From contig JALCZJ010000004.1 of the NCBI GenBank assembly GCA_022690815.1, positions 1 to 64,000 on the forward strand: 64,000 nucleotides of DNA, written 5' to 3'. The translations under genes were made by a program, and so were the position numbers. The DNA is from Ferrimicrobium sp. GTDB lineage: Bacteria > Actinomycetota > Acidimicrobiia > Acidimicrobiales > Acidimicrobiaceae. The notes beneath the pieces were generated by a model. The model made no database searches, was not told the DNA's origin, and was given only the letters and a program-made list of their open reading frames with translations. Below are positions 1-64,000 of the stretch, one piece after another; position 1 is the stretch's first letter; each line of letters starts with the position of its first letter.

Positions 1-392
<392 letters not shown>

Positions 393-574
393 AGCACATG
401 CCAACCCATCGCACATGGTTACGATTGACCGAATTCCGCTCAACGGATCCAGTGCCGATGGCAAGGCAGTCTCAAAGAAAGTGTCGAAGCCTGGCATCCC
501 TCTTCAGCTACAGTGTGACCAACGGTCGCGCACTTTGAGAATGAAAGAGCGAGCACGAGTAATCAACATAAGTA

Positions 575-3592
<3,018 letters not shown>

Positions 3593-3756
3593 CGTGCTCG
3601 CTCTTTCCTTCTCGTGTGTGCTGGCCAAACAACGTGACTAGGTAACACAGCATTGAGCAACATAATGTTGAGCAACATGACATAAACAAGACCCAAGCAG
3701 GCAAGATGAAGCAAGCTTGATTCAATCAAGTTCTGCATGCATCGCTAGCAAGCTTC

Positions 3757-3876
3757 GAGCGGTGGCAATAGCGGTGGGGAGACACCCGTTCCCATTCCGA
3801 ACACGACCAGTTAAGCCCACCTACGCCGATGGTACTTGGGGGGAGGCCCCCTGGGAGAGTAGGGCACTGCCGCTCG
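3757..3876 (+). rRNA. rrf: 5S ribosomal RNA
   Basis: About 120 nt, bounded by complementary ends (GAGCGGTGGC at the 5' side, CACTGCCGCTCG at the 3' side), with the conserved CATTCCGAACACG segment at about 3793-3806. It is the last gene of the rrn operon and lies about 165 bases after the 23S. The 23S-5S spacer carries the 11-mer TTGAGCAACAT twice (about 3653-3677). Confidence 0.95.
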
Positions 3877-3880
3877 TTTC

Positions 3881-3912
3881 ACAACCCCCCTCCACGTGAG
3901 GGGGGTTGTGCT
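3881..3912 (+). terminator. rRNA operon terminator
   Basis: Immediately after 5S, ACAACCCCCCT and AGGGGGGTTGT form a GC-rich stem closed by a short CCACGTG loop, followed by a weak T-rich stretch (CTGTTTTGG). Position and symmetry fit an intrinsic terminator of the rrn operon. Confidence 0.85.
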
Positions 3913-4480
3913 GTTTTGGGGGGTTGGGGGTTTCGAAGAGCAAGGTCGGAGTGGTCATGGTGGGGATGCGCCTGTGTCGCTTTCCTAGATTCGATTTGCC
4001 ATTAGTGGCATGGCGCCCTGATTTCATGGACCACATGCTCCCCTCTCGCTGATCGCGACGCGCTTTGGATAGTGGAGCCTTGTGGTTGTTTTGTGTTGGG
4101 CGGGCTGGCTGGACTTCCTGGTTGGCATGGTGCAAGGACCCAATTGCGCTGCAATGCTGGGGTAGCCATTGTATTGCGTGCCTGTGGCGATCGATTCTGC
4201 GTTGTGCACGTGCCGATATCGATCTCTCGGGTGCCGGTTAGCCTGCTACGGGGGGGTGATCTTGGCTGATTGATGAGGTAGCGAGGTTTGTCTGCTCGTA
4301 TGTAGAGGGATCGGCAGCGTGGGGTAGGTCGGTGGCGTGTGTTGAGGTTGGGGATCCTGGAGCGTTGGCCAGATGCGGTCGTGTTGTCTAAGGTCGTTTA
4401 GACAGGGCATACTCATTTGTTTTCGACATGGTGGTTAATGCAGGCTGAGGAGGTTACGGGATGCGACAGTTGGGTGGCGG
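3913..4480. other. Intergenic region without a convincing gene
   Basis: Between the rrn terminator and the DUF2269-like gene. G/T-rich sequence with only overlapping short frames in all phases; no RNA gene, repeat or clear promoter was recognised. Confidence 0.5.
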
Positions 4481-4963
4481 TTGGTGGTAGCTGCACGACA
4501 TACCTTATTGTTCCATGTTTTACTCTTGGGACATATTCTTGGTGCCATGACCCTTGTGGCCGGCGTGGTGTTCGCCGGGCTCGTGTTGATCCGGGCAAGG
4601 CGTGCGGGATCCGCCCTGGAGGTAGCAACGATCCTTGGACTCGCGCCAATTGGGGTGCTACTTGTCGTTGCGGGTGGAACCCTGGTGGGTGTCTGTGGGA
4701 TAGCGCTCGTTGGTGTTGGACACTTCGGCTTCGGCACCGGTTGGGTGGATGCCGCAATTGTCATCTATGCGATGGTTCTGGCTTTGGGTGGTCTTGGAGG
4801 GGCAATCCCGAAGAGGGCACGTTTGTTGGCGAAGGAGCTCGGTGGGGGTCCGGTGTCGCCCGAACTCCGAGGGCTTCTATGGGATCGATGGAGTCGGATT
4901 TACAACGATGCGGCACTGGTCTTGTTGATCGTGCTGGTCTGGCTGATGGTGTTCAAGCCTTGA
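4481..4963 (+). CDS. Four-helix integral membrane protein, DUF2269-like
   Basis: 160 aa. Four hydrophobic segments are visible: about 8-36, 45-75, 86-108 and the C-terminal helix 142-157 (ALVLLIVLVWLMVFKP). The opening with LLLGHILGAMTLVAGVVF resembles the DUF2269 family of small predicted integral membrane proteins, whose function is unknown. The start is a TTG at 4481; an in-frame GTG follows directly, and a purine-rich GAGGAGG at 4446-4452 is rather far upstream, so the exact start is uncertain. It stands alone between the rrn operon and an aldo/keto reductase. Confidence 0.75.
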   Translation: MVVAARHTLLFHVLLLGHILGAMTLVAGVVFAGLVLIRARRAGSALEVATILGLAPIGVLLVVAGGTLVGVCGIALVGVGHFGFGTGWVDAAIVIYAMVLALGGLGGAIPKRARLLAKELGGGPVSPELRGLLWDRWSRIYNDAALVLLIVLVWLMVFKP

Positions 4964-5170
4964 GTTGTCTGGCTGTCTTGAGCATACAGGGGTTGGCGGC
5001 GTGAGCTGCTGTTGCGGTGGCGGTCCCGATAGGTACATGCTTGCTCGCTTGAGGATGGCGGGTATGCATGGTAGGGTCAAGGTTAGGTCAGGCCAGCAGT
5101 GGCAATGTCCAAACCCCCAGCAGCCAATGACAGGGGTTATACGAGAGTGGGAGAGGCGGTTTGAGTCGCA

Positions 5171-6169
5171 ATGGGTAGTGAGGTAGTTCGGCTAGGTAAC
5201 ACAGGTCTCAAGGTCTCGCGGTTGTGCCTTGGGACGATGACGTTTGGCTTGCAAACCACAGAGGAGGATTCGATCCCGATCCTCAATCGAGCCTTCGATG
5301 CCGGAGTCTATTTCGTTGACACCGCTGACGTATACCCACTTGGGGGAGGTGTGCAGCTAGCAGGAACCACCGAAGAGATCGTTGGCCGTTGGCTCAAGGG
5401 CAAGCGTGACAAGGTTATTCTCGCCACCAAGTGTTTTGGTGCTACGGCAAAGGAGCCGTTTCATCAGGGGAATTCTCGTAAGCATATTTTCGATGCTGTT
5501 GATGCATCCCTGCGCCGGCTTAGGACCGATTACATCGACCTCTACCAGCTCCATCGCTTTGACCCTGATACCCCGGTTGAGGAGACCATGGGTGCTCTGA
5601 CTGATCTGGTCCATATGGGTAAAGTCCGCTATGTCGGGTGTTCAAACTACCCAGCGTACCGGTTGGCCAAAGCCAATGCGATGGCAGAGGGTCATGGGTG
5701 GGAGCGGTTCTCATCAGCTCAGCCGCGGTATAACCTGCTGTATCGGGTGATCGAGCGGGATCTTCTCGATCTCGCGAACGAAGATGGGATCGGCGTGATC
5801 CCCTACAATCCGATCGCTGGGGGCCTGTTGTCTGGCAAGCACAACCCAAAGGCCGCACCACCAGAGGGAACTAGGTTTAACTCGACTCCGGCGAGTGAAC
5901 TGTATCGCGAGCGCTACTGGCATGAGGAGTTGTTTGCCACCGTGGAGCAGCTCAAGGCTATCGCTCAGCGAGAAGGCGTCAGCCTTGTGACCTTGTCAGT
6001 TGCCTGGGTCATACGACAAGCGGGGATTACTTCGCCGATCATTGGGGCATCAAAGGTGTCCCAGCTGGATGACTCGCTGGCGGCACTTGACTACCGCGTC
6101 TCAGATGAGCTCAACGTGGAACTTCGTGGGTTGACTGAACGATACCTCAACGGTCCTTCGCTGGTCTAA
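5171..6169 (+). CDS. Aldo/keto reductase family oxidoreductase
   Basis: 332 aa, full length for the family. NADPH-dependent carbonyl reductases of this (beta/alpha)8-barrel family use an Asp-Tyr-Lys-His tetrad. Here Asp50 and Tyr55 lie in VDTADVYP, Lys88 in KVILATKCFG and His128 in LYQLHRFD. The conserved NADP-binding end, SPIIGASKVSQL, lies near residue 283. ATG start at 5171. The substrate cannot be read from the sequence. The look is that of the YajO/Tas-like (AKR11/12/13) branch. A monocistronic gene is likely; the next gene is about 65 bases downstream. Confidence 0.93.
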   Translation: MGSEVVRLGNTGLKVSRLCLGTMTFGLQTTEEDSIPILNRAFDAGVYFVDTADVYPLGGGVQLAGTTEEIVGRWLKGKRDKVILATKCFGATAKEPFHQGNSRKHIFDAVDASLRRLRTDYIDLYQLHRFDPDTPVEETMGALTDLVHMGKVRYVGCSNYPAYRLAKANAMAEGHGWERFSSAQPRYNLLYRVIERDLLDLANEDGIGVIPYNPIAGGLLSGKHNPKAAPPEGTRFNSTPASELYRERYWHEELFATVEQLKAIAQREGVSLVTLSVAWVIRQAGITSPIIGASKVSQLDDSLAALDYRVSDELNVELRGLTERYLNGPSLV

Positions 6170-6234
6170 GAAGGCGTGTATGGTGATCCCGAACTCCGGG
6201 GTGGCCAAGCGCTAGACTGACGCTTTAGGCGCGG

Positions 6235-6669
6235 GTGGAGGTGAACGTGGGTGAAATCTCAAAGGTGATAGGGCTGGTGCTGGTGCTGGTGGCGGCCGCA
6301 GGATTGGTTGTGAGCTTTGTCGTATGGCGTAAACGGCGTCAGCACACTGGGTTGATGATTTTGCGATCGGCTCTCCCATATCGTGAACAACAGCGGGAAG
6401 CCTACGGTCACCTTCGGGCGGGCACGGTGCCATCGGATCCATATCTTGCGAGCGTCGTGGTTGAGGTCGCACAGGCGACGGTTACCCAGTGGGACCCAAC
6501 TCCTATTATTTTCGCGATTGTCGTGGTGTTGCTTGTCGGGGAGTACCTTCTAAAACCCGCTGGTGACCTGATCTACTTCGGTGTGGCCTATGTCATCTTC
6601 GCGGCTTGGAACATCAATTGGAGGCGTAAAATGCGGGATCGGGCGCGCATGATTCTTGCAAGCTCGTGA
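6235..6669 (+). CDS. Small membrane protein, function unknown
   Basis: 144 aa from a GTG at 6235. One hydrophobic helix spans residues 9-31, followed by a basic stop-transfer RKRRQ. A second hydrophobic stretch runs at about 88-105 and a third at 112-124, then a very basic tail (NWRRKMRDRARM). This suggests three membrane passes with the positive tail inside. No family was recognised. Codon use matches the neighbours, so it is probably a real gene. Confidence 0.65.
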   Translation: MEVNVGEISKVIGLVLVLVAAAGLVVSFVVWRKRRQHTGLMILRSALPYREQQREAYGHLRAGTVPSDPYLASVVVEVAQATVTQWDPTPIIFAIVVVLLVGEYLLKPAGDLIYFGVAYVIFAAWNINWRRKMRDRARMILASS

Positions 6670-7083
6670 AACTGATCCTGAGCTAACCCGCGGTCGATCA
6701 TCGTAGATGAGTGCTCATCTTCGGCTTCGTGCGGGTTGGCTCGTGAGCCCTCATGTACGCTGCGATGTTCGAAGGGACCGAGGTTAAGGTCGAGCGGACA
6801 TGAGAACAGCCGGTGGTTTCGATCCTGCTACGCACCAGACAGCGGTCGATGAGATGGTGGCGAGCTCGGTGATCGCGGACAACATCGTTGGTCAGACGAC
6901 GCATCCTCCCAGTTACAAAATGATGCTCGTCGGGAGTTGGCGAGCTGCTGGTGTGGGGCCTATGTTGCTGGTGGTGTCGCGATCATGATCAGTGATCCGG
7001 CGGTGTTGGCGTTAAGCTGATGGTCAAAGACGTGAGACCGTAGCGGTTGCCCGCTACCCTTGCGGACGAAGAGAGGAGACATC
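6670..7083. other. Intergenic region
   Basis: About 410 bases before the AspH-like gene. Only short overlapping frames (for example 6800-6988) without a ribosome binding site or family signature. Nothing else recognised. Confidence 0.4.
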
Positions 7084-7899
7084 ATGACCAAAACATGGCA
7101 GGTGGCGTTACAGGAGGCACGCGACAACCTTCGATCGGCTGGAACCGATCTCAAGCAGGTACGAGAGGATCTCCGCGAAGCGGCACTCAACGGAGGTGAG
7201 GCTGCGATCTTTGGCCTCGAGGGTTGGCTGCTTCAGTCGTCGGTTGTGCCGACCACACCGTTCATGGACCCGGCTATTTTCCCGTGGACCCAGACGCTTG
7301 AGAACGGGTGGAAGGACATGCGCGAGGAGCTCGATGAGCTACTTGGACGTCGTGATGACCTACCGAACTTCCAGGACATCTCGCGTGATGTTGCTTCGAT
7401 CTCGGACGACGATCAGTGGAAGACCGTGTTCTTTATGGGATATGGGTATCGCTCCGAAGCGAACTGGAAGCGCTGCCCGAAGACGGCAGCACTACTCGAG
7501 CAGGTCCCAGGGTTGACGACGGCGTTTTTCTCGATCTTGAGCCCTGGCAAGCACCTACCGCCACATCGTGGCCCATATCGGGGTGTGTTGCGTTACCATC
7601 TGGGCTTGCGGGTGCCCGAGCCCAACGATCTCTGTGGCATCGAGGTTGGAGGCGAAACCCGGCACTGGGAGGAGGGCAAGAGTTTGCTCTTTGATGATGG
7701 CTATCAGCACAGCGCCTGGAATGACTCGACGGAGCTGCGGGCTGTCTTGTTCCTTGATGTCGTGCGTCCGTTGTCTGGTGCCGCCAAGGTTGCCAATGAT
7801 GCCTTGCTGAAGGCTATCGCATACTCACCGTTCTTGCGAGACGCGAAGAAACGTCATGAGGCGTGGGAGCGTCGGTTTGAGGGCAGCATTCGCCAATAG
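7084..7899 (+). CDS. Aspartyl/asparaginyl beta-hydroxylase family dioxygenase
   Basis: 271 aa. The AspH/LpxO-type domain covers roughly residues 120-235. The 2-oxoglutarate/Fe(II) signature is visible as HRGPYRGVLRYHLGLRVP (first His ligand and the Arg/Tyr/His group), then LLFDDGYQHSAWN (second His ligand) and ELRAVLFLDVVRP (the Arg that binds 2-oxoglutarate). The N-terminal 60 residues are helical and lack homology I can name. I chose ATG 7084, preceded by GAGAGGAG at 7069-7078, over the upstream in-frame ATG at 7060. The substrate is unknown; family members hydroxylate protein Asp/Asn or lipid A acyl chains. Confidence 0.88.
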   Translation: MTKTWQVALQEARDNLRSAGTDLKQVREDLREAALNGGEAAIFGLEGWLLQSSVVPTTPFMDPAIFPWTQTLENGWKDMREELDELLGRRDDLPNFQDISRDVASISDDDQWKTVFFMGYGYRSEANWKRCPKTAALLEQVPGLTTAFFSILSPGKHLPPHRGPYRGVLRYHLGLRVPEPNDLCGIEVGGETRHWEEGKSLLFDDGYQHSAWNDSTELRAVLFLDVVRPLSGAAKVANDALLKAIAYSPFLRDAKKRHEAWERRFEGSIRQ

Positions 7900-7955
7900 C
7901 GCTCAGCATTGGATCCAATGAATCCACTCCTTGCGAAAGGTGATGAATTGCGGTG

Positions 7956-7984
7956 TTGACACGCGTGTCGCGATGGCTTAGGAT
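7956..7984 (+). promoter_or_regulatory. Sigma70-type promoter of the glpABCP operon
   Basis: TTGACA at 7956-7961 and TAGGAT at 7979-7984, separated by exactly 17 bases. Transcription would start near 7991, so the downstream hairpin at 8033 lies inside the leader RNA. Confidence 0.75.
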
Positions 7985-8032
7985 GAGGTCTAGTCGTTGT
8001 TGACTGCTAGGCGTGGCGTAAGATTATTGAGA

Positions 8033-8061
8033 GCCCGACAGCATCTGCTGTCGGGCTTTTT
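8033..8061 (+). terminator. Leader terminator of the glpABCP operon (candidate GlpP target)
   Basis: A perfect 10-bp stem, GCCCGACAGC with GCTGTCGGGC, closed by ATCT and followed by five T residues. It lies about 45 nt downstream of the predicted transcription start and 39 nt before the glpA start codon, so it would end transcription before the operon. In Bacillus, GlpP with glycerol 3-phosphate prevents termination at such leaders; a GlpP homologue is encoded in this same operon. That this hairpin is its target is inference. Confidence 0.8.
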
Positions 8062-8099
8062 GTGTTTTCTCCTGGTAGCGATCATGGAGGGGAGCAGAG

Positions 8100-9566
8100 A
8101 TGAAGGTGGTGGTCATTGGAGCTGGTGCAACCGGGCTCGGTGTTGCTTGGGATCTGACGCTGCGCGGCATTGAGGTCGTCGTTCTCGAGGCGAACGAGAT
8201 CGGATCAGGAACCTCGGGCCGGTTTCATGGACTCCTGCACAGCGGTGGGCGCTACCTCGTGACCGATCCAAACGCGGCCAAGGAGTGCTACCTAGAGAAC
8301 CAGCTCCTGCGCCAACTCGCACCCGATGCGGTCGTCCCAACTGGGGGGTACTTCGTCAAGAAGTATGGTGACGACGATGGTTTTGAGCAGCGTTGGTTAG
8401 ATCAAGCTGATGAGCTCGAGGTGCCGATCCATGCCGCAGATTTGAAGCAACTGCGACAGGAGCTACCAATGCTGGCGCCGGATGTCGAGCGAGCCTACTG
8501 GGTTCCCGATGGCGTACTCGAGGGGTTCAAGATGCTGGCGACACTGGTAGATGCGCTGGAATCAAGAGGGTCAAGCCTGCGTGACCATACCCGGGCCATC
8601 GGCCTCCGTGTGGCTGGTGGACGGGTCACCGGTGTCAAGGTTGAGGGTCGTGACGGGAGTCGGGTACTTGACTGTGATGCGGTAGTCAACACCGCTGGCC
8701 CATGGGCAGGTCTTGTCGCACGCGATTGGGGACTCGATATCAAGGTCCAACCGTCGTATGGACTGATGTTGATCTTTGCAAACCGGCGACTTGACGTGGT
8801 TGTCAACCGATTGAAGTCTCCAAGCGATGGTGACATCTTCGTGCCACACCAGGAGGTGGTGATCCTCGGTACCACTGATGTTGCCCAGCCCGAACCGGAG
8901 GCGCCCGAGCCTGATCGGAGCGAGGCGATTCGATTGATGGGGCTCGGTCGCGAGTTAATCCCCGATCTGGAACATTGGCGGGTGTTACGTGGCTTCAACG
9001 GGGTTCGACCGCTGTACGAGCCCTCGGGTCTCACCGGGGATTCACGGACGGTCTCTCGGGATTTTGCCGTTCTCGATCACGGGGATAGCGATGGACTGGT
9101 GGGTGCCTTCTCGGTGCTCGGTGGCAAGTGGACCACGTTTCGGTTGATGGGAGAGACGCTGGGTGACCAGCTGGTCAAGACTATGCAGGTGGATGCGCCC
9201 GCGCAAAGTCGCGTGACGCCGATCCGTGAGAAGCAGGCAACGGCTAGCCAGCGTCGCGATCCCCAAGAACGAGGTGTTCTCCTGTGCGAGTGCGAACAGG
9301 TCTACGAGGCGGACTTAGGGTCAGCCACGGGCTCTCAAACCCAGGAACGCTTTGCTACCTGGTTCTCAATGGGGCCGTGTCAGGGCACCTTCTGTGCCCA
9401 TCGGGTGTTGGGTCGACGTTCTCCAGCGAGTTTTACCGAGGAGCTCTTGGCGCTGCGACGTGAGCGTGAACATGGTCTTGATGTCGTGGGTTGGGGCTCG
9501 AACGCTCGTCTGATCGCGTTGGAGCAGGCGAGTGCCACTCAGGCACTTGGAGAGGAGCTTCGATGA
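8100..9566 (+). CDS. glpA: Glycerol-3-phosphate dehydrogenase subunit A (FAD, GlpA type)
   Basis: 488 aa. It oxidises glycerol 3-phosphate to dihydroxyacetone phosphate at the membrane as part of a GlpABC complex. The FAD-binding GAGATG is at residues 7-12, followed by the DAO-type core with SGRFHGLLHSGGRY and GGKWTTFR. Unlike aerobic GlpD it carries the C-terminal BFD-like iron-sulfur domain of GlpA: CEC at about 395-397 and GPCQGTFC near 425. GlpB and GlpC follow directly, supporting the three-subunit quinone-reducing form. ATG 8100 follows GGAGGGGAGCAG. The stop overlaps the glpB start (ATGA), suggesting translational coupling. Confidence 0.95.
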   Translation: MKVVVIGAGATGLGVAWDLTLRGIEVVVLEANEIGSGTSGRFHGLLHSGGRYLVTDPNAAKECYLENQLLRQLAPDAVVPTGGYFVKKYGDDDGFEQRWLDQADELEVPIHAADLKQLRQELPMLAPDVERAYWVPDGVLEGFKMLATLVDALESRGSSLRDHTRAIGLRVAGGRVTGVKVEGRDGSRVLDCDAVVNTAGPWAGLVARDWGLDIKVQPSYGLMLIFANRRLDVVVNRLKSPSDGDIFVPHQEVVILGTTDVAQPEPEAPEPDRSEAIRLMGLGRELIPDLEHWRVLRGFNGVRPLYEPSGLTGDSRTVSRDFAVLDHGDSDGLVGAFSVLGGKWTTFRLMGETLGDQLVKTMQVDAPAQSRVTPIREKQATASQRRDPQERGVLLCECEQVYEADLGSATGSQTQERFATWFSMGPCQGTFCAHRVLGRRSPASFTEELLALRREREHGLDVVGWGSNARLIALEQASATQALGEELR

Positions 9567-10696
9567 CGGCGAGCGCAATCGTCATTGGACGCGGCCCCGC
9601 CGGCCTCCTTGGCGCCAGCCTGTTGCGCCAGCGTGGTTATGAGGTCACTATTATCGCTGATGGACAAGGAACGCTCGCGATGTGGTCGGGCGATTTCAGC
9701 TTTACAACGACACCAGGTGCCTTCGAGACGTTCCCGATCCAGCGTTCTCTGACCGACTGGTTGGGCGCCTTTGGTGACGTGGTAGGGCTGTTTGCTAACT
9801 TTGGTGTTGCTCTTGAACGTTTTGATGAGAAGGTGGTGGCACGCACGGTAACGGCAACGGGCAATCTTCGTCCAACGTTTCTGGTGCCAAGCTGGCAGTA
9901 TGCGAGCCTCGAACCCGAGGATCTGATCATCGTCGGGGTGGATGGGCTCGCTGATTCGATCGTCGAGGCTCAGGCGGCCAATTACCGTGCCCAGACTGGA
10001 CGCCAGGCCATCGAGGTCCGGCTTGCTCGTCCATCGGGGTGGGACGAGAGCTGGGGCGCGATCCGATTTGCAAGCTATCTTGATGCCGATGCAGGCCTCA
10101 CTTGGCTGCGCCAAGAGTTGATCAAGGGTCTTCGCTCTTGTGCCCGTGATCTGGGGGTGATCGTGCCACAGATCGTCGGACTCGAGCGGACGACCTACCT
10201 GCTTGGCCGTCTCTCTGAGGAGGTAGGGCGCCCGATCAGGGAGTTCCCGCTCCTGTCCCCGAGCGTGGGTGGTGTACGAATTCGGGATCGTTGGGAGCAG
10301 TCGCTCCGCCGAGATGGCGTGCATTTTATCAGTGGCCATGTCGTCAAGGTCACGCCAACCGCGACGGTGACGACCGCTGATGGCAGGAGCTTTGGCGGCG
10401 ATTATGTGCTGCTCGCAACCGGTGGGGTGCTTGGCGGTGGGGCCCGAGTAACCGTCGATGGCGCGATCATCGACGAGCTCGTCAACCGCGAGATCGGCCA
10501 GATGCACAGCATCAACGATCTCGATCGGGTCGGGCACGACGAGATCGACTGTCTTGGTAGCGGTCGCGTGCTTGCGATCGGGCGAGCGCTTGGAGGCTGG
10601 AATCCGAATCGGGATCATAATGGCGGAGCCATGGTGGTTGGATCGGTCCGGATGGCCCTTGGAATGATCGAGGAGGGTACCCGTGAAGCGCTTTGA
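9563..10696 (+). CDS. glpB: Glycerol-3-phosphate dehydrogenase subunit B
   Basis: 377 aa. The N-terminal dinucleotide-binding motif GRGPAGLLGASLL and the C-terminal ATGGVLGGG, followed by a GRALGGWNPNRDHNGGA segment, fit GlpB, the FMN-associated subunit that links GlpA to the membrane subunit. ATG 9563 overlaps the glpA stop by four bases; a longer in-frame extension from 9491 lies inside glpA and is unlikely to be translated. The 3' end overlaps glpC by 14 bases. Position between glpA and glpC is the strongest support. Confidence 0.92.
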   Translation: MTASAIVIGRGPAGLLGASLLRQRGYEVTIIADGQGTLAMWSGDFSFTTTPGAFETFPIQRSLTDWLGAFGDVVGLFANFGVALERFDEKVVARTVTATGNLRPTFLVPSWQYASLEPEDLIIVGVDGLADSIVEAQAANYRAQTGRQAIEVRLARPSGWDESWGAIRFASYLDADAGLTWLRQELIKGLRSCARDLGVIVPQIVGLERTTYLLGRLSEEVGRPIREFPLLSPSVGGVRIRDRWEQSLRRDGVHFISGHVVKVTPTATVTTADGRSFGGDYVLLATGGVLGGGARVTVDGAIIDELVNREIGQMHSINDLDRVGHDEIDCLGSGRVLAIGRALGGWNPNRDHNGGAMVVGSVRMALGMIEEGTREAL

Positions 10697-11849
10697 CTTT
10701 GAGGATGCCTGTATCAAGTGTGCGATTTGTGTGACGGCCTGTCCGGTCTACCGAGTCGATCAGCAGTTTCCTGGTCCAAAAGCCCTTGGCCCCGACTGGT
10801 ATCGACGGTTTCAGGCTGGTGACGATGCGGCGATGGCCCACGTCAACGACTGCACGTTTTGCCAGCTGTGTGAGGATGCCTGCCCGGTCGGGGTGCCAAT
10901 TGCGCATTTGATCGCCGAGCACAAGCAACACGCCCCAAAGTCGACCCGACTGATGTTAAGAGATTACCTGTTGACCCATCCCCAGTGGTTGGCCATGGCG
11001 CCTGGACTCGTCAAGTTGCCAAAGCCACTTGGTGTCCCGTTCGGCGTCAGCGCCACGACACAGTGGCCATCTCCATCGCCGATCAAGCGGTCCTATCGGC
11101 AGCGCAAGGTGCGGCCAGATAAGAACAAGCCAAGGGTAGGCATCTTCGTCGATTGTTTCACCCGTGGCTTTGATTCAGAGACGCTCACCGGCGCAATGGC
11201 AGTGCTCGAACGTCTGGGCTTTGCACCGGTTGCTTTGCCGGCGGCGAGTCATTGTTGCGGGGCGGCAGCGTATGCCTCAGGCCTGCTCGGCGAGGCCGAG
11301 CGGACAGCCAACGTCACCTACCGGGCACTACGGCGTGGAGCTGCACACCTTGAGGCAATCGTGACCTTGAACGCCACCTGTGACGATACCCTGCGCATCG
11401 AGTGGCCTCGCTACTTCAGGCTGGAGCTAGCGACCCCTATCGTTCCCTTTGTGGAGTTTGTCCTCGACCACGCCAGTCCTGGATTCTTTTCCCAGTTGCG
11501 CGCCAATCATCAAGACGAGGTACTCTACACCCATGCCACCTGCCGTTCAAAGGTGGCGCGTGGGGAGGGTTCACTAATGTCGCTGATCGAACGGGCGAGC
11601 GAGCAGATGCCTCGGATTCTTGAGATCAACTGCTGTGGCGCCGCTGGCTCCTATGCGTTTAAATCCGAGCATACCGAGGTCGCGAAGGCGCTGGGAAGAC
11701 GGGCCAACGAGGTTATCGATGGACCGGGTATCATCTTGACCGATAGTGGCACCTGTGCAATTCACTTGGAAGAGCTCACCGGTCACCGCACCCTCCATCC
11801 GGCACGGTGGATGGCAGCCCAGCTCGAGCACGCAGCGGTGCTCAGGTGA
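10683..11849 (+). CDS. glpC: Glycerol-3-phosphate dehydrogenase subunit C (iron-sulfur, membrane anchor)
   Basis: 388 aa from GTG 10683. Two 4Fe-4S ferredoxin motifs sit near the N-terminus (CIKCAICVTACP at residues 10-21 and CTFCQLCEDACP at about 57-68). Two CCG domains follow, with SHCCGAAAY near 189 and NCCGAAGSY near 315. This is the architecture of GlpC and related heterodisulfide-reductase-like electron carriers, which pass electrons from GlpAB to quinone. Its start lies inside glpB and its end overlaps the GTG of glpP, so A, B, C and P form one tightly coupled operon. Confidence 0.94.
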   Translation: MKRFDFEDACIKCAICVTACPVYRVDQQFPGPKALGPDWYRRFQAGDDAAMAHVNDCTFCQLCEDACPVGVPIAHLIAEHKQHAPKSTRLMLRDYLLTHPQWLAMAPGLVKLPKPLGVPFGVSATTQWPSPSPIKRSYRQRKVRPDKNKPRVGIFVDCFTRGFDSETLTGAMAVLERLGFAPVALPAASHCCGAAAYASGLLGEAERTANVTYRALRRGAAHLEAIVTLNATCDDTLRIEWPRYFRLELATPIVPFVEFVLDHASPGFFSQLRANHQDEVLYTHATCRSKVARGEGSLMSLIERASEQMPRILEINCCGAAGSYAFKSEHTEVAKALGRRANEVIDGPGIILTDSGTCAIHLEELTGHRTLHPARWMAAQLEHAAVLR

Positions 11850-12436
11850 ACGCTCAACCGCAGATGATCTCGCCGGACATGATTCCGAAGGTGATCTTTG
11901 CTGCCCGGGACCCTGCTGATGTGCTCACGGTGGTCTCCGACATGGAGCCGACCTGGGTTTTTCTCTTAGGCGGGAATGGCAGAGAGGTGCTCGGTGCCTC
12001 CAAGTTGTTGAGCGAGCGAGGGTTTTGTGTCTTTGTCCATGTCGACATGTTACGTGGCATCACCAATGACACCCAAGGCATTGCGTTGCTGGCGAGTCTT
12101 GGACACCCAGCCGGGATCATCACCACCCATCCGTCGGCGGCGATAGCGGCCAAGAAGGCTGGCCTGCTCACCATCGAGCGGATCTTTCTGCTGGATTCCT
12201 CATCGGTTGAGTCTGGCCTGCGCAACGTCGCTAGAACCGAGCCCGATGCGGTTGAGGTCCTACCGGGAGTCCTGCCTGAGCAGATCACACGGGTTGCAGA
12301 CGCGATTGACGTGCCATTGATCGCAGGTGGGTTGATCACCCAGATGGGCCAGGTGGTGGCGGCGCACAAGGCTGGGGCCTTAGGGGTGTCGACGAGTACC
12401 ATCCGCCTCCTCGCTGAGGCGCAGGGATTGGGTTAG
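11846..12436 (+). CDS. glpP: Glycerol-3-phosphate-responsive antiterminator, GlpP family
   Basis: 196 aa, close to the 192 aa of Bacillus GlpP. Family hallmarks: HVDMLRGI near residue 65, GIITTHPSAAIAAKKAGL, ERIFLLDSSS, PDAVEVLPGVLPEQI, then IAGGLI near 160 and GALGVSTST near 180. In Bacillus subtilis, GlpP binds glycerol 3-phosphate and leader mRNA of glpD and glpFK and lets transcription pass a leader terminator. Both glycerol operons here have such terminators (8033-8061, 13166-13198). The GTG start at 11846 shares bases with the glpC stop (GTGA); ATG 11864 is an alternative. Making it part of the operon it would control implies positive autoregulation. Confidence 0.9.
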   Translation: MNAQPQMISPDMIPKVIFAARDPADVLTVVSDMEPTWVFLLGGNGREVLGASKLLSERGFCVFVHVDMLRGITNDTQGIALLASLGHPAGIITTHPSAAIAAKKAGLLTIERIFLLDSSSVESGLRNVARTEPDAVEVLPGVLPEQITRVADAIDVPLIAGGLITQMGQVVAAHKAGALGVSTSTIRLLAEAQGLG

Positions 12437-12448
12437 TAGGGAGGGTTC

Positions 12449-12715
12449 ATGCAACAATGTCGATTACGGGTCATCGATCCCTCGGGACTTCATGCCCGGC
12501 CGGCGGCACGTTTGGTCAAGGCGATGCATGGGGCTGGGGTGGTCGGTACCATCGCTAAGGGCGATCGTTCGGCAAACGTGCAAAGCATCCTGGAGATCCT
12601 GGCGCTCGGCATCGACCAGGGAGACGTTGTCGTCGTTGAGCTCAGCGATGAGGCTGGTCCGGTACTTGAGACGCTTGGTGATCTATTGGAAGTGACCGAT
12701 GATGTCGATGATTGA
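12449..12715 (+). CDS. HPr-like phosphocarrier protein
   Basis: 88 aa, the normal size of HPr. The active-site His15 lies in SGLHARPAARLV. Ser46, the site used by HPr kinase in Firmicutes, is also present (VQSILEILALG). It receives phosphate from EI and passes it to EIIA-type domains. In this locus the likely acceptor is DhaM, because no sugar EII is visible and EI and DhaM lie in the facing operon. It starts 12 bases after glpP with GGGAGGG ahead of ATG 12449. Whether Ser46 is ever phosphorylated is unknown; no HPr kinase is in the window. Confidence 0.92.
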   Translation: MQQCRLRVIDPSGLHARPAARLVKAMHGAGVVGTIAKGDRSANVQSILEILALGIDQGDVVVVELSDEAGPVLETLGDLLEVTDDVDD

Positions 12716-12729
12716 TGAGTTTGTTCGAG

Positions 12730-12758
12730 TCCAATATTAGAGGAGTTCTAATATTGGA
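12730..12758. repeat. Perfect AT-rich inverted repeat after the glpABCP-HPr operon
   Basis: TCCAATATTAGA and TCTAATATTGGA are exact reverse complements around a five-base GGAGT. It begins 15 bases after the HPr stop. No T tract follows, so it may be a weak terminator, an mRNA 3' stabiliser, or an operator of the downstream operon. Confidence 0.7.
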
Positions 12759-13165
12759 ATTACACGATCTGTCAACGATCTATATCTGGTCGGACTCAAG
12801 ATCATGGCGGTGTTGATATTCTCGATACAAGATCCTCGTCGGGAGAAGGACACGACGCTGATCGGATGGCAATTCGCTGGTTACGATGCTGTTTGAGCGT
12901 ATGCCAAGGGACACGAAAGTAGTGACCAAGCTCGTTTGGTGCATTGGTAATATGCGCAGATTGCATGAGCTGCACTCGTAACCGATGCCCAGAGGCTGCA
13001 AGGCTCTGTCATCGATTGTGTCAGATATTGTCCCCGGAACTCGCTCCAAGGCGAAAGCATTGTGATTCGGTGGGAACCATAGCCAAGTGTTTCAAAAATA
13101 TTGGTATCTAATGTACGCCCCTTGTTGGAAAGGTGTAATATCGGTGGTGGGTGAGAGAAAGAGAG
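12759..13165. other. Region upstream of glpF
   Basis: About 400 bases with no convincing gene; a reverse frame at 12780-13049 lacks a ribosome binding site and any family signature. TAATAT at 13136-13141 and TAATGT at 13109-13114 are possible -10 elements for the glpF leader, but neither has a good -35 at the right distance. Confidence 0.4.
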
Positions 13166-13198
13166 AACCCAAGTCCTTGGTGAGGGCTTGGGTTTTTT
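13166..13198 (+). terminator. Leader terminator of the glpFK-dhaKLM operon (second candidate GlpP target)
   Basis: AACCCAAGTCC pairs with GGGCTTGGGTT (11 pairs, one T-G wobble) around TTGGTGA, followed by six T residues at 13193-13198. It ends 56 nt before the glpF start. As in the glpA leader, an intrinsic terminator stands directly ahead of a glycerol operon. Confidence 0.8.
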
Positions 13199-13253
13199 GC
13201 TGTTTTCGCTTGCCTTTGATAGCGGACGCTTTGGCGGCCGAAGGAGGGAAAGA

Positions 13254-14183
13254 ATGGCTACAAAGGTGCGTTACGGTAAGACCGGATGGCGTGCAACAGC
13301 CTGGGGGGAGCTGCTCTCGGAGTACTTAGGGACCCTGGTGTTGCTCGCTTTCGGGACCGGGTCGGTGGCGGTTGCCGTCGTCGGCCTGACGATGTCTGGT
13401 CGAACCGTGGTTATCTTTCAAGGAGCTGGTGGCTGGATGCTCATCGGCTGGGGCTGGGCGATCGCCGTGGTGATGGGCGTCTATGTAGCGGGAGGTGTCT
13501 CTGGGGCTCATCTGAACCCAGCCGTCACCTTTGCTCAAGCGATCAAAGGAAACCTTCCCTGGAAGAAGGTGTTGCCCTATTGGATTGCCCAAGTGCTCGG
13601 TGCCTTCAGTGGGGCTCTCATCGTCTATGCGGACTACTACAAGGCGATCGATCAGTACAACCTGGTCCATCATGTGGTGTCGCGCGGCTCCAGTGGGGGA
13701 TTGACGACGTTTTCGATCTTCGCCACGTTCCCAGCCTCGTACTTTCACGGCAGCTGGGTTGGACCCATCGTTGACCAGATCATCGGTACAGCTTTTCTTT
13801 TGCTGTTCATTTTGGCGATCAATGATGCAAGAAACATGGCTCCAATTTCGAATCTTGGCCCCTTTATCGTTGGGCTCGCAGTCTTGGCTATCGGGCTTTC
13901 CTTTGGTACCGATGCCGGCTATGCAATCAATCCGGCCCGTGACTTCGGTCCTCGCCTCATGACCTGGCTCTTTGGCTGGGGCAAGAACGCCTTCCCGGGT
14001 CCAGGGCAAGGAGGCTATTGGTGGATCCCAATCGTTGGACCGCTCATTGGAGCCGCGATCGCCGTTGGTATCTACAAGATATTTATCGAAATGACACTTG
14101 ATTATCGAGCAAAGCATCCGGCTGAGGTGGCCCAAGAGACTGCCACGGACGAGTTGGAAGAAGGGATGGTCACCAGTGACTAA
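13254..14183 (+). CDS. glpF: Glycerol uptake facilitator (aquaglyceroporin)
   Basis: 309 aa, a six-helix MIP-family channel. Both half-helix motifs are present: HLNPAVT at 86-92 and [10 protein letters not shown] at 225-234. The Asp after the second NPAR is typical of glycerol-conducting members rather than strict water channels. Slightly longer than E. coli GlpF because of an extended loop around residues 135-165 and a charged C-terminal tail. ATG 13254 is preceded by AAGGAGGG at 13241-13248. The stop overlaps the glpK GTG by eight bases. Passive glycerol entry is followed by trapping through GlpK. Confidence 0.95.
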
Positions 14184-15669
14184 GTACATTCTCGCCCTCG
14201 ATCAGGGCACGACATCGTCGCGAGCGATACTGTTTAACGATGCCGGATTGCCGGTGGCGATTGGACAGCAGGAGTTTCGACAGATCTACCCCCAGCCCGG
14301 TTGGGTTGAACACGATCCAGAGGAGATCTGGCAGAGCGAATGGCAGGCGATCCAGAGCTGTGTTAAGACGGCAGGCATCAACGTGGCCGACATCGCCGCC
14401 GTTGGAATCACCAACCAACGGGAGACGACGGTGGTCTGGAATCGGCATACCGGGCAGGCGGTCTATAGCGCCATCGTGTGGCAGTGTCGTCGAACCGCTG
14501 GGATGTGTGACCGTCTCCGTGAGGCTGGCCACACTGACATGGTGCGGGCCAAGACGGGGTTGGTGATCGACGCGTACTTCTCCGGCACTAAGGTCGCCTG
14601 GATCTTGGACAACGTCCCTGGTGCTCGTGAACAGGCTGAGCGTGGTGACCTCGTCTTTGGGACGATCGACTCGTGGTTGATCAACAAGTTGACCCACAAT
14701 GAGCTCCATGTCACCGACTACTCGAACGCCTCGAGGACCATGATCTATAACATCCGGGATCTCGAGTGGGATGACGAGTTGCTGGGTCTGTTGAACATCC
14801 CGCGCTCGATGTGTCCCACCGTCGTGGACTCCTCAGGTGTCCTTGGTGAGGTCGATGCGAGTTGGCTCGGCCGCACCATCCCGATTGCGGGGATCGCCGG
14901 TGATCAGCAAGCTGCCCTCTTTGGACAGGGCTGTTATACGCCTGGTTCGGCGAAAAATACCTATGGGACCGGCTCGTTTCTCTTGATGAACACCGGCTCT
15001 GAGGCGGTCGCGTCCGACAATGGATTGGTCACAACACTGGCCTGGGGGATCGATCACAAGGTGACCTACGCCCTTGAGGGTTCGATCTTCATTACCGGGG
15101 CAGTGGTCCAGTGGCTCCGTGATGAGCTCGGGTTGATCACCAAGGCCGAGGAGACCGAGACGTTAGCACTGTCGGTGCCCGATACCGGCGGGGTCTATCT
15201 GGTGCCGGCTTTTGTCGGACTCGGGGCTCCGTGGTGGGACAGTTATGCGCGAGGCACCATCGTAGGGTTGACCAGAGGCTCGAATCGAGCCCACATCGCC
15301 AGAGCGGCGCTTGAGTCGATCGCGTATCAGTCGCGAGATGTCCTCGAAGCGATGCGCTCGGACTCAGGACAGGCCGTCGACGTGCTGCGCGTCGATGGGG
15401 GAGCCATCAACAACAGCTTCTTGGCCCAGTTCCAGGCTGATATTATTGGTACAAGAGTCGAACGGCCCAAGGTGACCGAGACAACAGCGATGGGTGCTGC
15501 CTTCCTGGCCGGTCTTGCCGTCGGTGTCTGGGATGGCTTTGAACCACTCACCCAGGTCTGGCAGCGCGATGCGCTCTTTTACCCATCGATGAGCGCTGTG
15601 CGCCGAGATGAGCTGGTCGCTGGCTGGAAGCGCGCCGTCGAGCGCTCCGAGCGTTGGGCCGAACAGTGA
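14176..15669 (+). CDS. glpK: Glycerol kinase
   Basis: 497 aa. FGGY family: the N-terminal phosphate motif DQGTTSSRA is at residues 8-16, then the [15 protein letters not shown] and TYGTGSFLL segments and the C-terminal [11 protein letters not shown] and [13 protein letters not shown]. It converts glycerol to glycerol 3-phosphate with ATP. GTG 14176 lies within the end of glpF. In Firmicutes an HPr-phosphorylated His sits in a YHFYG motif just before IAG.AGDQQ; here the equivalent stretch reads SWLGRTIP, so that mode of control appears absent. Confidence 0.96.
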
Positions 15670-15679
15670 GGATGAACCG

Positions 15680-16684
15680 ATGAAGAAGATCATTGACGCA
15701 GTAGAGACGGTCGTCGATCAGGCCCTCGATGGTATGGTGGTCGCCTATCCGGAGTACCTGGTGCGCGTGGCTCAGACCTCGGTTCTTGCGCGCGCGAATC
15801 CAAAGGAAGCTGGGAAGGTCGGCATCGTCTCTGGTGGCGGGTCGGGACACGAGCCGGCACATGGTGGCTATGTCGGCTTTGGGATGCTCGACGCCGCGGT
15901 GGCCGGGGAGGTCTTCACCTCCCCGACTCCCGATCAGGTCTATGCCGGCATCAAGGCAGCTGACCATGGTGCGGGGGTGCTGTTGGTGGTGAAGAACTAC
16001 ACCGGGGACGTTATGAATTTCGACATCGCCCGGGAGTTGGCGGATGCCGACGGTATCCGTACCGAGGTCGTGCTGGTCAACGATGACGTCGCTGTCCAGG
16101 ATTCGCTCTATACCACCGGTCGACGCGGTATCGCTGGCACCGTCTTTGTACACAAGATCGCCGGAGCTGCAGCCGAAGAGGGTCTTGACTTGGCCTCGGT
16201 TAAGGCGGTTGGAGATGCTGTCGTCGCCAACGTCGCCTCCATGGGGTTTGCCTTGACCTCGTGCACGGTGCCAGCCAACGGTAAGCCGACCTTCGAACTC
16301 GGTGATCAGGAGATGGAGATGGGTATCGGGATCCACGGTGAGCCTGGTATCGAGCGGGTGCCGATGATGGGTGCCAAGGACGTCACTGCTCGTCTCTTTC
16401 ACCGGCTCGTCGACGAACTTTCGCTCACCAGCGGTGAACCGATCGCTGCGATGGTCAACTCGATGGGCGCGACACCGCAGCTTGAGCTCGCGATCATGAC
16501 GGCGCATCTGGGTCAACTGGCTCGAGATGGAGGGTTGGTCTTGGAGCGGGTACTGATGGGTGAGTTCATGACCTCGCTGGAGATGGCGGGGGCGTCGCTG
16601 ACGTTGCTGCGCCTCGACGAGGAGCGGGCGAGGCGACTCAAAGCTCGAGCTGACACCCCGGCGTTGCGCATCGTCGGGCACTAA
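15680..16684 (+). CDS. dhaK: Dihydroxyacetone kinase, substrate-binding subunit
   Basis: 334 aa. DhaK binds dihydroxyacetone covalently through a His; that His is His219 in GIGIHGEPG, next to its position in E. coli (His218). The glycine-rich SGGGSGHEPAHGGYVG near residue 55 belongs to the substrate pocket. ATG 15680 follows GTGAGGATGAAC, 10 bases after glpK. With DhaL and DhaM it forms the PEP-dependent kinase that yields dihydroxyacetone phosphate. Confidence 0.95.
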   Translation: MKKIIDAVETVVDQALDGMVVAYPEYLVRVAQTSVLARANPKEAGKVGIVSGGGSGHEPAHGGYVGFGMLDAAVAGEVFTSPTPDQVYAGIKAADHGAGVLLVVKNYTGDVMNFDIARELADADGIRTEVVLVNDDVAVQDSLYTTGRRGIAGTVFVHKIAGAAAEEGLDLASVKAVGDAVVANVASMGFALTSCTVPANGKPTFELGDQEMEMGIGIHGEPGIERVPMMGAKDVTARLFHRLVDELSLTSGEPIAAMVNSMGATPQLELAIMTAHLGQLARDGGLVLERVLMGEFMTSLEMAGASLTLLRLDEERARRLKARADTPALRIVGH

Positions 16685-16685
16685 C

Positions 16686-17321
16686 ATGCCTTACATGGAT
16701 GACACCACATTTCGCCAGCTCTGGCGTCGCTTTGCGGCACTGGTTCACGAACATAGAGGTGAGCTCAACGACCTGGATGCCGCCATCGGCGATGGAGACC
16801 ATGGCTCAAACATGGATCGCGGATTGGCTAAGGTCGTGGATGCATTTGATGCTAGCCCCGAGGGAGGTCTGCGCTCGGATGCCAAGCTCGTGGGGATGAC
16901 GCTGATGAGCACCGTTGGTGGAGCCTCGGGAGCGCTTTGGGGGTCGGCGATGCTCAAATTTGGGGCATCCTTGCCTGACGAGTCCGAGGTCTCGTGGGCC
17001 GGTTTTGTCCAGGCGCTCGCTGACTTTGTTGCAGCACTCGCGACGCGTGGGGGAGCGGTGGTTGGAGACAAGACGATGATGGACGTGTTCATTCCGGTTA
17101 CCGAGGGGTTGGTGGCCTCCTCGGCCGAGGATCAGACAGCGCTTACACAGGCCCTAGAACAGGCGCGTCAAGCCTCGGATGCCACCAGTGCCTTGGTCGC
17201 CAAACGCGGGAGGGCCGCCTACCTCGGCGAGCGTAGTGTTGGTCATGTCGATCCAGGGTCTCGCTCCTCGGCCTTGTGGTTTCAGGCGCTACTCGAGTCG
17301 CAAGCGACGGTCAGTGCATGA
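16686..17321 (+). CDS. dhaL: Dihydroxyacetone kinase, ADP-binding subunit
   Basis: 211 aa, all-helical DhaL. The Mg/ADP-binding Asp residues are in AAIGDGDHGSNMDRG (about 35-49), and the GGASGALWGSAM loop near residue 78 and GDKTMMDVFIP near 128 are conserved. In PTS-type systems ADP stays bound and is rephosphorylated by DhaM. The start is one base after the dhaK stop; an ATG at 16695 is an alternative. Confidence 0.95.
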   Translation: MPYMDDTTFRQLWRRFAALVHEHRGELNDLDAAIGDGDHGSNMDRGLAKVVDAFDASPEGGLRSDAKLVGMTLMSTVGGASGALWGSAMLKFGASLPDESEVSWAGFVQALADFVAALATRGGAVVGDKTMMDVFIPVTEGLVASSAEDQTALTQALEQARQASDATSALVAKRGRAAYLGERSVGHVDPGSRSSALWFQALLESQATVSA

Positions 17322-17719
17322 CGATTGGGCTTCTCATCGTTTCACATTCCAAGCGACTCGCGCTCGGTGTTGTCGAGTTGGTCCAGGCGCTGGCCGGCGA
17401 TGAGTTGGCGCTCGTGGCCGTCGGTGGCGATGTCGATGCCTCGGCACAGGGGCTTGGGGTCAACGCCGCGATGGTGCTCGAAGGGCTAGATCAGCTCAAA
17501 GGGGTGGACGCGATCGGCCTGATCGGGGACGTTGGATCATCCTTCCTCGCCGCCAGTGCGGCCATCGATCTTGGCGATCTTGGCGATCGAGTGCAGATTA
17601 TCGATGCGCCGATGGTTGAAGGAGCGATCGCCTGTGCGATGGCGGTTGCGATGGGGTCCTCGCTGAGCGAAGTCATCGGGGCTGGCAAGCATGCTTGGGA
17701 GGTTCGCAAGCTTGGCTGA
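17318..17719 (+). CDS. dhaM: Dihydroxyacetone kinase, phosphotransfer subunit (EIIA-Man-like)
   Basis: 133 aa. It opens with MTIGLLIVSHSKRLALG; His10 in VSHS is the phosphate-accepting residue. This is the single-domain form. In E. coli DhaM is fused to HPr and part of EI, whereas here HPr (12449-12715) and EI (17742-19553) are separate genes. The ATGA overlap with dhaL argues for this start. Confidence 0.92.
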   Translation: MTIGLLIVSHSKRLALGVVELVQALAGDELALVAVGGDVDASAQGLGVNAAMVLEGLDQLKGVDAIGLIGDVGSSFLAASAAIDLGDLGDRVQIIDAPMVEGAIACAMAVAMGSSLSEVIGAGKHAWEVRKLG

Positions 17720-17741
17720 CGGTGAGCACCACGTCGATTCG

Positions 17742-19553
17742 GTGACTAAAGCTAGCGAACTGCAGGGGGCCCGTGAATGGGTTGGCTTTGGTGTTGGCAC
17801 GCGCACGGTACAGGGCACCGTCCACCGAGTGGCGCGCAGCAGCTCTGGGGCCCGCTCAGGCGAGACTGGTCACGAGGGGACGATGCAAGCAGATGATGAC
17901 CAAGCAAAAGCGCGACAAGGCCGGGTGTCGGGGCCTGGAGATCCGACGGAGTCGCTCGTCCTCGGAGACTCCGAGGCCCTCCGCCAGCGTCTCGAGAGCG
18001 CCCTCACCGAGACGGCCCGCGATCTCGTCCAGTTACAGTCGGTGACATCCCCCGAGGTGGGTGAGATTCTCGGCGCGCAGGCGATGATGGCAGAGGACCC
18101 GACACTTGTCGACCGGCTGATAGCCATCCTCACGCCACAACTTGTCGAAGCTAAAGTTGGCGAAGCTGGGATCGTTGTGCGCCGCATCGACGTAGTTGGT
18201 GCCTTTGCGACGCTCGCCGAAGAGCTGCGCGCTGTAGGTGGTTACATCGGCGAGCGGGCTGACGATATCAACGAGATCGGTGCCAGGGCTTGTGACGTCA
18301 TCTTCGAGACGTTGCCTGCTGCCTCGTCGGGGCAAGCGGATGAGATGACTGGTGATGGCTTGATTCTGGTGTTCGACTCGTTGGCTGCAGCGGATGCCGC
18401 ACGCTTGGATCCCCACTCGGTCAGGGGCGTCGTCGTTAAGTACGGCGGCCCCACGGGTCATGCGGCCCTCATCCTGCGCTCGCTCGATATTGCGGCGCTG
18501 ATGGGCTGTGGAGGGGCCTCTGACATCGCCGAAGGTCTTAGGGTTGAGCTCGATCCTGTGCGGGGCCGAGTGTCGACACAGCTGGGCTCACCCGAACGCC
18601 AGGGTCAGGGCACGAAGCCGCGTGCAATGCGCGCGCGCTCGATACTGGCAACCGGGGCCGTACAGCTACTCGCCAACGTCGGTTCGGTTGCGGATGCGAC
18701 CGAAGCGAGTACCCTTGGGGCGAGTGGTGTTGGTTTGGTCCGAACGGAGTTCCTCTTCGCCTCGCGCGATGCCGAGCCAGACGTTATGGAACAGGCATCG
18801 GCGTATCGGGCGATAGCCAGTCCGTTCGAGGGATCTGGTTACCCAGTAATCGTGCGCACCCTTGACGTTGGATCAGACAAGCCATTGAGCTTTGTCGATC
18901 GCGCAGCGGAAGAGAACCCGGCGCTCGGCGTCCGTGGCTTCCGGTTGGCTGGGGTGTTGCCTGGCCTCTTGGAGCGCCAGCTTGAGGCATTGGCGCTGGC
19001 CAGTGAGGAGATTGACAAGGTGGATCTTCGCGTGATGGCACCGATGATCTCGACCGTAGCGGAGGTAATGGCGTTTGTCGCGATGGCGAGGGCGGTTGCA
19101 CTACCCAAGGCGGGGGTCATGATCGAGGTGCCAGCGCTGGCACTCGATTTTGCCTCGGCGGTAACGCTCGTGGATTTTGCTTCGATCGGCACCAACGACC
19201 TCGTGCAGTACCTGATGGGGGCCGACCGGAACGCTCCGACGCTCGGACAACTCCTCAACCCGTGGAGTCCGGTCGTGCTGCGTCTCATTCACTCGGTGAG
19301 TCGTGCGGGTGCTCGCACCAAGGTTCCGATCTCAGTCTGTGGTGAGGCAGCCAGCGATCCGTTGCTCGCCGTCGTTCTGGCGGGACTGGGTGTGACCAGC
19401 CTGTCGATGACGCCGGTAGCGCTTGGTTCAGTGCGTGAGATGCTTGATGGGGTCTCCTTGACGACGGCCAAGAGGCTGAGTCGTCGTGCCCTGGGGGCGG
19501 AGGATGCATCCACGGCACGCACGGCGGTGACCGAGGCGCTCGGTTTGGCTTGA
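17742..19553 (+). CDS. ptsI: Phosphoenolpyruvate-protein phosphotransferase (PTS enzyme I)
   Basis: 603 aa from GTG 17742; an in-frame TTG at 17691, inside dhaM, would add 17 residues. EI autophosphorylates with PEP on a His, here about His240 in GGPTGHAALILRS. The usual motif has Ser before His; here it is Gly. The C-terminal PEP-binding barrel is complete: GLVRTEFLF, RTLDVGSDKP, IGTNDLVQYLMGADR and the Cys of SVCGEAASDP. A hydrophilic low-complexity insertion (about residues 32-75) follows the first beta strand. It is the last gene of the glpFK-dhaKLM operon and so probably serves DhaM through HPr rather than a sugar PTS. Confidence 0.92.
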   Translation: MTKASELQGAREWVGFGVGTRTVQGTVHRVARSSSGARSGETGHEGTMQADDDQAKARQGRVSGPGDPTESLVLGDSEALRQRLESALTETARDLVQLQSVTSPEVGEILGAQAMMAEDPTLVDRLIAILTPQLVEAKVGEAGIVVRRIDVVGAFATLAEELRAVGGYIGERADDINEIGARACDVIFETLPAASSGQADEMTGDGLILVFDSLAAADAARLDPHSVRGVVVKYGGPTGHAALILRSLDIAALMGCGGASDIAEGLRVELDPVRGRVSTQLGSPERQGQGTKPRAMRARSILATGAVQLLANVGSVADATEASTLGASGVGLVRTEFLFASRDAEPDVMEQASAYRAIASPFEGSGYPVIVRTLDVGSDKPLSFVDRAAEENPALGVRGFRLAGVLPGLLERQLEALALASEEIDKVDLRVMAPMISTVAEVMAFVAMARAVALPKAGVMIEVPALALDFASAVTLVDFASIGTNDLVQYLMGADRNAPTLGQLLNPWSPVVLRLIHSVSRAGARTKVPISVCGEAASDPLLAVVLAGLGVTSLSMTPVALGSVREMLDGVSLTTAKRLSRRALGAEDASTARTAVTEALGLA

Positions 19554-20415
19554 CCTTGTGGCCCTTCGCCAATTTTGTCTGTCGGCATCGCATACGCAGA
19601 TGATCTGACCTTGCAACCTGCCGACCACAGCGTTGCGAATTGCCCATCAACGTCGTGACGAACGCCGTCGCGACCAAGAACATCGCGATGGATAGCGTCG
19701 GTATCGTTGACCGATCACGAAGAGGTGGTTCCAGGCATCGTATCTCAACACCGATGCCTGACGTTCTCGTGTGCTTCTCTCTGGTGGTGTGTGGGCGCGC
19801 ATGGATGAGTGACGAACATGGGAATCAAACGTCGATGGGGTGGGTGGCTAACGTGTCGAGCGTGCGAGGTGCCAACCACGCAAAATCGGCCATCTTGTGT
19901 AGCGCACCCTGCAGGGGAATGGTCGAAGCTTTGGCACATGGTGGGTGTTGGATGGGTGCGCCCAATACAGCCGCTGTGGTACTGCACACGTCCTGCTGAG
20001 CAGCGTTGGGATCGGTGTTGCTGGCTTCTTGGCGATCGACTACAGTAGTGGTGAACAGAAGTAGTTGTACCACACAAGCATCCTCGGCACCGTGCCAGAC
20101 TTTGGACACAGGTCGTTGCGGTCTCTAGCGAGGTTGGCCCTCGTGAAGCTTGGCTGCGGGGTTCGGTCTCAAGTATCGGGGCTGCTTTGCGGTGTCGCTA
20201 TCAATAGATGATGAACCAACAGATGAATGAGGAGTGTCGTTGCCCCAAACCACGAGCCGGGTAAAGACCAAGAGGTCTCCAGTGGGTTGCGCGTCACCGT
20301 TATTGGCGACAAGCTCCAGAGGGTGGCGATGGAGTGTCCGTCGTTGTTGTTCGATAAACACGCGACGGTGATGATGCGGGCGCAGATGAGTTGGACGGCC
20401 CAAAGGAGGGCGTGA
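19554..20415. other. Long intergenic region without a convincing gene
   Basis: About 860 bases after the EI gene. Frames of 60-120 codons overlap in several phases on both strands (for example 19640-19999 and reverse 19825-20109), but none has a good ribosome binding site or recognisable family. No terminator was seen after EI. Confidence 0.4.
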
Positions 20416-21447
20416 GTGGCAACAACAGCAACAGGCTCGGCGAAGAGCCCTCTACCAAGCTTCGGTGAACGTGGGTCGGCAGTGGTGGTCCGTGGTTTGG
20501 TCAAGCGTTACGGATCACTGGAGGCCGTCCGAGGTATCGATTTCGAGGTGGCTGGGGGTGAGATTTTTGGGTTTCTTGGCCCCAATGGAGCCGGCAAGTC
20601 CACCACGATCAAGATCCTGTGTACGCTTGCTCAGCCAAGCGAGGGCTCAGCTGAGGTGGCAGGTTACGACGTGGTGCGTGACCGAGATTCCGTGAGACGC
20701 AGTATCGGGCTGGTGTTTCAGGACACGACCCTTGATGCCTACCTCACCGCTGAGCAGAACCTACGCTTTCATGCTGAGCTCTATGCGGTGCCCAAGCAGT
20801 TTGTGGATTCACGCCTTCGTCAGGTTCTTGAGATGGTTGGCCTTTGGGATCGGCGAGCGAGTCTGGTGAGTACCTATTCGGGTGGAATGCAACGGCGTCT
20901 CGAGATCGCTCGGGGCCTTCTCCATGCTCCAAAGGTACTGTTCCTCGACGAGCCGACTGTGGGACTTGATCCTCAGACACGTTCGTCGATCTGGGAGTAC
21001 ATCATCGACCTTAAGCAGCGAGAGGACATTACGATCTTCTTGACGACGCATTACATGGATGAGGCCGAAAATTGCGACCGGATCGCCATCATCGATCACG
21101 GTCAAATTCAAGCGATCGACACACCGGAGGCATTGAAGGCAAGTGTTGGAAAGGATCGGGTCCAAATTGCTACGGTCGACGACCCCAAGGCGATCGCTAC
21201 CTTGACAACCAGCTTCGGAATCGAGGCCGGGATGCATGATGGATTGGTGACCTTCTCGGTAGCCTCTGGTGAGCAATTCGTCCCGAGACTGTTCGCCGAA
21301 CTTGGTGTGGGGATTCGTTCGGTAAGTGTGGCACGACCATCGCTCGATGACGTGTTCATGTCCTACACGGGCCGTACTATCAGAGACACTGAGGCAACGA
21401 CGAGTGATTCGATGAGGGCGCTGCGGCAGCGCTTTCGAGGGAGGTAA
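20416..21447 (+). CDS. ABC transporter ATP-binding protein, DrrA/ABC-2 type
   Basis: 343 aa. Walker A GPNGAGKST at about 54-62, signature YSGGMQRRLEIARGL near 154, Walker B VLFLDEPTVGLD near 175 and the switch His in FLTTHYMDEAE. The C-terminal 80 residues match the DUF4162-like extension of daunorubicin-resistance ATPases, ending with RPSLDDVFMSYTGR. GTG 20416 follows a strong AAGGAGGG at 20403-20410. The permease starts two bases after its stop, so the two form an exporter. The substrate is unknown (drug, lipid or glycolipid). Confidence 0.93.
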   Translation: MATTATGSAKSPLPSFGERGSAVVVRGLVKRYGSLEAVRGIDFEVAGGEIFGFLGPNGAGKSTTIKILCTLAQPSEGSAEVAGYDVVRDRDSVRRSIGLVFQDTTLDAYLTAEQNLRFHAELYAVPKQFVDSRLRQVLEMVGLWDRRASLVSTYSGGMQRRLEIARGLLHAPKVLFLDEPTVGLDPQTRSSIWEYIIDLKQREDITIFLTTHYMDEAENCDRIAIIDHGQIQAIDTPEALKASVGKDRVQIATVDDPKAIATLTTSFGIEAGMHDGLVTFSVASGEQFVPRLFAELGVGIRSVSVARPSLDDVFMSYTGRTIRDTEATTSDSMRALRQRFRGR

Positions 21448-21449
21448 CG

Positions 21450-22343
21450 ATGACGACATCGACGTCAGTTCCGATTGGGCTGCCTGACGAGGCGGCGGCC
21501 ATTCGGGTGGCCGTTCCAGCCGGTGGTCTCTCGCAGGACCTTCGGGCGATCAGTATTGTATGGCGGCGTGAGCTCATTCGCTTCTGGCGCGACAAGCTCC
21601 GGATGGTCACGTCGTTGATTCAGCCGATTTTGTTCCTGTTCGTGCTGGGGACTGGTCTTTCGACGCTTGCCAAGCATGGCATGCCTCCAGGGGTGAACCT
21701 TCGGACCTTTCTCTATCCTGGGGTCCTCGCGATGTCGGCGCTGTTCACCGCGCTGTTCTCGGCAGGCTCGATCGTGTGGGATCGGGAGTTCGGCTTTCTG
21801 CGTGAGATGTTGGTGGCGCCAGTCAGCCGGGGCTCCATCGTTCTTGGTAAGTGTCTCGGTGGTACGACGGTGGCGACGCTACAGGGGATCGTCATTCTCA
21901 TCTTGGCTGGCCTTGCCGGCGTGCCATATCGGCCGACACTGATCCTGGCGCTCATTGGTGAGCTGCTGTTACTATCGTTTACCCTGACCGCTTTTGGCGT
22001 CATGATGGCGGCGAGAATCCAACAGTTTCAGGCGTTTATGGCGGTGACGCAGATGCTCGTGATGCCACTCTTCTTCTTGTCGGGAGCACTGTATCCACTC
22101 GGGGGTCTGCCCACATGGTTGACCGTGCTCACTAGGGTCGACCCACTCACCTATATCGTTGGACCGATGCGGAGTGTGGTCTTTAACTCGATCACGATGA
22201 GCCCTCTGGCTCGGCGCTTTCTGAGCCCCGGTGTAACTTGGGATGGATGGCTTGTTCCAGTCGGTCTATCGCTCGCCATTGTGGCCGCGATGGGGGCGGC
22301 GATGGCGGGTATCGCGATCCTCGAGTTTCGAAAGAACGATTAA
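21450..22343 (+). CDS. ABC-2 type permease (DrrB-like)
   Basis: 297 aa with six hydrophobic segments, first at about 48-68 and last at 270-290. The family stretch ALFSAGSIVWDREFGFLREMLVAPVSRGSIVLGK contains the conserved ExG-type loop of ABC-2 permeases, and MPLFFLSGALYPL is typical of helix 5. Partner of the preceding ATPase. It meets the next gene tail to tail; the stops share two bases. Confidence 0.93.
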   Translation: MTTSTSVPIGLPDEAAAIRVAVPAGGLSQDLRAISIVWRRELIRFWRDKLRMVTSLIQPILFLFVLGTGLSTLAKHGMPPGVNLRTFLYPGVLAMSALFTALFSAGSIVWDREFGFLREMLVAPVSRGSIVLGKCLGGTTVATLQGIVILILAGLAGVPYRPTLILALIGELLLLSFTLTAFGVMMAARIQQFQAFMAVTQMLVMPLFFLSGALYPLGGLPTWLTVLTRVDPLTYIVGPMRSVVFNSITMSPLARRFLSPGVTWDGWLVPVGLSLAIVAAMGAAMAGIAILEFRKND

Positions 22344-23075
22344 TAACTTGTGGGTCGATCGTCGGCTCGCGGGGTCTGAGCACCAGTGGAGTCTCGATCC
22401 TTGGCCAGGAGTTCGATAGCGTAGCCAAAGAAGAGGAGGATCGCCACCGCGAGCGATCACCGTAGCTAAGAGTTCGCCACCGAGGGCCAAGATGACGACG
22501 ATGGCGCTCGCGTTATGGCCGGGCAGAGATTCGGTGATCGCGGTACCGTTTGGGCCCACCCCCAACTGGGTAATGGTGGTACCTTCGGCAGCCTGAGCAA
22601 AGATCACGATGGAGGCGAGCAGGCCCAGTAGCCCGATCATGGCGGTCGGGATCGTGAGGTGTTTGAACAATCGGGCAAGTTGCTGTGGTCCGAGACGGTC
22701 GAACATCGATGGCGGTGACGCATGGTCAGGCTGTACGGTTGCTGGTGGGTTCGTCTCGCGGTCACGAATGGTGGCGGGTATCGCTTCACGTAGGAGTGCG
22801 ATAAAAGTCTCGTTGGCCTCCACCTGTTGTGGGGAGGTGGTGTCGAAATCGACCTCGAGTCCGACCTCGCAGGTATGCTCGTCGATTGGCACAACATGCA
22901 TGCGAAACGGCAGCCGTACCGGAGATGCTCCAGTTGTAAGGGTCTTACCCTCTAGCGCAAGAGCGTCTTGGTCAACCTTGTTAACCTCGCTATAGCGATA
23001 GGCGACATCAAGTGTGGCTCCGAAGCCAACGGCTGCTCGATCTGGTACTGAGATAGTTGTCGTGATTGTCTCCAT
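22340..23075 (-). pseudogene. SRPBCC-like N-terminus with C-terminal membrane helices, apparent frameshift
   Basis: The frame starting at 23075 encodes a soluble domain of about 125 residues (METITTTISV opening), resembling the START/SRPBCC polyketide-cyclase or CoxG-like fold. A linker and two hydrophobic helices follow (AMIGLLGLLASIVIFAQAA; SAIVVILALGGELLA). Near 22460 that frame turns into unlikely, basic sequence that runs into the permease gene. The phase one base away instead reads a hydrophobic AVAILLFFGYAIELLA, a polar tail and a TAA at 22340-22342, exactly abutting the permease stop. A one-base frameshift near 22460, real or a sequencing error, explains both facts. Function unknown. 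Confidence 0.6.
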
Positions 23076-23735
23076 GTTTGGCTACGTTGGCACCGATTGG
23101 GGTCTCATGCAGTCTGAGTGTCGACGTAAGTCAAGATCATGCCCTAACCGCATGCTTTAACATCTGTGCTCTGTGCAAGCGTTGTTTCGCTACTGATTCA
23201 TTGAATGATCGCCTGGATGGAGCCCCGCGATTCATGTTGGTAGCCACTAATTGTCCGTATCGTTAGGTGCTTGTGCGCCATGACGCACCATCGAATACTG
23301 ACCATCGATGCGTGGTACCAAGACCGATTGGAATCATGACCTCTAGGCCCTCGTACTCTGGTTATGAGGCTAGATTACGCGCGGCGCGAAGTGACTCATG
23401 AGGACTGGTACTTCGGGTGCCGTTGCCTGGGGAACGGAACCCGCTATCTTCGATGGCCATAGTGGCCATCGACCCAGTTGGCACCAAGGTGTTGGGCGCT
23501 CGAACCTTACAACAGCTGGCCGAGCCCCGCCGTTTGCTGCATGGTGCCTGTTGGCAGTCGCCTGTACCCATCTAGCGGTAGACCACCTGAGCCAAATCCT
23601 GATCGTCTCTGGTCAGACACCGTCATCGTTGCAGTTGGTGATCTGGATGGTTGGGTAGGGTAGACCTTCACCGACTTCCCGATTGTGATCGCGCGTTCGG
23701 GAGTAGCGTGCACGTATCGGTGTAGGTTAAGGTAC
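23076..23735. other. Intergenic region between divergent genes
   Basis: About 660 bases with no credible gene. It contains a perfect short inverted repeat (23451-23471), listed separately. Promoters for both flanking genes must lie here but none is clear. Confidence 0.4.
23451..23471. repeat. Short perfect inverted repeat, operator-like
   Basis: CGATGGCCA and TGGCCATCG flank TAG. Nine-base arms with a three-base centre suit a dimeric repressor site, 265 bases upstream of the NAGPA-domain gene. No T tract, so not a terminator. Confidence 0.4.
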
Positions 23736-24800
23736 GTGAGAAGTTTTCGTTCGCCTACCGTGACGAGAAGTGCACCAGCGGGCGTTCTCGTGAGGCGAGT
23801 GCTTGTTGGCCTTGTCATCGTGAGCCTGAGTGCGTGGGTCTGGGGCGGGAACGACTCGTCGGTCGAGCACCTGCGACGCGTGGCACTGACCGCTCACCAT
23901 ACAAACGCCCTGTACCCAATGGATCACTTTGCGAATCGTGGGCACCTTTCGGCATCGAACCTCGTTGGTTCCTACGAGCAGTTGTGGTATGCACCGCTCC
24001 CGGTTGCTTCGATGGTTCCGGGTGAGGGGCCATCGGTTTGGGTTCCAGCAGGCGATCAGAGCGCTCAGGGCTCGGCCGTCTTCACCACCACGATTAACCC
24101 GACGGCTCAGGGGTCACCGGTTGCGATCGCATGGATCGACCAGAATCACGCGAAGACTGAGATCTATGCGGGTACCACGCAGCCCGGTGGTACCTGGCCT
24201 CACCAGGCACCGATTCCGGCCTCTCGTTACTCGACGTTACTCGCGGCGTTTGAGGGCGGTTTCCAGTTCACGCCGACAGGAGGTGGGTTCTACCAGGATG
24301 GTCGCTACGGCTCTCCACTTCAGCCTGGTGACGCCTCGCTTGTCGAATATCAAGACGGTGACGTTGCTATCGGGTCTTGGGGGAGTGAAGTATCCATGAC
24401 CCCGGATGTCGTCGCCGTGCGGCAGAACCTCACCTTGTTAGTCGATCACGGTGAGGTAACGCCGCAAGCTAGTGTGGCGCCACTCATCACCTGGGGCTAC
24501 TCGTTGGGTAATCTGGTGAGCACGTGGCGTAGTGGGATCGGCGTCACCGCCAATGGGAATCTCGTTTGGGTCGGTGGGCCGGGCCTGTCACCGGCGCTGC
24601 TTGGCGCGGTGTTGGTGCACGCAGGCGCAGTAAAGGGGATGCAACTTGACATCAACCCTGATTGGGTGAACTTTGCGACCTATACCGATCAGTCGGGAAC
24701 TGGCATCGTTGGTACCAACGTTCTCGCGGGCATGATCTTTGCGCCGGTGCACTATCTCGGCCCGTTTTGGCGGGACTTCGTAGCGGTCTTTGCGCGTTAG
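23736..24800 (+). CDS. Exported NAGPA/DUF2233-like protein
   Basis: 354 aa from GTG 23736 (an upstream in-frame start at 23685 is less likely). Residues 16-38 form a signal anchor (RRVLVGLVIVSLSAWVW), preceded by basic residues. The rest resembles the NAGPA (phosphodiester glycosidase-like) domain: FEGGFQFTPTGGGFYQDGR in the middle and a C-terminal GAVLVHAGAVKGMQLDINP. Known members hydrolyse phosphodiester-linked sugars; some bacterial ones act at the envelope or on spores. The substrate is unknown. It stands alone. Confidence 0.82.
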   Translation: MRSFRSPTVTRSAPAGVLVRRVLVGLVIVSLSAWVWGGNDSSVEHLRRVALTAHHTNALYPMDHFANRGHLSASNLVGSYEQLWYAPLPVASMVPGEGPSVWVPAGDQSAQGSAVFTTTINPTAQGSPVAIAWIDQNHAKTEIYAGTTQPGGTWPHQAPIPASRYSTLLAAFEGGFQFTPTGGGFYQDGRYGSPLQPGDASLVEYQDGDVAIGSWGSEVSMTPDVVAVRQNLTLLVDHGEVTPQASVAPLITWGYSLGNLVSTWRSGIGVTANGNLVWVGGPGLSPALLGAVLVHAGAVKGMQLDINPDWVNFATYTDQSGTGIVGTNVLAGMIFAPVHYLGPFWRDFVAVFAR

Positions 24801-25684
24801 TCCGCCAAGCTCGAGAGTCGCAAACCTCGTGGTGCTAGGTGCGATCGCAGTCGCCATTTGGCAGCCAAAGTCGATGATGGGTGTGATGCCGGTTTGTTGA
24901 TGAGGCGGCTACCGGTTTGTGAAAGCCACGTGATCTGGGGGGATCTCGCTGGTTAGCATGTAGCGATCCACCCTCTATCAACTATAGGACTATCGCTCGT
25001 TCACGCTCGTTGTCGACCCACTTTGAGCGCGGGGTTTGGACCGTTTGGGTTGAAGGTGCGATGAGAACTCGCCCATCGCAAGAATTTTGGTAGACCCACC
25101 CAGGCAGGACCCCCGGATCCTTGGCTGGATTAACGCGGCCAGAACTGCAAACAACTTCACCGAACGAAGCGATACTGGATCGCCAACTTGGGTTTGACCT
25201 TGCCCCACGCTATCGGTTGTAAGGGGCGAGCGGCGTCGGGTGTTGTAAGGTAATGAGCACGATCTTATGACGGTTGGACCTTGGCTACGTTGGGTTGACC
25301 GGGTGCGTAGTTCATTCGCGAGGGCGACGACGAGATTGGGTGCCATCGCGCTCTTGGGCGCCAAGGGCACCGTTAGCGCCACGGTCGTGCCTTGGTTCTC
25401 GATGCAAGGTCCGAGGACCTAGTGACGTAGTCGATGCGGGGGGCTGCGGATTCGCAGTGTGAGGCGGCGCTTTGGCTTGGGGCTGGCTTCGCAGGTGTTG
25501 TGATCGGCGCCTGGTGGCCCTTGGGAGGCTAGTACCTCCGAAGGTGAGCGGGGTAGTCCATCGTGGCAATGAGAACGAGGGTGTACGGCGGTCCTCCTCA
25601 GCCCCTCGCGTTATCGGAGAGACTCGGCCAACAGGAACGAGCAGGTAAGGGCGGCGAGATGAAGGGGTGTGGTGTCGCGCGGAT
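24801..25684. other. Long intergenic region without a convincing gene
   Basis: About 880 bases between two genes that point at each other. Frames such as reverse 24990-25382 or forward 25274-25462 lack ribosome binding sites and family features. No RNA gene was recognised. Confidence 0.4.
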
Positions 25685-26713
25685 TTACGGTCGTTGGTTG
25701 GCTGTGGCAAGGAGCGCATCGTCGAAGGCGTAATCGAAGAATGGTGCGAAGAAAGGGTCCTCGTCGAATTGGCTCGTTTTGCGATGATGGGCAAGATCAA
25801 CGAGCCAGTCGATTTCAGCGGCGACCGTGGTGGCGTAGTTGCCGATCGGACGATAGCCAAGCGCCTCGGCGCGGCGGGTGTCGAGAACAACCGGATAGCG
25901 ACTGTCCCAGGGGTTGAAGCGTCGGTCTGTGCCCGCATCGATTGATATCTCGTCAAAGCTCGTATCGAGTTGTTGGGCCACGATGCGAGCGATCTCAACG
26001 CCGGATGGTGCATCGGGGTCGGCGATATTGAGGACGTGCGAGCCCTGTAGTGGCGCCAAGGTTGTGATCAGTGCGGCGATGTTTGCGGCGGCGCTCGGAT
26101 GATCGACCCCGCTGCGCTCTGGTGAGGTGAGCAGCGTCTTGCGACCGTCAAGGATGCGTCGTACGTAGACCCACTCTCGCGGACGCCTGGCGTAGGCGCC
26201 ATGGATCTTCGAAGGGCGCAGAATTGAGACGGGATAGCCGGTATCGAGCAGCGTCTCTTCCGCAGCAACCTTGTTGGCGCCATAGCCGGCTCTCGTTGTC
26301 CAGTCGGCGCCATTGGGGCGAATCGTCGGCTGATCTTCACTGATTGGCCCATCGAAGCGCGGAGGCTCTTCGGAGTTGGAGTGGTTGCCCAACGAGTCGA
26401 CGTAGACGGCCTTCGATGAGATCATGATGGTTCTCGCCACGTTGTCAAGGTAGGGCACGAGCATAGCTGCCTGGCGTTCGTGATAGCAGACACAGTCAAC
26501 GACCAGATCGGCTCCTTGTGCCAGGAGTCCTGTCAAGGTCGCCGGGTCATTGCGATCGGCAGCGATGAAACGTGCGGTGGTCTCCTCCAGGGCTGGGGGC
26601 ACATGTGCAGGGTCGAGACCGGTCACAATCACGTTGAAACCTTCGGCAATGAGTCGTTGGCTGAGCGTGATGCCGATGGCTCCAGTGCCTCCCAGTATTA
26701 CGGCCAATGGCAT
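25685..26713 (-). CDS. NAD-dependent epimerase/dehydratase (extended SDR)
   Basis: 342 aa. The Rossmann motif is GGTGAIG at residues 8-14, and the active-site Tyr and Lys are in GYGANKVAAEE (YxxxK). SSKAVYVDS supplies the Ser position. An Asp/Asn-rich DRNDPATL follows the second strand as in NAD(P)-binding atypical SDRs, and the C-terminal region has the ILRPSKIHGAYARRPREW substrate-binding stretch. Likely acts on a nucleotide sugar or similar metabolite. The substrate cannot be told. A separate monocistronic gene. Confidence 0.9.
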   Translation of the reverse strand: MPLAVILGGTGAIGITLSQRLIAEGFNVIVTGLDPAHVPPALEETTARFIAADRNDPATLTGLLAQGADLVVDCVCYHERQAAMLVPYLDNVARTIMISSKAVYVDSLGNHSNSEEPPRFDGPISEDQPTIRPNGADWTTRAGYGANKVAAEETLLDTGYPVSILRPSKIHGAYARRPREWVYVRRILDGRKTLLTSPERSGVDHPSAAANIAALITTLAPLQGSHVLNIADPDAPSGVEIARIVAQQLDTSFDEISIDAGTDRRFNPWDSRYPVVLDTRRAEALGYRPIGNYATTVAAEIDWLVDLAHHRKTSQFDEDPFFAPFFDYAFDDALLATANQRP

Positions 26714-27364
26714 GAGGCGAGTTTATCGTCGCGGCGATGGTGCCCAACTCTTTCGTTTGGATGTCCTGAGTGGGATGTGTGGTCGCTTCGACCATCCCTG
26801 CCAGGTGTGCCATACACTTTGGGCCTCGATCGAGCGCGTGTCTTGGGGTGGCAACCTTGCTGATCGGCCAAGTTATGAGGGGGGATCGCTGATCACTAGG
26901 CTGGCCCTGCGCTCAACAGGTAAGGGATTACAGTTGATAGGTTGACAACGGCGTACATTCTGAGGGCATCGTGTCAAGCGGCGCTCGGAGTTCTGATGCA
27001 GCGAGGCGTCCATTACCGTTGTCGCGGGTGCAGCGTGCACTTGAGCTAGCAGCCCTCTCGCTTCTCGGCAGGCAGGCATCAGCAGATACGCCGACACTGC
27101 TCCACGGTGGCGTGTGTTGACATCGCTCGGGTTGACGCCGTTATGTCTGTCGCGACGCCGGGTGGCACCCGTGTCGGAAGAGGTGTGGCATCGCCGGCAA
27201 ACTGGGTACAGTGCGCACGCTGTTAGTAGTGCTCGGTGCTAGCGCTCGGTGTTGGCTCTGGGATTCCTGGCAAGTATCACAGCTAAGCTCGCACCCACCT
27301 GGCAAAGCTTTGAGCACTGGCGAGATTACGGACCGATTGAGGCGAAACGTATCATTGCATCGCC
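26714..27364. other. Intergenic region
   Basis: About 650 bases between two reverse-strand genes. Nothing with coding character or clear regulatory structure was seen. Confidence 0.4.
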
Positions 27365-27706
27365 TTAGACCCCGATGACCTGGTAACCACTCTCAACGAG
27401 TTCGATCATGATGTTCCCAGCAGGCTCGAGCTCAATCCCGCGCTCAGTGATCACCTTCTCGTCGAGCCCCATCTGGGTAACGTTTGCAGGGCAGGCTTGG
27501 ACCGGCACTTGGGCGGCCGCCAGATCACTGAGAACCTCGACGACCGCTGGAAGGGTGGACTCTCCGAGGGCCACACCTGGCCCGAAAAGATAAACGCGCA
27601 CGTCTTGGTTGCGGTTGGCTCGGAGTCGCTGTGCGAGACGAAGTCCAGACATTGCCTTATCAACTTGATCGGGGCCTGCGGTGATCCAAAATGCAATTTT
27701 TGCCAT
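27365..27706 (-). CDS. DsrE/DsrF-like small sulfur-relay protein
   Basis: 113 aa. DsrE fold: MAKIAFWITAGPDQVDKAMSGLRLA at the N-terminus, a VRVYLFGPGVAL strand-turn, then AQVPVQACPANVTQMGL with a Cys at about residue 77 at the position where some family members carry the active Cys, and a C-terminal VESGYQVIGV. Family members move sulfane sulfur or act in unknown small-molecule reactions. ATG 27706 follows CTGGGGTT. The neighbours give no further clue. Confidence 0.85.
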   Translation of the reverse strand: MAKIAFWITAGPDQVDKAMSGLRLAQRLRANRNQDVRVYLFGPGVALGESTLPAVVEVLSDLAAAQVPVQACPANVTQMGLDEKVITERGIELEPAGNIMIELVESGYQVIGV

Positions 27707-28079
27707 AACCCCAGTGTACCCCCCTGAGTATGATGAGATGGCTCATCGGCCCCTGCTACGGGGTGTCATGTTGTGGACCAACCTGCTGGATGACGTTTCA
27801 CGGCCAAGAAGTCAGGATGTCGATAGGTGCTCGCCTCCGAGCAGGTTTGGCGGTCCGGCGATGTCATAGAGTCGAAGATCCGGGTTGCGGGGCTAGATGG
27901 CGACAGAGCATCGTGCTAAAGGACCTTCATGGGCTATCGGCAGGACGGTTGGGCAGGCAAGTTGCGCCGTATCGATCGTTGGTAGTGTGATTTTGGGTTC
28001 AACAGTCTTGGTTGGGTTTTTGGTGATGCATTGTTTCCCTAAAGTTTGCTTGACACGAGGAATAAATAGGCATCAAGTT
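27707..28079. other. Intergenic region
   Basis: About 370 bases with no coding character. A TTGACA at 28050-28055 is present but is 27 bases from the next -10-like element. Confidence 0.35.
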
Positions 28080-28088
28080 TGCTATACT
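28080..28088 (+). promoter_or_regulatory. Extended -10 promoter of a small transcription unit
   Basis: TGCTATACT at 28080-28088 matches the TGnTATAAT extended -10 with one mismatch. Transcription would start near 28095, about 43 nt before the small gene at 28138. Confidence 0.5.
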
Positions 28089-28137
28089 GGATGACGAAGA
28101 CAAATGAAGATAAGTGTTCTTTGGGAAGGAGTGAACA

Positions 28138-28293
28138 ATGAGGTTCGCAGATTTTAATCTTGGAAGTCGTTTGACACGCCGGGGGTCGATGGATCTAGAG
28201 GCTGTTGGGTATGGAGTCTCGACGCAGTCAAGGTCACGGTCGCACGGTTTGTCAACCTACCTGATGTCGGAGATAAACGCAAAGGGTTGCTGA
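28138..28293 (+). CDS. 51-aa protein of unknown function in its own transcription unit
   Basis: A short gene that standard size cut-offs miss. It has a strong GGAAGGAG at 28124-28131 before ATG 28138, an extended -10 about 50 bases upstream and a perfect-palindrome terminator 55 bases downstream. The product begins MRFADFNLGSRLTRRG, is rich in Ser and Arg (QSRSRSHG around residue 31) and ends in KGC. No transmembrane helix or known family. It could be a small regulatory or secreted peptide, or a leader on a non-coding RNA. The expression signals are better evidence than the protein itself. Confidence 0.5.
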   Translation: MRFADFNLGSRLTRRGSMDLEAVGYGVSTQSRSRSHGLSTYLMSEINAKGC

Positions 28294-28347
28294 GCAGGTA
28301 GTTCTTTGAACTGCCCGTTGCTACAGTTCCGCTAGTAGTGTCTACAA

Positions 28348-28394
28348 CGAAGCCGGGGAGCACATCGATGTGCTCCCCGGCTTCGTCGCGTTTT
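28348..28394 (+). terminator. Perfect 38-bp palindrome, probable terminator
   Basis: Arms CGAAGCCGGGGAGCACATC and GATGTGCTCCCCGGCTTCG are exact complements with no spacer (28348-28385), followed by TCGCG and TTTT at 28391-28394. It very likely ends the unit of the small gene at 28138; it could work in both directions. Confidence 0.7.
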
Positions 28395-29010
28395 GGGCTT
28401 GGCCGATCTCGATTGTCGTCATGTCTCTGTCGAGAAGTGTATGGCACGAGTGGCAAGCGATTAATGCGATCCGAGCCCGGGCATTTGACGTACCTGTCGA
28501 GCCATCTATTCGACCGATATGGGGTATTCATATTTGTGATATTAGGCCCATTGCTTAGCCCCCTTCTTGGGTCGCTCATTGTGGACGAGTCCACACGCCG
28601 GTGGGACGAGCCGGCAAGCACCGGTGTCATGGCGGGTACGGGTTGGCGACCGGATTCTACGGACTCGAGGTCGTATGCTCTTGGTCGCCCCTGGAGTGGG
28701 GCAAGCATCGTAGTGTCGTGAGGGCGGGCACGTGCGTTGGCGGGCGCCAATCGTACCCTGCTCGTTCTGTGCCCCCAGTTCGCTTGCTAGTGTTTCCAAC
28801 GAGGTAACGATGGCAATGTATGGCGCTCAGCACGTGTGTGGCGTGCTCGAACCAGCTGATGTTGGCTCGCTTGGGTCGTTGTGGGGCGCGTGGCCGAGCG
28901 TTTCGGTGCTGAGCGTGGGGCTGGCCCCAATGTGAGCGGGCATGGGTTGGACGTGATTGCGAGTTGCAATTGGCTTGCGTTGGGATAGAAGCGGACTGGA
29001 TCGGGGAGGA
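28395..29010. other. Intergenic region
   Basis: About 615 bases. Overlapping frames on both strands (reverse 28154-28750 is the longest) have no ribosome binding site or family features. Confidence 0.4.
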
Positions 29011-29337
29011 ATGTCGGAGTCATCGAAGTCAGAGCTGCCAAAGTTGGTGAGGGATCTCATTCCAGAGATGATACGTGCAAGTGGTAGGGATCCGCGTACG
29101 CGGACGTTGTCGGCGCACGAACTTGTGATGGCGTTGCGGGTGAAGTTGCAAGAAGAGGTTGCGGAGTACCTGGCCGAGCCTTCACTCGAGGAGCTTGCTG
29201 ATGTTACCGAAGTCATCAAGGCGTTGGTGGCCACGCACGACGCCCAATGGGAGGATCTCGAAGCGGTGCGGGTTGACAAGCGCCAGCGATGCGGTGGATT
29301 TGATCGTGGGGTTTGGCTGGTTGGGTTGGAGGGGTAG
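29011..29337 (+). CDS. MazG-like nucleotide pyrophosphohydrolase
   Basis: 108 aa. The family (phosphoribosyl-ATP pyrophosphohydrolase-like, all-alpha NTP-PPase) removes pyrophosphate from nucleotides. Here PKLVRDLIPEMI at about residue 9-20 is typical of the house-cleaning subfamily, and the metal-binding ExxE..ExxD pattern is seen in LQEEVAEYLAEPSLEELADVTEVI (about 48-71). ATG 29011 directly follows GGGGAGGA, which favours it over the longer frame from 28957. C-terminal RGVWLVGLEG closes the domain. Monocistronic. Confidence 0.88.
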   Translation: MSESSKSELPKLVRDLIPEMIRASGRDPRTRTLSAHELVMALRVKLQEEVAEYLAEPSLEELADVTEVIKALVATHDAQWEDLEAVRVDKRQRCGGFDRGVWLVGLEG

Positions 29338-29945
29338 GCCGTCCCCTCACGTCGTCTGATCACCGCTGGTCGGTATTGAGTCGATTGTGATAGCGGGTGT
29401 GGCTCACGCAGAGCTTGAGTGATTTCTCGTCGGATCATGGTGGAATCCGTTACCCAATGACCGCGGGCCCATTGGACGAGAGTCGCTTCGTTAGGCGTTG
29501 GGTCAACGACGAGGCAGGGCTGGCTGGGCAGCCAGCGATGTGCGATGGGGATCATAGCTTCGCTGGTGTCCTTACCGATGGCCGATGGCGGATCTCGCGG
29601 TCAAGGTTAAGGCATGCGTGCTCGATGGCTCGTTTTATGTTTTCTGACACCTGCTTCCGGCTGATGAACCTATCAGCCGCTCGATGGTTAGCGTGTGTAT
29701 TCTCCGGCAAGCGGTAGAGGGCGTGTTCGTGGGCGGATCCAAGAGCCAAGATCGATCTGTGACGTCACGGCCAACGGGAGCCAACGAAGTGTTCGAGCTG
29801 GTCTTCTTAGCGACGACGCAACGAGGAGCACGGCATGCATTGCGGTTGGCATCAACCCTTCATCGACCCGAAACAAAGGTGTAACAGAGGATCGATAGGC
29901 TCTCGCCAAACCTCGTAGTGGGTGTGCGAGGTCAAGGAGGTCTTG
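29338..29945. other. Intergenic region
   Basis: About 600 bases before the permease. Short overlapping frames only; no clear promoter or RNA. Confidence 0.4.
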
Positions 29946-31502
29946 ATGTCAACGGATCTGAGCCCGCCGGGTGCGGCGCCGGTGTTCAAGCGGTCGCTGT
30001 CGCTGACAGGGGTCACGGTCAATGGTATGGCGCTGATCGCGCCTGGAGCCTTCCTGTGGACGACGTTTCAAGAGCAGGCCGCTCAAACCAATCATGGCGC
30101 AGCGACTGGCGGGTCTATGTGGACGGGTCTGATCTTCGCCTTCGTGCTCGCGATGTTCACTGCATGGAGCTATTCACAGCTCGCCAAGATCTACCCCAAT
30201 GCCGGAACCGGGTCGACGTATTACTTCGCCGAGGCCGCCTTCCTGGATAGGAAGTCTGAAGCCCATCGCAGATTTGCTCGACCGGCCAAACTCGCCTTTG
30301 GTTGGATCAGCCATCTGTACTACTGGATCTATCCAGGTATCATGATCGCCTTCATCGCGACGATCGTCGGTTACCTCTACTCCGATCTCGACCACGGCGG
30401 CCAGCTCGGGTGGCCAGTCCTGTCGCTGATCGCCGTCGTTGCAGCAGGGCTGGTGGGGTATGTTGCCTACCGGGGAATTTCGGGCTCCACCACGGTGGCG
30501 CTAGCGATCAACGTGATCCAAATCGTGACCCTGGTCGCGGTCAGTGCGATCTTCATCGCGTATCGGATCATCTATCGGCACGCAGGTTACGTACAGCAAA
30601 ACGCAGCCGGCGTCTTGTTGCCTCATGACTTCGTGAATCTCTTGTACCAGTCGACCATCGCCATTCTCCTGTTGGTAGGCTTTGAGTCGATCACTTCGCT
30701 TGGATCCGAGGCGCTCAAGCCAGAGCGTGACATCCAGCGTGGCGTGCTGATCGCCCTGGCCATCCAAGGCGGCTTTTGCTATCTGCTGGAGTACTTTTCG
30801 AGTGACTTTGTCCTCGGCAAGGCGACGATGGCGGGCGTTAATGGCGCGCCATACGTAGCTGCGGGCAACGATGGGGCACCCATTGGAACCCTGATCACGA
30901 ACGTCGTTGACCGCCTCTTTGGGGGTGGAGGGGAGGCGGCGGCGATGGCGGTTGCCCTCACGGTTTTGCTTGCGTTGCTCGGCACAACCCTCGCCTGCAT
31001 GAACACGGCGGTACGACTCTCGTATTCGATGGCAAAGGACAAGGAGCTTCCCTCGGTGCTCGGGATCCTGCACGGCAGGTTCGCCACGCCGGTAGCCGGG
31101 GTGTGGATCCTCGCCGGGGTGTCAGCGGTGATCGGGATCTATGGTGTCCATACCGTGAACAACCTCACCCAGATCACGCTGGCCTCCAATATCGGTACCT
31201 TTCTCGTCTATGGGATCACCTGTGTGATCACCCTCATAGCTTTTGGCTCGCGACACGATTCTCATGTTGTCAAGCACAAGATCGTCCCTGGACTCGGGCT
31301 GGCGATGAACCTTGTCGAGCTTGCGGGTGTCATCTACCTTGCGCTAGCTGGTGGCGGGAGTGGTGCGACCGATGCCGTCAAGGCAATCATGATCGTCGCG
31401 ATATGGATCCTGGCTGGTGTTGCTTGGGTTTTGTTCAATCCGCTGCGGGGTCACGCCGAACGCATTCACCAAGAGCGCCTCGGTTCAACCGCGATCTCGT
31501 GA
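29946..31502 (+). CDS. APC family amino acid permease
   Basis: 518 aa with about twelve hydrophobic segments. The APC superfamily start is seen in LTGVTVNGMALIAPGAFLW (helix 1, with the unwound Gly-rich part) and YPNAGTGSTYYFAEAAF after helix 2. Helix 6 to 8 features include LLLVGFESITSLGSEALKPERDI. ATG 29946 follows AAGGAGG at 29934-29940. Imports an amino acid or amine by cation symport. A terminator follows, separating it from the phosphatase gene. The glutamine-synthetase-like ligase 2 kb downstream could act on the imported compound, but that is speculation. Confidence 0.92.
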   Translation: MSTDLSPPGAAPVFKRSLSLTGVTVNGMALIAPGAFLWTTFQEQAAQTNHGAATGGSMWTGLIFAFVLAMFTAWSYSQLAKIYPNAGTGSTYYFAEAAFLDRKSEAHRRFARPAKLAFGWISHLYYWIYPGIMIAFIATIVGYLYSDLDHGGQLGWPVLSLIAVVAAGLVGYVAYRGISGSTTVALAINVIQIVTLVAVSAIFIAYRIIYRHAGYVQQNAAGVLLPHDFVNLLYQSTIAILLLVGFESITSLGSEALKPERDIQRGVLIALAIQGGFCYLLEYFSSDFVLGKATMAGVNGAPYVAAGNDGAPIGTLITNVVDRLFGGGGEAAAMAVALTVLLALLGTTLACMNTAVRLSYSMAKDKELPSVLGILHGRFATPVAGVWILAGVSAVIGIYGVHTVNNLTQITLASNIGTFLVYGITCVITLIAFGSRHDSHVVKHKIVPGLGLAMNLVELAGVIYLALAGGGSGATDAVKAIMIVAIWILAGVAWVLFNPLRGHAERIHQERLGSTAIS

Positions 31503-31539
31503 TACTGACCTTGGGCCGTTGCGTCGCTTGCGTGCCGTC

Positions 31540-31583
31540 GGAGTCGGTCGACCCGCACCCCTGGGGGTTTGACCGACTCCTTT
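31540..31583 (+). terminator. Terminator after the APC permease gene
   Basis: GGAGTCGGTC at 31540-31549 pairs with GACCGACTCC at 31571-31580, followed by TTT. It lies 37 bases after the permease stop. Confidence 0.7.
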
Positions 31584-31619
31584 GGGTGGCACAGCCATCG
31601 AAAGCGATAGGTCGATGCG

Positions 31620-32519
31620 ATGGCGAGACGGGACGTGATGGCTGAGGCGTCGAAGTTCGACAACGAGCCTCGTTTGCGAGGCAACGGTCTTTTGCGTCAA
31701 TCGGGTGCCGAACAAGGGCTCGTTTGGAGTCTTCGGTCCGATCGAGGGCTCGTTCGCCAGGTAAACGAGGATTTCGCACTTACCGAAACTTTCCACGATG
31801 GCGATGGGGCGAGTGGGTCGTTGCTGATCGTTGCTGATGGGCTTGGGGGTCATGAGGCTGGTGAGGTGGCGAGCAGAATCGCAGTAGTCACGATGGCACA
31901 GGCGTGGAGCCAGTCGGTGGATCGACCGATTAAGGCGCGGTTGCGCAGTGCCTTCCGCCTCGCGAACCAGGCCGTGCTCGATGAGGCCTTGCGCCGTCAC
32001 AACAACGGGATGGCGACCACGCTGACTGCTGTGGCCGTCGTAGGTGATACAGCCATGGTGGCCCATGTTGGTGATTCAAGGGCCTATCTAATTCGGCGAC
32101 GGCAAGTGGAGCAGCTGACCAACGATCATTCCCAAGTGGCTGAGATGTTGCGACGGGGCCTCATTACCCCCAGGGAGGCCATCAGCCACCCGGCTCGCTC
32201 CGTTTTGACGCGGTGTCTTGGTCGTGAACTCCAGACGACCCCCGATATTGCTGAGCGCATCCTTCACCACGATGATGTCTTACTCCTGTGTTCAGATGGC
32301 CTCTGGGATCTCGTGACACCCGAGGAGATGGTGCAGGCGATCCGGAATGAAGATGGTGTTCACGGGGACCAGATGGACGGGATTGTTGAGGAGTTGATGA
32401 AACTGGCGATCTATCGCGGTGCTCCCGATAACGTAACGGTCATGATCGCACGGGTTGAGGAGCCAAAGGCTGTCGTCACGCCTACCTCGGGGTTGAGCCA
32501 CTGGTTTAAGAGGGGATGA
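31620..32519 (+). CDS. PP2C-family Ser/Thr protein phosphatase
   Basis: 299 aa. Metal-binding PP2C motifs in order: RQVNEDFAL near residue 46, LLIVADGLGGHEAG near 69, VAHVGDSRAYLI near 150, LLCSDGLWDLV near 222 and APDNVTVMIARV near 264. Soluble, single domain with a basic C-terminal tail. The stop overlaps the start of the kinase gene by four bases (ATGA), so the phosphatase and kinase are co-expressed as an antagonistic pair, as in PstP/PknB systems. Confidence 0.94.
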   Translation: MARRDVMAEASKFDNEPRLRGNGLLRQSGAEQGLVWSLRSDRGLVRQVNEDFALTETFHDGDGASGSLLIVADGLGGHEAGEVASRIAVVTMAQAWSQSVDRPIKARLRSAFRLANQAVLDEALRRHNNGMATTLTAVAVVGDTAMVAHVGDSRAYLIRRRQVEQLTNDHSQVAEMLRRGLITPREAISHPARSVLTRCLGRELQTTPDIAERILHHDDVLLLCSDGLWDLVTPEEMVQAIRNEDGVHGDQMDGIVEELMKLAIYRGAPDNVTVMIARVEEPKAVVTPTSGLSHWFKRG

Positions 32520-33502
32520 TAGCCTTGTATCAACCAGGCGATTCTATCGATGGCTATGTCTTGAAAGAGCTGTTGGGCGAGGGCGCCTACGCTTCGGTGT
32601 GGCTCGCGATCGATACGAGGTGTGATCTTAAGGTTGTGATCAAGTTTCCTCACCCAGAACTCGTCGCCGATCCGGGGCTTTATGCGCGATTTGAGCGCGA
32701 ACGGACCCTCGCCATGAGCCTCGTGCACCCCAATGTACAACGTGCGCTTGTGTCGCCAAGCCATCCTTCAAAGGCCTACCTTGTCCAAGAATATGTCGAG
32801 GGCCAGACCCTGCGCGAACGAATGAGTCGAGCCGAGAGACTCTCGGTGGATGAGGCATTTGCTATCGGTCGCCAGATCGCCAGCGGCCTGGCGTATCTGC
32901 ATGCACACGATGTGGTGCACCGAGATCTCAAGCCCGAGAACATCTTGGTCACACCTCAGCAGATCATCAAGATCAGCGATTTTGGCAGTGCGGTCAGCCT
33001 TGGGGTTCGCCGGCTCACTTGGAAGCACTTCTCGCCCGCCATGGGTACGCCAGACTATATGAGCCCGGAACAGATACGCGGGTTGCGTGGCGACGCGCGA
33101 AGCGATCTCTACAGTTGGGGGATCATCATGTACGAGCTCGTCTGTGGCCAGGTTCCCTTCTCGGGGGACAGTTGGTTGGCAGTCATGGCTGGTCACCTGC
33201 AGGGAACGCCTCGCTTGATTCATGAAGTTGACTCCACGGTCTCGCCTGAGGCTGAAGCGATCATTATGCATAGCTTTCGCCGATATCCAGAACATCGCTA
33301 CCAGAGTGCCGAGGAGCTTCTCGGCGACCTAGCGGAGCCTGCGAAGATTGCGGCGTCGGTACGAGATTTCTCTCGTGAGGCGCCGTTGGGTGAGGTTCAG
33401 CTGAGCACGACTGCTAGGTACCTTAGGCGGGCTGGCTTATTTGGACTTGGATTGGTAGCTACCATTGCCGTGGTTGTCGGTGTTATCGCGGTCGCACACT
33501 AG
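32516..33502 (+). CDS. Membrane-anchored Ser/Thr protein kinase
   Basis: 328 aa. Hanks-type kinase: Gly-rich loop LGEGAYASV at 20-28, Lys43 in VVIKF, catalytic HRDLKPEN near 137-144, DFGS and the APE-equivalent MSPEQ. The C-terminus has one transmembrane helix (about 308-326, LFGLGLVATIAVVVGVIAV) and then ends; there is no extracellular PASTA or sensor domain. It is a short kinase facing the cytoplasm, made with the overlapping PP2C gene. Confidence 0.95.
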   Translation: MIALYQPGDSIDGYVLKELLGEGAYASVWLAIDTRCDLKVVIKFPHPELVADPGLYARFERERTLAMSLVHPNVQRALVSPSHPSKAYLVQEYVEGQTLRERMSRAERLSVDEAFAIGRQIASGLAYLHAHDVVHRDLKPENILVTPQQIIKISDFGSAVSLGVRRLTWKHFSPAMGTPDYMSPEQIRGLRGDARSDLYSWGIIMYELVCGQVPFSGDSWLAVMAGHLQGTPRLIHEVDSTVSPEAEAIIMHSFRRYPEHRYQSAEELLGDLAEPAKIAASVRDFSREAPLGEVQLSTTARYLRRAGLFGLGLVATIAVVVGVIAVAH

Positions 33503-33516
33503 GAGGAGTACAACAT

Positions 33517-34764
33517 ATGTCGACGAATGATCGGGATGGTTATGAGGCTGATATCGCCTGGGTGCGGCTGATCTTTACCGATCTTGGGGGTGCCACGCGG
33601 GCGATGCAGATCCCAGGCTCATCTTTTGAGCGGGCGTTGCATGATGGGGTGCGAGTGGATGGCTCGGTCCTTGAAGGTCGAAATCGCCTGATTGAGACCG
33701 ATCTGATGTTGCGACCTGATCCGAGGACACTGTGTATCAACGCTGATCGTATTGGGCGTGTGATCTGCGATGTCTGTGACGACGAGGGCAATGTGTGGCC
33801 ACTTGATCCACGTCAGACGCTGCATCAAATGATAACGACGACCTCCATGAGCGCCGATGGTTGGCGCGGGACAGCCGAACTTGAGTGGTATCTGTTGCGT
33901 CCAGACCTCACGCCGATTGATGGGGAGGGTTACTTCTCCTGGGCCCGCGGTCAGGGTGAACGTTTACTTGAGCGGATCACGGCTGCGCTCGCGGGGCTGA
34001 ATGTATCACTCATAGGAGCACATCATGAGGCTGGCCCTGGTCAATACGAGATCAATGTCGCCGCAGCGAGTCCGATGGCACTGGCCGATAGCTTGGTGCA
34101 TGCGCGAACGGTCATTGCTGACATGGCCCACGATGAGGGCCTGATCGCCACCTTCATGGCTCGGCCATTGAATGACCTCCCTGGCTCTGGGATGCACATC
34201 CATCAGATGCTGGATAGCCGAACCGTACAGGATCAGGAGAGAGTTGAACGGATTGTCGCTGGCATTCTCGAGCACGGTGGTGCGCTTTGTGCTTTTAGTG
34301 CATCGACGATTAACTCGTATCGCCGTCTGCACCGTGGCGCTGAGGCACCGAGTTATGCAACGTGGGCTCATGCAAGTCGCGCAGCGCTGGTCCGGTTGAG
34401 TCCGGCGGGGAACGAGACGATCTCCGTTGAATACCGTGGAGCTGACTCCAGTGCCAACCCCTATCTTGTGTTGGCTGCGCTGCTTGCAGCGGGTGAGCGG
34501 GGGGTAGCTCGTGAACTGAAGCTCCCTGCCCCACTCGAGGAGAACGTGCAAGGAGTTGCGACCGAGCAGGCGGAGTCGGCACCTAGTCAGCTTCCGAGAA
34601 GCTTGGAGCAGGCGATCCTGGCGCTGGTCGGTGACGAAGAGTTAGTCGATTGCTTTGACGATCGACTTATCGGTCGCTACTGCGAGGATCTGATGGCAGA
34701 GGTTGAGGCATCGCAAGGGTTCGTGAGCGAGTGGGAGCTACGTCGATATCTTGAGAACTTCTGA
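33517..34764 (+). CDS. Glutamine-synthetase-like ligase
   Basis: 415 aa. GS catalytic family: HHEAGPGQYEINVAA near residue 169, FMARPLNDLPGSGMHIH near 211, and EYRGADSSANPYLVLAALLAAG near 307, which carry the metal- and ATP-binding residues. Shorter than GlnA type I and lacking the adenylylation-loop Tyr that I would expect near the C-terminus, so it is probably a GlnA3/PuuA-like gamma-glutamyl ligase acting on an amine rather than housekeeping GlnA. ATG 33517? The first codon follows TAGGAGGAG. It starts 14 bases after the kinase stop, so may share its transcript. Confidence 0.85.
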   Translation: MSTNDRDGYEADIAWVRLIFTDLGGATRAMQIPGSSFERALHDGVRVDGSVLEGRNRLIETDLMLRPDPRTLCINADRIGRVICDVCDDEGNVWPLDPRQTLHQMITTTSMSADGWRGTAELEWYLLRPDLTPIDGEGYFSWARGQGERLLERITAALAGLNVSLIGAHHEAGPGQYEINVAAASPMALADSLVHARTVIADMAHDEGLIATFMARPLNDLPGSGMHIHQMLDSRTVQDQERVERIVAGILEHGGALCAFSASTINSYRRLHRGAEAPSYATWAHASRAALVRLSPAGNETISVEYRGADSSANPYLVLAALLAAGERGVARELKLPAPLEENVQGVATEQAESAPSQLPRSLEQAILALVGDEELVDCFDDRLIGRYCEDLMAEVEASQGFVSEWELRRYLENF

Positions 34765-34848
34765 TGGGTTGTTTCCGGGTTGTAACGGCTCGGTGAAGCT
34801 CCTGTGTCAACCGTGATTGCCGACGGCATCGTTGGCTATCGTATCGCT

Positions 34849-35091
34849 ATGACATCGTCGCATGCAAGACCGCAAGAAAGTGAAGGATTACCCTCCTATC
34901 GGGTGGGTCAACGTCAGTCTTCGCCGATTCTGCTGCTGGGGATAGCGATGTGCTGGGTGATCGTCGCGTTGATCTGCGACCTCGCCTTGCACATGAGTTG
35001 GCGACTGATCCCAACCATCTTTGCACTTGGGGTCGGCCTGCTCTATTTACGCAGCGCTGGCGCTGGGTATCTCCATAGCGATCGCTCGTAG
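34849..35091 (+). CDS. Small two-helix membrane protein
   Basis: 80 aa from ATG 34849 (GTG 34804 would add 15 residues). Two hydrophobic segments, about 27-45 and 50-66 (LLLGIAMCWVIVALICDLAL and RLIPTIFALGVGLLYL). No family recognised. Polar N-terminus of about 25 residues. It has no strong ribosome binding site, so it is less certain than its neighbours. Confidence 0.5.
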   Translation: MTSSHARPQESEGLPSYRVGQRQSSPILLLGIAMCWVIVALICDLALHMSWRLIPTIFALGVGLLYLRSAGAGYLHSDRS

Positions 35092-35375
35092 TCGCGTCGG
35101 CGATCGCTGACGATATGTCAGGTGTAGCCGCGATGGGCTGGGTAGCGTTCAATTCGGTGATGGCCTAATGTAGGCGAAGTGCACAGAGCGACAGGCGAAA
35201 CGGTTGTGGTGGTTCGTCGACCACGGCCACCGTTAGCTCCTTCATGGTTATGGCGCGGCTCGCAGATAGCTCTCGGTTGCGCCGTGTCGCGTTGCATCGG
35301 TAGGGCGAGCGTCGTATACGTCCTGTGGGTGATTCGATGTCCCAACGGATCTATTCATGATCGCACCGAGGTTGG

Positions 35376-35822
35376 CTATGCGCGCTGGAGCTTGGTCATG
35401 GCGCTGTAGTTCTTGTATGGGCCTATCACTTGCCATAACTCCTCGATCTCTTGGTCTGAAACAATTGACGTCGTGATTCTATATAGGTCTTGACCACAGT
35501 GATGAGTCGCGTGCCAGATGCCATTGCGTAAATCGAGGTCGGCAAAGACCCTTGTGTCCCCAAAACGAAGAATGATCGGTGCGTCGGATTCATTGGTCAT
35601 GGTGAGCAGACGGTTGGTAGGCCAGTGGTGACCGTTGATGCAGAGCTCGCCATTCTCGACGTAGACGCCAGAGCGTGACCGGCCCTCTGGGGCCCCCTCG
35701 ACGGTGCCGGTAACAGCTGCAGTACCTTCGACGGTGATCTGAATTTGGGCAAGGTGATCATCGATGGTGCGCCGAAGTGACCAGTTGCCCATCAGGAAGC
35801 GGAATGTGTCGAAGCTCCCCAT
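35376..35822 (-). CDS. DUF6314-like protein
   Basis: 148 aa. The opening FLMGNWSLRRTIDDHLAQ, followed by a beta-rich lipocalin-like body (SGVYVENGELCINGHHWPTNRLL, FADLDLRNGIWHATHHCGQDLY), fits the DUF6314 family, whose role is unknown. The gene reads away from the preceding genes. Codon use is ordinary for the window. Confidence 0.7.
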   Translation of the reverse strand: MGSFDTFRFLMGNWSLRRTIDDHLAQIQITVEGTAAVTGTVEGAPEGRSRSGVYVENGELCINGHHWPTNRLLTMTNESDAPIILRFGDTRVFADLDLRNGIWHATHHCGQDLYRITTSIVSDQEIEELWQVIGPYKNYSAMTKLQRA

Positions 35823-36638
35823 AGGTTGGATAGTGTAATCTCGATTCGGCGATCCGCATGTGTATGGCGCGAGACGGTGGTTGTCGTCCGTGAATGGGGC
35901 CGGTTGCTAGCAGACCTCTTGAGCGAACGATGAGTCGCTAACGCGCCAAGGACGTCTGGCGAAGTTTCACAAGTCACTCCCGATTCATCGCCAGGTGGCA
36001 TTTGCTGTGAGCGACGTCAAACCATATCACGCCGTGGTTACGGTGTCGGTAATCGCTGATTGATGTTGCGAGCGGTGATGGCGTTGGCGAGAGGGAAGGC
36101 GGCGGTGTCCCCTTGGATCACAAGAGCCGACATGGATGCGTTCCTGACCGGCTCATGGGCTGACATTGACCCATGGACCGAGGGGCACGCGCAGCCATAC
36201 TCCTGGTTTTGGTCACTTCTTCGATCAACGTGCTTCTGGTCCTCTTGACAGGAGCACTCATCGTCGTCGTTCGACCTGGAACAGCGGTCCACTGCACTTG
36301 GTCTTTGTGTTGCGACTCTTGTCTTCTCGTGTAGTTCACTGTCCCATGCAGTTGGAGCGCGTGTCGCACTCCACGGTGTTCAGCTCGGTGTTCGGCGTCT
36401 GATGCGTCTGACGGTCGGTACTTCGGTGGTCAGCCCGCCTACGATCGCGATCATCGCACATCTCAACACAACGAGATTATCGATGGTGTAAGGAGACAGC
36501 GATAGGCTCGGCTAGGTCCCTTCGAGTTCGTGGACGGATCTCCGTTAGCCGGGATGTCTCAACAAAAGTTCTTGTTGACACAGCTATTGGGTCTCTCTGT
36601 GGGGATGGGAGTGAGTGGGCATATGCCCGGTTCCCTCG
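35823..36638. other. Intergenic region
   Basis: About 815 bases between a reverse gene start and a reverse gene end. A possible 53-codon frame at 36173-36334 encodes one hydrophobic helix (AAILLVLVTSSINVLLVLL) but has no ribosome binding site. Otherwise nothing recognised. Confidence 0.4.
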
Positions 36639-37913
36639 TTAGGAGGTCGGGTAGATCTTGGTCCAGGTCCGTCCTGCGTTGATGGTTCCCCACATGGCTG
36701 GATGCAGCTGAGAATGAGTAAATTCGGATATTGTCAAGAACCCCGTCGTCAGTGACACGAATTTGAGCGAGGTGCCGCCGATAGCAAATTGGGGCGGTTC
36801 TAACGTGGTGACGGTACGGAATCGGTGCCCACCATCGGTCGTAAGCTCAAGTGCGGCATTGGTTCCTCCCTTGTTGGTGACGAGTCGGTAAGCATCTTGG
36901 GCACTGACGGGTGCGAGTGTGTCGTCACCAAAGGTTCCCGATGGAGTCCAAAACGGGGTGAAGGCACCGGTCAATGTGTCAGCGTGGAGTTCGCTGACTA
37001 GCATTCCTGTTGGACACGTCGCCCAGATGGCAGGTTTCCGGATCTCTAGCGTGCAGTTGGTGACTGCAGTGAGGGCAGGACGAATGAGATCGGCGTAGGG
37101 TGAACTGCCATGTTGACTCAGGAAGAGGCGTGGCATGGCAGTCCTTGGGCCAGTAGGGTCGACGGTGACTGCGACTGTAGACCCCTCGGCCGCGAGCGAT
37201 GGCTGCTCGAGGAATGGATAGGGGAGGGTTGGAGTGACGAGTGGATCTACCTGAGACTTACCGGTCGCCAGCGACCGACGCAGGAGCTCATAGCCCGAAC
37301 AAGCGGTAGCTCCGCCTCGATCAGAGCAGGTCCCGGTTAGCGCGACGAGTGCGTGAGAGGTGAAGGTGGCCTCCAGGAAAAGGTGGTTTGGGTCTGAGAG
37401 TGCACGCCAACGGTGCCCACCATCGGTGGTCACCAGAAGCCTGGTGGTGATCGAGGTGTGCCCATAGCTTCTAAAGAGAGCAAGGCCGTCTTGAGGGGTG
37501 GCAAATTGAAACGTTGAGACAACGTTGGCACCGTTTGTCTTTGGCAATCCGAGATTTGGTAGTGTAATGGTTTGCCAGGCGGTTGGCGTGAGCGAAGAGT
37601 TCAACGCACTGGTGACGATAGCCTCACAGCGAGCGCGTTGGCAACGGGTATTGCCGACGATGATCACCCCAGAGCCGTTGGTGGTCGTGAGTGCCTGACG
37701 GGCATTGAAGGTCGGCGCAACTCCTGTCGTCATCGTCCCGAGGACCGTCGATGGTAGGGACGCACTATGGCTTTGAGTCGACGGGGTAGCGGGTTTCGAG
37801 GCTTTGGAGGAGCCGGTTATCTGAGCTGGTTGTGCCCCGCACGCAGCAAGCAATAGAGAACTTAAGGCCAAGACAGAAAGGATGAACCGTGGGCGATGTA
37901 GCGGTCGTAGCAC
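36639..37913 (-). CDS. Lipoprotein with BNR-like repeats
   Basis: 424 aa. The N-terminus is a lipoprotein signal: basic MLRPLHRPRF, a hydrophobic core and lipobox LLLAAC with Cys at about residue 25. A Ser/Thr/Pro-rich linker follows. The body holds at least three BNR/Asp-box-like turns, VTTDGGHRWRALS, ELTTDGGHRFRTVT and TINAGRTWTKIY, at roughly 80-120 residue spacing, suggesting a beta-propeller like YCF48 or exported sialidase-like proteins. Probably tethered to the outer face of the membrane. Ligand unknown. GTG start at 37913. Confidence 0.85.
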   Translation of the reverse strand: MLRPLHRPRFILSVLALSSLLLAACGAQPAQITGSSKASKPATPSTQSHSASLPSTVLGTMTTGVAPTFNARQALTTTNGSGVIIVGNTRCQRARCEAIVTSALNSSLTPTAWQTITLPNLGLPKTNGANVVSTFQFATPQDGLALFRSYGHTSITTRLLVTTDGGHRWRALSDPNHLFLEATFTSHALVALTGTCSDRGGATACSGYELLRRSLATGKSQVDPLVTPTLPYPFLEQPSLAAEGSTVAVTVDPTGPRTAMPRLFLSQHGSSPYADLIRPALTAVTNCTLEIRKPAIWATCPTGMLVSELHADTLTGAFTPFWTPSGTFGDDTLAPVSAQDAYRLVTNKGGTNAALELTTDGGHRFRTVTTLEPPQFAIGGTSLKFVSLTTGFLTISEFTHSQLHPAMWGTINAGRTWTKIYPTS

Positions 37914-38039
37914 GGTATCAGCCTAGGCCAACGATGTTGTCGGTCGCTGAGACGTCTTGGACGCAGCACACGCTGAAACTACTCACAAAACGGGACACAC
38001 TACTCCTTAACACCAAGGAGACTGGTAGATATGGTAGAT

Positions 38040-39300
38040 ATGGAAGAAGATAAGGGGAAAGAGACAAAGGTTCCAAGATATTTGAGCCAGAATTCAAAAT
38101 GACGCCCTCAGGCTTGTCGAGCTTTCGAATCGATCCGTCAAGCAGGTTGCCAAAGAGTTAGACATCCAGGTGGCGACGTTGTCCAACTGGGTGTATGAGT
38201 CGGACAAGGCCAAACGAGGGGCAAGTGGCGCTAGTCGCGACCTCGTCGATGAGAATCGCCAGCTTGCACAAGGAGAACGAGCGGCTCGCAATGGTGTAAA
38301 GAGATCTTACAACGATTTTCGCACCGATTGGGTGAAGGAGACAGGCGAGAGCTGATCTATCGCTTCATCGATACAAGTGCGGCTAAATTTCCTTTGTCTG
38401 TGCTCGCTCAGGTGTGTGGGGTCTCTCAATCGGCTTATTAGTCGTTGGGACGACGAGGGGCGCCCAAGACATGAGGCTGCGTGTCGTGCCCGTGAAACGC
38501 TTTAAGGAGCGCGTTGTCACGGCCTTTGAGGAAAGTCGACATCTATGGGGCCCCAAGGCTTACACGCGAGCTCCAAGAGCCGTGGAATCGACGTCTTTCG
38601 AGGCGACGCTTAGGACGCATCATGGCCGAGCTTGGAATTAAAGGGGCTAGCGGTAGGGCAAAGACAATCACGACAAAGCCTCAATCGCCATGTGCGGAAG
38701 AGTGATGACCTGGTCAAACGCCAACTTCACGGTCGACAAACTTGATGTTCTTTCGGGTCAGTGACTTGACCTACGTCGGGACTAAGGAGGGTTGGCTCTA
38801 CCTGGTGTGCATCATGGATGCCTGCTCGAGGAGGATTCTTGGTCACGCGATGGGTGAGACCATGGACACACAAGGTGTTCATCGACGCTCTCAGCCTGGC
38901 CAAAGCCGTCTAAGGCAAAGCATGTTGGGCAGAGACGATCTTTTCCTCTGATCATGGTTCAGAGTACTTCAGCGAGGACTTCAAAGAGATGCTTGAAGGA
39001 TCTCGGCCATGGCCCAATCGATGGGAACGGTTGGCGACTGCCTCTTAACCGGCTAATCGTGAGGCACCTCAAAATTTGGGCGGAGCGCCTCGATTAGCAG
39101 GTTAAGAGGCAAGAACCGCGATATTTGATTGGATCCACTGGTACAACAAGACGCGGCGCCATTGGCGCATCGGCTATGTGTCGCCGATTGGCGTTCGAAT
39201 GCGGGGCTACGCTACAAGCCGCAAGCTAAGCAGAGTTGTGTGTCCCATTTGGTGAGGAACTCCAACGCTTCCCGTTCCCCAAAGCTCTTCGAGTCAGTAA
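38040..39300 (+). pseudogene. IS3-family transposase remnant (orfA and orfB, many frameshifts)
   Basis: Pieces of an IS3-type orfA and orfB are read in changing frames. OrfA: ALRLVELSNRSVKQVAKEL and LDIQVATLSNWVYESDKAKRG around 38106-38220. OrfB: ESRHLWGPKAYTREL-like and RRLGRIMAELGIKG (38530-38640), then the DDE core VSDLTYVGTKEGWLYLVCIM with MDACSRRILGHAMGE (38750-38860), then DHGSEYFSEDFKEML and SMGTVGDC, and finally the C-terminal FDWIHWYNKTRRHWRIGY at about 39127-39180. About 90 bases of orfB are missing where the 39040-39110 hairpin sits. Not functional. Confidence 0.85.
39040..39110. repeat. 71-bp imperfect palindrome inside the IS3 remnant
   Basis: GCCTCTTAACCGGCTAATCG at 39040-39059 is matched by the inverted CGATTAGCAGGTTAAGAGGC at 39091-39110, with one mismatch. 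Outer arms extend inward to GAGGC/GCCTC. It replaces the orfB stretch that should follow SMGTVGDC, so it is either a small inserted hairpin element or a deletion scar. Confidence 0.7.
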
Positions 39301-39414
39301 CTGTCTCATGCCGTCCATTGCACCCTAGAAATCCTTAGGGGCCAGCGGAGGGGCCAGAGAAGTTTTTCAAGAGCTATACATTGATGCACATATGCGCTCT
39401 GGGCTGGTGTAATT

Positions 39415-39461
39415 TGGTGGAGGTGATGGGACTCGAACCCACGAACCTCTTGACTGCCAGT
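39415..39461 (-). other. attL: displaced 3' part of tRNA-Ala(GGC)
   Basis: Identical over 47 bases to the 3' half of the intact tRNA at 60380-60456, from the CCA end through the anticodon loop. The identity stops one base beyond the anticodon loop. This is the classic footprint of a tyrosine-recombinase integration into the 3' end of a tRNA gene. Confidence 0.9.
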
Positions 39462-39965
39462 TCCGCAAAGTAGGGTTTATAGGGTCTCATCGAATCCAAC
39501 AAAGTACATCTGAACTGGGATTATGCATTTTAGGGTAAGTCACCCCAGGCCACGTCCATGACCCCATAGGCAACCGGATAGGCAACCGGATAGAGTGAAA
39601 GAATGCGAGGTAGACGGACGCTTGGCCAAGGCAGTATCTATCGCTATGGCGACCAGTGGCGTGCCCTCTTGAAGTGGACGGGACCCGACGGTAAAGTCAT
39701 CACCCGCTCGAAGCGATGTCGCACGAAAGCAGAGGCAGAAGCTGCACTAGCGAAGTTTCGCGGAATACGTGATGCCGACGTCACCGAGAATGCAGCAACG
39801 ACTATTGACATGTTGCTCACCCGATGGCTTACAACCCATGGGGGCGATATTGCTGGCTCGACCTTGGTTCAGTACGAGTGGGCCACAAGGCATATCACCA
39901 AGAGGTTGGGATCTCTCCGGATCGAACGGCTCACCCCAGCGATGGTCGATCGCTTCGTGGATCAA
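39456..39965 (+). repeat. 510-bp duplication, copy 1
   Basis: Aligned without gaps to 45416-45925 with only scattered substitutions. It covers the last six bases of the att core, the leader with the 12-bp tandem repeats, and the first 121 codons of the integrase gene. Confidence 0.9.
39566..39589. repeat. Tandem ATAGGCAACCGG, left-end integrase arm sites (candidate)
   Basis: Two exact head-to-tail copies of a 12-mer, 13 bases before the integrase start. The same pair occurs at 45526-45549 in the duplicated copy and at 60300-60323 next to the other att site. Location at both ends of the island suggests arm-type integrase binding sites. Confidence 0.65.
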
Positions 39966-40160
39966 CTCGCAGAGTCAGGGCTGTCACCTCGTTCACGTCG
40001 CCTCATCCGAGTAGTCCTCTCCCAAGCCTGCAAGGCAGCCGTTGGCTGGCGATTGATCCCGGCAATCCCCTGTGATCATGCGAGGCCGATCAAACTGGAG
40101 CGACGAGAGCCGGAGGCTCCCAGTGTTGAGAAGGCGAGACGACTCCTCGATGTTCCAGAG
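39603..40160 (+). pseudogene. Tyrosine recombinase/integrase, catalytic domain lost (copy 1)
   Basis: About 186 residues remain. Present are the N-terminal AP2-like arm-binding domain (GSIYRYGDQWRALLKWTGPDG, with SKRCRTKAEAEAALAKF) and the SAM-like core-binding domain (TIDMLLTRWLTTH to GLSPRSRRLIRVVLSQACKAA). The frame reaches PSVEKARRLLDV, where the catalytic domain normally begins. Then unrelated DUF2958 sequence follows in another frame. The R-H-R-Y catalytic residues are absent. It lies next to the att site in the usual orientation. Confidence 0.88.
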
Positions 40161-40400
40161 CTTTCCAGCGCTGTACGCCACCGAGGACACACCGCTGGCC
40201 GAGAAGATGCTCCACGTCTACTACTTTCTCGGTAGCCATGACTGGTACATAGCCGAGTTGGACCCCGAGACCGGCCTTGCATTCGACTACTCCACAGGCG
40301 GCGCCTGCGAGCGGGGCTACATGGACCTTGTCGAGATGGAAGAAGTCATCGGTGCAATGAGCGTCATCGAGCGTGACATTCATTTCGTGCCAACGACTAC
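40160..40400 (+). pseudogene. DUF2958 family gene fragment
   Basis: In the frame starting upstream at 40072 the residues LYATEDTPLAEKMLHVYYF, DWYIAELDPETGLAFDY, GYMDLVEMEEVI and VIERDIHFVP match the DUF2958 pattern found on conjugative plasmids. It lacks the N-terminus and is joined directly to the truncated integrase, then to IS30 sequence. Not an independent gene. Confidence 0.7.
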
Positions 40401-40435
40401 ACAGGAGCTAGACAGTGTCTGGCTCCTGTGTAGGA

Positions 40436-40597
40436 GTCGAGTCGCACAGCCCCTGGCAACGCCCGAGCAACGAGGCCTTCAACGGTCTTGTCCGGCGCTG
40501 GCCGCCGAAGTCGAGCGACCTGTCGATCTACGACCAAGACGACCTCGACGCGATCAGCCACCAGTTCAACACCATGCCCAAGCGCTCACTCGGGTAA
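40436..40597 (+). pseudogene. IS30-family transposase C-terminal fragment
   Basis: About 53 codons reading SPWQRPSNEAFNGLVRRW, PPKSSDLSIY, and DLDAISHQFNTMPKRSLG, the signature end of IS30 transposases. Upstream parts are missing. Confidence 0.8.
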
Positions 40598-40699
40598 GGG
40601 AGCGCATACGAGTGCTACCATCGGTCTGCTGTTGCACTGACTGGTTGAACTGGCCCTGTTTGTGATAAAAGAAAGTATGGATGACGGAAGCCAGGAGAT

Positions 40700-41043
40700 C
40701 TAATCAAGCCCGGCTACAACTCCAACTTTGGCAACCGCAATGGGGCCAACCACGTCTATCTGACGGCAACTGTGGACGCTGCTGTCTGGGGAGCAGAGCT
40801 GGCAATCGGCGAGAGCCCCGGCAGGTCTACATCGTGGAACCAACCGGCCCCATTGAGGACGATCCGAACCTCACGGACAAGAAGTTCTCCGGCAACCCAA
40901 CGAAGTCGTACCGCTCTCGTGACCCACTATTGGTCACGGGCGAACTCACGGACTGGGAGGGGCACAACCCTGATGTCCTTCAGGCGATGAAGGACAATGT
41001 CGAACGCCTCAAGCAGCTTGGCATCGAGGCAATCGACGACTGA
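40700..41043 (+). pseudogene. arr: Rifampicin ADP-ribosyltransferase (arr) pseudogene
   Basis: Two frames together give Arr without its N-terminal third. The first frame reads LIKPGYNSNFG and ANHVYLTATVDAAVWGAELA up to about 40830. After a one-base frameshift at GAGAGCCCCGGCAGG the second frame reads VYIVEPTGPIEDDPNLTDKK, FSGNPTKSYRSRDPL and LTDWEGHNPDVLQAM to the TGA at 41043. Arr inactivates rifampicin by ADP-ribosylation. The N-terminal YHGT region is gone, so this copy is inactive. It is flanked by IS30 debris. Confidence 0.85.
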
Positions 41044-41167
41044 TGAGCCGTCGCCGAGCGGAAGAAGAATGTGTCAGTCCGAGATTAAAAGGCAGCTTTG
41101 TTGTTCAGTTGATCCACATCCTGTAAATCGCACTTCTGCCACGCTCGAACCATGATATGATCGGCAG

Positions 41168-41503
41168 ATGGGGCATAGTATGTTTCACTCACACTCTGGA
41201 TTGTTTGCGTCAGCGCGACCTGGAACTGTTGTTGCGGGGGGGCTGCGACATCGCATACGGTGGATTCAACATGCCCCAGGCTTTCACCAGGTGGGGTGTA
41301 CCTGCGGTTGGGTGTCGGCACGGCCCTCCCGTTTGCAGGCCGCCGCAACTGAGGCGGGACGTGGACATATTGCTGATATGGCTAGAGTTGCTCGCAACGA
41401 ATCTAAGCAGGAACTCCGGAAGCAGACAATGCAGAGACGAAGTGAAGCGAGATTGGCTCGCCGATTACGTCGCCAAAAGCAGGCGAATACCGATAACCCA
41501 TAG
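41168..41503 (+). CDS. Small basic protein with a Cys pair, unknown
   Basis: 111 aa from ATG 41168 (41180 also possible). Contains WIQHAPGFHQVGCTCGWVS (CxC, near residues 32-50), which looks like the small HxxxCxCGW proteins seen on actinobacterial plasmids and phages, and a strongly basic helical end (KQELRKQTMQRRSEARLARR). Probably DNA- or RNA-binding. No ribosome binding site stands out. Confidence 0.45.
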   Translation: MGHSMFHSHSGLFASARPGTVVAGGLRHRIRWIQHAPGFHQVGCTCGWVSARPSRLQAAATEAGRGHIADMARVARNESKQELRKQTMQRRSEARLARRLRRQKQANTDNP

Positions 41504-41774
41504 CGGACTGTGAACACATCGCAGCTTAGTGTGGGTTGGTTTATACACCCGTAAGGAAATGTCCTTGGCTCAAACGGATGCCATTGAACTTTGATAAACT
41601 CTCGATCTATCAACCTCGTTAGGTTCGTTCCTTTGGACCCGCTTTCAGGTTGTTGCTGTCGCGACGACATCTAGTTTTCGCGCCGCTAAGATCTCGTGAA
41701 TGCGAGCTGGAATCCACCAGCTCATTATGACCAACATAAGATGATGTGGTTGACGCGCCGGAGTTGGGGGAGTG

Positions 41775-42935
41775 ATGGTGGACGCTAATGAAGATGTCGA
41801 GTGTATAGACGAGTTTCCGTACGGGGAAAGTGCGGTTTGTTCGGACGATTCACTACGATTGGAGTCATCAACTAAGACACAGGATCCGTCATTACCGACT
41901 GGTAATGACGGACAACGGGAATCAGAACCCGGACTCCCTGGAACATATTCAGCCAGCTCGTCAAGTTGGTCGATCGGCTCGAGTAATGATCGCCCTGAAT
42001 ATCCATTGGAGAGTTCTGGAGGCGTTGGTGGGACAACCAAGTATGGCCTGAAAAGTATTCGAGAGGCAATTGTCCAACATCAGGTTCGTAGTGCGTTCCT
42101 GGCGATTTTTGTCCTGTTCTTCGCTGATTCTCTCATGCAGGCGAGCCATTCCTCTTTTTTCAATACAGTCTTAGTCGTTGGTTCGTTCCTGGAGCTTGCT
42201 CTCATAGTCTTCCTGTTAGCCAAATTGGTGATGTACCTCGCGCGAAGGCCAACATCCAAGGCAACCAAGGTTACGAAAGCTCAGATTGGGTTGGTTCGAC
42301 GGCGCCGCCACCCAAGCCCTGAATACCTCCAAGCAAGAGATCTTCAGCATCGATATAGAGCTGCATGGGATGAGTATGGCACAGAGGTAGATGAGGCTGA
42401 GGCGGCATTGAAGTATTTCGCAGATCCAAAGGGTAAACGAATTATTTCTGGCGGAGGGGTTGTTGTCTACGAGCGGTGGATCCAAACCCCACAGGGTGGC
42501 GGTTCGATCATTGGAGTCAGCGCAAAGGCCGATGACTCCACTCTGGAACGCCAGAGGTTTACCGCTACACGGATGCTTGCGTTCGGGATTTTCTCGCTGG
42601 CGGCTCCAAAGAAGATCCGCTCTGGACATGCCTATGTTTCCATTGAAGGACCTCAGGTGAACGGTGTGGCGGTATTTCCTCCAGGCAAGAACGCTGGTCC
42701 GATTGCTTTCGATTTTGCCGCGAGGATCAATGCGGCTGCCCGTCATGCCAAAGCAAGCGAGAAAGAGCGTCTTGTCTATGTCAAATCAGCGAAGAAAGAG
42801 CTGAAGGCGGCGCGAAGAGCTACAGATGCTTTAGAAGCAATAGAGATCGAATACCAGCGTGCCATTGACGCGTTGACTCCTGAAGAGATGGCTGACTTCC
42901 AGGATATGCCAAGAACAGGCGATCAGCCAGATTGA
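41775..42935 (+). CDS. Two-helix membrane protein with acidic head and coiled-coil end
   Basis: 386 aa from ATG 41775, preceded by TTGGGGGAG. The first 85 residues are acidic and Ser/Gly-rich. Two membrane helices follow at about 107-120 and 128-152 (SAFLAIFVLFFADSLM; VLVVGSFLELALIVFLLAKLVMYL). A basic stretch RRPTSKATKVTKAQ follows, then a soluble domain (GGVVVYERWIQTPQGGGSIIG; GHAYVSIEGPQVNGVAVFP) and a helical C-terminus rich in Lys, Ala and Glu. I do not recognise the family. Intact and well placed, probably an island-encoded membrane or phage-interaction protein. Confidence 0.75.
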   Translation: MVDANEDVECIDEFPYGESAVCSDDSLRLESSTKTQDPSLPTGNDGQRESEPGLPGTYSASSSSWSIGSSNDRPEYPLESSGGVGGTTKYGLKSIREAIVQHQVRSAFLAIFVLFFADSLMQASHSSFFNTVLVVGSFLELALIVFLLAKLVMYLARRPTSKATKVTKAQIGLVRRRRHPSPEYLQARDLQHRYRAAWDEYGTEVDEAEAALKYFADPKGKRIISGGGVVVYERWIQTPQGGGSIIGVSAKADDSTLERQRFTATRMLAFGIFSLAAPKKIRSGHAYVSIEGPQVNGVAVFPPGKNAGPIAFDFAARINAAARHAKASEKERLVYVKSAKKELKAARRATDALEAIEIEYQRAIDALTPEEMADFQDMPRTGDQPD

Positions 42936-43416
42936 TCGCCTATATCCGATGGTGCTAACGGTGCAAATTCCACGAAACTCGACGTCGTTTGTTTCCTTGC
43001 GCGACACCCGCTGTGAGCTGAGCTGCTTGCAACTGTCGCTGTTCTAAATTCAAGCTTGCGCGGTTCTCCAGTGGGTTGAAGATAGATGAAGATGGGTCAT
43101 CGACACTCAATGTCTACTATCTTCTCAACTTGAAGCGTTTCCTGATCATGCCAGACGGGCTATCACCACGATTTAAACCAATTGCGGAGCCAAGTACCCA
43201 AAGACTGTTCACTGCCTGTCCAAGGATGCCGATGCCACTGACGCAAACGTCAGACGCCGACCCCCTCTCGGGTGTACGAAAACTTCGGAACGGGTGTACG
43301 GATTCAATCGGAATCGCTGTGCGGAAACCCTCGGAATACGCAAGAGCCACATCCAATTCAAAATGCGAAATGCTCGTAACTTTGCAGCTGAGGCCGAAGT
43401 CAGCGATAATGAGTAC
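42936..43416. other. Intergenic region before aroA
   Basis: About 480 bases. The frames here (for example 43076-43471) overlap the aroA start and have no family features. No clear promoter. Confidence 0.4.
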
Positions 43417-44721
43417 ATGCATCTCTCCCGCAGTACATTTCCGGACGTTGTATCGATCAAGCGAACTTTGACACGACCCGAAGTGGTTGTTAGACCGCCT
43501 GGCTCAAAAAGCCTCACTAATCGGGCGCTGCTGTGCGCCTCTCTGGCAACGGGTCGAAGCGAGTTGCGAGGCGTATTACTGGCCGAGGATTCTTGGGCGA
43601 TGGTGGATGCTATCACTTTGATGGGTGCCGAAACTTCAGTCAACGAAACTGACTGCGTCGCGACCGTGAAGGGCGTCACTGGATCTGAGTACCACCACCC
43701 GCCCCGCATAGACGCTCGACAGTCGGGCACGACTTCACGCTTCATCTTGCCCGTGTTGGCACTAGGAACTGCCAAGACCATCATTGACGGCGATTCACAA
43801 TTGAGGTCGCGTCCGTTCGAGCCGCTGTTCAACGCACTTCGTTCAATCGGTGGACAGATCGAGAACCTAGCGGAGCCAGGGCAGCTTCCAGTGTCGGTGA
43901 GCGGACCGGCTAAGGGTGGCAAGCTCCAAATCGCCGGTCATCTGTCCAGTCAATTTGTGTCTGGATTGCTCATCGCAGGTGCGATGATGCCGGATGGCTT
44001 AGAGATAGAACTCACTTCACCGTTGGTCTCCGAACCGTACGTGGAAATGACGCGAGCGGTAATGGCAGCATTTGGCGCAGAGGTCAGCGGATTAACCGTT
44101 CGAAACTCAGGTTACGTGGCAACTACGTACGAGGTTGAACCCGACGCAACAGCGGCCTCATATATGCTTGCCGCAGCTGCGATTACCGGCGGCCAAATCA
44201 CTATCGAAGGTCTTGGCCCGTCGAGTATACAAGGTGACGTTGGATTCGTCAAAGTATTGGAAATGATGGGCGCCAAGATCATCCAAGAGCCAACACGTAC
44301 GATGCTGACGGGGCCCGAGCAACTTGCTGGAGTGGATGTAGATCTCTCGAACATGTCAGACACAGCACAGACGCTCGCCGCAGTCGCCGTGTTCGCAACA
44401 TCACCAACTCGAGTAAGGGGAATCGGATTCATACGACATAAGGAATCGAATCGAATACTTGCAATGGTCGAAGAGTTGGGTCGTGCCGGCATCCGAGCTC
44501 AAGAGGATCCGGACGGCTTTACGATCTATCCAGGCCAGCCGCATCCGACCAGGTTCGCGACCTACGACGACCATCGAATGGCCATGAGCCTATCACTCTT
44601 AGGTCTTCAAGTCCCAGGAGTTGAGATTTCCGGGCCAAATTGCGTATTGAAAACCTACCCTCGTTTCTTCGAAGACTTGTCTCTATTTAGTTCAAGCAAT
44701 CAATCAAAAGGTGATGGATGA
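43417..44721 (+). CDS. aroA: 3-phosphoshikimate 1-carboxyvinyltransferase (EPSP synthase)
   Basis: 434 aa, full length. Sixth enzyme of the shikimate pathway. Phosphate/PEP-binding Lys31 is in PPGSKSLTNRALL. Further family features: RQSGTTSRF (variant of the GNAGT loop), LSSQFVSGLL, PDATAASYMLAAAAITGG, SIQGDVGFVKVLEMMGA, DLSNMSDTAQTLAAVAVFA, GFIRHKESNR and TYDDHRMAMSLSLLG. ATG 43417 was chosen because homologous sequence begins just after it; the frame is open for 41 more codons. The gene looks intact although the neighbouring aroQ is broken. Lower GC than the chromosomal genes, suggesting transfer. Confidence 0.93.
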   Translation: MHLSRSTFPDVVSIKRTLTRPEVVVRPPGSKSLTNRALLCASLATGRSELRGVLLAEDSWAMVDAITLMGAETSVNETDCVATVKGVTGSEYHHPPRIDARQSGTTSRFILPVLALGTAKTIIDGDSQLRSRPFEPLFNALRSIGGQIENLAEPGQLPVSVSGPAKGGKLQIAGHLSSQFVSGLLIAGAMMPDGLEIELTSPLVSEPYVEMTRAVMAAFGAEVSGLTVRNSGYVATTYEVEPDATAASYMLAAAAITGGQITIEGLGPSSIQGDVGFVKVLEMMGAKIIQEPTRTMLTGPEQLAGVDVDLSNMSDTAQTLAAVAVFATSPTRVRGIGFIRHKESNRILAMVEELGRAGIRAQEDPDGFTIYPGQPHPTRFATYDDHRMAMSLSLLGLQVPGVEISGPNCVLKTYPRFFEDLSLFSSSNQSKGDG

Positions 44722-45205
44722 ACCAGCTCCCCAATTCAGAGCCCCAAAGCGACCGACCGCAGTTGCTCATGCTCAATGGGCCAAATTTGGTTCGGCTTGG
44801 AAATCGAAACAGACACATATATGGAAGAAACCCTCGACGATGTTGTGCTCGAAGTAGAGGCTGTGACCGAGCCCTTAGGTTGGACAGTTGTTGCGGAGCA
44901 ATCTGACAACGAGGCCGAGTTAATTGGACTGCTCTTTAAACACCCAGACATCAGGGCGGCGATCATAAATTCCGGAGCGCTGATGATTGTGGGATGGTCA
45001 TTTCGAGACGCACTTGAAGATGTCGCCTTTTCCGTGGGTTGAAGTCCATATATCCAATATTTGGGCTCGCGAAACATTTAGGCACAATTCAATCCTTTCC
45101 CCAACTGCATCAGGTGTTGTTGCGGGTCTTGGAACACTCGGATATCCAATTGCAGCCAGAGCTAGCGTTGCACTCGCGACAGCGCGAGCAGACAATGACG
45201 CATAG
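44718..45205 (+). pseudogene. aroQ: Type II 3-dehydroquinate dehydratase, frameshifted
   Basis: Three frames in succession rebuild AroQ. The first, from ATG 44718 (overlapping the aroA stop by four bases), gives LLMLNGPNLVRLGNRNRHIYG. After a shift near 44822 the second gives EETLDDVVLEVEAVTEPLGW, EQSDNEAELIGLLFKH and [11 protein letters not shown]. After another near 45035 the third gives [19 protein letters not shown] and [14 protein letters not shown]. The catalytic Tyr and the VEVHxSN loop are present in the sum. GALMIVGWS differs from the usual PGAYTHTS, so it had diverged even before the frameshifts. Confidence 0.87.
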
Positions 45206-45415
45206 TTTTGAGATCTTTCTGACCCGGGGGCGTTTCTCATCTGCGGCATCGTCGTTGCCTCTTCTAGGCTCCATCGGCTTGCTCTTCTCCGACGAGATGC
45301 CACAGACAAGCTTGGTAAGGGTTACCACCTTCTCGGTGAGTGCGCCAATCTGGCCTTCGACCTCGCTCACCCTTGCCAGTAGCGTGGCGTTCTCTGTCTG
45401 AAGGCGAACGTTATC
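45206..45415 (-). pseudogene. IS66-family transposase N-terminal fragment (probable)
   Basis: The reverse strand reads a leucine-zipper-like LQTENATLLARVSEVEGQIG, then TLTKLVCGISSEKSKPMEPR, resembling the coiled coil and the SSEK junction of IS66 TnpC. It ends where aroQ begins, and the other end abuts the second integrase copy. Confidence 0.55.
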
Positions 45416-45925
45416 GCCAGTTCCGCAAAGTAGGGTTTATAGGGTCTCATTGAGTCCAACAAAGTGCTTCTGAGCTGGCATTATGCATTTTGGGGTAAGT
45501 CACCCCAGGCCACGTCCGTGACCCCATAGGCAACCGGATAGGCAACCGGCTAGAGTGAAAGAATGCGAGGTCGAAGGACGCTTGGCCAAGGCAGCATCTA
45601 TCGCTATGGCGACCAGTGGCGTGCCCTCTTGAAGTGGACCGGACCCGACGGTAAAGTCATCACCCGATCGAAGCGATGTCGCACCAAGGCAGAGGCAGAA
45701 GCCGCATTAGCGAAGTTTCGCGGAATACGTGATGCCGGTGTCACCGAGAATGCAACAACGACTATTGACATGTTGCTCACCCGATGGCTCACAACCCACG
45801 AAGGCGATATCGCTGGCTCCACCTTGGTGCAGTACGAGTGGGCCACAAGGCATATCACGAAGAGGTTGGGATCTCTCCGGATCGAACGGCTCACCCCGGC
45901 GATGGTCGATCGCTTCGTGGATCAG
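45416..45925 (+). repeat. 510-bp duplication, copy 2
   Basis: Gap-free match to 39456-39965. It starts in the last six bases of the att core (GCCAGT), so the tRNA-derived part of the att site is missing, and contains another pair of ATAGGCAACCGG at 45526-45549. Confidence 0.9.
45563..45925 (+). pseudogene. Integrase N-terminal fragment (copy 2)
   Basis: 121 codons equal to copy 1 apart from a few changes (Asp to Gly at residue 60, Ala to Thr at 65, Gly to Glu at 80), up to MVDRFVDQ. It ends abruptly 20 bases before the TIR gene terminus, so the rest was lost when the TIR segment was joined. Confidence 0.88.
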
Positions 45926-45944
45926 CGCTATCAGGATGAAGGCA

Positions 45945-46580
45945 CTATGCGCCATCGACCGTGCCTGGCCCGTCTTCTTTGGCGTAGTTGACGGCCAAGT
46001 ACAACAACCCGGCAACAGCGGTCAGGACGAGCAAACCGATCAGAACCTGGTTGGCATTCAGTTGGAGCTGAGCGCTAAGTTGGAGCTGAAAGGCGGGCTG
46101 AGTGTTGACGACGAAGACTGGGGGCGTCGGAAGACCTTGCAGCTCGCTCAGCCTTCTGATGGCTGCGATGAGGTCCGCGCTACTCGCGGCGACGTCCTCG
46201 TGGTCAAAGGAGATGTACTCAATCCCGTCGAGCATGGCAAGGGAAGTCGGGTCCACTCGGCGATCGAAGAGGACCAGAACTGGTTTCCCGACTTGTCGCG
46301 CCGCGCCTATCTCCTGATGGACGTAACGGGAGGAGTCACCCTGAGGAGTGAGCAACGCGAGCAGTGCGTCGCTTCTGATGATGGCATCACGTATCTTTTC
46401 TGCCAGCATCGTGCCGGCCTGCACATCGTGATCGGCACGGTAGGCGTCGATCCCCATGGCCTCGATCTGGGCAGCAACCCAGTCGACGATCCGGCGGTCA
46501 GCGCTGGAGTGGCTGAGGAAGACCTGAGCACGGGCATTCGCAGGTTGGCTCACGAGCGGTCGCATCGAATCTGCGGTCAT
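45945..46580 (-). CDS. TIR-domain protein with C-terminal membrane helix
   Basis: 211 aa. Residues 17-145 form a TIR domain: AQVFLSHSSADRRIVDWVA, then ADHDVQAGTMLAEKIRDAI, DALLALLTPQ, SSRYVHQEIGAA with Glu90 at the position of the NADase catalytic Glu, and GKPVLVLFD. A linker with FQLQLSAQLQLN leads to one transmembrane helix at about 179-200 and a short tail. Bacterial TIR proteins often cleave NAD during antiphage defence. ATG 46580 has a strong GAGAGGAGG upstream. It is divergent from the TIGR04255/HTH/unknown operon, with a 90-base shared promoter region. Confidence 0.9.
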   Translation of the reverse strand: MTADSMRPLVSQPANARAQVFLSHSSADRRIVDWVAAQIEAMGIDAYRADHDVQAGTMLAEKIRDAIIRSDALLALLTPQGDSSRYVHQEIGAARQVGKPVLVLFDRRVDPTSLAMLDGIEYISFDHEDVAASSADLIAAIRRLSELQGLPTPPVFVVNTQPAFQLQLSAQLQLNANQVLIGLLVLTAVAGLLYLAVNYAKEDGPGTVDGA

Positions 46581-46670
46581 TGTTCCTCCTCTCAGGCGGA
46601 TATTGGTTACACCTAAACTATGCTATCTGCTTACTGTTTAGGTTATGCTCTTACTCAGGGAAGGACGCTA
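46581..46670. promoter_or_regulatory. Shared divergent promoter/operator of the TIR module
   Basis: ACCTAAAC at 46611-46618 and GTTTAGGT at 46636-46643 form an inverted repeat with a 17-base centre. TATGCT appears twice (within and after it) as a possible -10. The site lies between the TIR gene and the operon that encodes an HTH protein, so it is a natural operator for that protein. Confidence 0.6.
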
Positions 46671-47504
46671 GTGGCCGATACACATGAGGTATACCCGAAC
46701 GCGCCGTTGGCGCTGGTCGCCGTCGAGGTGCGGTTCCCGAACAGCGCGGATACCCGTCCCCTGCCGATGAATCTGCAACGCTCGTTCCGGGACCTGCTTG
46801 GCGAGGCGTGGGTCATCGAGTCTCAGAAAGTCCAACAGGTTACGTTTGCCGTCAACACTGCCGGTGCCGTGCCTCAAGCGATGCCGATGCTGACCATCCC
46901 GAGGTTCACTGTGCGGGACCGTACGCTGGCAGTGGCGATCACTGAAGAGAGCCTGACCATCGAAGCCACCCGCTATCGCCATTACCCCGAGTTCCGTGAG
47001 ATCGTGGCACGTGCTGTAGCCGCAGCAGCCGAGGTCCTCCTGCCCGATGGAGTCGCCCGCGTAGGTATGCGCTATATCGACGAGGTCCGCGTGCCCGACA
47101 TTGCGAACGAAGCCCCCTCGGCCTGGCAGGACTGGGTCGATGCCTCACTCCTGGCCCCCCAACTCGACGCGATGAGCGATGCCGGCTTCGTCTCAACCGG
47201 GTGGGAGGGAGCGGCACAGTACAGGACCGGACCAGACCAGAGGTTGGTACTTCGGTACGGACCCCGGACTGGTTACGTGGTCAACCCGGTCGGCCTGCTC
47301 AACCGGCCTACTCCGCCCAGTCCAGGGCCTCTGTTCGCACTGGACTTTGACTGTTTCTGGGAGCCACCCGACATTCCCGAGTTTGACTCGGGGATCATTA
47401 TGGACACTTGCGACCAACTCAGACGACCCATTCGGGCGTTATTCGACATGCTTGTCACCGACAAGCTCCTCGCAGAGTTCACGAAGGAGGGGAACGTTGG
47501 CTGA
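46671..47504 (+). CDS. TIGR04255 family protein
   Basis: 277 aa from GTG 46671, preceded by AGGGAAGGA at 46657-46665. The pattern fits TIGR04255, an uncharacterised family common next to toxin-like and defence genes: YPNAPLALVAVEVRFPNSAD at the start, VGMRYIDEVRVP in the middle and LFALDFDCFWE with ALFDMLVTDKLLAEF at the end. First gene of a three-gene operon; its last bases overlap the TTG of the HTH gene. The function is unknown, though members are often tied to nucleotide or protein sensing in conflict systems. Confidence 0.82.
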   Translation: MADTHEVYPNAPLALVAVEVRFPNSADTRPLPMNLQRSFRDLLGEAWVIESQKVQQVTFAVNTAGAVPQAMPMLTIPRFTVRDRTLAVAITEESLTIEATRYRHYPEFREIVARAVAAAAEVLLPDGVARVGMRYIDEVRVPDIANEAPSAWQDWVDASLLAPQLDAMSDAGFVSTGWEGAAQYRTGPDQRLVLRYGPRTGYVVNPVGLLNRPTPPSPGPLFALDFDCFWEPPDIPEFDSGIIMDTCDQLRRPIRALFDMLVTDKLLAEFTKEGNVG

Positions 47505-48162
47505 CCTCATCACGGCGGATCGCACTCGGACTAGCTCGACCACGGAAGCGCCGACGAATGTGTCACGGACTCGGACCATTGACGAGCTGGTCGAAGATGT
47601 CGGCCATCTGCGTAATGTCACTCGCCTCCTTGGTGATGATGTCGAAGAGGCAAGTCGACGAGTGAGCGAAGTCCACCATCAAGCATTTCAGGCACAGCTC
47701 AACAGCAAGGCCCGGGACATGGCGAAGCGGCCAGCGACCGAGATGCTCGACGAGCTCGCCGGGCGAGGCTTCGCCTGGCGAGACATCGCTCGACTGGTTG
47801 GAGTATCTGTTCCCGCAGTCCGAAGGTGGCGTCAAGGCGAATCCCCAACCGGCCCGCACCTACTGGCCATAGCACGTCTCTTTGCGTTCATCGAGATCCT
47901 CCGCATCGACCACCTCATATATGATGTCGCTGCGTGGTTGGAAATGCCACTCGTCCCTGAAGCACCCATGACCGGGATCGACATGGCTGTCGATGGTCAC
48001 TTTGTGGACCTACTCGATCTGGCTACGGGACACGAGACCCCAGAGGCAGCACTCGACCACTGGCAGCCAGGTTGGCGCGAACGTAGCTTCTCGGAATTCG
48101 AGATATTTGAGGCCGCCGACGGGGAACTCGGTCTTCGTCCGATTTCCCGAGGCGATGATTGA
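47497..48162 (+). CDS. HTH regulator/antitoxin-like protein
   Basis: 221 aa. A TTG start at 47497 with GAAGGAGGG at 47483-47491. The N-terminal 75 residues are helical. A helix-turn-helix occupies about residues 82-112: ELAGRGFAWRDIARLVGVSV, then PAVRRWRQGE. The C-terminal part, VDGHFVDLLDLATGHETPEA and ALDHWQPGWRE, looks like the toxin-binding end of Xre/MbcA/ParS-type antitoxins. Probably binds the operator at 46611-46643 and regulates both transcripts. Overlaps both neighbours by a few bases. Confidence 0.78.
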   Translation: MADLITADRTRTSSTTEAPTNVSRTRTIDELVEDVGHLRNVTRLLGDDVEEASRRVSEVHHQAFQAQLNSKARDMAKRPATEMLDELAGRGFAWRDIARLVGVSVPAVRRWRQGESPTGPHLLAIARLFAFIEILRIDHLIYDVAAWLEMPLVPEAPMTGIDMAVDGHFVDLLDLATGHETPEAALDHWQPGWRERSFSEFEIFEAADGELGLRPISRGDD

Positions 48163-48848
48163 ACCTCGAAACCTACGCTGTAGTCGCCGACTTGTACCTG
48201 GCCCGAGGCCAGGAGGTGAATAGCAACCGCCCAGCCTTCACCGGAGACGTCTTAGCTGACGTCCCGATCCCAGGTATTCAGGATGGTGGGATGGCCGTCA
48301 TTGTCGCCCATCCATGCACCATGCGCGGGTCCCAGGCGCGAATGCGAGAACGCATCCTCGTCGCAGCAGTTCGCGGGCATAGCCGAATCGGGCGCGAGGC
48401 TTGGACGAAGGGCTACTACGACTTCATGCCGTTTCCCGAGCTCATCAACAGCAACTTCTATGTCGGTCGGCTCGACGAACTCGGGACGGCCCTAACAGTC
48501 GATCTCAACACTGCCAAACGAGTAGCGTGCCTGTCGGAGTACGGGGTGAACCTTCTCCAGCAACGACTTATCTGGCACTTTACGCGCCTTGCAGTCGAGA
48601 CCTTCCGCATCCAAGAAGCGTTTGCACACACCTACGAAGAAGCTGATCTTCTAGAAGAGTGGAGCGATACTCTATCATTGACGGGAGTATCCCACGCGGA
48701 TGCCGCTGCAAGCTTCGAGGAGTTCATCAGAGCGGATCACGGGAACGGCCGTACGCTGCAAGAAGATCTCCGGGACGTCCAGCGTCGTTCGGCAGTCCGA
48801 GTTGCATGCCGAAATGAGGCCCGGCGCCTCTCGTCAGGCTCGGCCTGA
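48159..48848 (+). CDS. Unknown protein, third gene of the TIR module operon
   Basis: 229 aa from TTG 48159, overlapping the HTH stop (TTGA). Not recognised. Visible features: MNLETYAVVADLYLARGQEV at the N-terminus, an IVAHPCTMRGSQARMRERI segment with His and Cys around residue 50, and a mostly helical second half (LLQQRLIWHFTRLAVETFRI). No membrane helix. From its position after an antitoxin-like gene it may be the effector or partner of that protein, but no toxin fold is evident. Confidence 0.75.
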   Translation: MNLETYAVVADLYLARGQEVNSNRPAFTGDVLADVPIPGIQDGGMAVIVAHPCTMRGSQARMRERILVAAVRGHSRIGREAWTKGYYDFMPFPELINSNFYVGRLDELGTALTVDLNTAKRVACLSEYGVNLLQQRLIWHFTRLAVETFRIQEAFAHTYEEADLLEEWSDTLSLTGVSHADAAASFEEFIRADHGNGRTLQEDLRDVQRRSAVRVACRNEARRLSSGSA

Positions 48849-49394
48849 CCGGTTGTGTATGGGTGAACGCGTTCCGGATGGCTTGCAGCTCAGCGACGTA
48901 GCGGTCGTCCGAAACCAGGGGTTTTGCAACATTCTGGATGCACGCTACTTGGTATGGCTGGGTCTGTAGAATGGAATGGCGTTGGGGACGAGATGGACCA
49001 GGGAAAAGTCACCAGGCACTAGCGTCGTGATTACGTGTTAGCTTCGGCGCAGCCAGGGGCAGCGATGAGTAGTGCGTCTCGCGCCTTAGCTCGCGGACTA
49101 TCGGGTCGGACAGTTCGATGCCAATCACTTGGACGTTACTCACTACCAGCACAATGCCAATCCGCCCGGTGCCAAGGGCGAGCCCCGAAGCACAGCTCGA
49201 GTCAGTCAGATCCTTGAGTCATTGTTGATCACACCAAGGGCCTAAATGGTGGATATTTTGACTAGTGTTTGCGATATAGTGCGCCGCAGTCCTTCCTTGA
49301 CTCCATGGTCGAGCATGATGTTGACTATGCGTCGTTCGGACAGCCACGCGGTGGGGCATTGTAGCGAGCACTGATGACGACTTCGACACCAGAA
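48849..49394. other. Intergenic region
   Basis: About 545 bases between two genes that end towards each other. Short frames only (48700-48969, 49035-49217). No terminator of clear strength. Confidence 0.4.
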
Positions 49395-52300
49395 CTACCT
49401 TTCAGCTGCATTGATATTTCTTGTGGCACTGTTCTCGACAAAACCGATATGGCCGTGCGTCTCGCTCGTATTCACCGTGCTATTAGAGAGCCTGACAACA
49501 GCCTTTACCGCGGAGCTAGCCCTTCTCCACTGCCCAAGCTGTTCGATGCTATCGACGCATTCCTCCTTGCCGATGACCGTGTTACCGGTGATGTTCCACT
49601 GTTCTCGATAGGCTGCAATCGTCGCGACGTTTGCCAACCAAGCTGCTTGGTGTGTTGGATCTGATGGCATCTGTCCGAGTAGTTGTACCCACTTGGCCCG
49701 CTCCTCTATTGCCCGTTCAGCGAGTGCGATAGCACGTTGCTCGATTGCACGCTCACGCTCGATAAGGGCTTGGCCCAGGTCTGGATCGGTTACCTCGGTC
49801 GCTCTTGGGATGAGTCCCGCGATAAGGTTGCTTGCCCCGATCCGCCTGCTGCCATGCTTGTGCGTCCAACTCGCTACTCGGTTGGCTAACACCGCCGCTA
49901 GGTCATCGGCATCATCGAATTGGCGTGCTGTAACGATTGTTGGGAAGTCATTGTCGATGTCAATTCCACGTGCCTTTGCACCTCGAAGGGCTGAGAGTAG
50001 TGGTCCGTACGCTGAGCTCTCTCGAATCTGTTCTAGGTGTTCATCCGTTAGACCCGAGCGCGTAAGTAACTCGTTCCACCGCTCCTCTTCGGCGATTCTT
50101 GCGATCGTCTCATACTCCCCATGGAGCCGGATGATTCCTTCTGCTTCCTCGTGTTCTTTCCGGATCATCTCATGGGCTCCCATCTCTGATCCCTGATTGG
50201 CAAGACAGGTGATAAGGACTTGGCGAGCGGATTGTACTTCGGTCGTCCCCTCATGTGCAGTCGCGGGATCTGGGTCATAGTGGGTATCGACATAGAGGAG
50301 GTTTGCCTCTCTCCCTCTCGTAGCTGCGACGTAAAGAACCTCTCGTGGAGTTGTACTGGTGATCATCGCATGGGCAGTATCGAGCGTTCGTCCCTGTGCA
50401 CGATACGCAGTCGTGGCATAGGCCAACTCGACATGTTCGGCCACATAGTCAGGTGGCAGTGTGACTTCTCCTCTTCCTCCAAGGCGTCTGATGGTCATAG
50501 TGCCGTCGTTACTGGTCGCTATTACCCGCCAACGATCACCGTTCTTCACCCACCCCTTGCCGGTTGTGAGTAGTCGATTGTTCTCTCGAGTTACGACCTC
50601 ATCACCAACCCCAGCTACAGCCCCATCGACCAAGCTCAACCCCGACTCTGCTACCTCACCTGTGGCAACCCTGTCGACTCTGGCTCGGTTGTTCAACTCG
50701 GTTACCGTATCCGAATCCCCCGCGATCATGAGTGAGTCCTTGCCCGCTGTGACGTCGCTCCTCCAGGCCTGATAGAGTGTCTCGATCAACTCCTCTCGTT
50801 CACCCTCTTTGATCCTTTGGTGCGTCTCATAGGCATCGATCGCCTCCTCGTCACCTATGCGTAGCTCCATGCTCGCTGTCCTCTCCCAGGCATGGACAAA
50901 GCGGCGAACATCGCTCAACGTCGGCACCACCATGTCTCCTCGCTCTCGAACCAGGGATCCAAACATCCCACCGGCTGTAATGCTCGAGATCTGAGCCGGA
51001 TCTCCAACCAGTAACACCTTGGCATCGGCCTCTTGGGCGGCACTTACAAGCTCATCTAAGGCAAAGGTTCCAATGAGAGAGGCCTCATCGATGATGACCA
51101 ACTGACCGGGGTGAAAGCGCCACCGGGTGAGCAGCCCCTGTAGCCTTTCGATCTCCCTTTGGCGGGCGCCCCTTTGCTCTGGAGCATCTGGAATTACCGC
51201 GGTAAGGCTGGCCAGGCGATCGCGTTCTGCCTGTCTCCTGGCGCTCTGTCGCCACTCATGGAGCCACTTGGCGGTGTTCTCGGTCTCGATGCCGAGCTCA
51301 TCGGCTAGCACCTGGGCAGCCGTTGCCGATGGAGCTAGCCCAATGACGCTACCTGGTCCATGTTCTAGCTCCCAAGCAGCACGTAGGCCAGCCATCGTCG
51401 TCGTCTTGCCGGTACCCGCTGGTCCAACGAGTAGATCAAGGCGACGAGGAGAGGTGGCGATCGCCTCAACTGTCAGGGCTTGATCGGAGCTCATCGTAAA
51501 GTTTTTTCCCGGTAGGTTTACCTCGGTAATAGCCTTGACGGTGCTGACCGAAACGACCGGAGCATCAAGGGACCTGGCGGCCCGAAACAGATCTGTCTCG
51601 GCATCCAAGAGGGTTGCGGTGGTATAGAGATGGCGCTCCTTTGGTCGCATCCGAGAGCTGCCGTCTGCTCTTTGAAACCGCTCTGGTAGGTGATAGAGCT
51701 CAGGTGAGCTGATCTGGATCGCCTCGCCCAGGGCGATCTCTGTCGTTCGCTCTGCAACCGCTACCCGGTCGTCGGGGCTGACAAAGCGTAACCCCTGGAG
51801 TTGGCGATGGACCTCGGCTAGGACGTTTGTGCGTCCAAAGGTGGCGTGACGCTCTGAGACCCCCTCGAGGGCTAGGCCCGCAACTTCTTGGAGCATCTCT
51901 TTACTGAGATCGCCGGCACGAAGTAGTGGCAACTCATTGCGATTCGCCAAGCTGGCAACGAAGGTAGTTGGGTCATCATCGAGGTAGCGGGCTGCTCGCT
52001 GGCGCCAGTCATCTGTCATCTCGGCGAGGCTTCGATGCACCTTGTCCTGGCGGGTCTCGAGGTTGGCCTGTTGGGCGAGGCGTACCGATTCGACCGCACT
52101 TGGGGTTCGTCCATGAGCGAGAGTAAATTGCTCTACGAGATGTGCCTTGTGTTCTCTGACCGCCGCTACCCGCTGTGAGAACTCTTCCATGAGATCTATT
52201 GGCACTCCTATCATCTCAGACTTTGACATCCCACCTGGGGTCACCCTCTCTTCCCAGCCAACCCCGAGGGCCTCGGTGAGAAGGTCAGACAATACTCCTT

Positions 52301-53081
52301 CGTGCATCACGCCAAGGGTCACGATGGACTTATACAGGCCACTCCCATCGAGGGTTCGCCACTTGCCATCAGAGATTGACTTGGCTCGGTTCCAGACGAT
52401 GACATGATCGTGGAGCTGTGGATCACCAGCTCGGCTGTCATAGTGGGTAAAGCTTGCAGCACTAATGCCGGTGACGTCCTCCTGGAGAACGCCGTTCTTA
52501 CCAGAGCGTGAGTGAATCACCTCACGTTCTGCATAGCCAAGGACATAGTCGATAGCTCGTTGATGACACCGATAGATAATTGCCTTGGTCTCCGAATCGG
52601 CTAGAGCCCATGCAACAGAGACGGATTTAGAGGGTGAGAAGGTGAGATCGAAACCAGCTACCGGCTTGCCGATCTTCTTTTCAGCTTGGGCCTCTTCGGC
52701 CTTGATCGTTTCAATCGCCAAGGCTCGATCCTCCTCTGTGAGAGTCTCTGGTAACCGGGCAACTCTGGCCTTGATCCGATCGGCCATGCTCACCCGTCGG
52801 ATTCGTAACGCCTGTCCAACTGGATCACCAGTGAGTGGATCAGCAACAAGTCCAAGCATGTTCCACAACTGAGATTCGGTGACCTCTGAACCATGCTCTA
52901 CCCCCTTCCCCCCTCCGAGATCAGCCAGCCCTCTACCCTTCCATCGACCCGGTGGGGTGCCAGACTCTGCGTAGTAACGGGTCAGCTCTGAGCTCTGATC
53001 TCCTCGGCCATCACCTACGGCGATCGAGTCCATGAGGTACCTATAACCCTGGCCGAGGGAGAGCTTGCGGATGGTGAGCAT
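49395..53081 (-). CDS. MobF-family conjugative relaxase-helicase (TrwC/TraA type)
   Basis: 1228 aa. Starting at ATG 53081 gives MLTIRKLSLGQGYRYLMD, with the relaxase Tyr at residue 13 or 15. The metal-binding three-His motif is HYDSRAGDPQLHDH near 213-226. A RecD2-like helicase follows: Walker A GPAGTGKTT near 552, Walker B VIIDEASLIGTFAL near 660, GDPAQISSI, and motif VI-like YATTAYRAQGRTLDTAHAM and YVAATRGREANLLYV near 890-930. A coiled, Arg/Glu-rich tail completes it. The enzyme nicks oriT and unwinds the strand for transfer. The longer frame to 53204 starts in sequence that lacks family features. No TraD or T4SS gene is nearby. Confidence 0.95.
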   Translation of the reverse strand: MLTIRKLSLGQGYRYLMDSIAVGDGRGDQSSELTRYYAESGTPPGRWKGRGLADLGGGKGVEHGSEVTESQLWNMLGLVADPLTGDPVGQALRIRRVSMADRIKARVARLPETLTEEDRALAIETIKAEEAQAEKKIGKPVAGFDLTFSPSKSVSVAWALADSETKAIIYRCHQRAIDYVLGYAEREVIHSRSGKNGVLQEDVTGISAASFTHYDSRAGDPQLHDHVIVWNRAKSISDGKWRTLDGSGLYKSIVTLGVMHEGVLSDLLTEALGVGWEERVTPGGMSKSEMIGVPIDLMEEFSQRVAAVREHKAHLVEQFTLAHGRTPSAVESVRLAQQANLETRQDKVHRSLAEMTDDWRQRAARYLDDDPTTFVASLANRNELPLLRAGDLSKEMLQEVAGLALEGVSERHATFGRTNVLAEVHRQLQGLRFVSPDDRVAVAERTTEIALGEAIQISSPELYHLPERFQRADGSSRMRPKERHLYTTATLLDAETDLFRAARSLDAPVVSVSTVKAITEVNLPGKNFTMSSDQALTVEAIATSPRRLDLLVGPAGTGKTTTMAGLRAAWELEHGPGSVIGLAPSATAAQVLADELGIETENTAKWLHEWRQSARRQAERDRLASLTAVIPDAPEQRGARQREIERLQGLLTRWRFHPGQLVIIDEASLIGTFALDELVSAAQEADAKVLLVGDPAQISSITAGGMFGSLVRERGDMVVPTLSDVRRFVHAWERTASMELRIGDEEAIDAYETHQRIKEGEREELIETLYQAWRSDVTAGKDSLMIAGDSDTVTELNNRARVDRVATGEVAESGLSLVDGAVAGVGDEVVTRENNRLLTTGKGWVKNGDRWRVIATSNDGTMTIRRLGGRGEVTLPPDYVAEHVELAYATTAYRAQGRTLDTAHAMITSTTPREVLYVAATRGREANLLYVDTHYDPDPATAHEGTTEVQSARQVLITCLANQGSEMGAHEMIRKEHEEAEGIIRLHGEYETIARIAEEERWNELLTRSGLTDEHLEQIRESSAYGPLLSALRGAKARGIDIDNDFPTIVTARQFDDADDLAAVLANRVASWTHKHGSRRIGASNLIAGLIPRATEVTDPDLGQALIERERAIEQRAIALAERAIEERAKWVQLLGQMPSDPTHQAAWLANVATIAAYREQWNITGNTVIGKEECVDSIEQLGQWRRASSAVKAVVRLSNSTVNTSETHGHIGFVENSATRNINAAER

Positions 53082-53213
53082 GGGAGTGTTCCTTTGATAA
53101 AGGGGTGCCGAGTGTGTCCTTGTTAGGGGACCAAACGGTTGGAAATCTGTCACGCTCGTTGACGAATGTCCGTTCGAATTTCGCGATAGCGGCCTCGGAT
53201 GCAAGGCGTGTGG

Positions 53214-53263
53214 TAGGAGTTTGGCTACTTTGGGTGTGCTAGGAGTTTGGCTACTTTGGGTGT
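53214..53263. repeat. Tandem 24-bp repeat upstream of the relaxase
   Basis: TAGGAGTTTGGCTACTTTGG plus GTGT occurs at 53214-53237 and again at 53240-53263, with GC between. It lies about 130 bases upstream of the relaxase start and just before the IS21 fragment. It could be part of an oriT or the multiple end repeats of an IS21 element. Confidence 0.7.
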
Positions 53264-53307
53264 CCGGCTGAGCTAGGCCTTTGCTGGTGTGAGCGATAGG
53301 CTCTCTG

Positions 53308-53823
53308 TTGGATTGCCCTAAGGGTATGACTGTCGACGACCGGGTCTTTGTTGACAGTTTGCGAGCGCGGTTTTTCGCAGAAGAACCTGGTCATGTCAAT
53401 CGATCATCGATGCATCTCGTTGCCGAATTACCGCGCGGTGGTGATGGGAGGTTGGCACGTCTCATGAATGCCTGGTCCAAGGTGGAGGTGTTGATCTTGG
53501 ATGATTTCCTCATCCGACCCATCAGCCCGGATGCCGCCAGTGACACCTTGGAGGTGATCGAGGATCGTCATGGACTTCGCTCAACGATCCTTACCTCACA
53601 ACTCCCAGTTGCCAACTGGTACGCAAGCATTGGCGATCCGACGATCGCTGACGCTCTTCTTGACCGCTTAACAACGAACCTTCACCGCATCGAACTGAAC
53701 GGAGAATCGATGCGCAAAGTAGTCCCCCTCGACCGACCTACAGGGATTAGGAGTGGCCGAACACCTAGGATGAGAAAAATCAATCGCCGATCAAGAACGG
53801 TCACCAGAAAGGAGGTGAGGTAG
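53308..53823 (+). pseudogene. IS21-family helper ATPase (IstB) fragment
   Basis: The readable part starts about 53400 with SSMHLVAELPRGGDGRLARL and continues VEVLILDDFLIRPISPDAAS (Walker B), LEVIEDRHGLRSTILTSQLP, TIADALLDRLTTNLHRIEL and GESMRK, the conserved C-terminal half of IstB. The Walker A half and IstA are absent. The frame runs on with a basic tail. Confidence 0.87.
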
Positions 53824-53917
53824 GGGTTGGGCGTGGCACCCGATGACTACCCGAATGCTCACTCCCTGTCCGAAAACTCCGGATTCGGTGTCCGAAATGA
53901 GCGAAATGTGCAGGCTA

Positions 53918-54455
53918 GGGCCTCTAATCTCCTGATAGATGCCGTCGGCATAGACATAGGAGAAGGTGATCTTACCCAGGTCCCGTTTTTTCCACTCGTC
54001 GAACTGAGCTTTCCACTCGACTTTGAGGGAGGAGACGACATTTGGGGTCAGCTTCTTGGCTCCTTCACCGAGGACAACCTCAAGAACCTGGGCCATATCA
54101 CGTTCTGAGACCCCCTTCAGGTAGGCATAGGCGACCCAGGCATCGATGGACTTGGATCTGTGTAGGTGGGGAGGGATGAGTTTGGATGAGAAGTTGATCG
54201 ACCCATCGCCGTCACGAGAGCGGATTCTTGCTACCTCAACCTCGCTCGTCTCCGATCGCGGTGGTGATGGATCGCTCGGGGAGGTAGCCATTGCGTACTA
54301 CGTCCCTACCGGCACTCTTGAGCTCGTTTACCATCTCAGTCACCTCTACCTCAAGAGCGGTAGCGATGAGATGCCTTCCCATGAACGCGCAACAACTCGG
54401 TTATCGCATCAGTTACGGCGTAGGTGGGCTTACCCGAGAAGTCAGGGGTTATCAT
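53918..54455 (-). pseudogene. IS256/Mutator-family transposase N-terminal fragment
   Basis: The reverse strand starts at ATG 54455 (MITPDFSGKPTYAVTDAITE), then shifts frames near 54380 and 54250: EVTEMVNELKSAGRDVVRNG, YLPERSITTAIGDERG, and then FSSKLIPPHLHRSKSIDAWV, AYLKGVSERDMAQVLEVVLG and KKRDLGKITFSYVYADGIYQ. It is cut just after the first catalytic Asp, before most of the DDE domain. IS remnant. Confidence 0.85.
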
Positions 54456-55347
54456 GGTCACCTGCGATTTCCTTTCTGATTGTGTTTTGTTTTCTTACTG
54501 ACATTCCAGTAGGAAATCTGCACCCAACCAGGCCACTCACCTCAAACTTTCCCCCCCGCGCTCATCAGTAGGCCATACTCAACTTTTCCTGTTACCTCCC
54601 CATCCTCCCAGCGCTCGGATACCTCAAGGGAGATGATCCCTAGCAAATCATTGGCCAGTTTGGCCCAGATAATCGAAGGATGCGGGGTCGACGACTCCTC
54701 CTCAAGTGCCATGACGAGTGTGACCGGTCCGCCTGTGAAATAGACGGTTCCTCTCTATTGTAGCGAGGTCGGCAACTCAGTTAGCGTCTCCTCGGCTGGA
54801 GGTAGCATAAGAGCGTGGTTCTGGCCTCTTCGTCTTGTTCATTGCCATCATGGCACGATCACGAGCTGCTAAGTGGCTGGGAGACCTTAACGGTGATCAA
54901 GTTAAAAGCCACCCAGTGTAACAGCAACTGTCAATATGTTTGTCCTCCAAACGGATGACAGAGACTGCAATCACCGTCGGCAAGCGCTCAACTCGTTGGT
55001 CACCAGAATCGTAGGTTCATAACTCAACCACGTGAGAGAGTAAAGAGCAAGGACCGTCTTTGATCCGTCTGAGCTGCCCATATTCAATCGCAATATCACC
55101 CAAAGGCCCATGTTCCTCTGTTGGTGAAACCCATGTCGCAACTGGTCCTACCTCGGCTGACAGTCTCCCCCTACGAATGTTGGACACCGATCCTGGGGTT
55201 TTCAGCTGTCAGATGCCAAACATCCTGGTAGTAGGTATATTTTCGCTAATTTGTCATAATGCTGTGAGAACGTCGCCACGATGTGTTAGGTTAAGAGATG
55301 TACCAGACGATAACTCTGGTAGTGATAATTACCATAAGGGGGTAAAG
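54456..55347. other. Region without a convincing gene
   Basis: About 890 bases. A possible -35/-10 pair (TTGTCA next to TAAT at about 55251-55260) is not well spaced. Lower GC than the chromosome on both sides. Reverse frames are short and interrupted. Confidence 0.4.
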
Positions 55348-55419
55348 ATGAAGGTACCAGGCATGGTTGGTGGGGGCACTGTGGCTCTCAGTTTTCGTCT
55401 GGCTAGCGTAAGGAGCTAG
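55348..55419 (+). CDS. Possible 23-aa peptide, MKVPGMVGGG start
   Basis: ATG 55348 follows AAGGGGG at 55336-55342. It encodes 23 residues with a Gly-Gly-Gly run and a basic tail (SFRLASVRS). It is 169 bases before the 53-aa peptide gene. Too short to judge by coding statistics; only the ribosome binding site supports it. Confidence 0.25.
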   Translation: MKVPGMVGGGTVALSFRLASVRS

Positions 55420-55587
55420 GGTGGGCTCGACGGCGACACATTCTCCGGATAAGGCGTAACATGATCGATAGCCGGGAGGTTCTGTTTGCACGATACCCCT
55501 GGATAACTCATAGTGTCCCACGCATCATTGGTCGATGCGCTCTTTGGAACCCGTGGATAGAAGAAACTGAGAGGAGGTGAATGAATA

Positions 55588-55749
55588 ATGTCTGACCTGG
55601 AAACAATGGTAATGGAAGCTATGAGCGATCTCCAAGGCCGTGAAGCCGAGGGTGATTTTACCCTTGAAATAACGAATTTGGAGGATGTCGATATGGCTGA
55701 TGGCGGGCACACTATAGCACGTCGTTACCGAATTACATATGAAACATGA
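55588..55749 (+). CDS. 53-aa peptide with Gly-Gly motif, candidate RiPP precursor
   Basis: ATG 55588 follows GAGGAGGTG at 55571-55579. The first 40 residues are acidic and hydrophobic, like a leader peptide (EITNLEDVDMADGG at 27-40). The last 13 residues, HTIARRYRITYET, are basic and contain Thr and Tyr, so they look like a core. A Gly-Gly before a compositional change is typical of double-glycine leaders of bacteriocins and other RiPPs. A hairpin separates it from an M29-like metallopeptidase gene, a 110-aa unknown and an MFS exporter. No Cys, and no known modifying enzyme, so the RiPP assignment is inference. Confidence 0.55.
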   Translation: MSDLETMVMEAMSDLQGREAEGDFTLEITNLEDVDMADGGHTIARRYRITYET

Positions 55750-55760
55750 TATGTAGACGT

Positions 55761-55805
55761 GGGGGTCGGCAACCTCCGTGAATTGTTTGCGGAGTGTCGG
55801 CCCCC
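55761..55805 (+). terminator. Hairpin between the peptide gene and its downstream operon
   Basis: GGGGGTCGGCA at 55761-55771 pairs with TGTCGGCCCCC at 55795-55805 (two wobbles), and inside it CTCCG pairs with CGGAG. No T tract follows. Such leaky hairpins after precursor genes let the short peptide mRNA exceed the downstream mRNA in many bacteriocin operons. Confidence 0.6.
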
Positions 55806-55870
55806 TTGTCGGATAGAGATTGGATGAGGTTAAAGCTTCGAATTTATACAAGCTCAGAAGGAGAGTGCTG

Positions 55871-57043
55871 ATGAACGAGGTTAGTGGTTGTACCACGTCT
55901 TTCCTCGAACCTGACGTAATAGCTGGGGTGGAGAGGTTTTGCGAGTATTACGTGGAGAGAGCTCAGCCCAGCGCAGTTTTAATCTGCTATACGGTAGAGT
56001 GTCGGCTAGCTGCGGCGACCGCGTTGTCCGTTCTTAGGTCTCGAGGTAATGTCAAGGGTAAACTCGACGGAGTTCCTATGGCTCCTCTCGATGATCCGGG
56101 CCTGAGTAGCCGTCTACAGGAGTCGATTACTGAGTGTGGATCTTTCGACCGTATCGTGATCATATCGTTCGAGCTGGAGACGATGTCACACTTTCCACTG
56201 TTTCGGCGGATTCTCGATGAGTTTGGCCCGGAGAAGTGCGAAGTGATTCGTTGTATTAGTGTATGCGAGGATTTTTTTCTGGAAACCATGACAGTGGAGC
56301 CCGCCGAACTGTCAAGGCTGAATGCTGGAGTGCTAACCCGACTGCAGTCAGCGAAGCAGCTCCATATAGAGACACCGTCTGGAACCATGTTAGATGTCGA
56401 ACTAGACTCGACGAAGTACACATGGATTAGCAATCGGGGACGGGCGCGCCCAGGTGGCTTCGTGATTTTGCCGCCAGGGGAAGTGGCGACCTTCCCGGCT
56501 CACGTGGAAGGGGTGCTGGTGGCAGAGAGTGCTTTGAACACTAACTTCTACACGAGAATTGATCCGCGCCTGGCTGCTCACCCTGTCACTGCTGTATTTA
56601 GGCGAGACAAGCTAGAGGATCTTAGTTGCGATGAGGCGTCCATACAGCGAGTCCTCAACATATGCAGGACTTTTCCGTTCTTCAATCGCGTGGGGGAAGT
56701 TGGCTTCGGTACTAACGTCGGAATCAGAAAGTTGAGTCCGCTGAACTCTCATATCAACGAGCGCTTGCCGGGTATTCATTTGGGCTTGGGTCAGCATAAT
56801 CAGACCCGGAATGTGGTTCCTGACGACTGCGAGGTACATCTTGATCTTATTTCCGCCGGCGCACTGGTTTGGGTAGATGGTGAGATAGATCCGTCTCTCG
56901 ACTTTTCGAGACTGGTCCCTTCTGACAACGAGCATCCGCTGACAAACGACGAGGATATCGACGGCGACTGCTGTGGTGTTCGAGATTCATTCTGTATTCG
57001 GCCAGATGGGGTCTTGCAGCCAGTTAAAGCGGGCAAGCGGTAG
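55871..57043 (+). CDS. M29-like metallopeptidase (aminopeptidase T/NicX fold)
   Basis: 390 aa from ATG 55871, after AGAAGGAGAG at 55856-55865. The C-terminal half carries the M29 metal site in order: Glu204 in LPPGEVATFP, Glu276 in VGEVGFGTN, His303 in PGIHLGLGQHN, and His323/Asp325 in CEVHLDLI. IETPSGTMLDVEL near residue 166 and GVLVAES also fit the M29/NicX family. The N-terminal 150 residues are unlike standard aminopeptidases. Members remove N-terminal residues from peptides or open rings in NicX. Next to a small peptide gene and an exporter, peptide trimming is a sensible guess. A second small ORF (57067) follows. Confidence 0.82.
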   Translation: MNEVSGCTTSFLEPDVIAGVERFCEYYVERAQPSAVLICYTVECRLAAATALSVLRSRGNVKGKLDGVPMAPLDDPGLSSRLQESITECGSFDRIVIISFELETMSHFPLFRRILDEFGPEKCEVIRCISVCEDFFLETMTVEPAELSRLNAGVLTRLQSAKQLHIETPSGTMLDVELDSTKYTWISNRGRARPGGFVILPPGEVATFPAHVEGVLVAESALNTNFYTRIDPRLAAHPVTAVFRRDKLEDLSCDEASIQRVLNICRTFPFFNRVGEVGFGTNVGIRKLSPLNSHINERLPGIHLGLGQHNQTRNVVPDDCEVHLDLISAGALVWVDGEIDPSLDFSRLVPSDNEHPLTNDEDIDGDCCGVRDSFCIRPDGVLQPVKAGKR

Positions 57044-57066
57044 CGCGGACAACCTGGGTTGGTGAG

Positions 57067-57171
57067 ATGAGTGTTCGTCCGTGTGTGGCTGGGCATGCCG
57101 GTGCAACGGATACCATAGTTGGGTTGTGCGAAAGTGATTGTGATTTGATACCTCCCGATGTGAGGGTTTAG
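57067..57171 (+). CDS. Possible 34-aa Cys-containing peptide
   Basis: ATG 57067, 23 bases after the M29-like gene. It encodes a short peptide with three Cys residues (positions 6, 21 and 25; GLCESDCDLIPPDV). No strong ribosome binding site (GGTTGGTGAG). May be chance, but belongs to the same orientation and gap as the candidate peptide cluster. Confidence 0.25.
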   Translation: MSVRPCVAGHAGATDTIVGLCESDCDLIPPDVRV

Positions 57172-57668
57172 TACTATATGCCATCTACGTTTTGTGAGGT
57201 TAAGTTGCTAATGTAGCGTACCAATCGCCGTGGCCGCTGAGTTTAGCGTAGCGTATTTGTTAGGGTGTAGGGCTTTGATGAACGTGGTTATCGGATCGAG
57301 GCGCTGTTGTGATTGTAAAAGGTGCTGTTGATGGCGGTGGCGCTTTGCAAGCGGTATGTTTGTGTTGTAGATTTTAGTATTTCGGAGGTGCGAAGAGGGG
57401 ATGTGCATCTTAATGCGTTTGGGTGCGACATCAACGAACTTTGCTATCAATCGAAAATGCTGTCGTAGGGCGAGCTTGGAGCCTCTGTAAATGCAGAGAT
57501 GTAGCAGTTTGGAAAGAGAACTCATCGTGTCGGCCCTTAAGTCGGTCGGATACGGGAAGCATTAGGTCTCCGCATTTCGGGTGTCTCGGTCGACAAGCTG
57601 ATATTGGTGACGAATCAAGCATTTCGTAGTTGAAAGTCAGTGGTCTTGTGTCACTCGACAGAAGGGTG
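57172..57668. other. Region between M29-like gene and the 110-aa gene
   Basis: About 500 bases, relatively AT-rich and with no reliable gene. No terminator was seen, so the downstream genes might be read from the same transcript or from an unseen promoter here. Confidence 0.35.
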
Positions 57669-58001
57669 ATGAGTGATGTGATGAGCCTGACACTTGGAGG
57701 ATTTCCGGCCCAATGGAAAGGTGCCTACGAGAGCATGCACGCTGTTCTCACGGAGGTGCTCAGTCACCGTTCGACAGAGTGTTGCAGGCCCGAGGTTCCG
57801 ACACACCCAATGGGTAACTTACGGACAGCATCACTGTACGAATATCAAACGTGGTGCTGGCAGTGGCTGATGATACTTAGCTCCCTAAGGCCACTCACCA
57901 ACCTGTTGCCCACCCTATTCAACGTCGAGGAGGAGAACTTGATAATCGCTAACGCGAATGTTCGTTTGTTGGTCCTAAATGACAGAGAGACACCTTTCTA
58001 G
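57669..58001 (+). CDS. 110-aa protein of unknown function
   Basis: ATG 57669 after GAAGGG (57661-57666); TTG 57630 gives a longer frame. The product starts MSDVMSLTLGGFPAQWKGAY, has CC near residue 37, an aromatic YEYQTWCWQW in the middle and ends with LVLNDRETPF. No family or membrane helix. Its TAG abuts the ATG of the MFS gene without a gap, so the two are coupled. It may be a modifying, immunity or chaperone protein of the peptide cluster, but that is only context. Confidence 0.6.
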   Translation: MSDVMSLTLGGFPAQWKGAYESMHAVLTEVLSHRSTECCRPEVPTHPMGNLRTASLYEYQTWCWQWLMILSSLRPLTNLLPTLFNVEEENLIIANANVRLLVLNDRETPF

Positions 58002-59288
58002 ATGGGTGGCGATGATCGAGGGCGGAAGCGAGAGAATGGCCGTTGGGCCACGCTAAGGAATCGACGCTTTGTGATCTGGCTCGCGGGCCAGGGAGTATCG
58101 AACACTGGTTCGGCTCTCACAGTAGCGCTAGCCCCAATCATCGCTGTGGTCGTTCTTCACGCGCCGGCCAAGGAGGTGGGGCTTATCGTGGCGACATCCT
58201 TGGGATGCACCGCTGTGGCCCGGCCTGTGGCTGCAGTGTTCGCCGAGAGATCCCGTAATAGGATCCGAGCCCTTTTTGTGATCAATATTGTGTCGGCTAT
58301 TGTTATTGGACTGGTCCCGGTGTTCTGGGTCTATGGGTCTCTGTCGCTCCCCGTGTTTTGGATCGTCATTGCCGTCGATGGGCTAGCGGGCGGGGTGTTT
58401 GGTGCTTACTCGGCGCCAATGGTGGCTGACATCGTTGATAAGGAGTCGTTACCGCAGGCGAGTGGACTCATGGGCAGCGCAGCCAATGTCGCTGGCGTCG
58501 CCGGCCCAACTCTCGGAGGAATTATCCTCGCGATCGTGAGCGCACCGCTTGCTTTAGTTGCCGATTCAGCTTCGTTCCTTATCGGGGCCCTCAGTTGCCA
58601 CTTGATCCGAGGCACCCGGGCTTCGCACTCCGCGCCTAAGGGGCCTGCAGATGCTGCGGCACAAGTGTCAAAGATCCCATTGATGAGGGCATTTGGCGCT
58701 CCCTTCAGAGTGAGCGGTGGTGCGGCTCTGTTGGGCATATTGCTTGCACTCACAGTTGTAAACGGGCTCGCGCTCAGCGAGTTGACGGTACTCATGATCA
58801 GAGGTGCCGGCGTTCGTCCTGCTGTGGTCGCAGTCATCGCGGGTCTCGGAGCCGTCGGCGGAGTGTTAGCTGGGGTATCTGTGGAATGGATCGCACCGCG
58901 AGTTGGTAGCTATAGGGGTGCGCTCATAGGCGCCGCCATAGCATCGCTTGCGACAATGGCACTGGCAGTGGTCAAACCAGGCGGGTTTGCCGTGATCCCG
59001 TATGCCGCTTATGAGATAGTTGGGGCTGGTGGTAGTACGCTACTGATATCGCTTGCCTTCGCGCAGGTGATTGGTGGTTTGGCACCCGCTGCAAGAGCTC
59101 GTGGGATCGCTGTCGCTGCGATGCTTCCCGAGGCTGGCCAGACTATTGGCGCACTCACCGGTGGCATCCTCGTTGGAGTCTTAGGGCTAGCCCGCTTCTA
59201 CGATACGGCCGCCGCGCTAGGTTTAGTGGTGGCGGGTCTGTCCGTGTGGCTGGCGATAAGGAAACCCTCTGAACGTGTCGCCGATTAG
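58002..59288 (+). CDS. MFS exporter
   Basis: 428 aa with about twelve hydrophobic segments. The N-terminal LRNRRFVIWLAGQGVSNTGS is typical of the MFS_3 group (EntS/Mef-type exporters of siderophores and macrolides). The conserved loop after helix 2 appears as RPVAAVFAERSRNRIR. ATG 58002 directly follows the stop of the 110-aa gene. It probably exports a small molecule; in this cluster perhaps the processed peptide or a self-resistance substrate. Confidence 0.9.
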   Translation: MGGDDRGRKRENGRWATLRNRRFVIWLAGQGVSNTGSALTVALAPIIAVVVLHAPAKEVGLIVATSLGCTAVARPVAAVFAERSRNRIRALFVINIVSAIVIGLVPVFWVYGSLSLPVFWIVIAVDGLAGGVFGAYSAPMVADIVDKESLPQASGLMGSAANVAGVAGPTLGGIILAIVSAPLALVADSASFLIGALSCHLIRGTRASHSAPKGPADAAAQVSKIPLMRAFGAPFRVSGGAALLGILLALTVVNGLALSELTVLMIRGAGVRPAVVAVIAGLGAVGGVLAGVSVEWIAPRVGSYRGALIGAAIASLATMALAVVKPGGFAVIPYAAYEIVGAGGSTLLISLAFAQVIGGLAPAARARGIAVAAMLPEAGQTIGALTGGILVGVLGLARFYDTAAALGLVVAGLSVWLAIRKPSERVAD

Positions 59289-59648
59289 CACCATGGTGCA
59301 CGGCGTCGCAGTTACGAAGGCACCCCCAAGGTCTCAGTATCAGTGTGTGCGCGGTTTAAAGATTAATCCAATACCATTAACTTAGGGACCAGTTCCGATG
59401 ACATTGATGAGATCTTTGGCTGGCCCAGATGGTTGGGGCCAGTTGCTATGGTTGGGATACCTGGTGGTAACAGTAATCTTACGATCCCCACTGACCGGGA
59501 CAATCTCCTGGTTCTATTCCCAAGAATTTGACGCGGCGTCAAGGGCACGACATAGGCGTCTGCTCGGAGGACAGCTCCCGCCCTGGACAATGTCTCGGAG
59601 ACTTTAGTAGCAGTAGTTAGGTGTAGTACCGTTCCCTCGCACAAGGGC
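59289..59648. other. Intergenic region
   Basis: About 360 bases with no gene. The GCACCATGGTGC palindrome just after the MFS stop has no T tract and is not a terminator. Confidence 0.4.
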
Positions 59649-59981
59649 CTACAGATAATTCTCCGGCGCATGCCGTTCCGTCACGACCTGATTAAGCAGT
59701 CCCAACAGCGAGGCCACATTAGGAGGCGTCAACACCAACTCAATCCCTTCTAGATCTGCAACCGACAACTTCGTGACCAGCGATTGGAGCCATCCCTGTA
59801 GAGCGCGTAGGCCCGGCTCTCCGGAGTTGAGCTCTACGAGACGTTCAACAACTGCGTCGGGAACGTTGATACCGCTCCTGAAGTCGTATTGATAGCTACG
59901 AAGGATTTCAGGGAGCAGAGCCTCGAAGACGATCGTGAATTTCTGTTGATCCGAGTATCCAGAAAGCTTTATCACATGCAT
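59649..59981 (-). pseudogene. Lon-like AAA+ lid-domain fragment (probable)
   Basis: 110 codons on the reverse strand, MHVIKLSGYSDQQKFTIVFE and VVERLVELNSGEPGLRALQG, which resemble the lid of Lon-type AAA+ proteins (IxLxGYT..EK and the R-x-L-x-R helix). The Walker A and B half is missing and the fragment ends at the island edge, so it is a remnant. Similarity is moderate and the call is tentative. Confidence 0.4.
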
Positions 59982-60299
59982 GAACCAAACACCGCATATC
60001 CCGGTGACCAGGTATTCTGCGCTGGTTCGCTCCAGCGACTCAGGAGCTAGTTTCGGGTGTTTGTTTCATATCGATACTGGTTGACGTCGTTACTGTTTGG
60101 ATGAACCCGATACGAATCACCACGCCGATCTGGACTCGGAGAAGCAACTCAAGCGGCGCGATCAGCCGTGGCCACTCAAGAAAAGTGATCCGGTTCATGA
60201 GAACTCTTTCCCTTAAGCAATAAAGACAGTCCTCAAACTCTGTTCGAACAGGCCACTCGGACGCCGCAGCACACCCTATCACGTTAGGCTCAAATTACC

Positions 60300-60323
60300 A
60301 CAGGCAACCGGATAGGCAACCGG
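60300..60323. repeat. Tandem AGGCAACCGG pair, right-end arm sites (candidate)
   Basis: ACAGGCAACCGG and ATAGGCAACCGG, head to tail, 57 bases from the att core. They match the pair next to the left integrase at 39566-39589, in the same orientation. Confidence 0.65.
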
Positions 60324-60379
60324 CAAAACGTTACTCGGGGCTTCTTGCCATCAAATAGTGGCTGTGACCAGCGGGTTTG

Positions 60380-60456
60380 TGGTGGAGGTGATGGGACTCG
60401 AACCCACGAACCTCTTGACTGCCAGTCAAGCGCTCTACCAGCTGAGCTACACCCCC
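60380..60456 (-). tRNA. tRNA-Ala(GGC), island attachment site
   Basis: Reverse strand, 77 bases including an encoded CCA. The acceptor stem GGGGGTG pairs with CACCTCC and keeps the G3:U70 pair, the main identity element of tRNA-Ala. Anticodon loop CTGGCAG gives anticodon GGC. T-arm GGTTCGAGTCC is normal. The 3' 47 bases are shared with the attL repeat, so the intact gene was rebuilt by the incoming element. Confidence 0.96.
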
Positions 60457-60556
60457 AAAGGTCGTATATGACAGTGTAGTGTCTCAAGGTTGACTTAGGC
60501 ACCGTGACCTGGCGGGGCGAGAGAGACCCCTGGTCAATGCACTAGGCTTTTCGGAC

Positions 60557-62992
60557 ATGACTGACAGATATGACCCGCCTGCGATAGAGACAGCCTGGCA
60601 AGCCCGATGGAGCCAGAGCGAGGCTTATCACGTGAGCAACGACGATCCACGTCCGAAGTCCTATGTGCTCTGCATGTACCCATATCCTTCAGGGCCAGCG
60701 CACCAGGGTCATGTCCGTAACTACACCTTCGGTGACCTCAATGTGCGGTATCGAACTATGAACGGTGAGGCTGTGCTCTCCCCAATTGGGTTCGACTCTT
60801 TTGGGCTTCCTGCGGAGAATGCAGCCATCAAGACTGGGGTACATCCCAGGGTTTTCACAGAGGAGCGAATGGCCGAACTCAAGACTTCCTTGACAAGGCT
60901 TGGTGCAGCCTATGATTGGCGCCGCGAGATCTACAGCCATGACCCTAGCTATATCCGATGGTCACAATATCTCTTTCTAAAGTTTTACAAGGCTGGGCTT
61001 GTCTATCGCGGCGACGCACCAGTCAACTGGTGTCCTGGATGCCAGACGGTATTGGCGAACGAACAGGTCCTAGCTGATGGCACGTGTGAGCGTTCGGGAG
61101 ACCTGGTTGTCCGCAGGGAGTTGACTCAGTGGTTTTTTAAGATCACCCAGTACGCCGATGAGTTGCTTGATGGCCTTGAGGACCTTGATTGGCCTCAGCG
61201 TGTCAAGACCATGCAGCGCAACTGGATCGGTCGCTCGGTGGGGGCGGAGATCTTCTTTGCGGTGGAGGGACTTGAGGGCTATCGACTCAAGGTGTTCACC
61301 ACTCGGCCTGATACGATCTTCGGTGCCACCTTCGCAGTCGTGGCACCTGAGCATCCCGATCTCGCGCAATTGACGTCGCCTGAACACAAGGAGCAGGTCA
61401 GCACCTTTCTTGACGAGGTGGCGACGCGGAGTGAACTGGATCGCATGGCAGGTGAAGATGCGGCCAAACGTGGAGTTGCTCTTGGCAGCTACGCCATCAA
61501 CCCGATATCTGGGGAGCGGATTCCGATCTATGTCGCGGATTACGTTCTAGGCCATTACGGTACCGGCGCCATCATGGCTGTGCCTGGTGAAGATGAGCGA
61601 GATTATGCGTTTGCACAGCGCTTTGGTCTGCCAGTTGTAGAGACTGTCGAACGACCTGCGAGCTTCGATGGTCCCGTCTACACCGGGTCAGGGGCCAAGA
61701 TAAATAGCGACTTCCTTGATGGTCTTTCAATTGATGAGGCAAAGGTTTCTGTTATTGAGCGTCTTCGGGAGCTTGGGGCTGGTACCGGATCGGTCAAGTA
61801 TCGCCTGAGAGACTGGCTGGTTTCACGTCAGCGGTTTTGGGGATGTCCGATTCCGATTCTCTATTGTGAGTCGTGTGGGACCGTTCCCGTGCCGGAGAAC
61901 CAGTTGCCAGTACTTGCGCCAGACGGTGTTGAGTTTCGACCGACTGGCGAATCACCGTTGTTGCATAGTGACTCCTTTCGCTTGACAACATGCCCGGACT
62001 GTGGGGGACCCGCGACCCGCGAGACTGACACGATGGATACGTTTGTCGATTCGTCCTGGTACTACCTAAGGTTCTGTGATCCGTTTTCTGAGGATCGCCC
62101 CTTCGATATTCGAGCGGTTGAGGACTGGATGCCGGTGGATCAGTACATTGGAGGTGTCGAGCACGCGATCTTACACCTACTCTATGCTCGGTTCTTTACT
62201 CGAGCGCTCTCCGATCTTGGACTGGTCCCAGCGACATTAAAAGAGCCGTTCCGGCGGCTCTTTACCCAAGGGATGATCCGCCTGGGCGGTTCGAAGATGT
62301 CAAAATCGAAGGGCAACCTTGTCACTCCACAACGCTACTTCGATACCGTGGGAGCTGACGCCCTTCGGTTGTTCCACCTGTTTGTGGGGCCACCAGCGGA
62401 TGACTTTGATTGGACAGATCAAACCGATGAGATGATTGAGGGTTGTCACCGCTTTCTGCAACGAGTTTGGGCGCTGTCAGGTCGGATCCCAGTTGTCGAG
62501 GATGAGCCCGACGCGACGAGTGCAATCTACCTCCAGGTCAACCAGCTCATTTCTCGATGTACCGATGGGATTGAGCGATGGGCCTACAACACCTCGGTCG
62601 CTGCTCTCATGGAGCTGACCAACGCACTCTCGAAAGTTCAGGCCGAGGGAGCTGATGCTGCGACCCTTGATTGGGGGATAGGCACCCTATTGAAACTTTT
62701 GGCACCGATGGCCCCGCACATCGCGAGCGAGCTTTATCACCGTCGATACGGACGTGATGTGCACGCCGAGACCTGGCCAACAACCGATCAAGAGGTTCTC
62801 ACCTCGGCGAACGCCACCCTTGTGGTCCAGGTTAACGGAAAGACGCGTGCCACGATTGCAATTGATCCGAACGCAACCGAGGAGATCGTCCGACCATTGG
62901 CTGAGGAGGCGATTGCCACCTACCTCGCCGGGGCCCAGCTACGCAAGGTCATTGCAAAGTTGCCTCGAGTAATCAACTATGTCGTCGGGTAG
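60557..62992 (+). CDS. leuS: Leucyl-tRNA synthetase
   Basis: 811 aa, class I. HIGH-type motif in [19 protein letters not shown] near residue 36-56, catalytic KMSKS in [10 protein letters not shown] near 577, CP1 editing domain ([20 protein letters not shown]; the editing-site Asp in [10 protein letters not shown]) and anticodon-binding C-terminus ([26 protein letters not shown]). Essential translation enzyme. It stands directly beside the integrated island, so its promoter lies within the 100 bases after the tRNA. Confidence 0.97.
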
Positions 62993-63188
62993 AAGCAGGT
63001 AATATCCACCTGGCCACGCAGTTCTCTATGTCGAGGCTTACCGTTTCGATCGTCTCATCGGTTGGTCTTGCTCGAGTGGTGGACGATGGTTGTCGCACTG
63101 TTCGTTCCAAGTCCTATGGGCGCCGCGCTCAGCCTCACTGGTGAAGGGTCGCAACAGTTGTCAGACGTACCGGCCACAGTAGACATTA

Positions 63189-63743
63189 GTGAACTTACGT
63201 GAGTGGGCGCTGTCCCAAGGTATACATCCGCCGACGGCATATCGGTGGAATGGAGCCGGAAAGATGCCGGTTCCCACCCATCGCGTAGGTAACAAACTGA
63301 TTCTTGTAGGCGATTTGGAGTCCACGCAAGAAACGAGTGGGTCAACCGTCATCCATGCACGGGTATCGTCGTCCGATGAGAAGCCAGACCTCGACCGGCA
63401 TGTGGCACGGGTATTGGCCTGGGCCACTGAGAACGGATATAAGGTCGATAAGGTAGTGACCGAGGTAGGTTCAGCGCTTGATGGTCATCGGCCAAAGTTC
63501 CTAGCTCTTTTAGGCGATCCCAACATAACAACTATCTTGGTCGAGCACCGTGATAGGTTCTGCCGGTTTGGTGCTGATTACGTCGAGGCAGCTCTCGGTG
63601 CTCAGTCGAGACGGCTTATCTTGGTGGTGGACGATGACCTCGTGCGTGATGTCACCGAGTTGTTGACCTTCTGCAACTCGGACGTGGCTGGAGTGTCGCG
63701 ATCTATTCAGAGGGCCGGTTTGCTCGAGTGGTACTCACGCTGA
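63189..63743 (+). CDS. IS607-family serine recombinase (TnpA)
   Basis: 184 aa from GTG 63189. The N-terminal MerR-type helix-turn-helix (LREWALSQGIHPPTAYRWNG) binds DNA. The serine recombinase domain follows: HARVSSSDEKPDLDRHVARV with the active Ser in ARVSS near residue 59, then GSALDGHRPKF and VEHRDRFCRFGADYVEAALG. The C-terminal part is slightly divergent from the usual end (CARLYGRRSA is replaced by NSDVAGVSRSI). The stop overlaps the next small frame. A tnpB partner is not seen in the remaining 250 bases. Confidence 0.9.
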   Translation: MNLREWALSQGIHPPTAYRWNGAGKMPVPTHRVGNKLILVGDLESTQETSGSTVIHARVSSSDEKPDLDRHVARVLAWATENGYKVDKVVTEVGSALDGHRPKFLALLGDPNITTILVEHRDRFCRFGADYVEAALGAQSRRLILVVDDDLVRDVTELLTFCNSDVAGVSRSIQRAGLLEWYSR

Positions 63744-63886
63744 TGTCCGAGCATTGGGTGGCGAGCGTACTCGAACCGCAAAGTCGGACCTATGGAACCC
63801 TTGACCTGCCAGCGATCGACGAGATCGTTTGCGCGCTTGACGATGCTTGGGCCAGGTCCACAGGTGGTGGCGGCAGTGATTCCTAG
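63743..63886 (+). CDS. Possible 47-aa ORF coupled to the IS607 recombinase
   Basis: ATG 63743 overlaps the tnpA stop (TGATG). The product begins MSEHWVASVLEPQSRTYGTL and ends TGGGGSDS. It does not resemble the start of TnpB, which normally follows. Possibly a remnant of deleted sequence. Confidence 0.35.
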   Translation: MSEHWVASVLEPQSRTYGTLDLPAIDEIVCALDDAWARSTGGGGSDS

Positions 63887-64000
63887 GCTCATCAGACCTG
63901 GGAGCTCGGATCCAAGCTCAGCCTGGATCGGTTAGTTCTTGTGTTCATGAGCATTTGAAGATCAATGGCTACGAGATTGACCACGTCAGCGTCTGTGATA

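Follow-up and report, generated by a model that had tools for sequence, protein, structure and literature searches.

Organization of the locus

The window, the whole 64,000-nucleotide stretch of Ferrimicrobium sp. DNA that was analysed, carries a small gene cluster whose features all lie on the + strand. The cluster begins with a 53-aa open reading frame (ORF), which is followed by a hairpin, a gene for a protein related to the M29 metallopeptidases, a stretch of about 960 bp and a gene for an MFS transporter. The candidate precursor peptide is encoded at 55588..55749, behind the ribosome binding site AGGAGG (55572..55577), which is one of 13 such sites in the window that precede an ORF of at least 20 aa. 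Its C-terminus, YRITYET (55726..55746), is the candidate core, and the peptide as a whole has a net charge of -9 with an acidic leader. The hairpin in the gap between the two genes (55756..55810; -37.4 kcal/mol, z = -6.35 relative to dinucleotide shuffles) is a probable attenuator or mRNA stabiliser. The M29-fold, CgnB-like protein (390 aa) is encoded at 55871..57043 from an ATG at 55871, with an alternative TTG start at 55820, and the probable exporter (58002..59288; Pfam MFS_1, 1.9e-21) is 31% identical to the MFS protein adjoining a homologous cluster in Nonomuraea, with similar MFS proteins at other loci.

Coding potential was judged by codon usage, with 14 window genes as the training set and 128 wrong-frame ORFs as the null set. 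The 53-aa frame scores 0.142 bits per codon, a value reached by none of the 128 null ORFs and higher than that of 29% of true 53-codon windows. The strong ribosome binding site, acidic leader and intervening hairpin described in an earlier note on this DNA, which had proposed a peptide cluster here, are thus borne out, and the codon score adds to them. Two extra small frames that the note had suggested, at 55348 and 57067, score poorly and do not look coding. It had also listed a 110-aa ORF of no known function (57669..58001) abutting the MFS gene; the frame exists and does abut, but it was rejected as a conserved gene of the cluster, as its codon score (-0.018) is reached by 11% of the null ORFs and only about 1% of true-gene windows are as low, no homologue was found at any locus compared, and its AlphaFold2 model has no confident fold (pLDDT 43). 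The stretch between the M29-like and MFS genes (about 630-960 bp) is poorly coding, and no remnant of a PhyH, P450, JmjC or MFS gene was found in it or in the flanks. Neither an oxygenase nor a leader peptidase is present near the cluster.

One flank consists of mobile-element debris, with a TrwC-type relaxase (49395-53204) and fragments of IstB and of a Mutator-type transposase (53.3-54.3 kb), and these remains (49395-54291) point to a mobile region adjoining the cluster. The other flank is the tRNA-Ala/leuS region. A further 110-aa ORF, at 59649-59981 on the - strand, resembles an internal part of the Lon protease (TIGR00763, 5.3e-6) and is apparently a fragment. By its kinship labels the window organism belongs to the Actinomycetota, as Nonomuraea does, but to a different class from the Streptomyces-type genomes searched. 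The M29-like protein is missing from 40 relatives, six of them of the same genus, and its nearest kin occur in distant actinobacteria, so that horizontal transfer is the probable origin of the locus.

A clade of M29-fold proteins

A scan of GTDB contigs for similar proteins yielded one in Nonomuraea spiralis with 42% identity, and whole-genome searches added the genomes G442, G959, G965, G926 (two copies), G1454, G1552, G1613, G1589, G1598 and G1544. With the window protein, the clade has 13 full-length members at 12 actinobacterial loci, and an N-terminal fragment occurs in G735. The window protein is 33-45% identical to its 12 homologues, and 69 residues are invariant among the 13.

Searches of PDB sequences with the window protein, its relatives and profiles gave no meaningful match, and the relationship to proteins of known structure emerged from the fold search alone. 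The AlphaFold2 model of the window protein (pLDDT 70) has nine significant Foldseek matches in the PDB, all in one superfamily that includes NicX, the aminopeptidases AmpS, AmpT and PepS, and CgnB (E-values of 2e-16 to 3.5e-10). An alpha/beta domain is predicted at about residues 12-160. The metal ligands expected by the earlier note are all present, although they number six rather than five (E204, E276, E297, H303, H323 and D325, counted from the ATG at 55871), and they are invariant in the 13 members. The Peptidase_M29 Pfam model matches three of seven members (best 3.8e-5), and the window protein has no Pfam match. A tail of the form HP...DED-x-x-GDCC (56933-56974) distinguishes the clade: its DED-x-x-GDCC portion is near-invariant, both cysteines are present in 13/13 members, and comparison with canonical M29 and crocagin-like relatives did not reveal such a tail, with its two adjacent cysteines, in any of them. 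In a tree in which crocagin-like homologues stand in for CgnB itself, the window clade (98/98) and these homologues (99/100) form separate groups whose union is weak (78/85).

Precursor peptides and hairpins

An ORF of 42-74 aa lies directly upstream of the M29-like gene in 12 of the 13 members, that is, at 11 of the 12 homologues other than the window's, and a hairpin usually separates the two. Examples of these peptides are MSAFEELENLVTTMAAAEPEDNDEDGVGDVAWRISYSTFYNS (G1589), MPAPEEMNELLTKMAAVEPQPGEGDDENGAIAWSISYTTFRS (G926), MSSEQQMQDLVAGVMGEMTALEAEYALEPSAFDRTDSNEVAWYIAYKTNEQ (G1454) and MEANVLPHPGELQDLLTAMAESEPSPEQLTENGMIAWYLDQR (G965). The peptides are all acidic (net charges of -2 to -12) and have in common an acidic leader and the C-terminal motif AW-x-[IV]-[SA]-Y-x-T, to which YRITYET corresponds in the window. 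A strict Shine-Dalgarno test was passed with a credible precursor by seven of the 13 members, and a Shine-Dalgarno-led ORF of 30-90 aa was found upstream of none of 26 canonical M29 genes examined as a control. For the second copy in G926 (G926a) no precursor was found; a 41-aa frame at that locus was discounted, as it lies opposite the MFS gene.

Both leader and core are kept at the amino-acid level among relatives. For the leaders of G926, G965 and G959 and the cores of G926 and G735 the similarity reaches p 0.0005, the lowest value that the test can give, and the first 20 codons of the G1589 and G1613 leaders differ by four synonymous and no non-synonymous changes. The outcomes that the earlier note had named as speaking against its proposal, M29 homologues lacking a small upstream ORF or a 53-codon frame that is not conserved, were therefore not what was observed, and the alignment of relatives did reveal the shared leader that it anticipated.

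Of all these peptides, that of the window diverges most. It was not recognised by whole-peptide alignment or by a profile built from ten others, with which 1688 of 5000 shuffles scored as high; the Nonomuraea peptide likewise did no better than shuffles, and that of G442 was recognised (1/5000). A YRITYET-type pattern occurs anywhere in 1e-4 to 8e-4 of shuffles of the window peptide, and still more rarely at its end, frequencies that refer to a core pattern set only after the peptides had been inspected. Because alignment and profile both miss it, the membership of the window peptide in the family rests on its position, the hairpin, its coding signal and the seven-residue motif.

The earlier note had also described a Gly-Gly peptide with a leader ending in ADGG. 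The sequence is present in the window peptide but is not conserved: among the precursors GG occurs only there and, at a different spacing, in G735 (GGDSAW). With no C39 protease at hand and an exporter of the MFS type, a Gly-Gly leader with C39-type processing was rejected. The G735 precursor (L043:8459-8797, -) carries its core twice (AWSISYSTS). Behind it come a truncated M29-like protein, of which no more than the N-terminal 110 aa are left, and a methyltransferase-like fragment, so that G735 is probably a broken cluster.

When the sequence separating the peptide gene from the enzyme gene is folded, the z-scores are -7.7 in G926, -6.3 in G1589, -4.5 in Nonomuraea, -3.9 in G1552, -3.4 in G965, -3.2 in G1544, -3.0 in G1454, -2.7 in G442, -2.4 in G1598, -2.0 in G959 and -1.8 in G1613. 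Between G959 and G965 the stem differs by one compensated base pair (GTGACTCC/GGAGTCAC against GTGATTCC/GGAATCAC).

Neighbouring genes in related clusters

The gene order of the cluster is conserved among relatives, and that of G1454 is the same as in the window. An MFS gene accompanies the cluster in the window, Nonomuraea, G926, G959, G965, G1454, G1589, G1598, G1544 and G1613, in some cases as judged by reading the sequence only. Most relatives also carry an oxygenase: PhyH in G926, G1552, G1589 and G1613; P450 in G959 and G965, beside G1589 and, by its sequence, G1552; JmjC in G1598 and G1544; and the aKG-HExxH-type peptide beta-hydroxylase (TIGR04267) in G1454, which has two, and in G1598. 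In G1552, G1589, G1613, G959 and G965 a PhyH or P450 gene lies between the enzyme and MFS genes, whereas in Nonomuraea, whose locus is intact, no oxygenase lies there. In G926 the two copies are separated by a pair of M16 peptidases together with an M1 aminopeptidase, and in Nonomuraea an S26 peptidase lies just upstream of the precursor.

The arrangement expected of a RiPP cluster, a precursor with leader and core beside modifying enzymes, is thus seen in this family: the upstream ORF, with its acidic leader and core, recurs over 12 loci and peptide oxygenases occur in relatives, although the window itself has no adjacent oxygenase. The observation that no known modifying enzyme accompanies the peptide holds for the window but not for its relatives, which encode known peptide oxygenases. 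Likewise, of the operon logic proposed earlier (precursor, attenuator, peptidase and exporter), the precursor, hairpin, partner enzyme and exporter are kept over 12 loci; the trimming role of the peptidase is the part that is not supported.

Comparison with known M29-derived proteins

The M29 aminopeptidases AmpS, AmpT and PepS have the fold and the dinuclear metal ligands of the window clade. They differ from it in the catalytic residues (EEHYHD), whose tyrosine is replaced by asparagine in the clade. This position, seven residues after the histidine (His+7), is Asn in 13/13 clade members and Tyr in the six canonical M29 sequences tabulated and in nearly all canonical loci read in a profile search. 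NicX, a 2,5-dihydroxypyridine dioxygenase, is the best Foldseek match of the window protein (2e-16) and similar to it in overall size. The NicX site binds a mononuclear iron through two His and one Asp, and would differ in this from the clade, which keeps the M29-type Glu ligands.

The nearest precedent for the window protein is the pair CgnB/CgnE of crocagin biosynthesis, M29-derived proteins that bind the precursor and act alongside an oxygenase, for which no aminopeptidase activity was detected, and which are reported to have homologues in about 100 genomes (PMC10070186). The window protein has the same M29-derived fold as CgnB (Foldseek 6zsv, E 3.7e-11) and its six metal ligands; in both systems a small precursor gene lies beside the M29-derived gene, and as CgnB pairs with the oxygenase CgnC, so the relatives of the window protein pair with iron or haem oxygenases. 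The differences are also clear. CgnB has no detectable sequence match to the window clade, which keeps an N-terminal domain of about 160 aa (in a protein of 390 aa) that is reduced in CgnB/CgnE (the CgnB chain has 304 residues), and which has the near-invariant DED-x-x-GDCC tail. CgnA is short and has a basic leader, whereas the precursors of the window clade are acidic peptides of 42-74 aa with a different core motif.

CgnB-like genes were also encountered in other settings. Very short peptides lie beside them in G220 (MKKIKVQKNRNYLGTLLG, L036:10685-10741, +) and in Paraburkholderia (MKNRKKNAEYLGTLLG, L040:6845-6895, +), and both end in YLGTLLG, although they come from different phyla. The G220 genes form a crocagin-like cluster, with a haem-oxygenase-like gene and a pair of CgnB-like copies, of which the second has a disrupted metal site. 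A CgnB-like gene is present on eight Streptomyces plasmids, and at the two of these loci that were read (L003:7313-8588 and L004:7295-8588) it is preceded by an ORF of 40-46 aa (ending SKYGKYDRLEG) and a hairpin, and adjoined by NRPS genes and a gntD-like hydroxylase gene.

A proposed pathway and its alternatives

The locus is likely to be a RiPP-like operon, in which a precursor is bound by an M29-fold protein that presents or modifies its core much as CgnB does, with export by the MFS protein. The 53-aa precursor would be made in larger amounts than the product of the gene behind it, an effect to which the intercistronic hairpin would contribute. The acidic leader of the precursor would be bound by the M29-fold protein, which has kept the dinuclear metal site and lost the peptidase tyrosine. 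The aromatic C-terminal core YRITYET may then be presented, or itself modified, by this protein, as CgnB would do in crocagin biosynthesis, and the product would leave the cell through the MFS exporter. In the relatives, an iron or haem oxygenase would act together with the M29-fold protein; in the window, the oxygenase may be missing, supplied from elsewhere or not needed, so that the cluster may be a minimal version or one that is without its oxygenase.

Such a gap would also be seen if the locus were a RiPP cluster in decay, deprived of its oxygenase and no longer able to yield a modified product, which we regard as possible, if doubtful. The poorly coding stretch stands where five relatives have PhyH or P450, remains of IS elements and of a relaxase adjoin the locus, and a genome-wide search for PhyH and aKG-HExxH proteins found neither. 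However, none of the frames for precursor, M29-like protein and MFS transporter is disrupted, the codon score of the precursor is still good, no remnant of an oxygenase is detectable, and the Nonomuraea cluster is intact though it likewise has no oxygenase between enzyme and MFS.

It is somewhat unlikely that the M29-fold protein is itself the modifying enzyme, a former aminopeptidase whose dinuclear metal site, with the asparagine in place of the tyrosine, now serves to alter the aromatic core without hydrolysis; loci such as those of the window and Nonomuraea would therefore need no oxygenase. That it is a true aminopeptidase trimming the 53-aa peptide to its mature form, as the earlier note had supposed, is improbable. 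The M29 fold, the full set of metal ligands and the Pfam matches of some members would fit such an enzyme, but the tyrosine replaced throughout the clade is essential in M29 enzymes, as the Y352A substitution abolishes M29 activity in Listeria AmpII (PMC7023490), and no aminopeptidase activity was detected in CgnB/CgnE (PMC10070186). Because of these two points the protein is probably not a trimming peptidase. Finally, attenuation systems have a strong hairpin behind a short ORF, yet it is very improbable that the small ORF serves as a regulatory leader or attenuator of the downstream gene rather than as a product precursor, given the amino-acid conservation of leader and aromatic core, the two core repeats in G735, and the clustering with an exporter and with enzymes that modify peptides.

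Implications

No Pfam or NCBIfam model names the M29-like clade or its precursors, and in the literature on M29 proteins with RiPPs only the crocagin work was relevant; some clade members may already be among the roughly 100 genomes of that study (PMC10070186). The combination of peptide, M29-like protein and exporter that recurs in actinobacteria, with a CgnB-like role for the M29-fold protein as the favoured reading, looks like a kind of ribosomal peptide natural-product pathway that has not yet been named. It would provide a precursor family that can be told by its leader and core and that goes with a clade of M29-fold proteins in several actinobacterial families, and would extend the peptide-binding role of M29-derived proteins from the crocagins to a second kind of precursor and to other oxygenases. 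The question of whether M29-derived proteins present their peptides or act on them catalytically would become addressable in a natural system reduced to a single peptide and a single protein.
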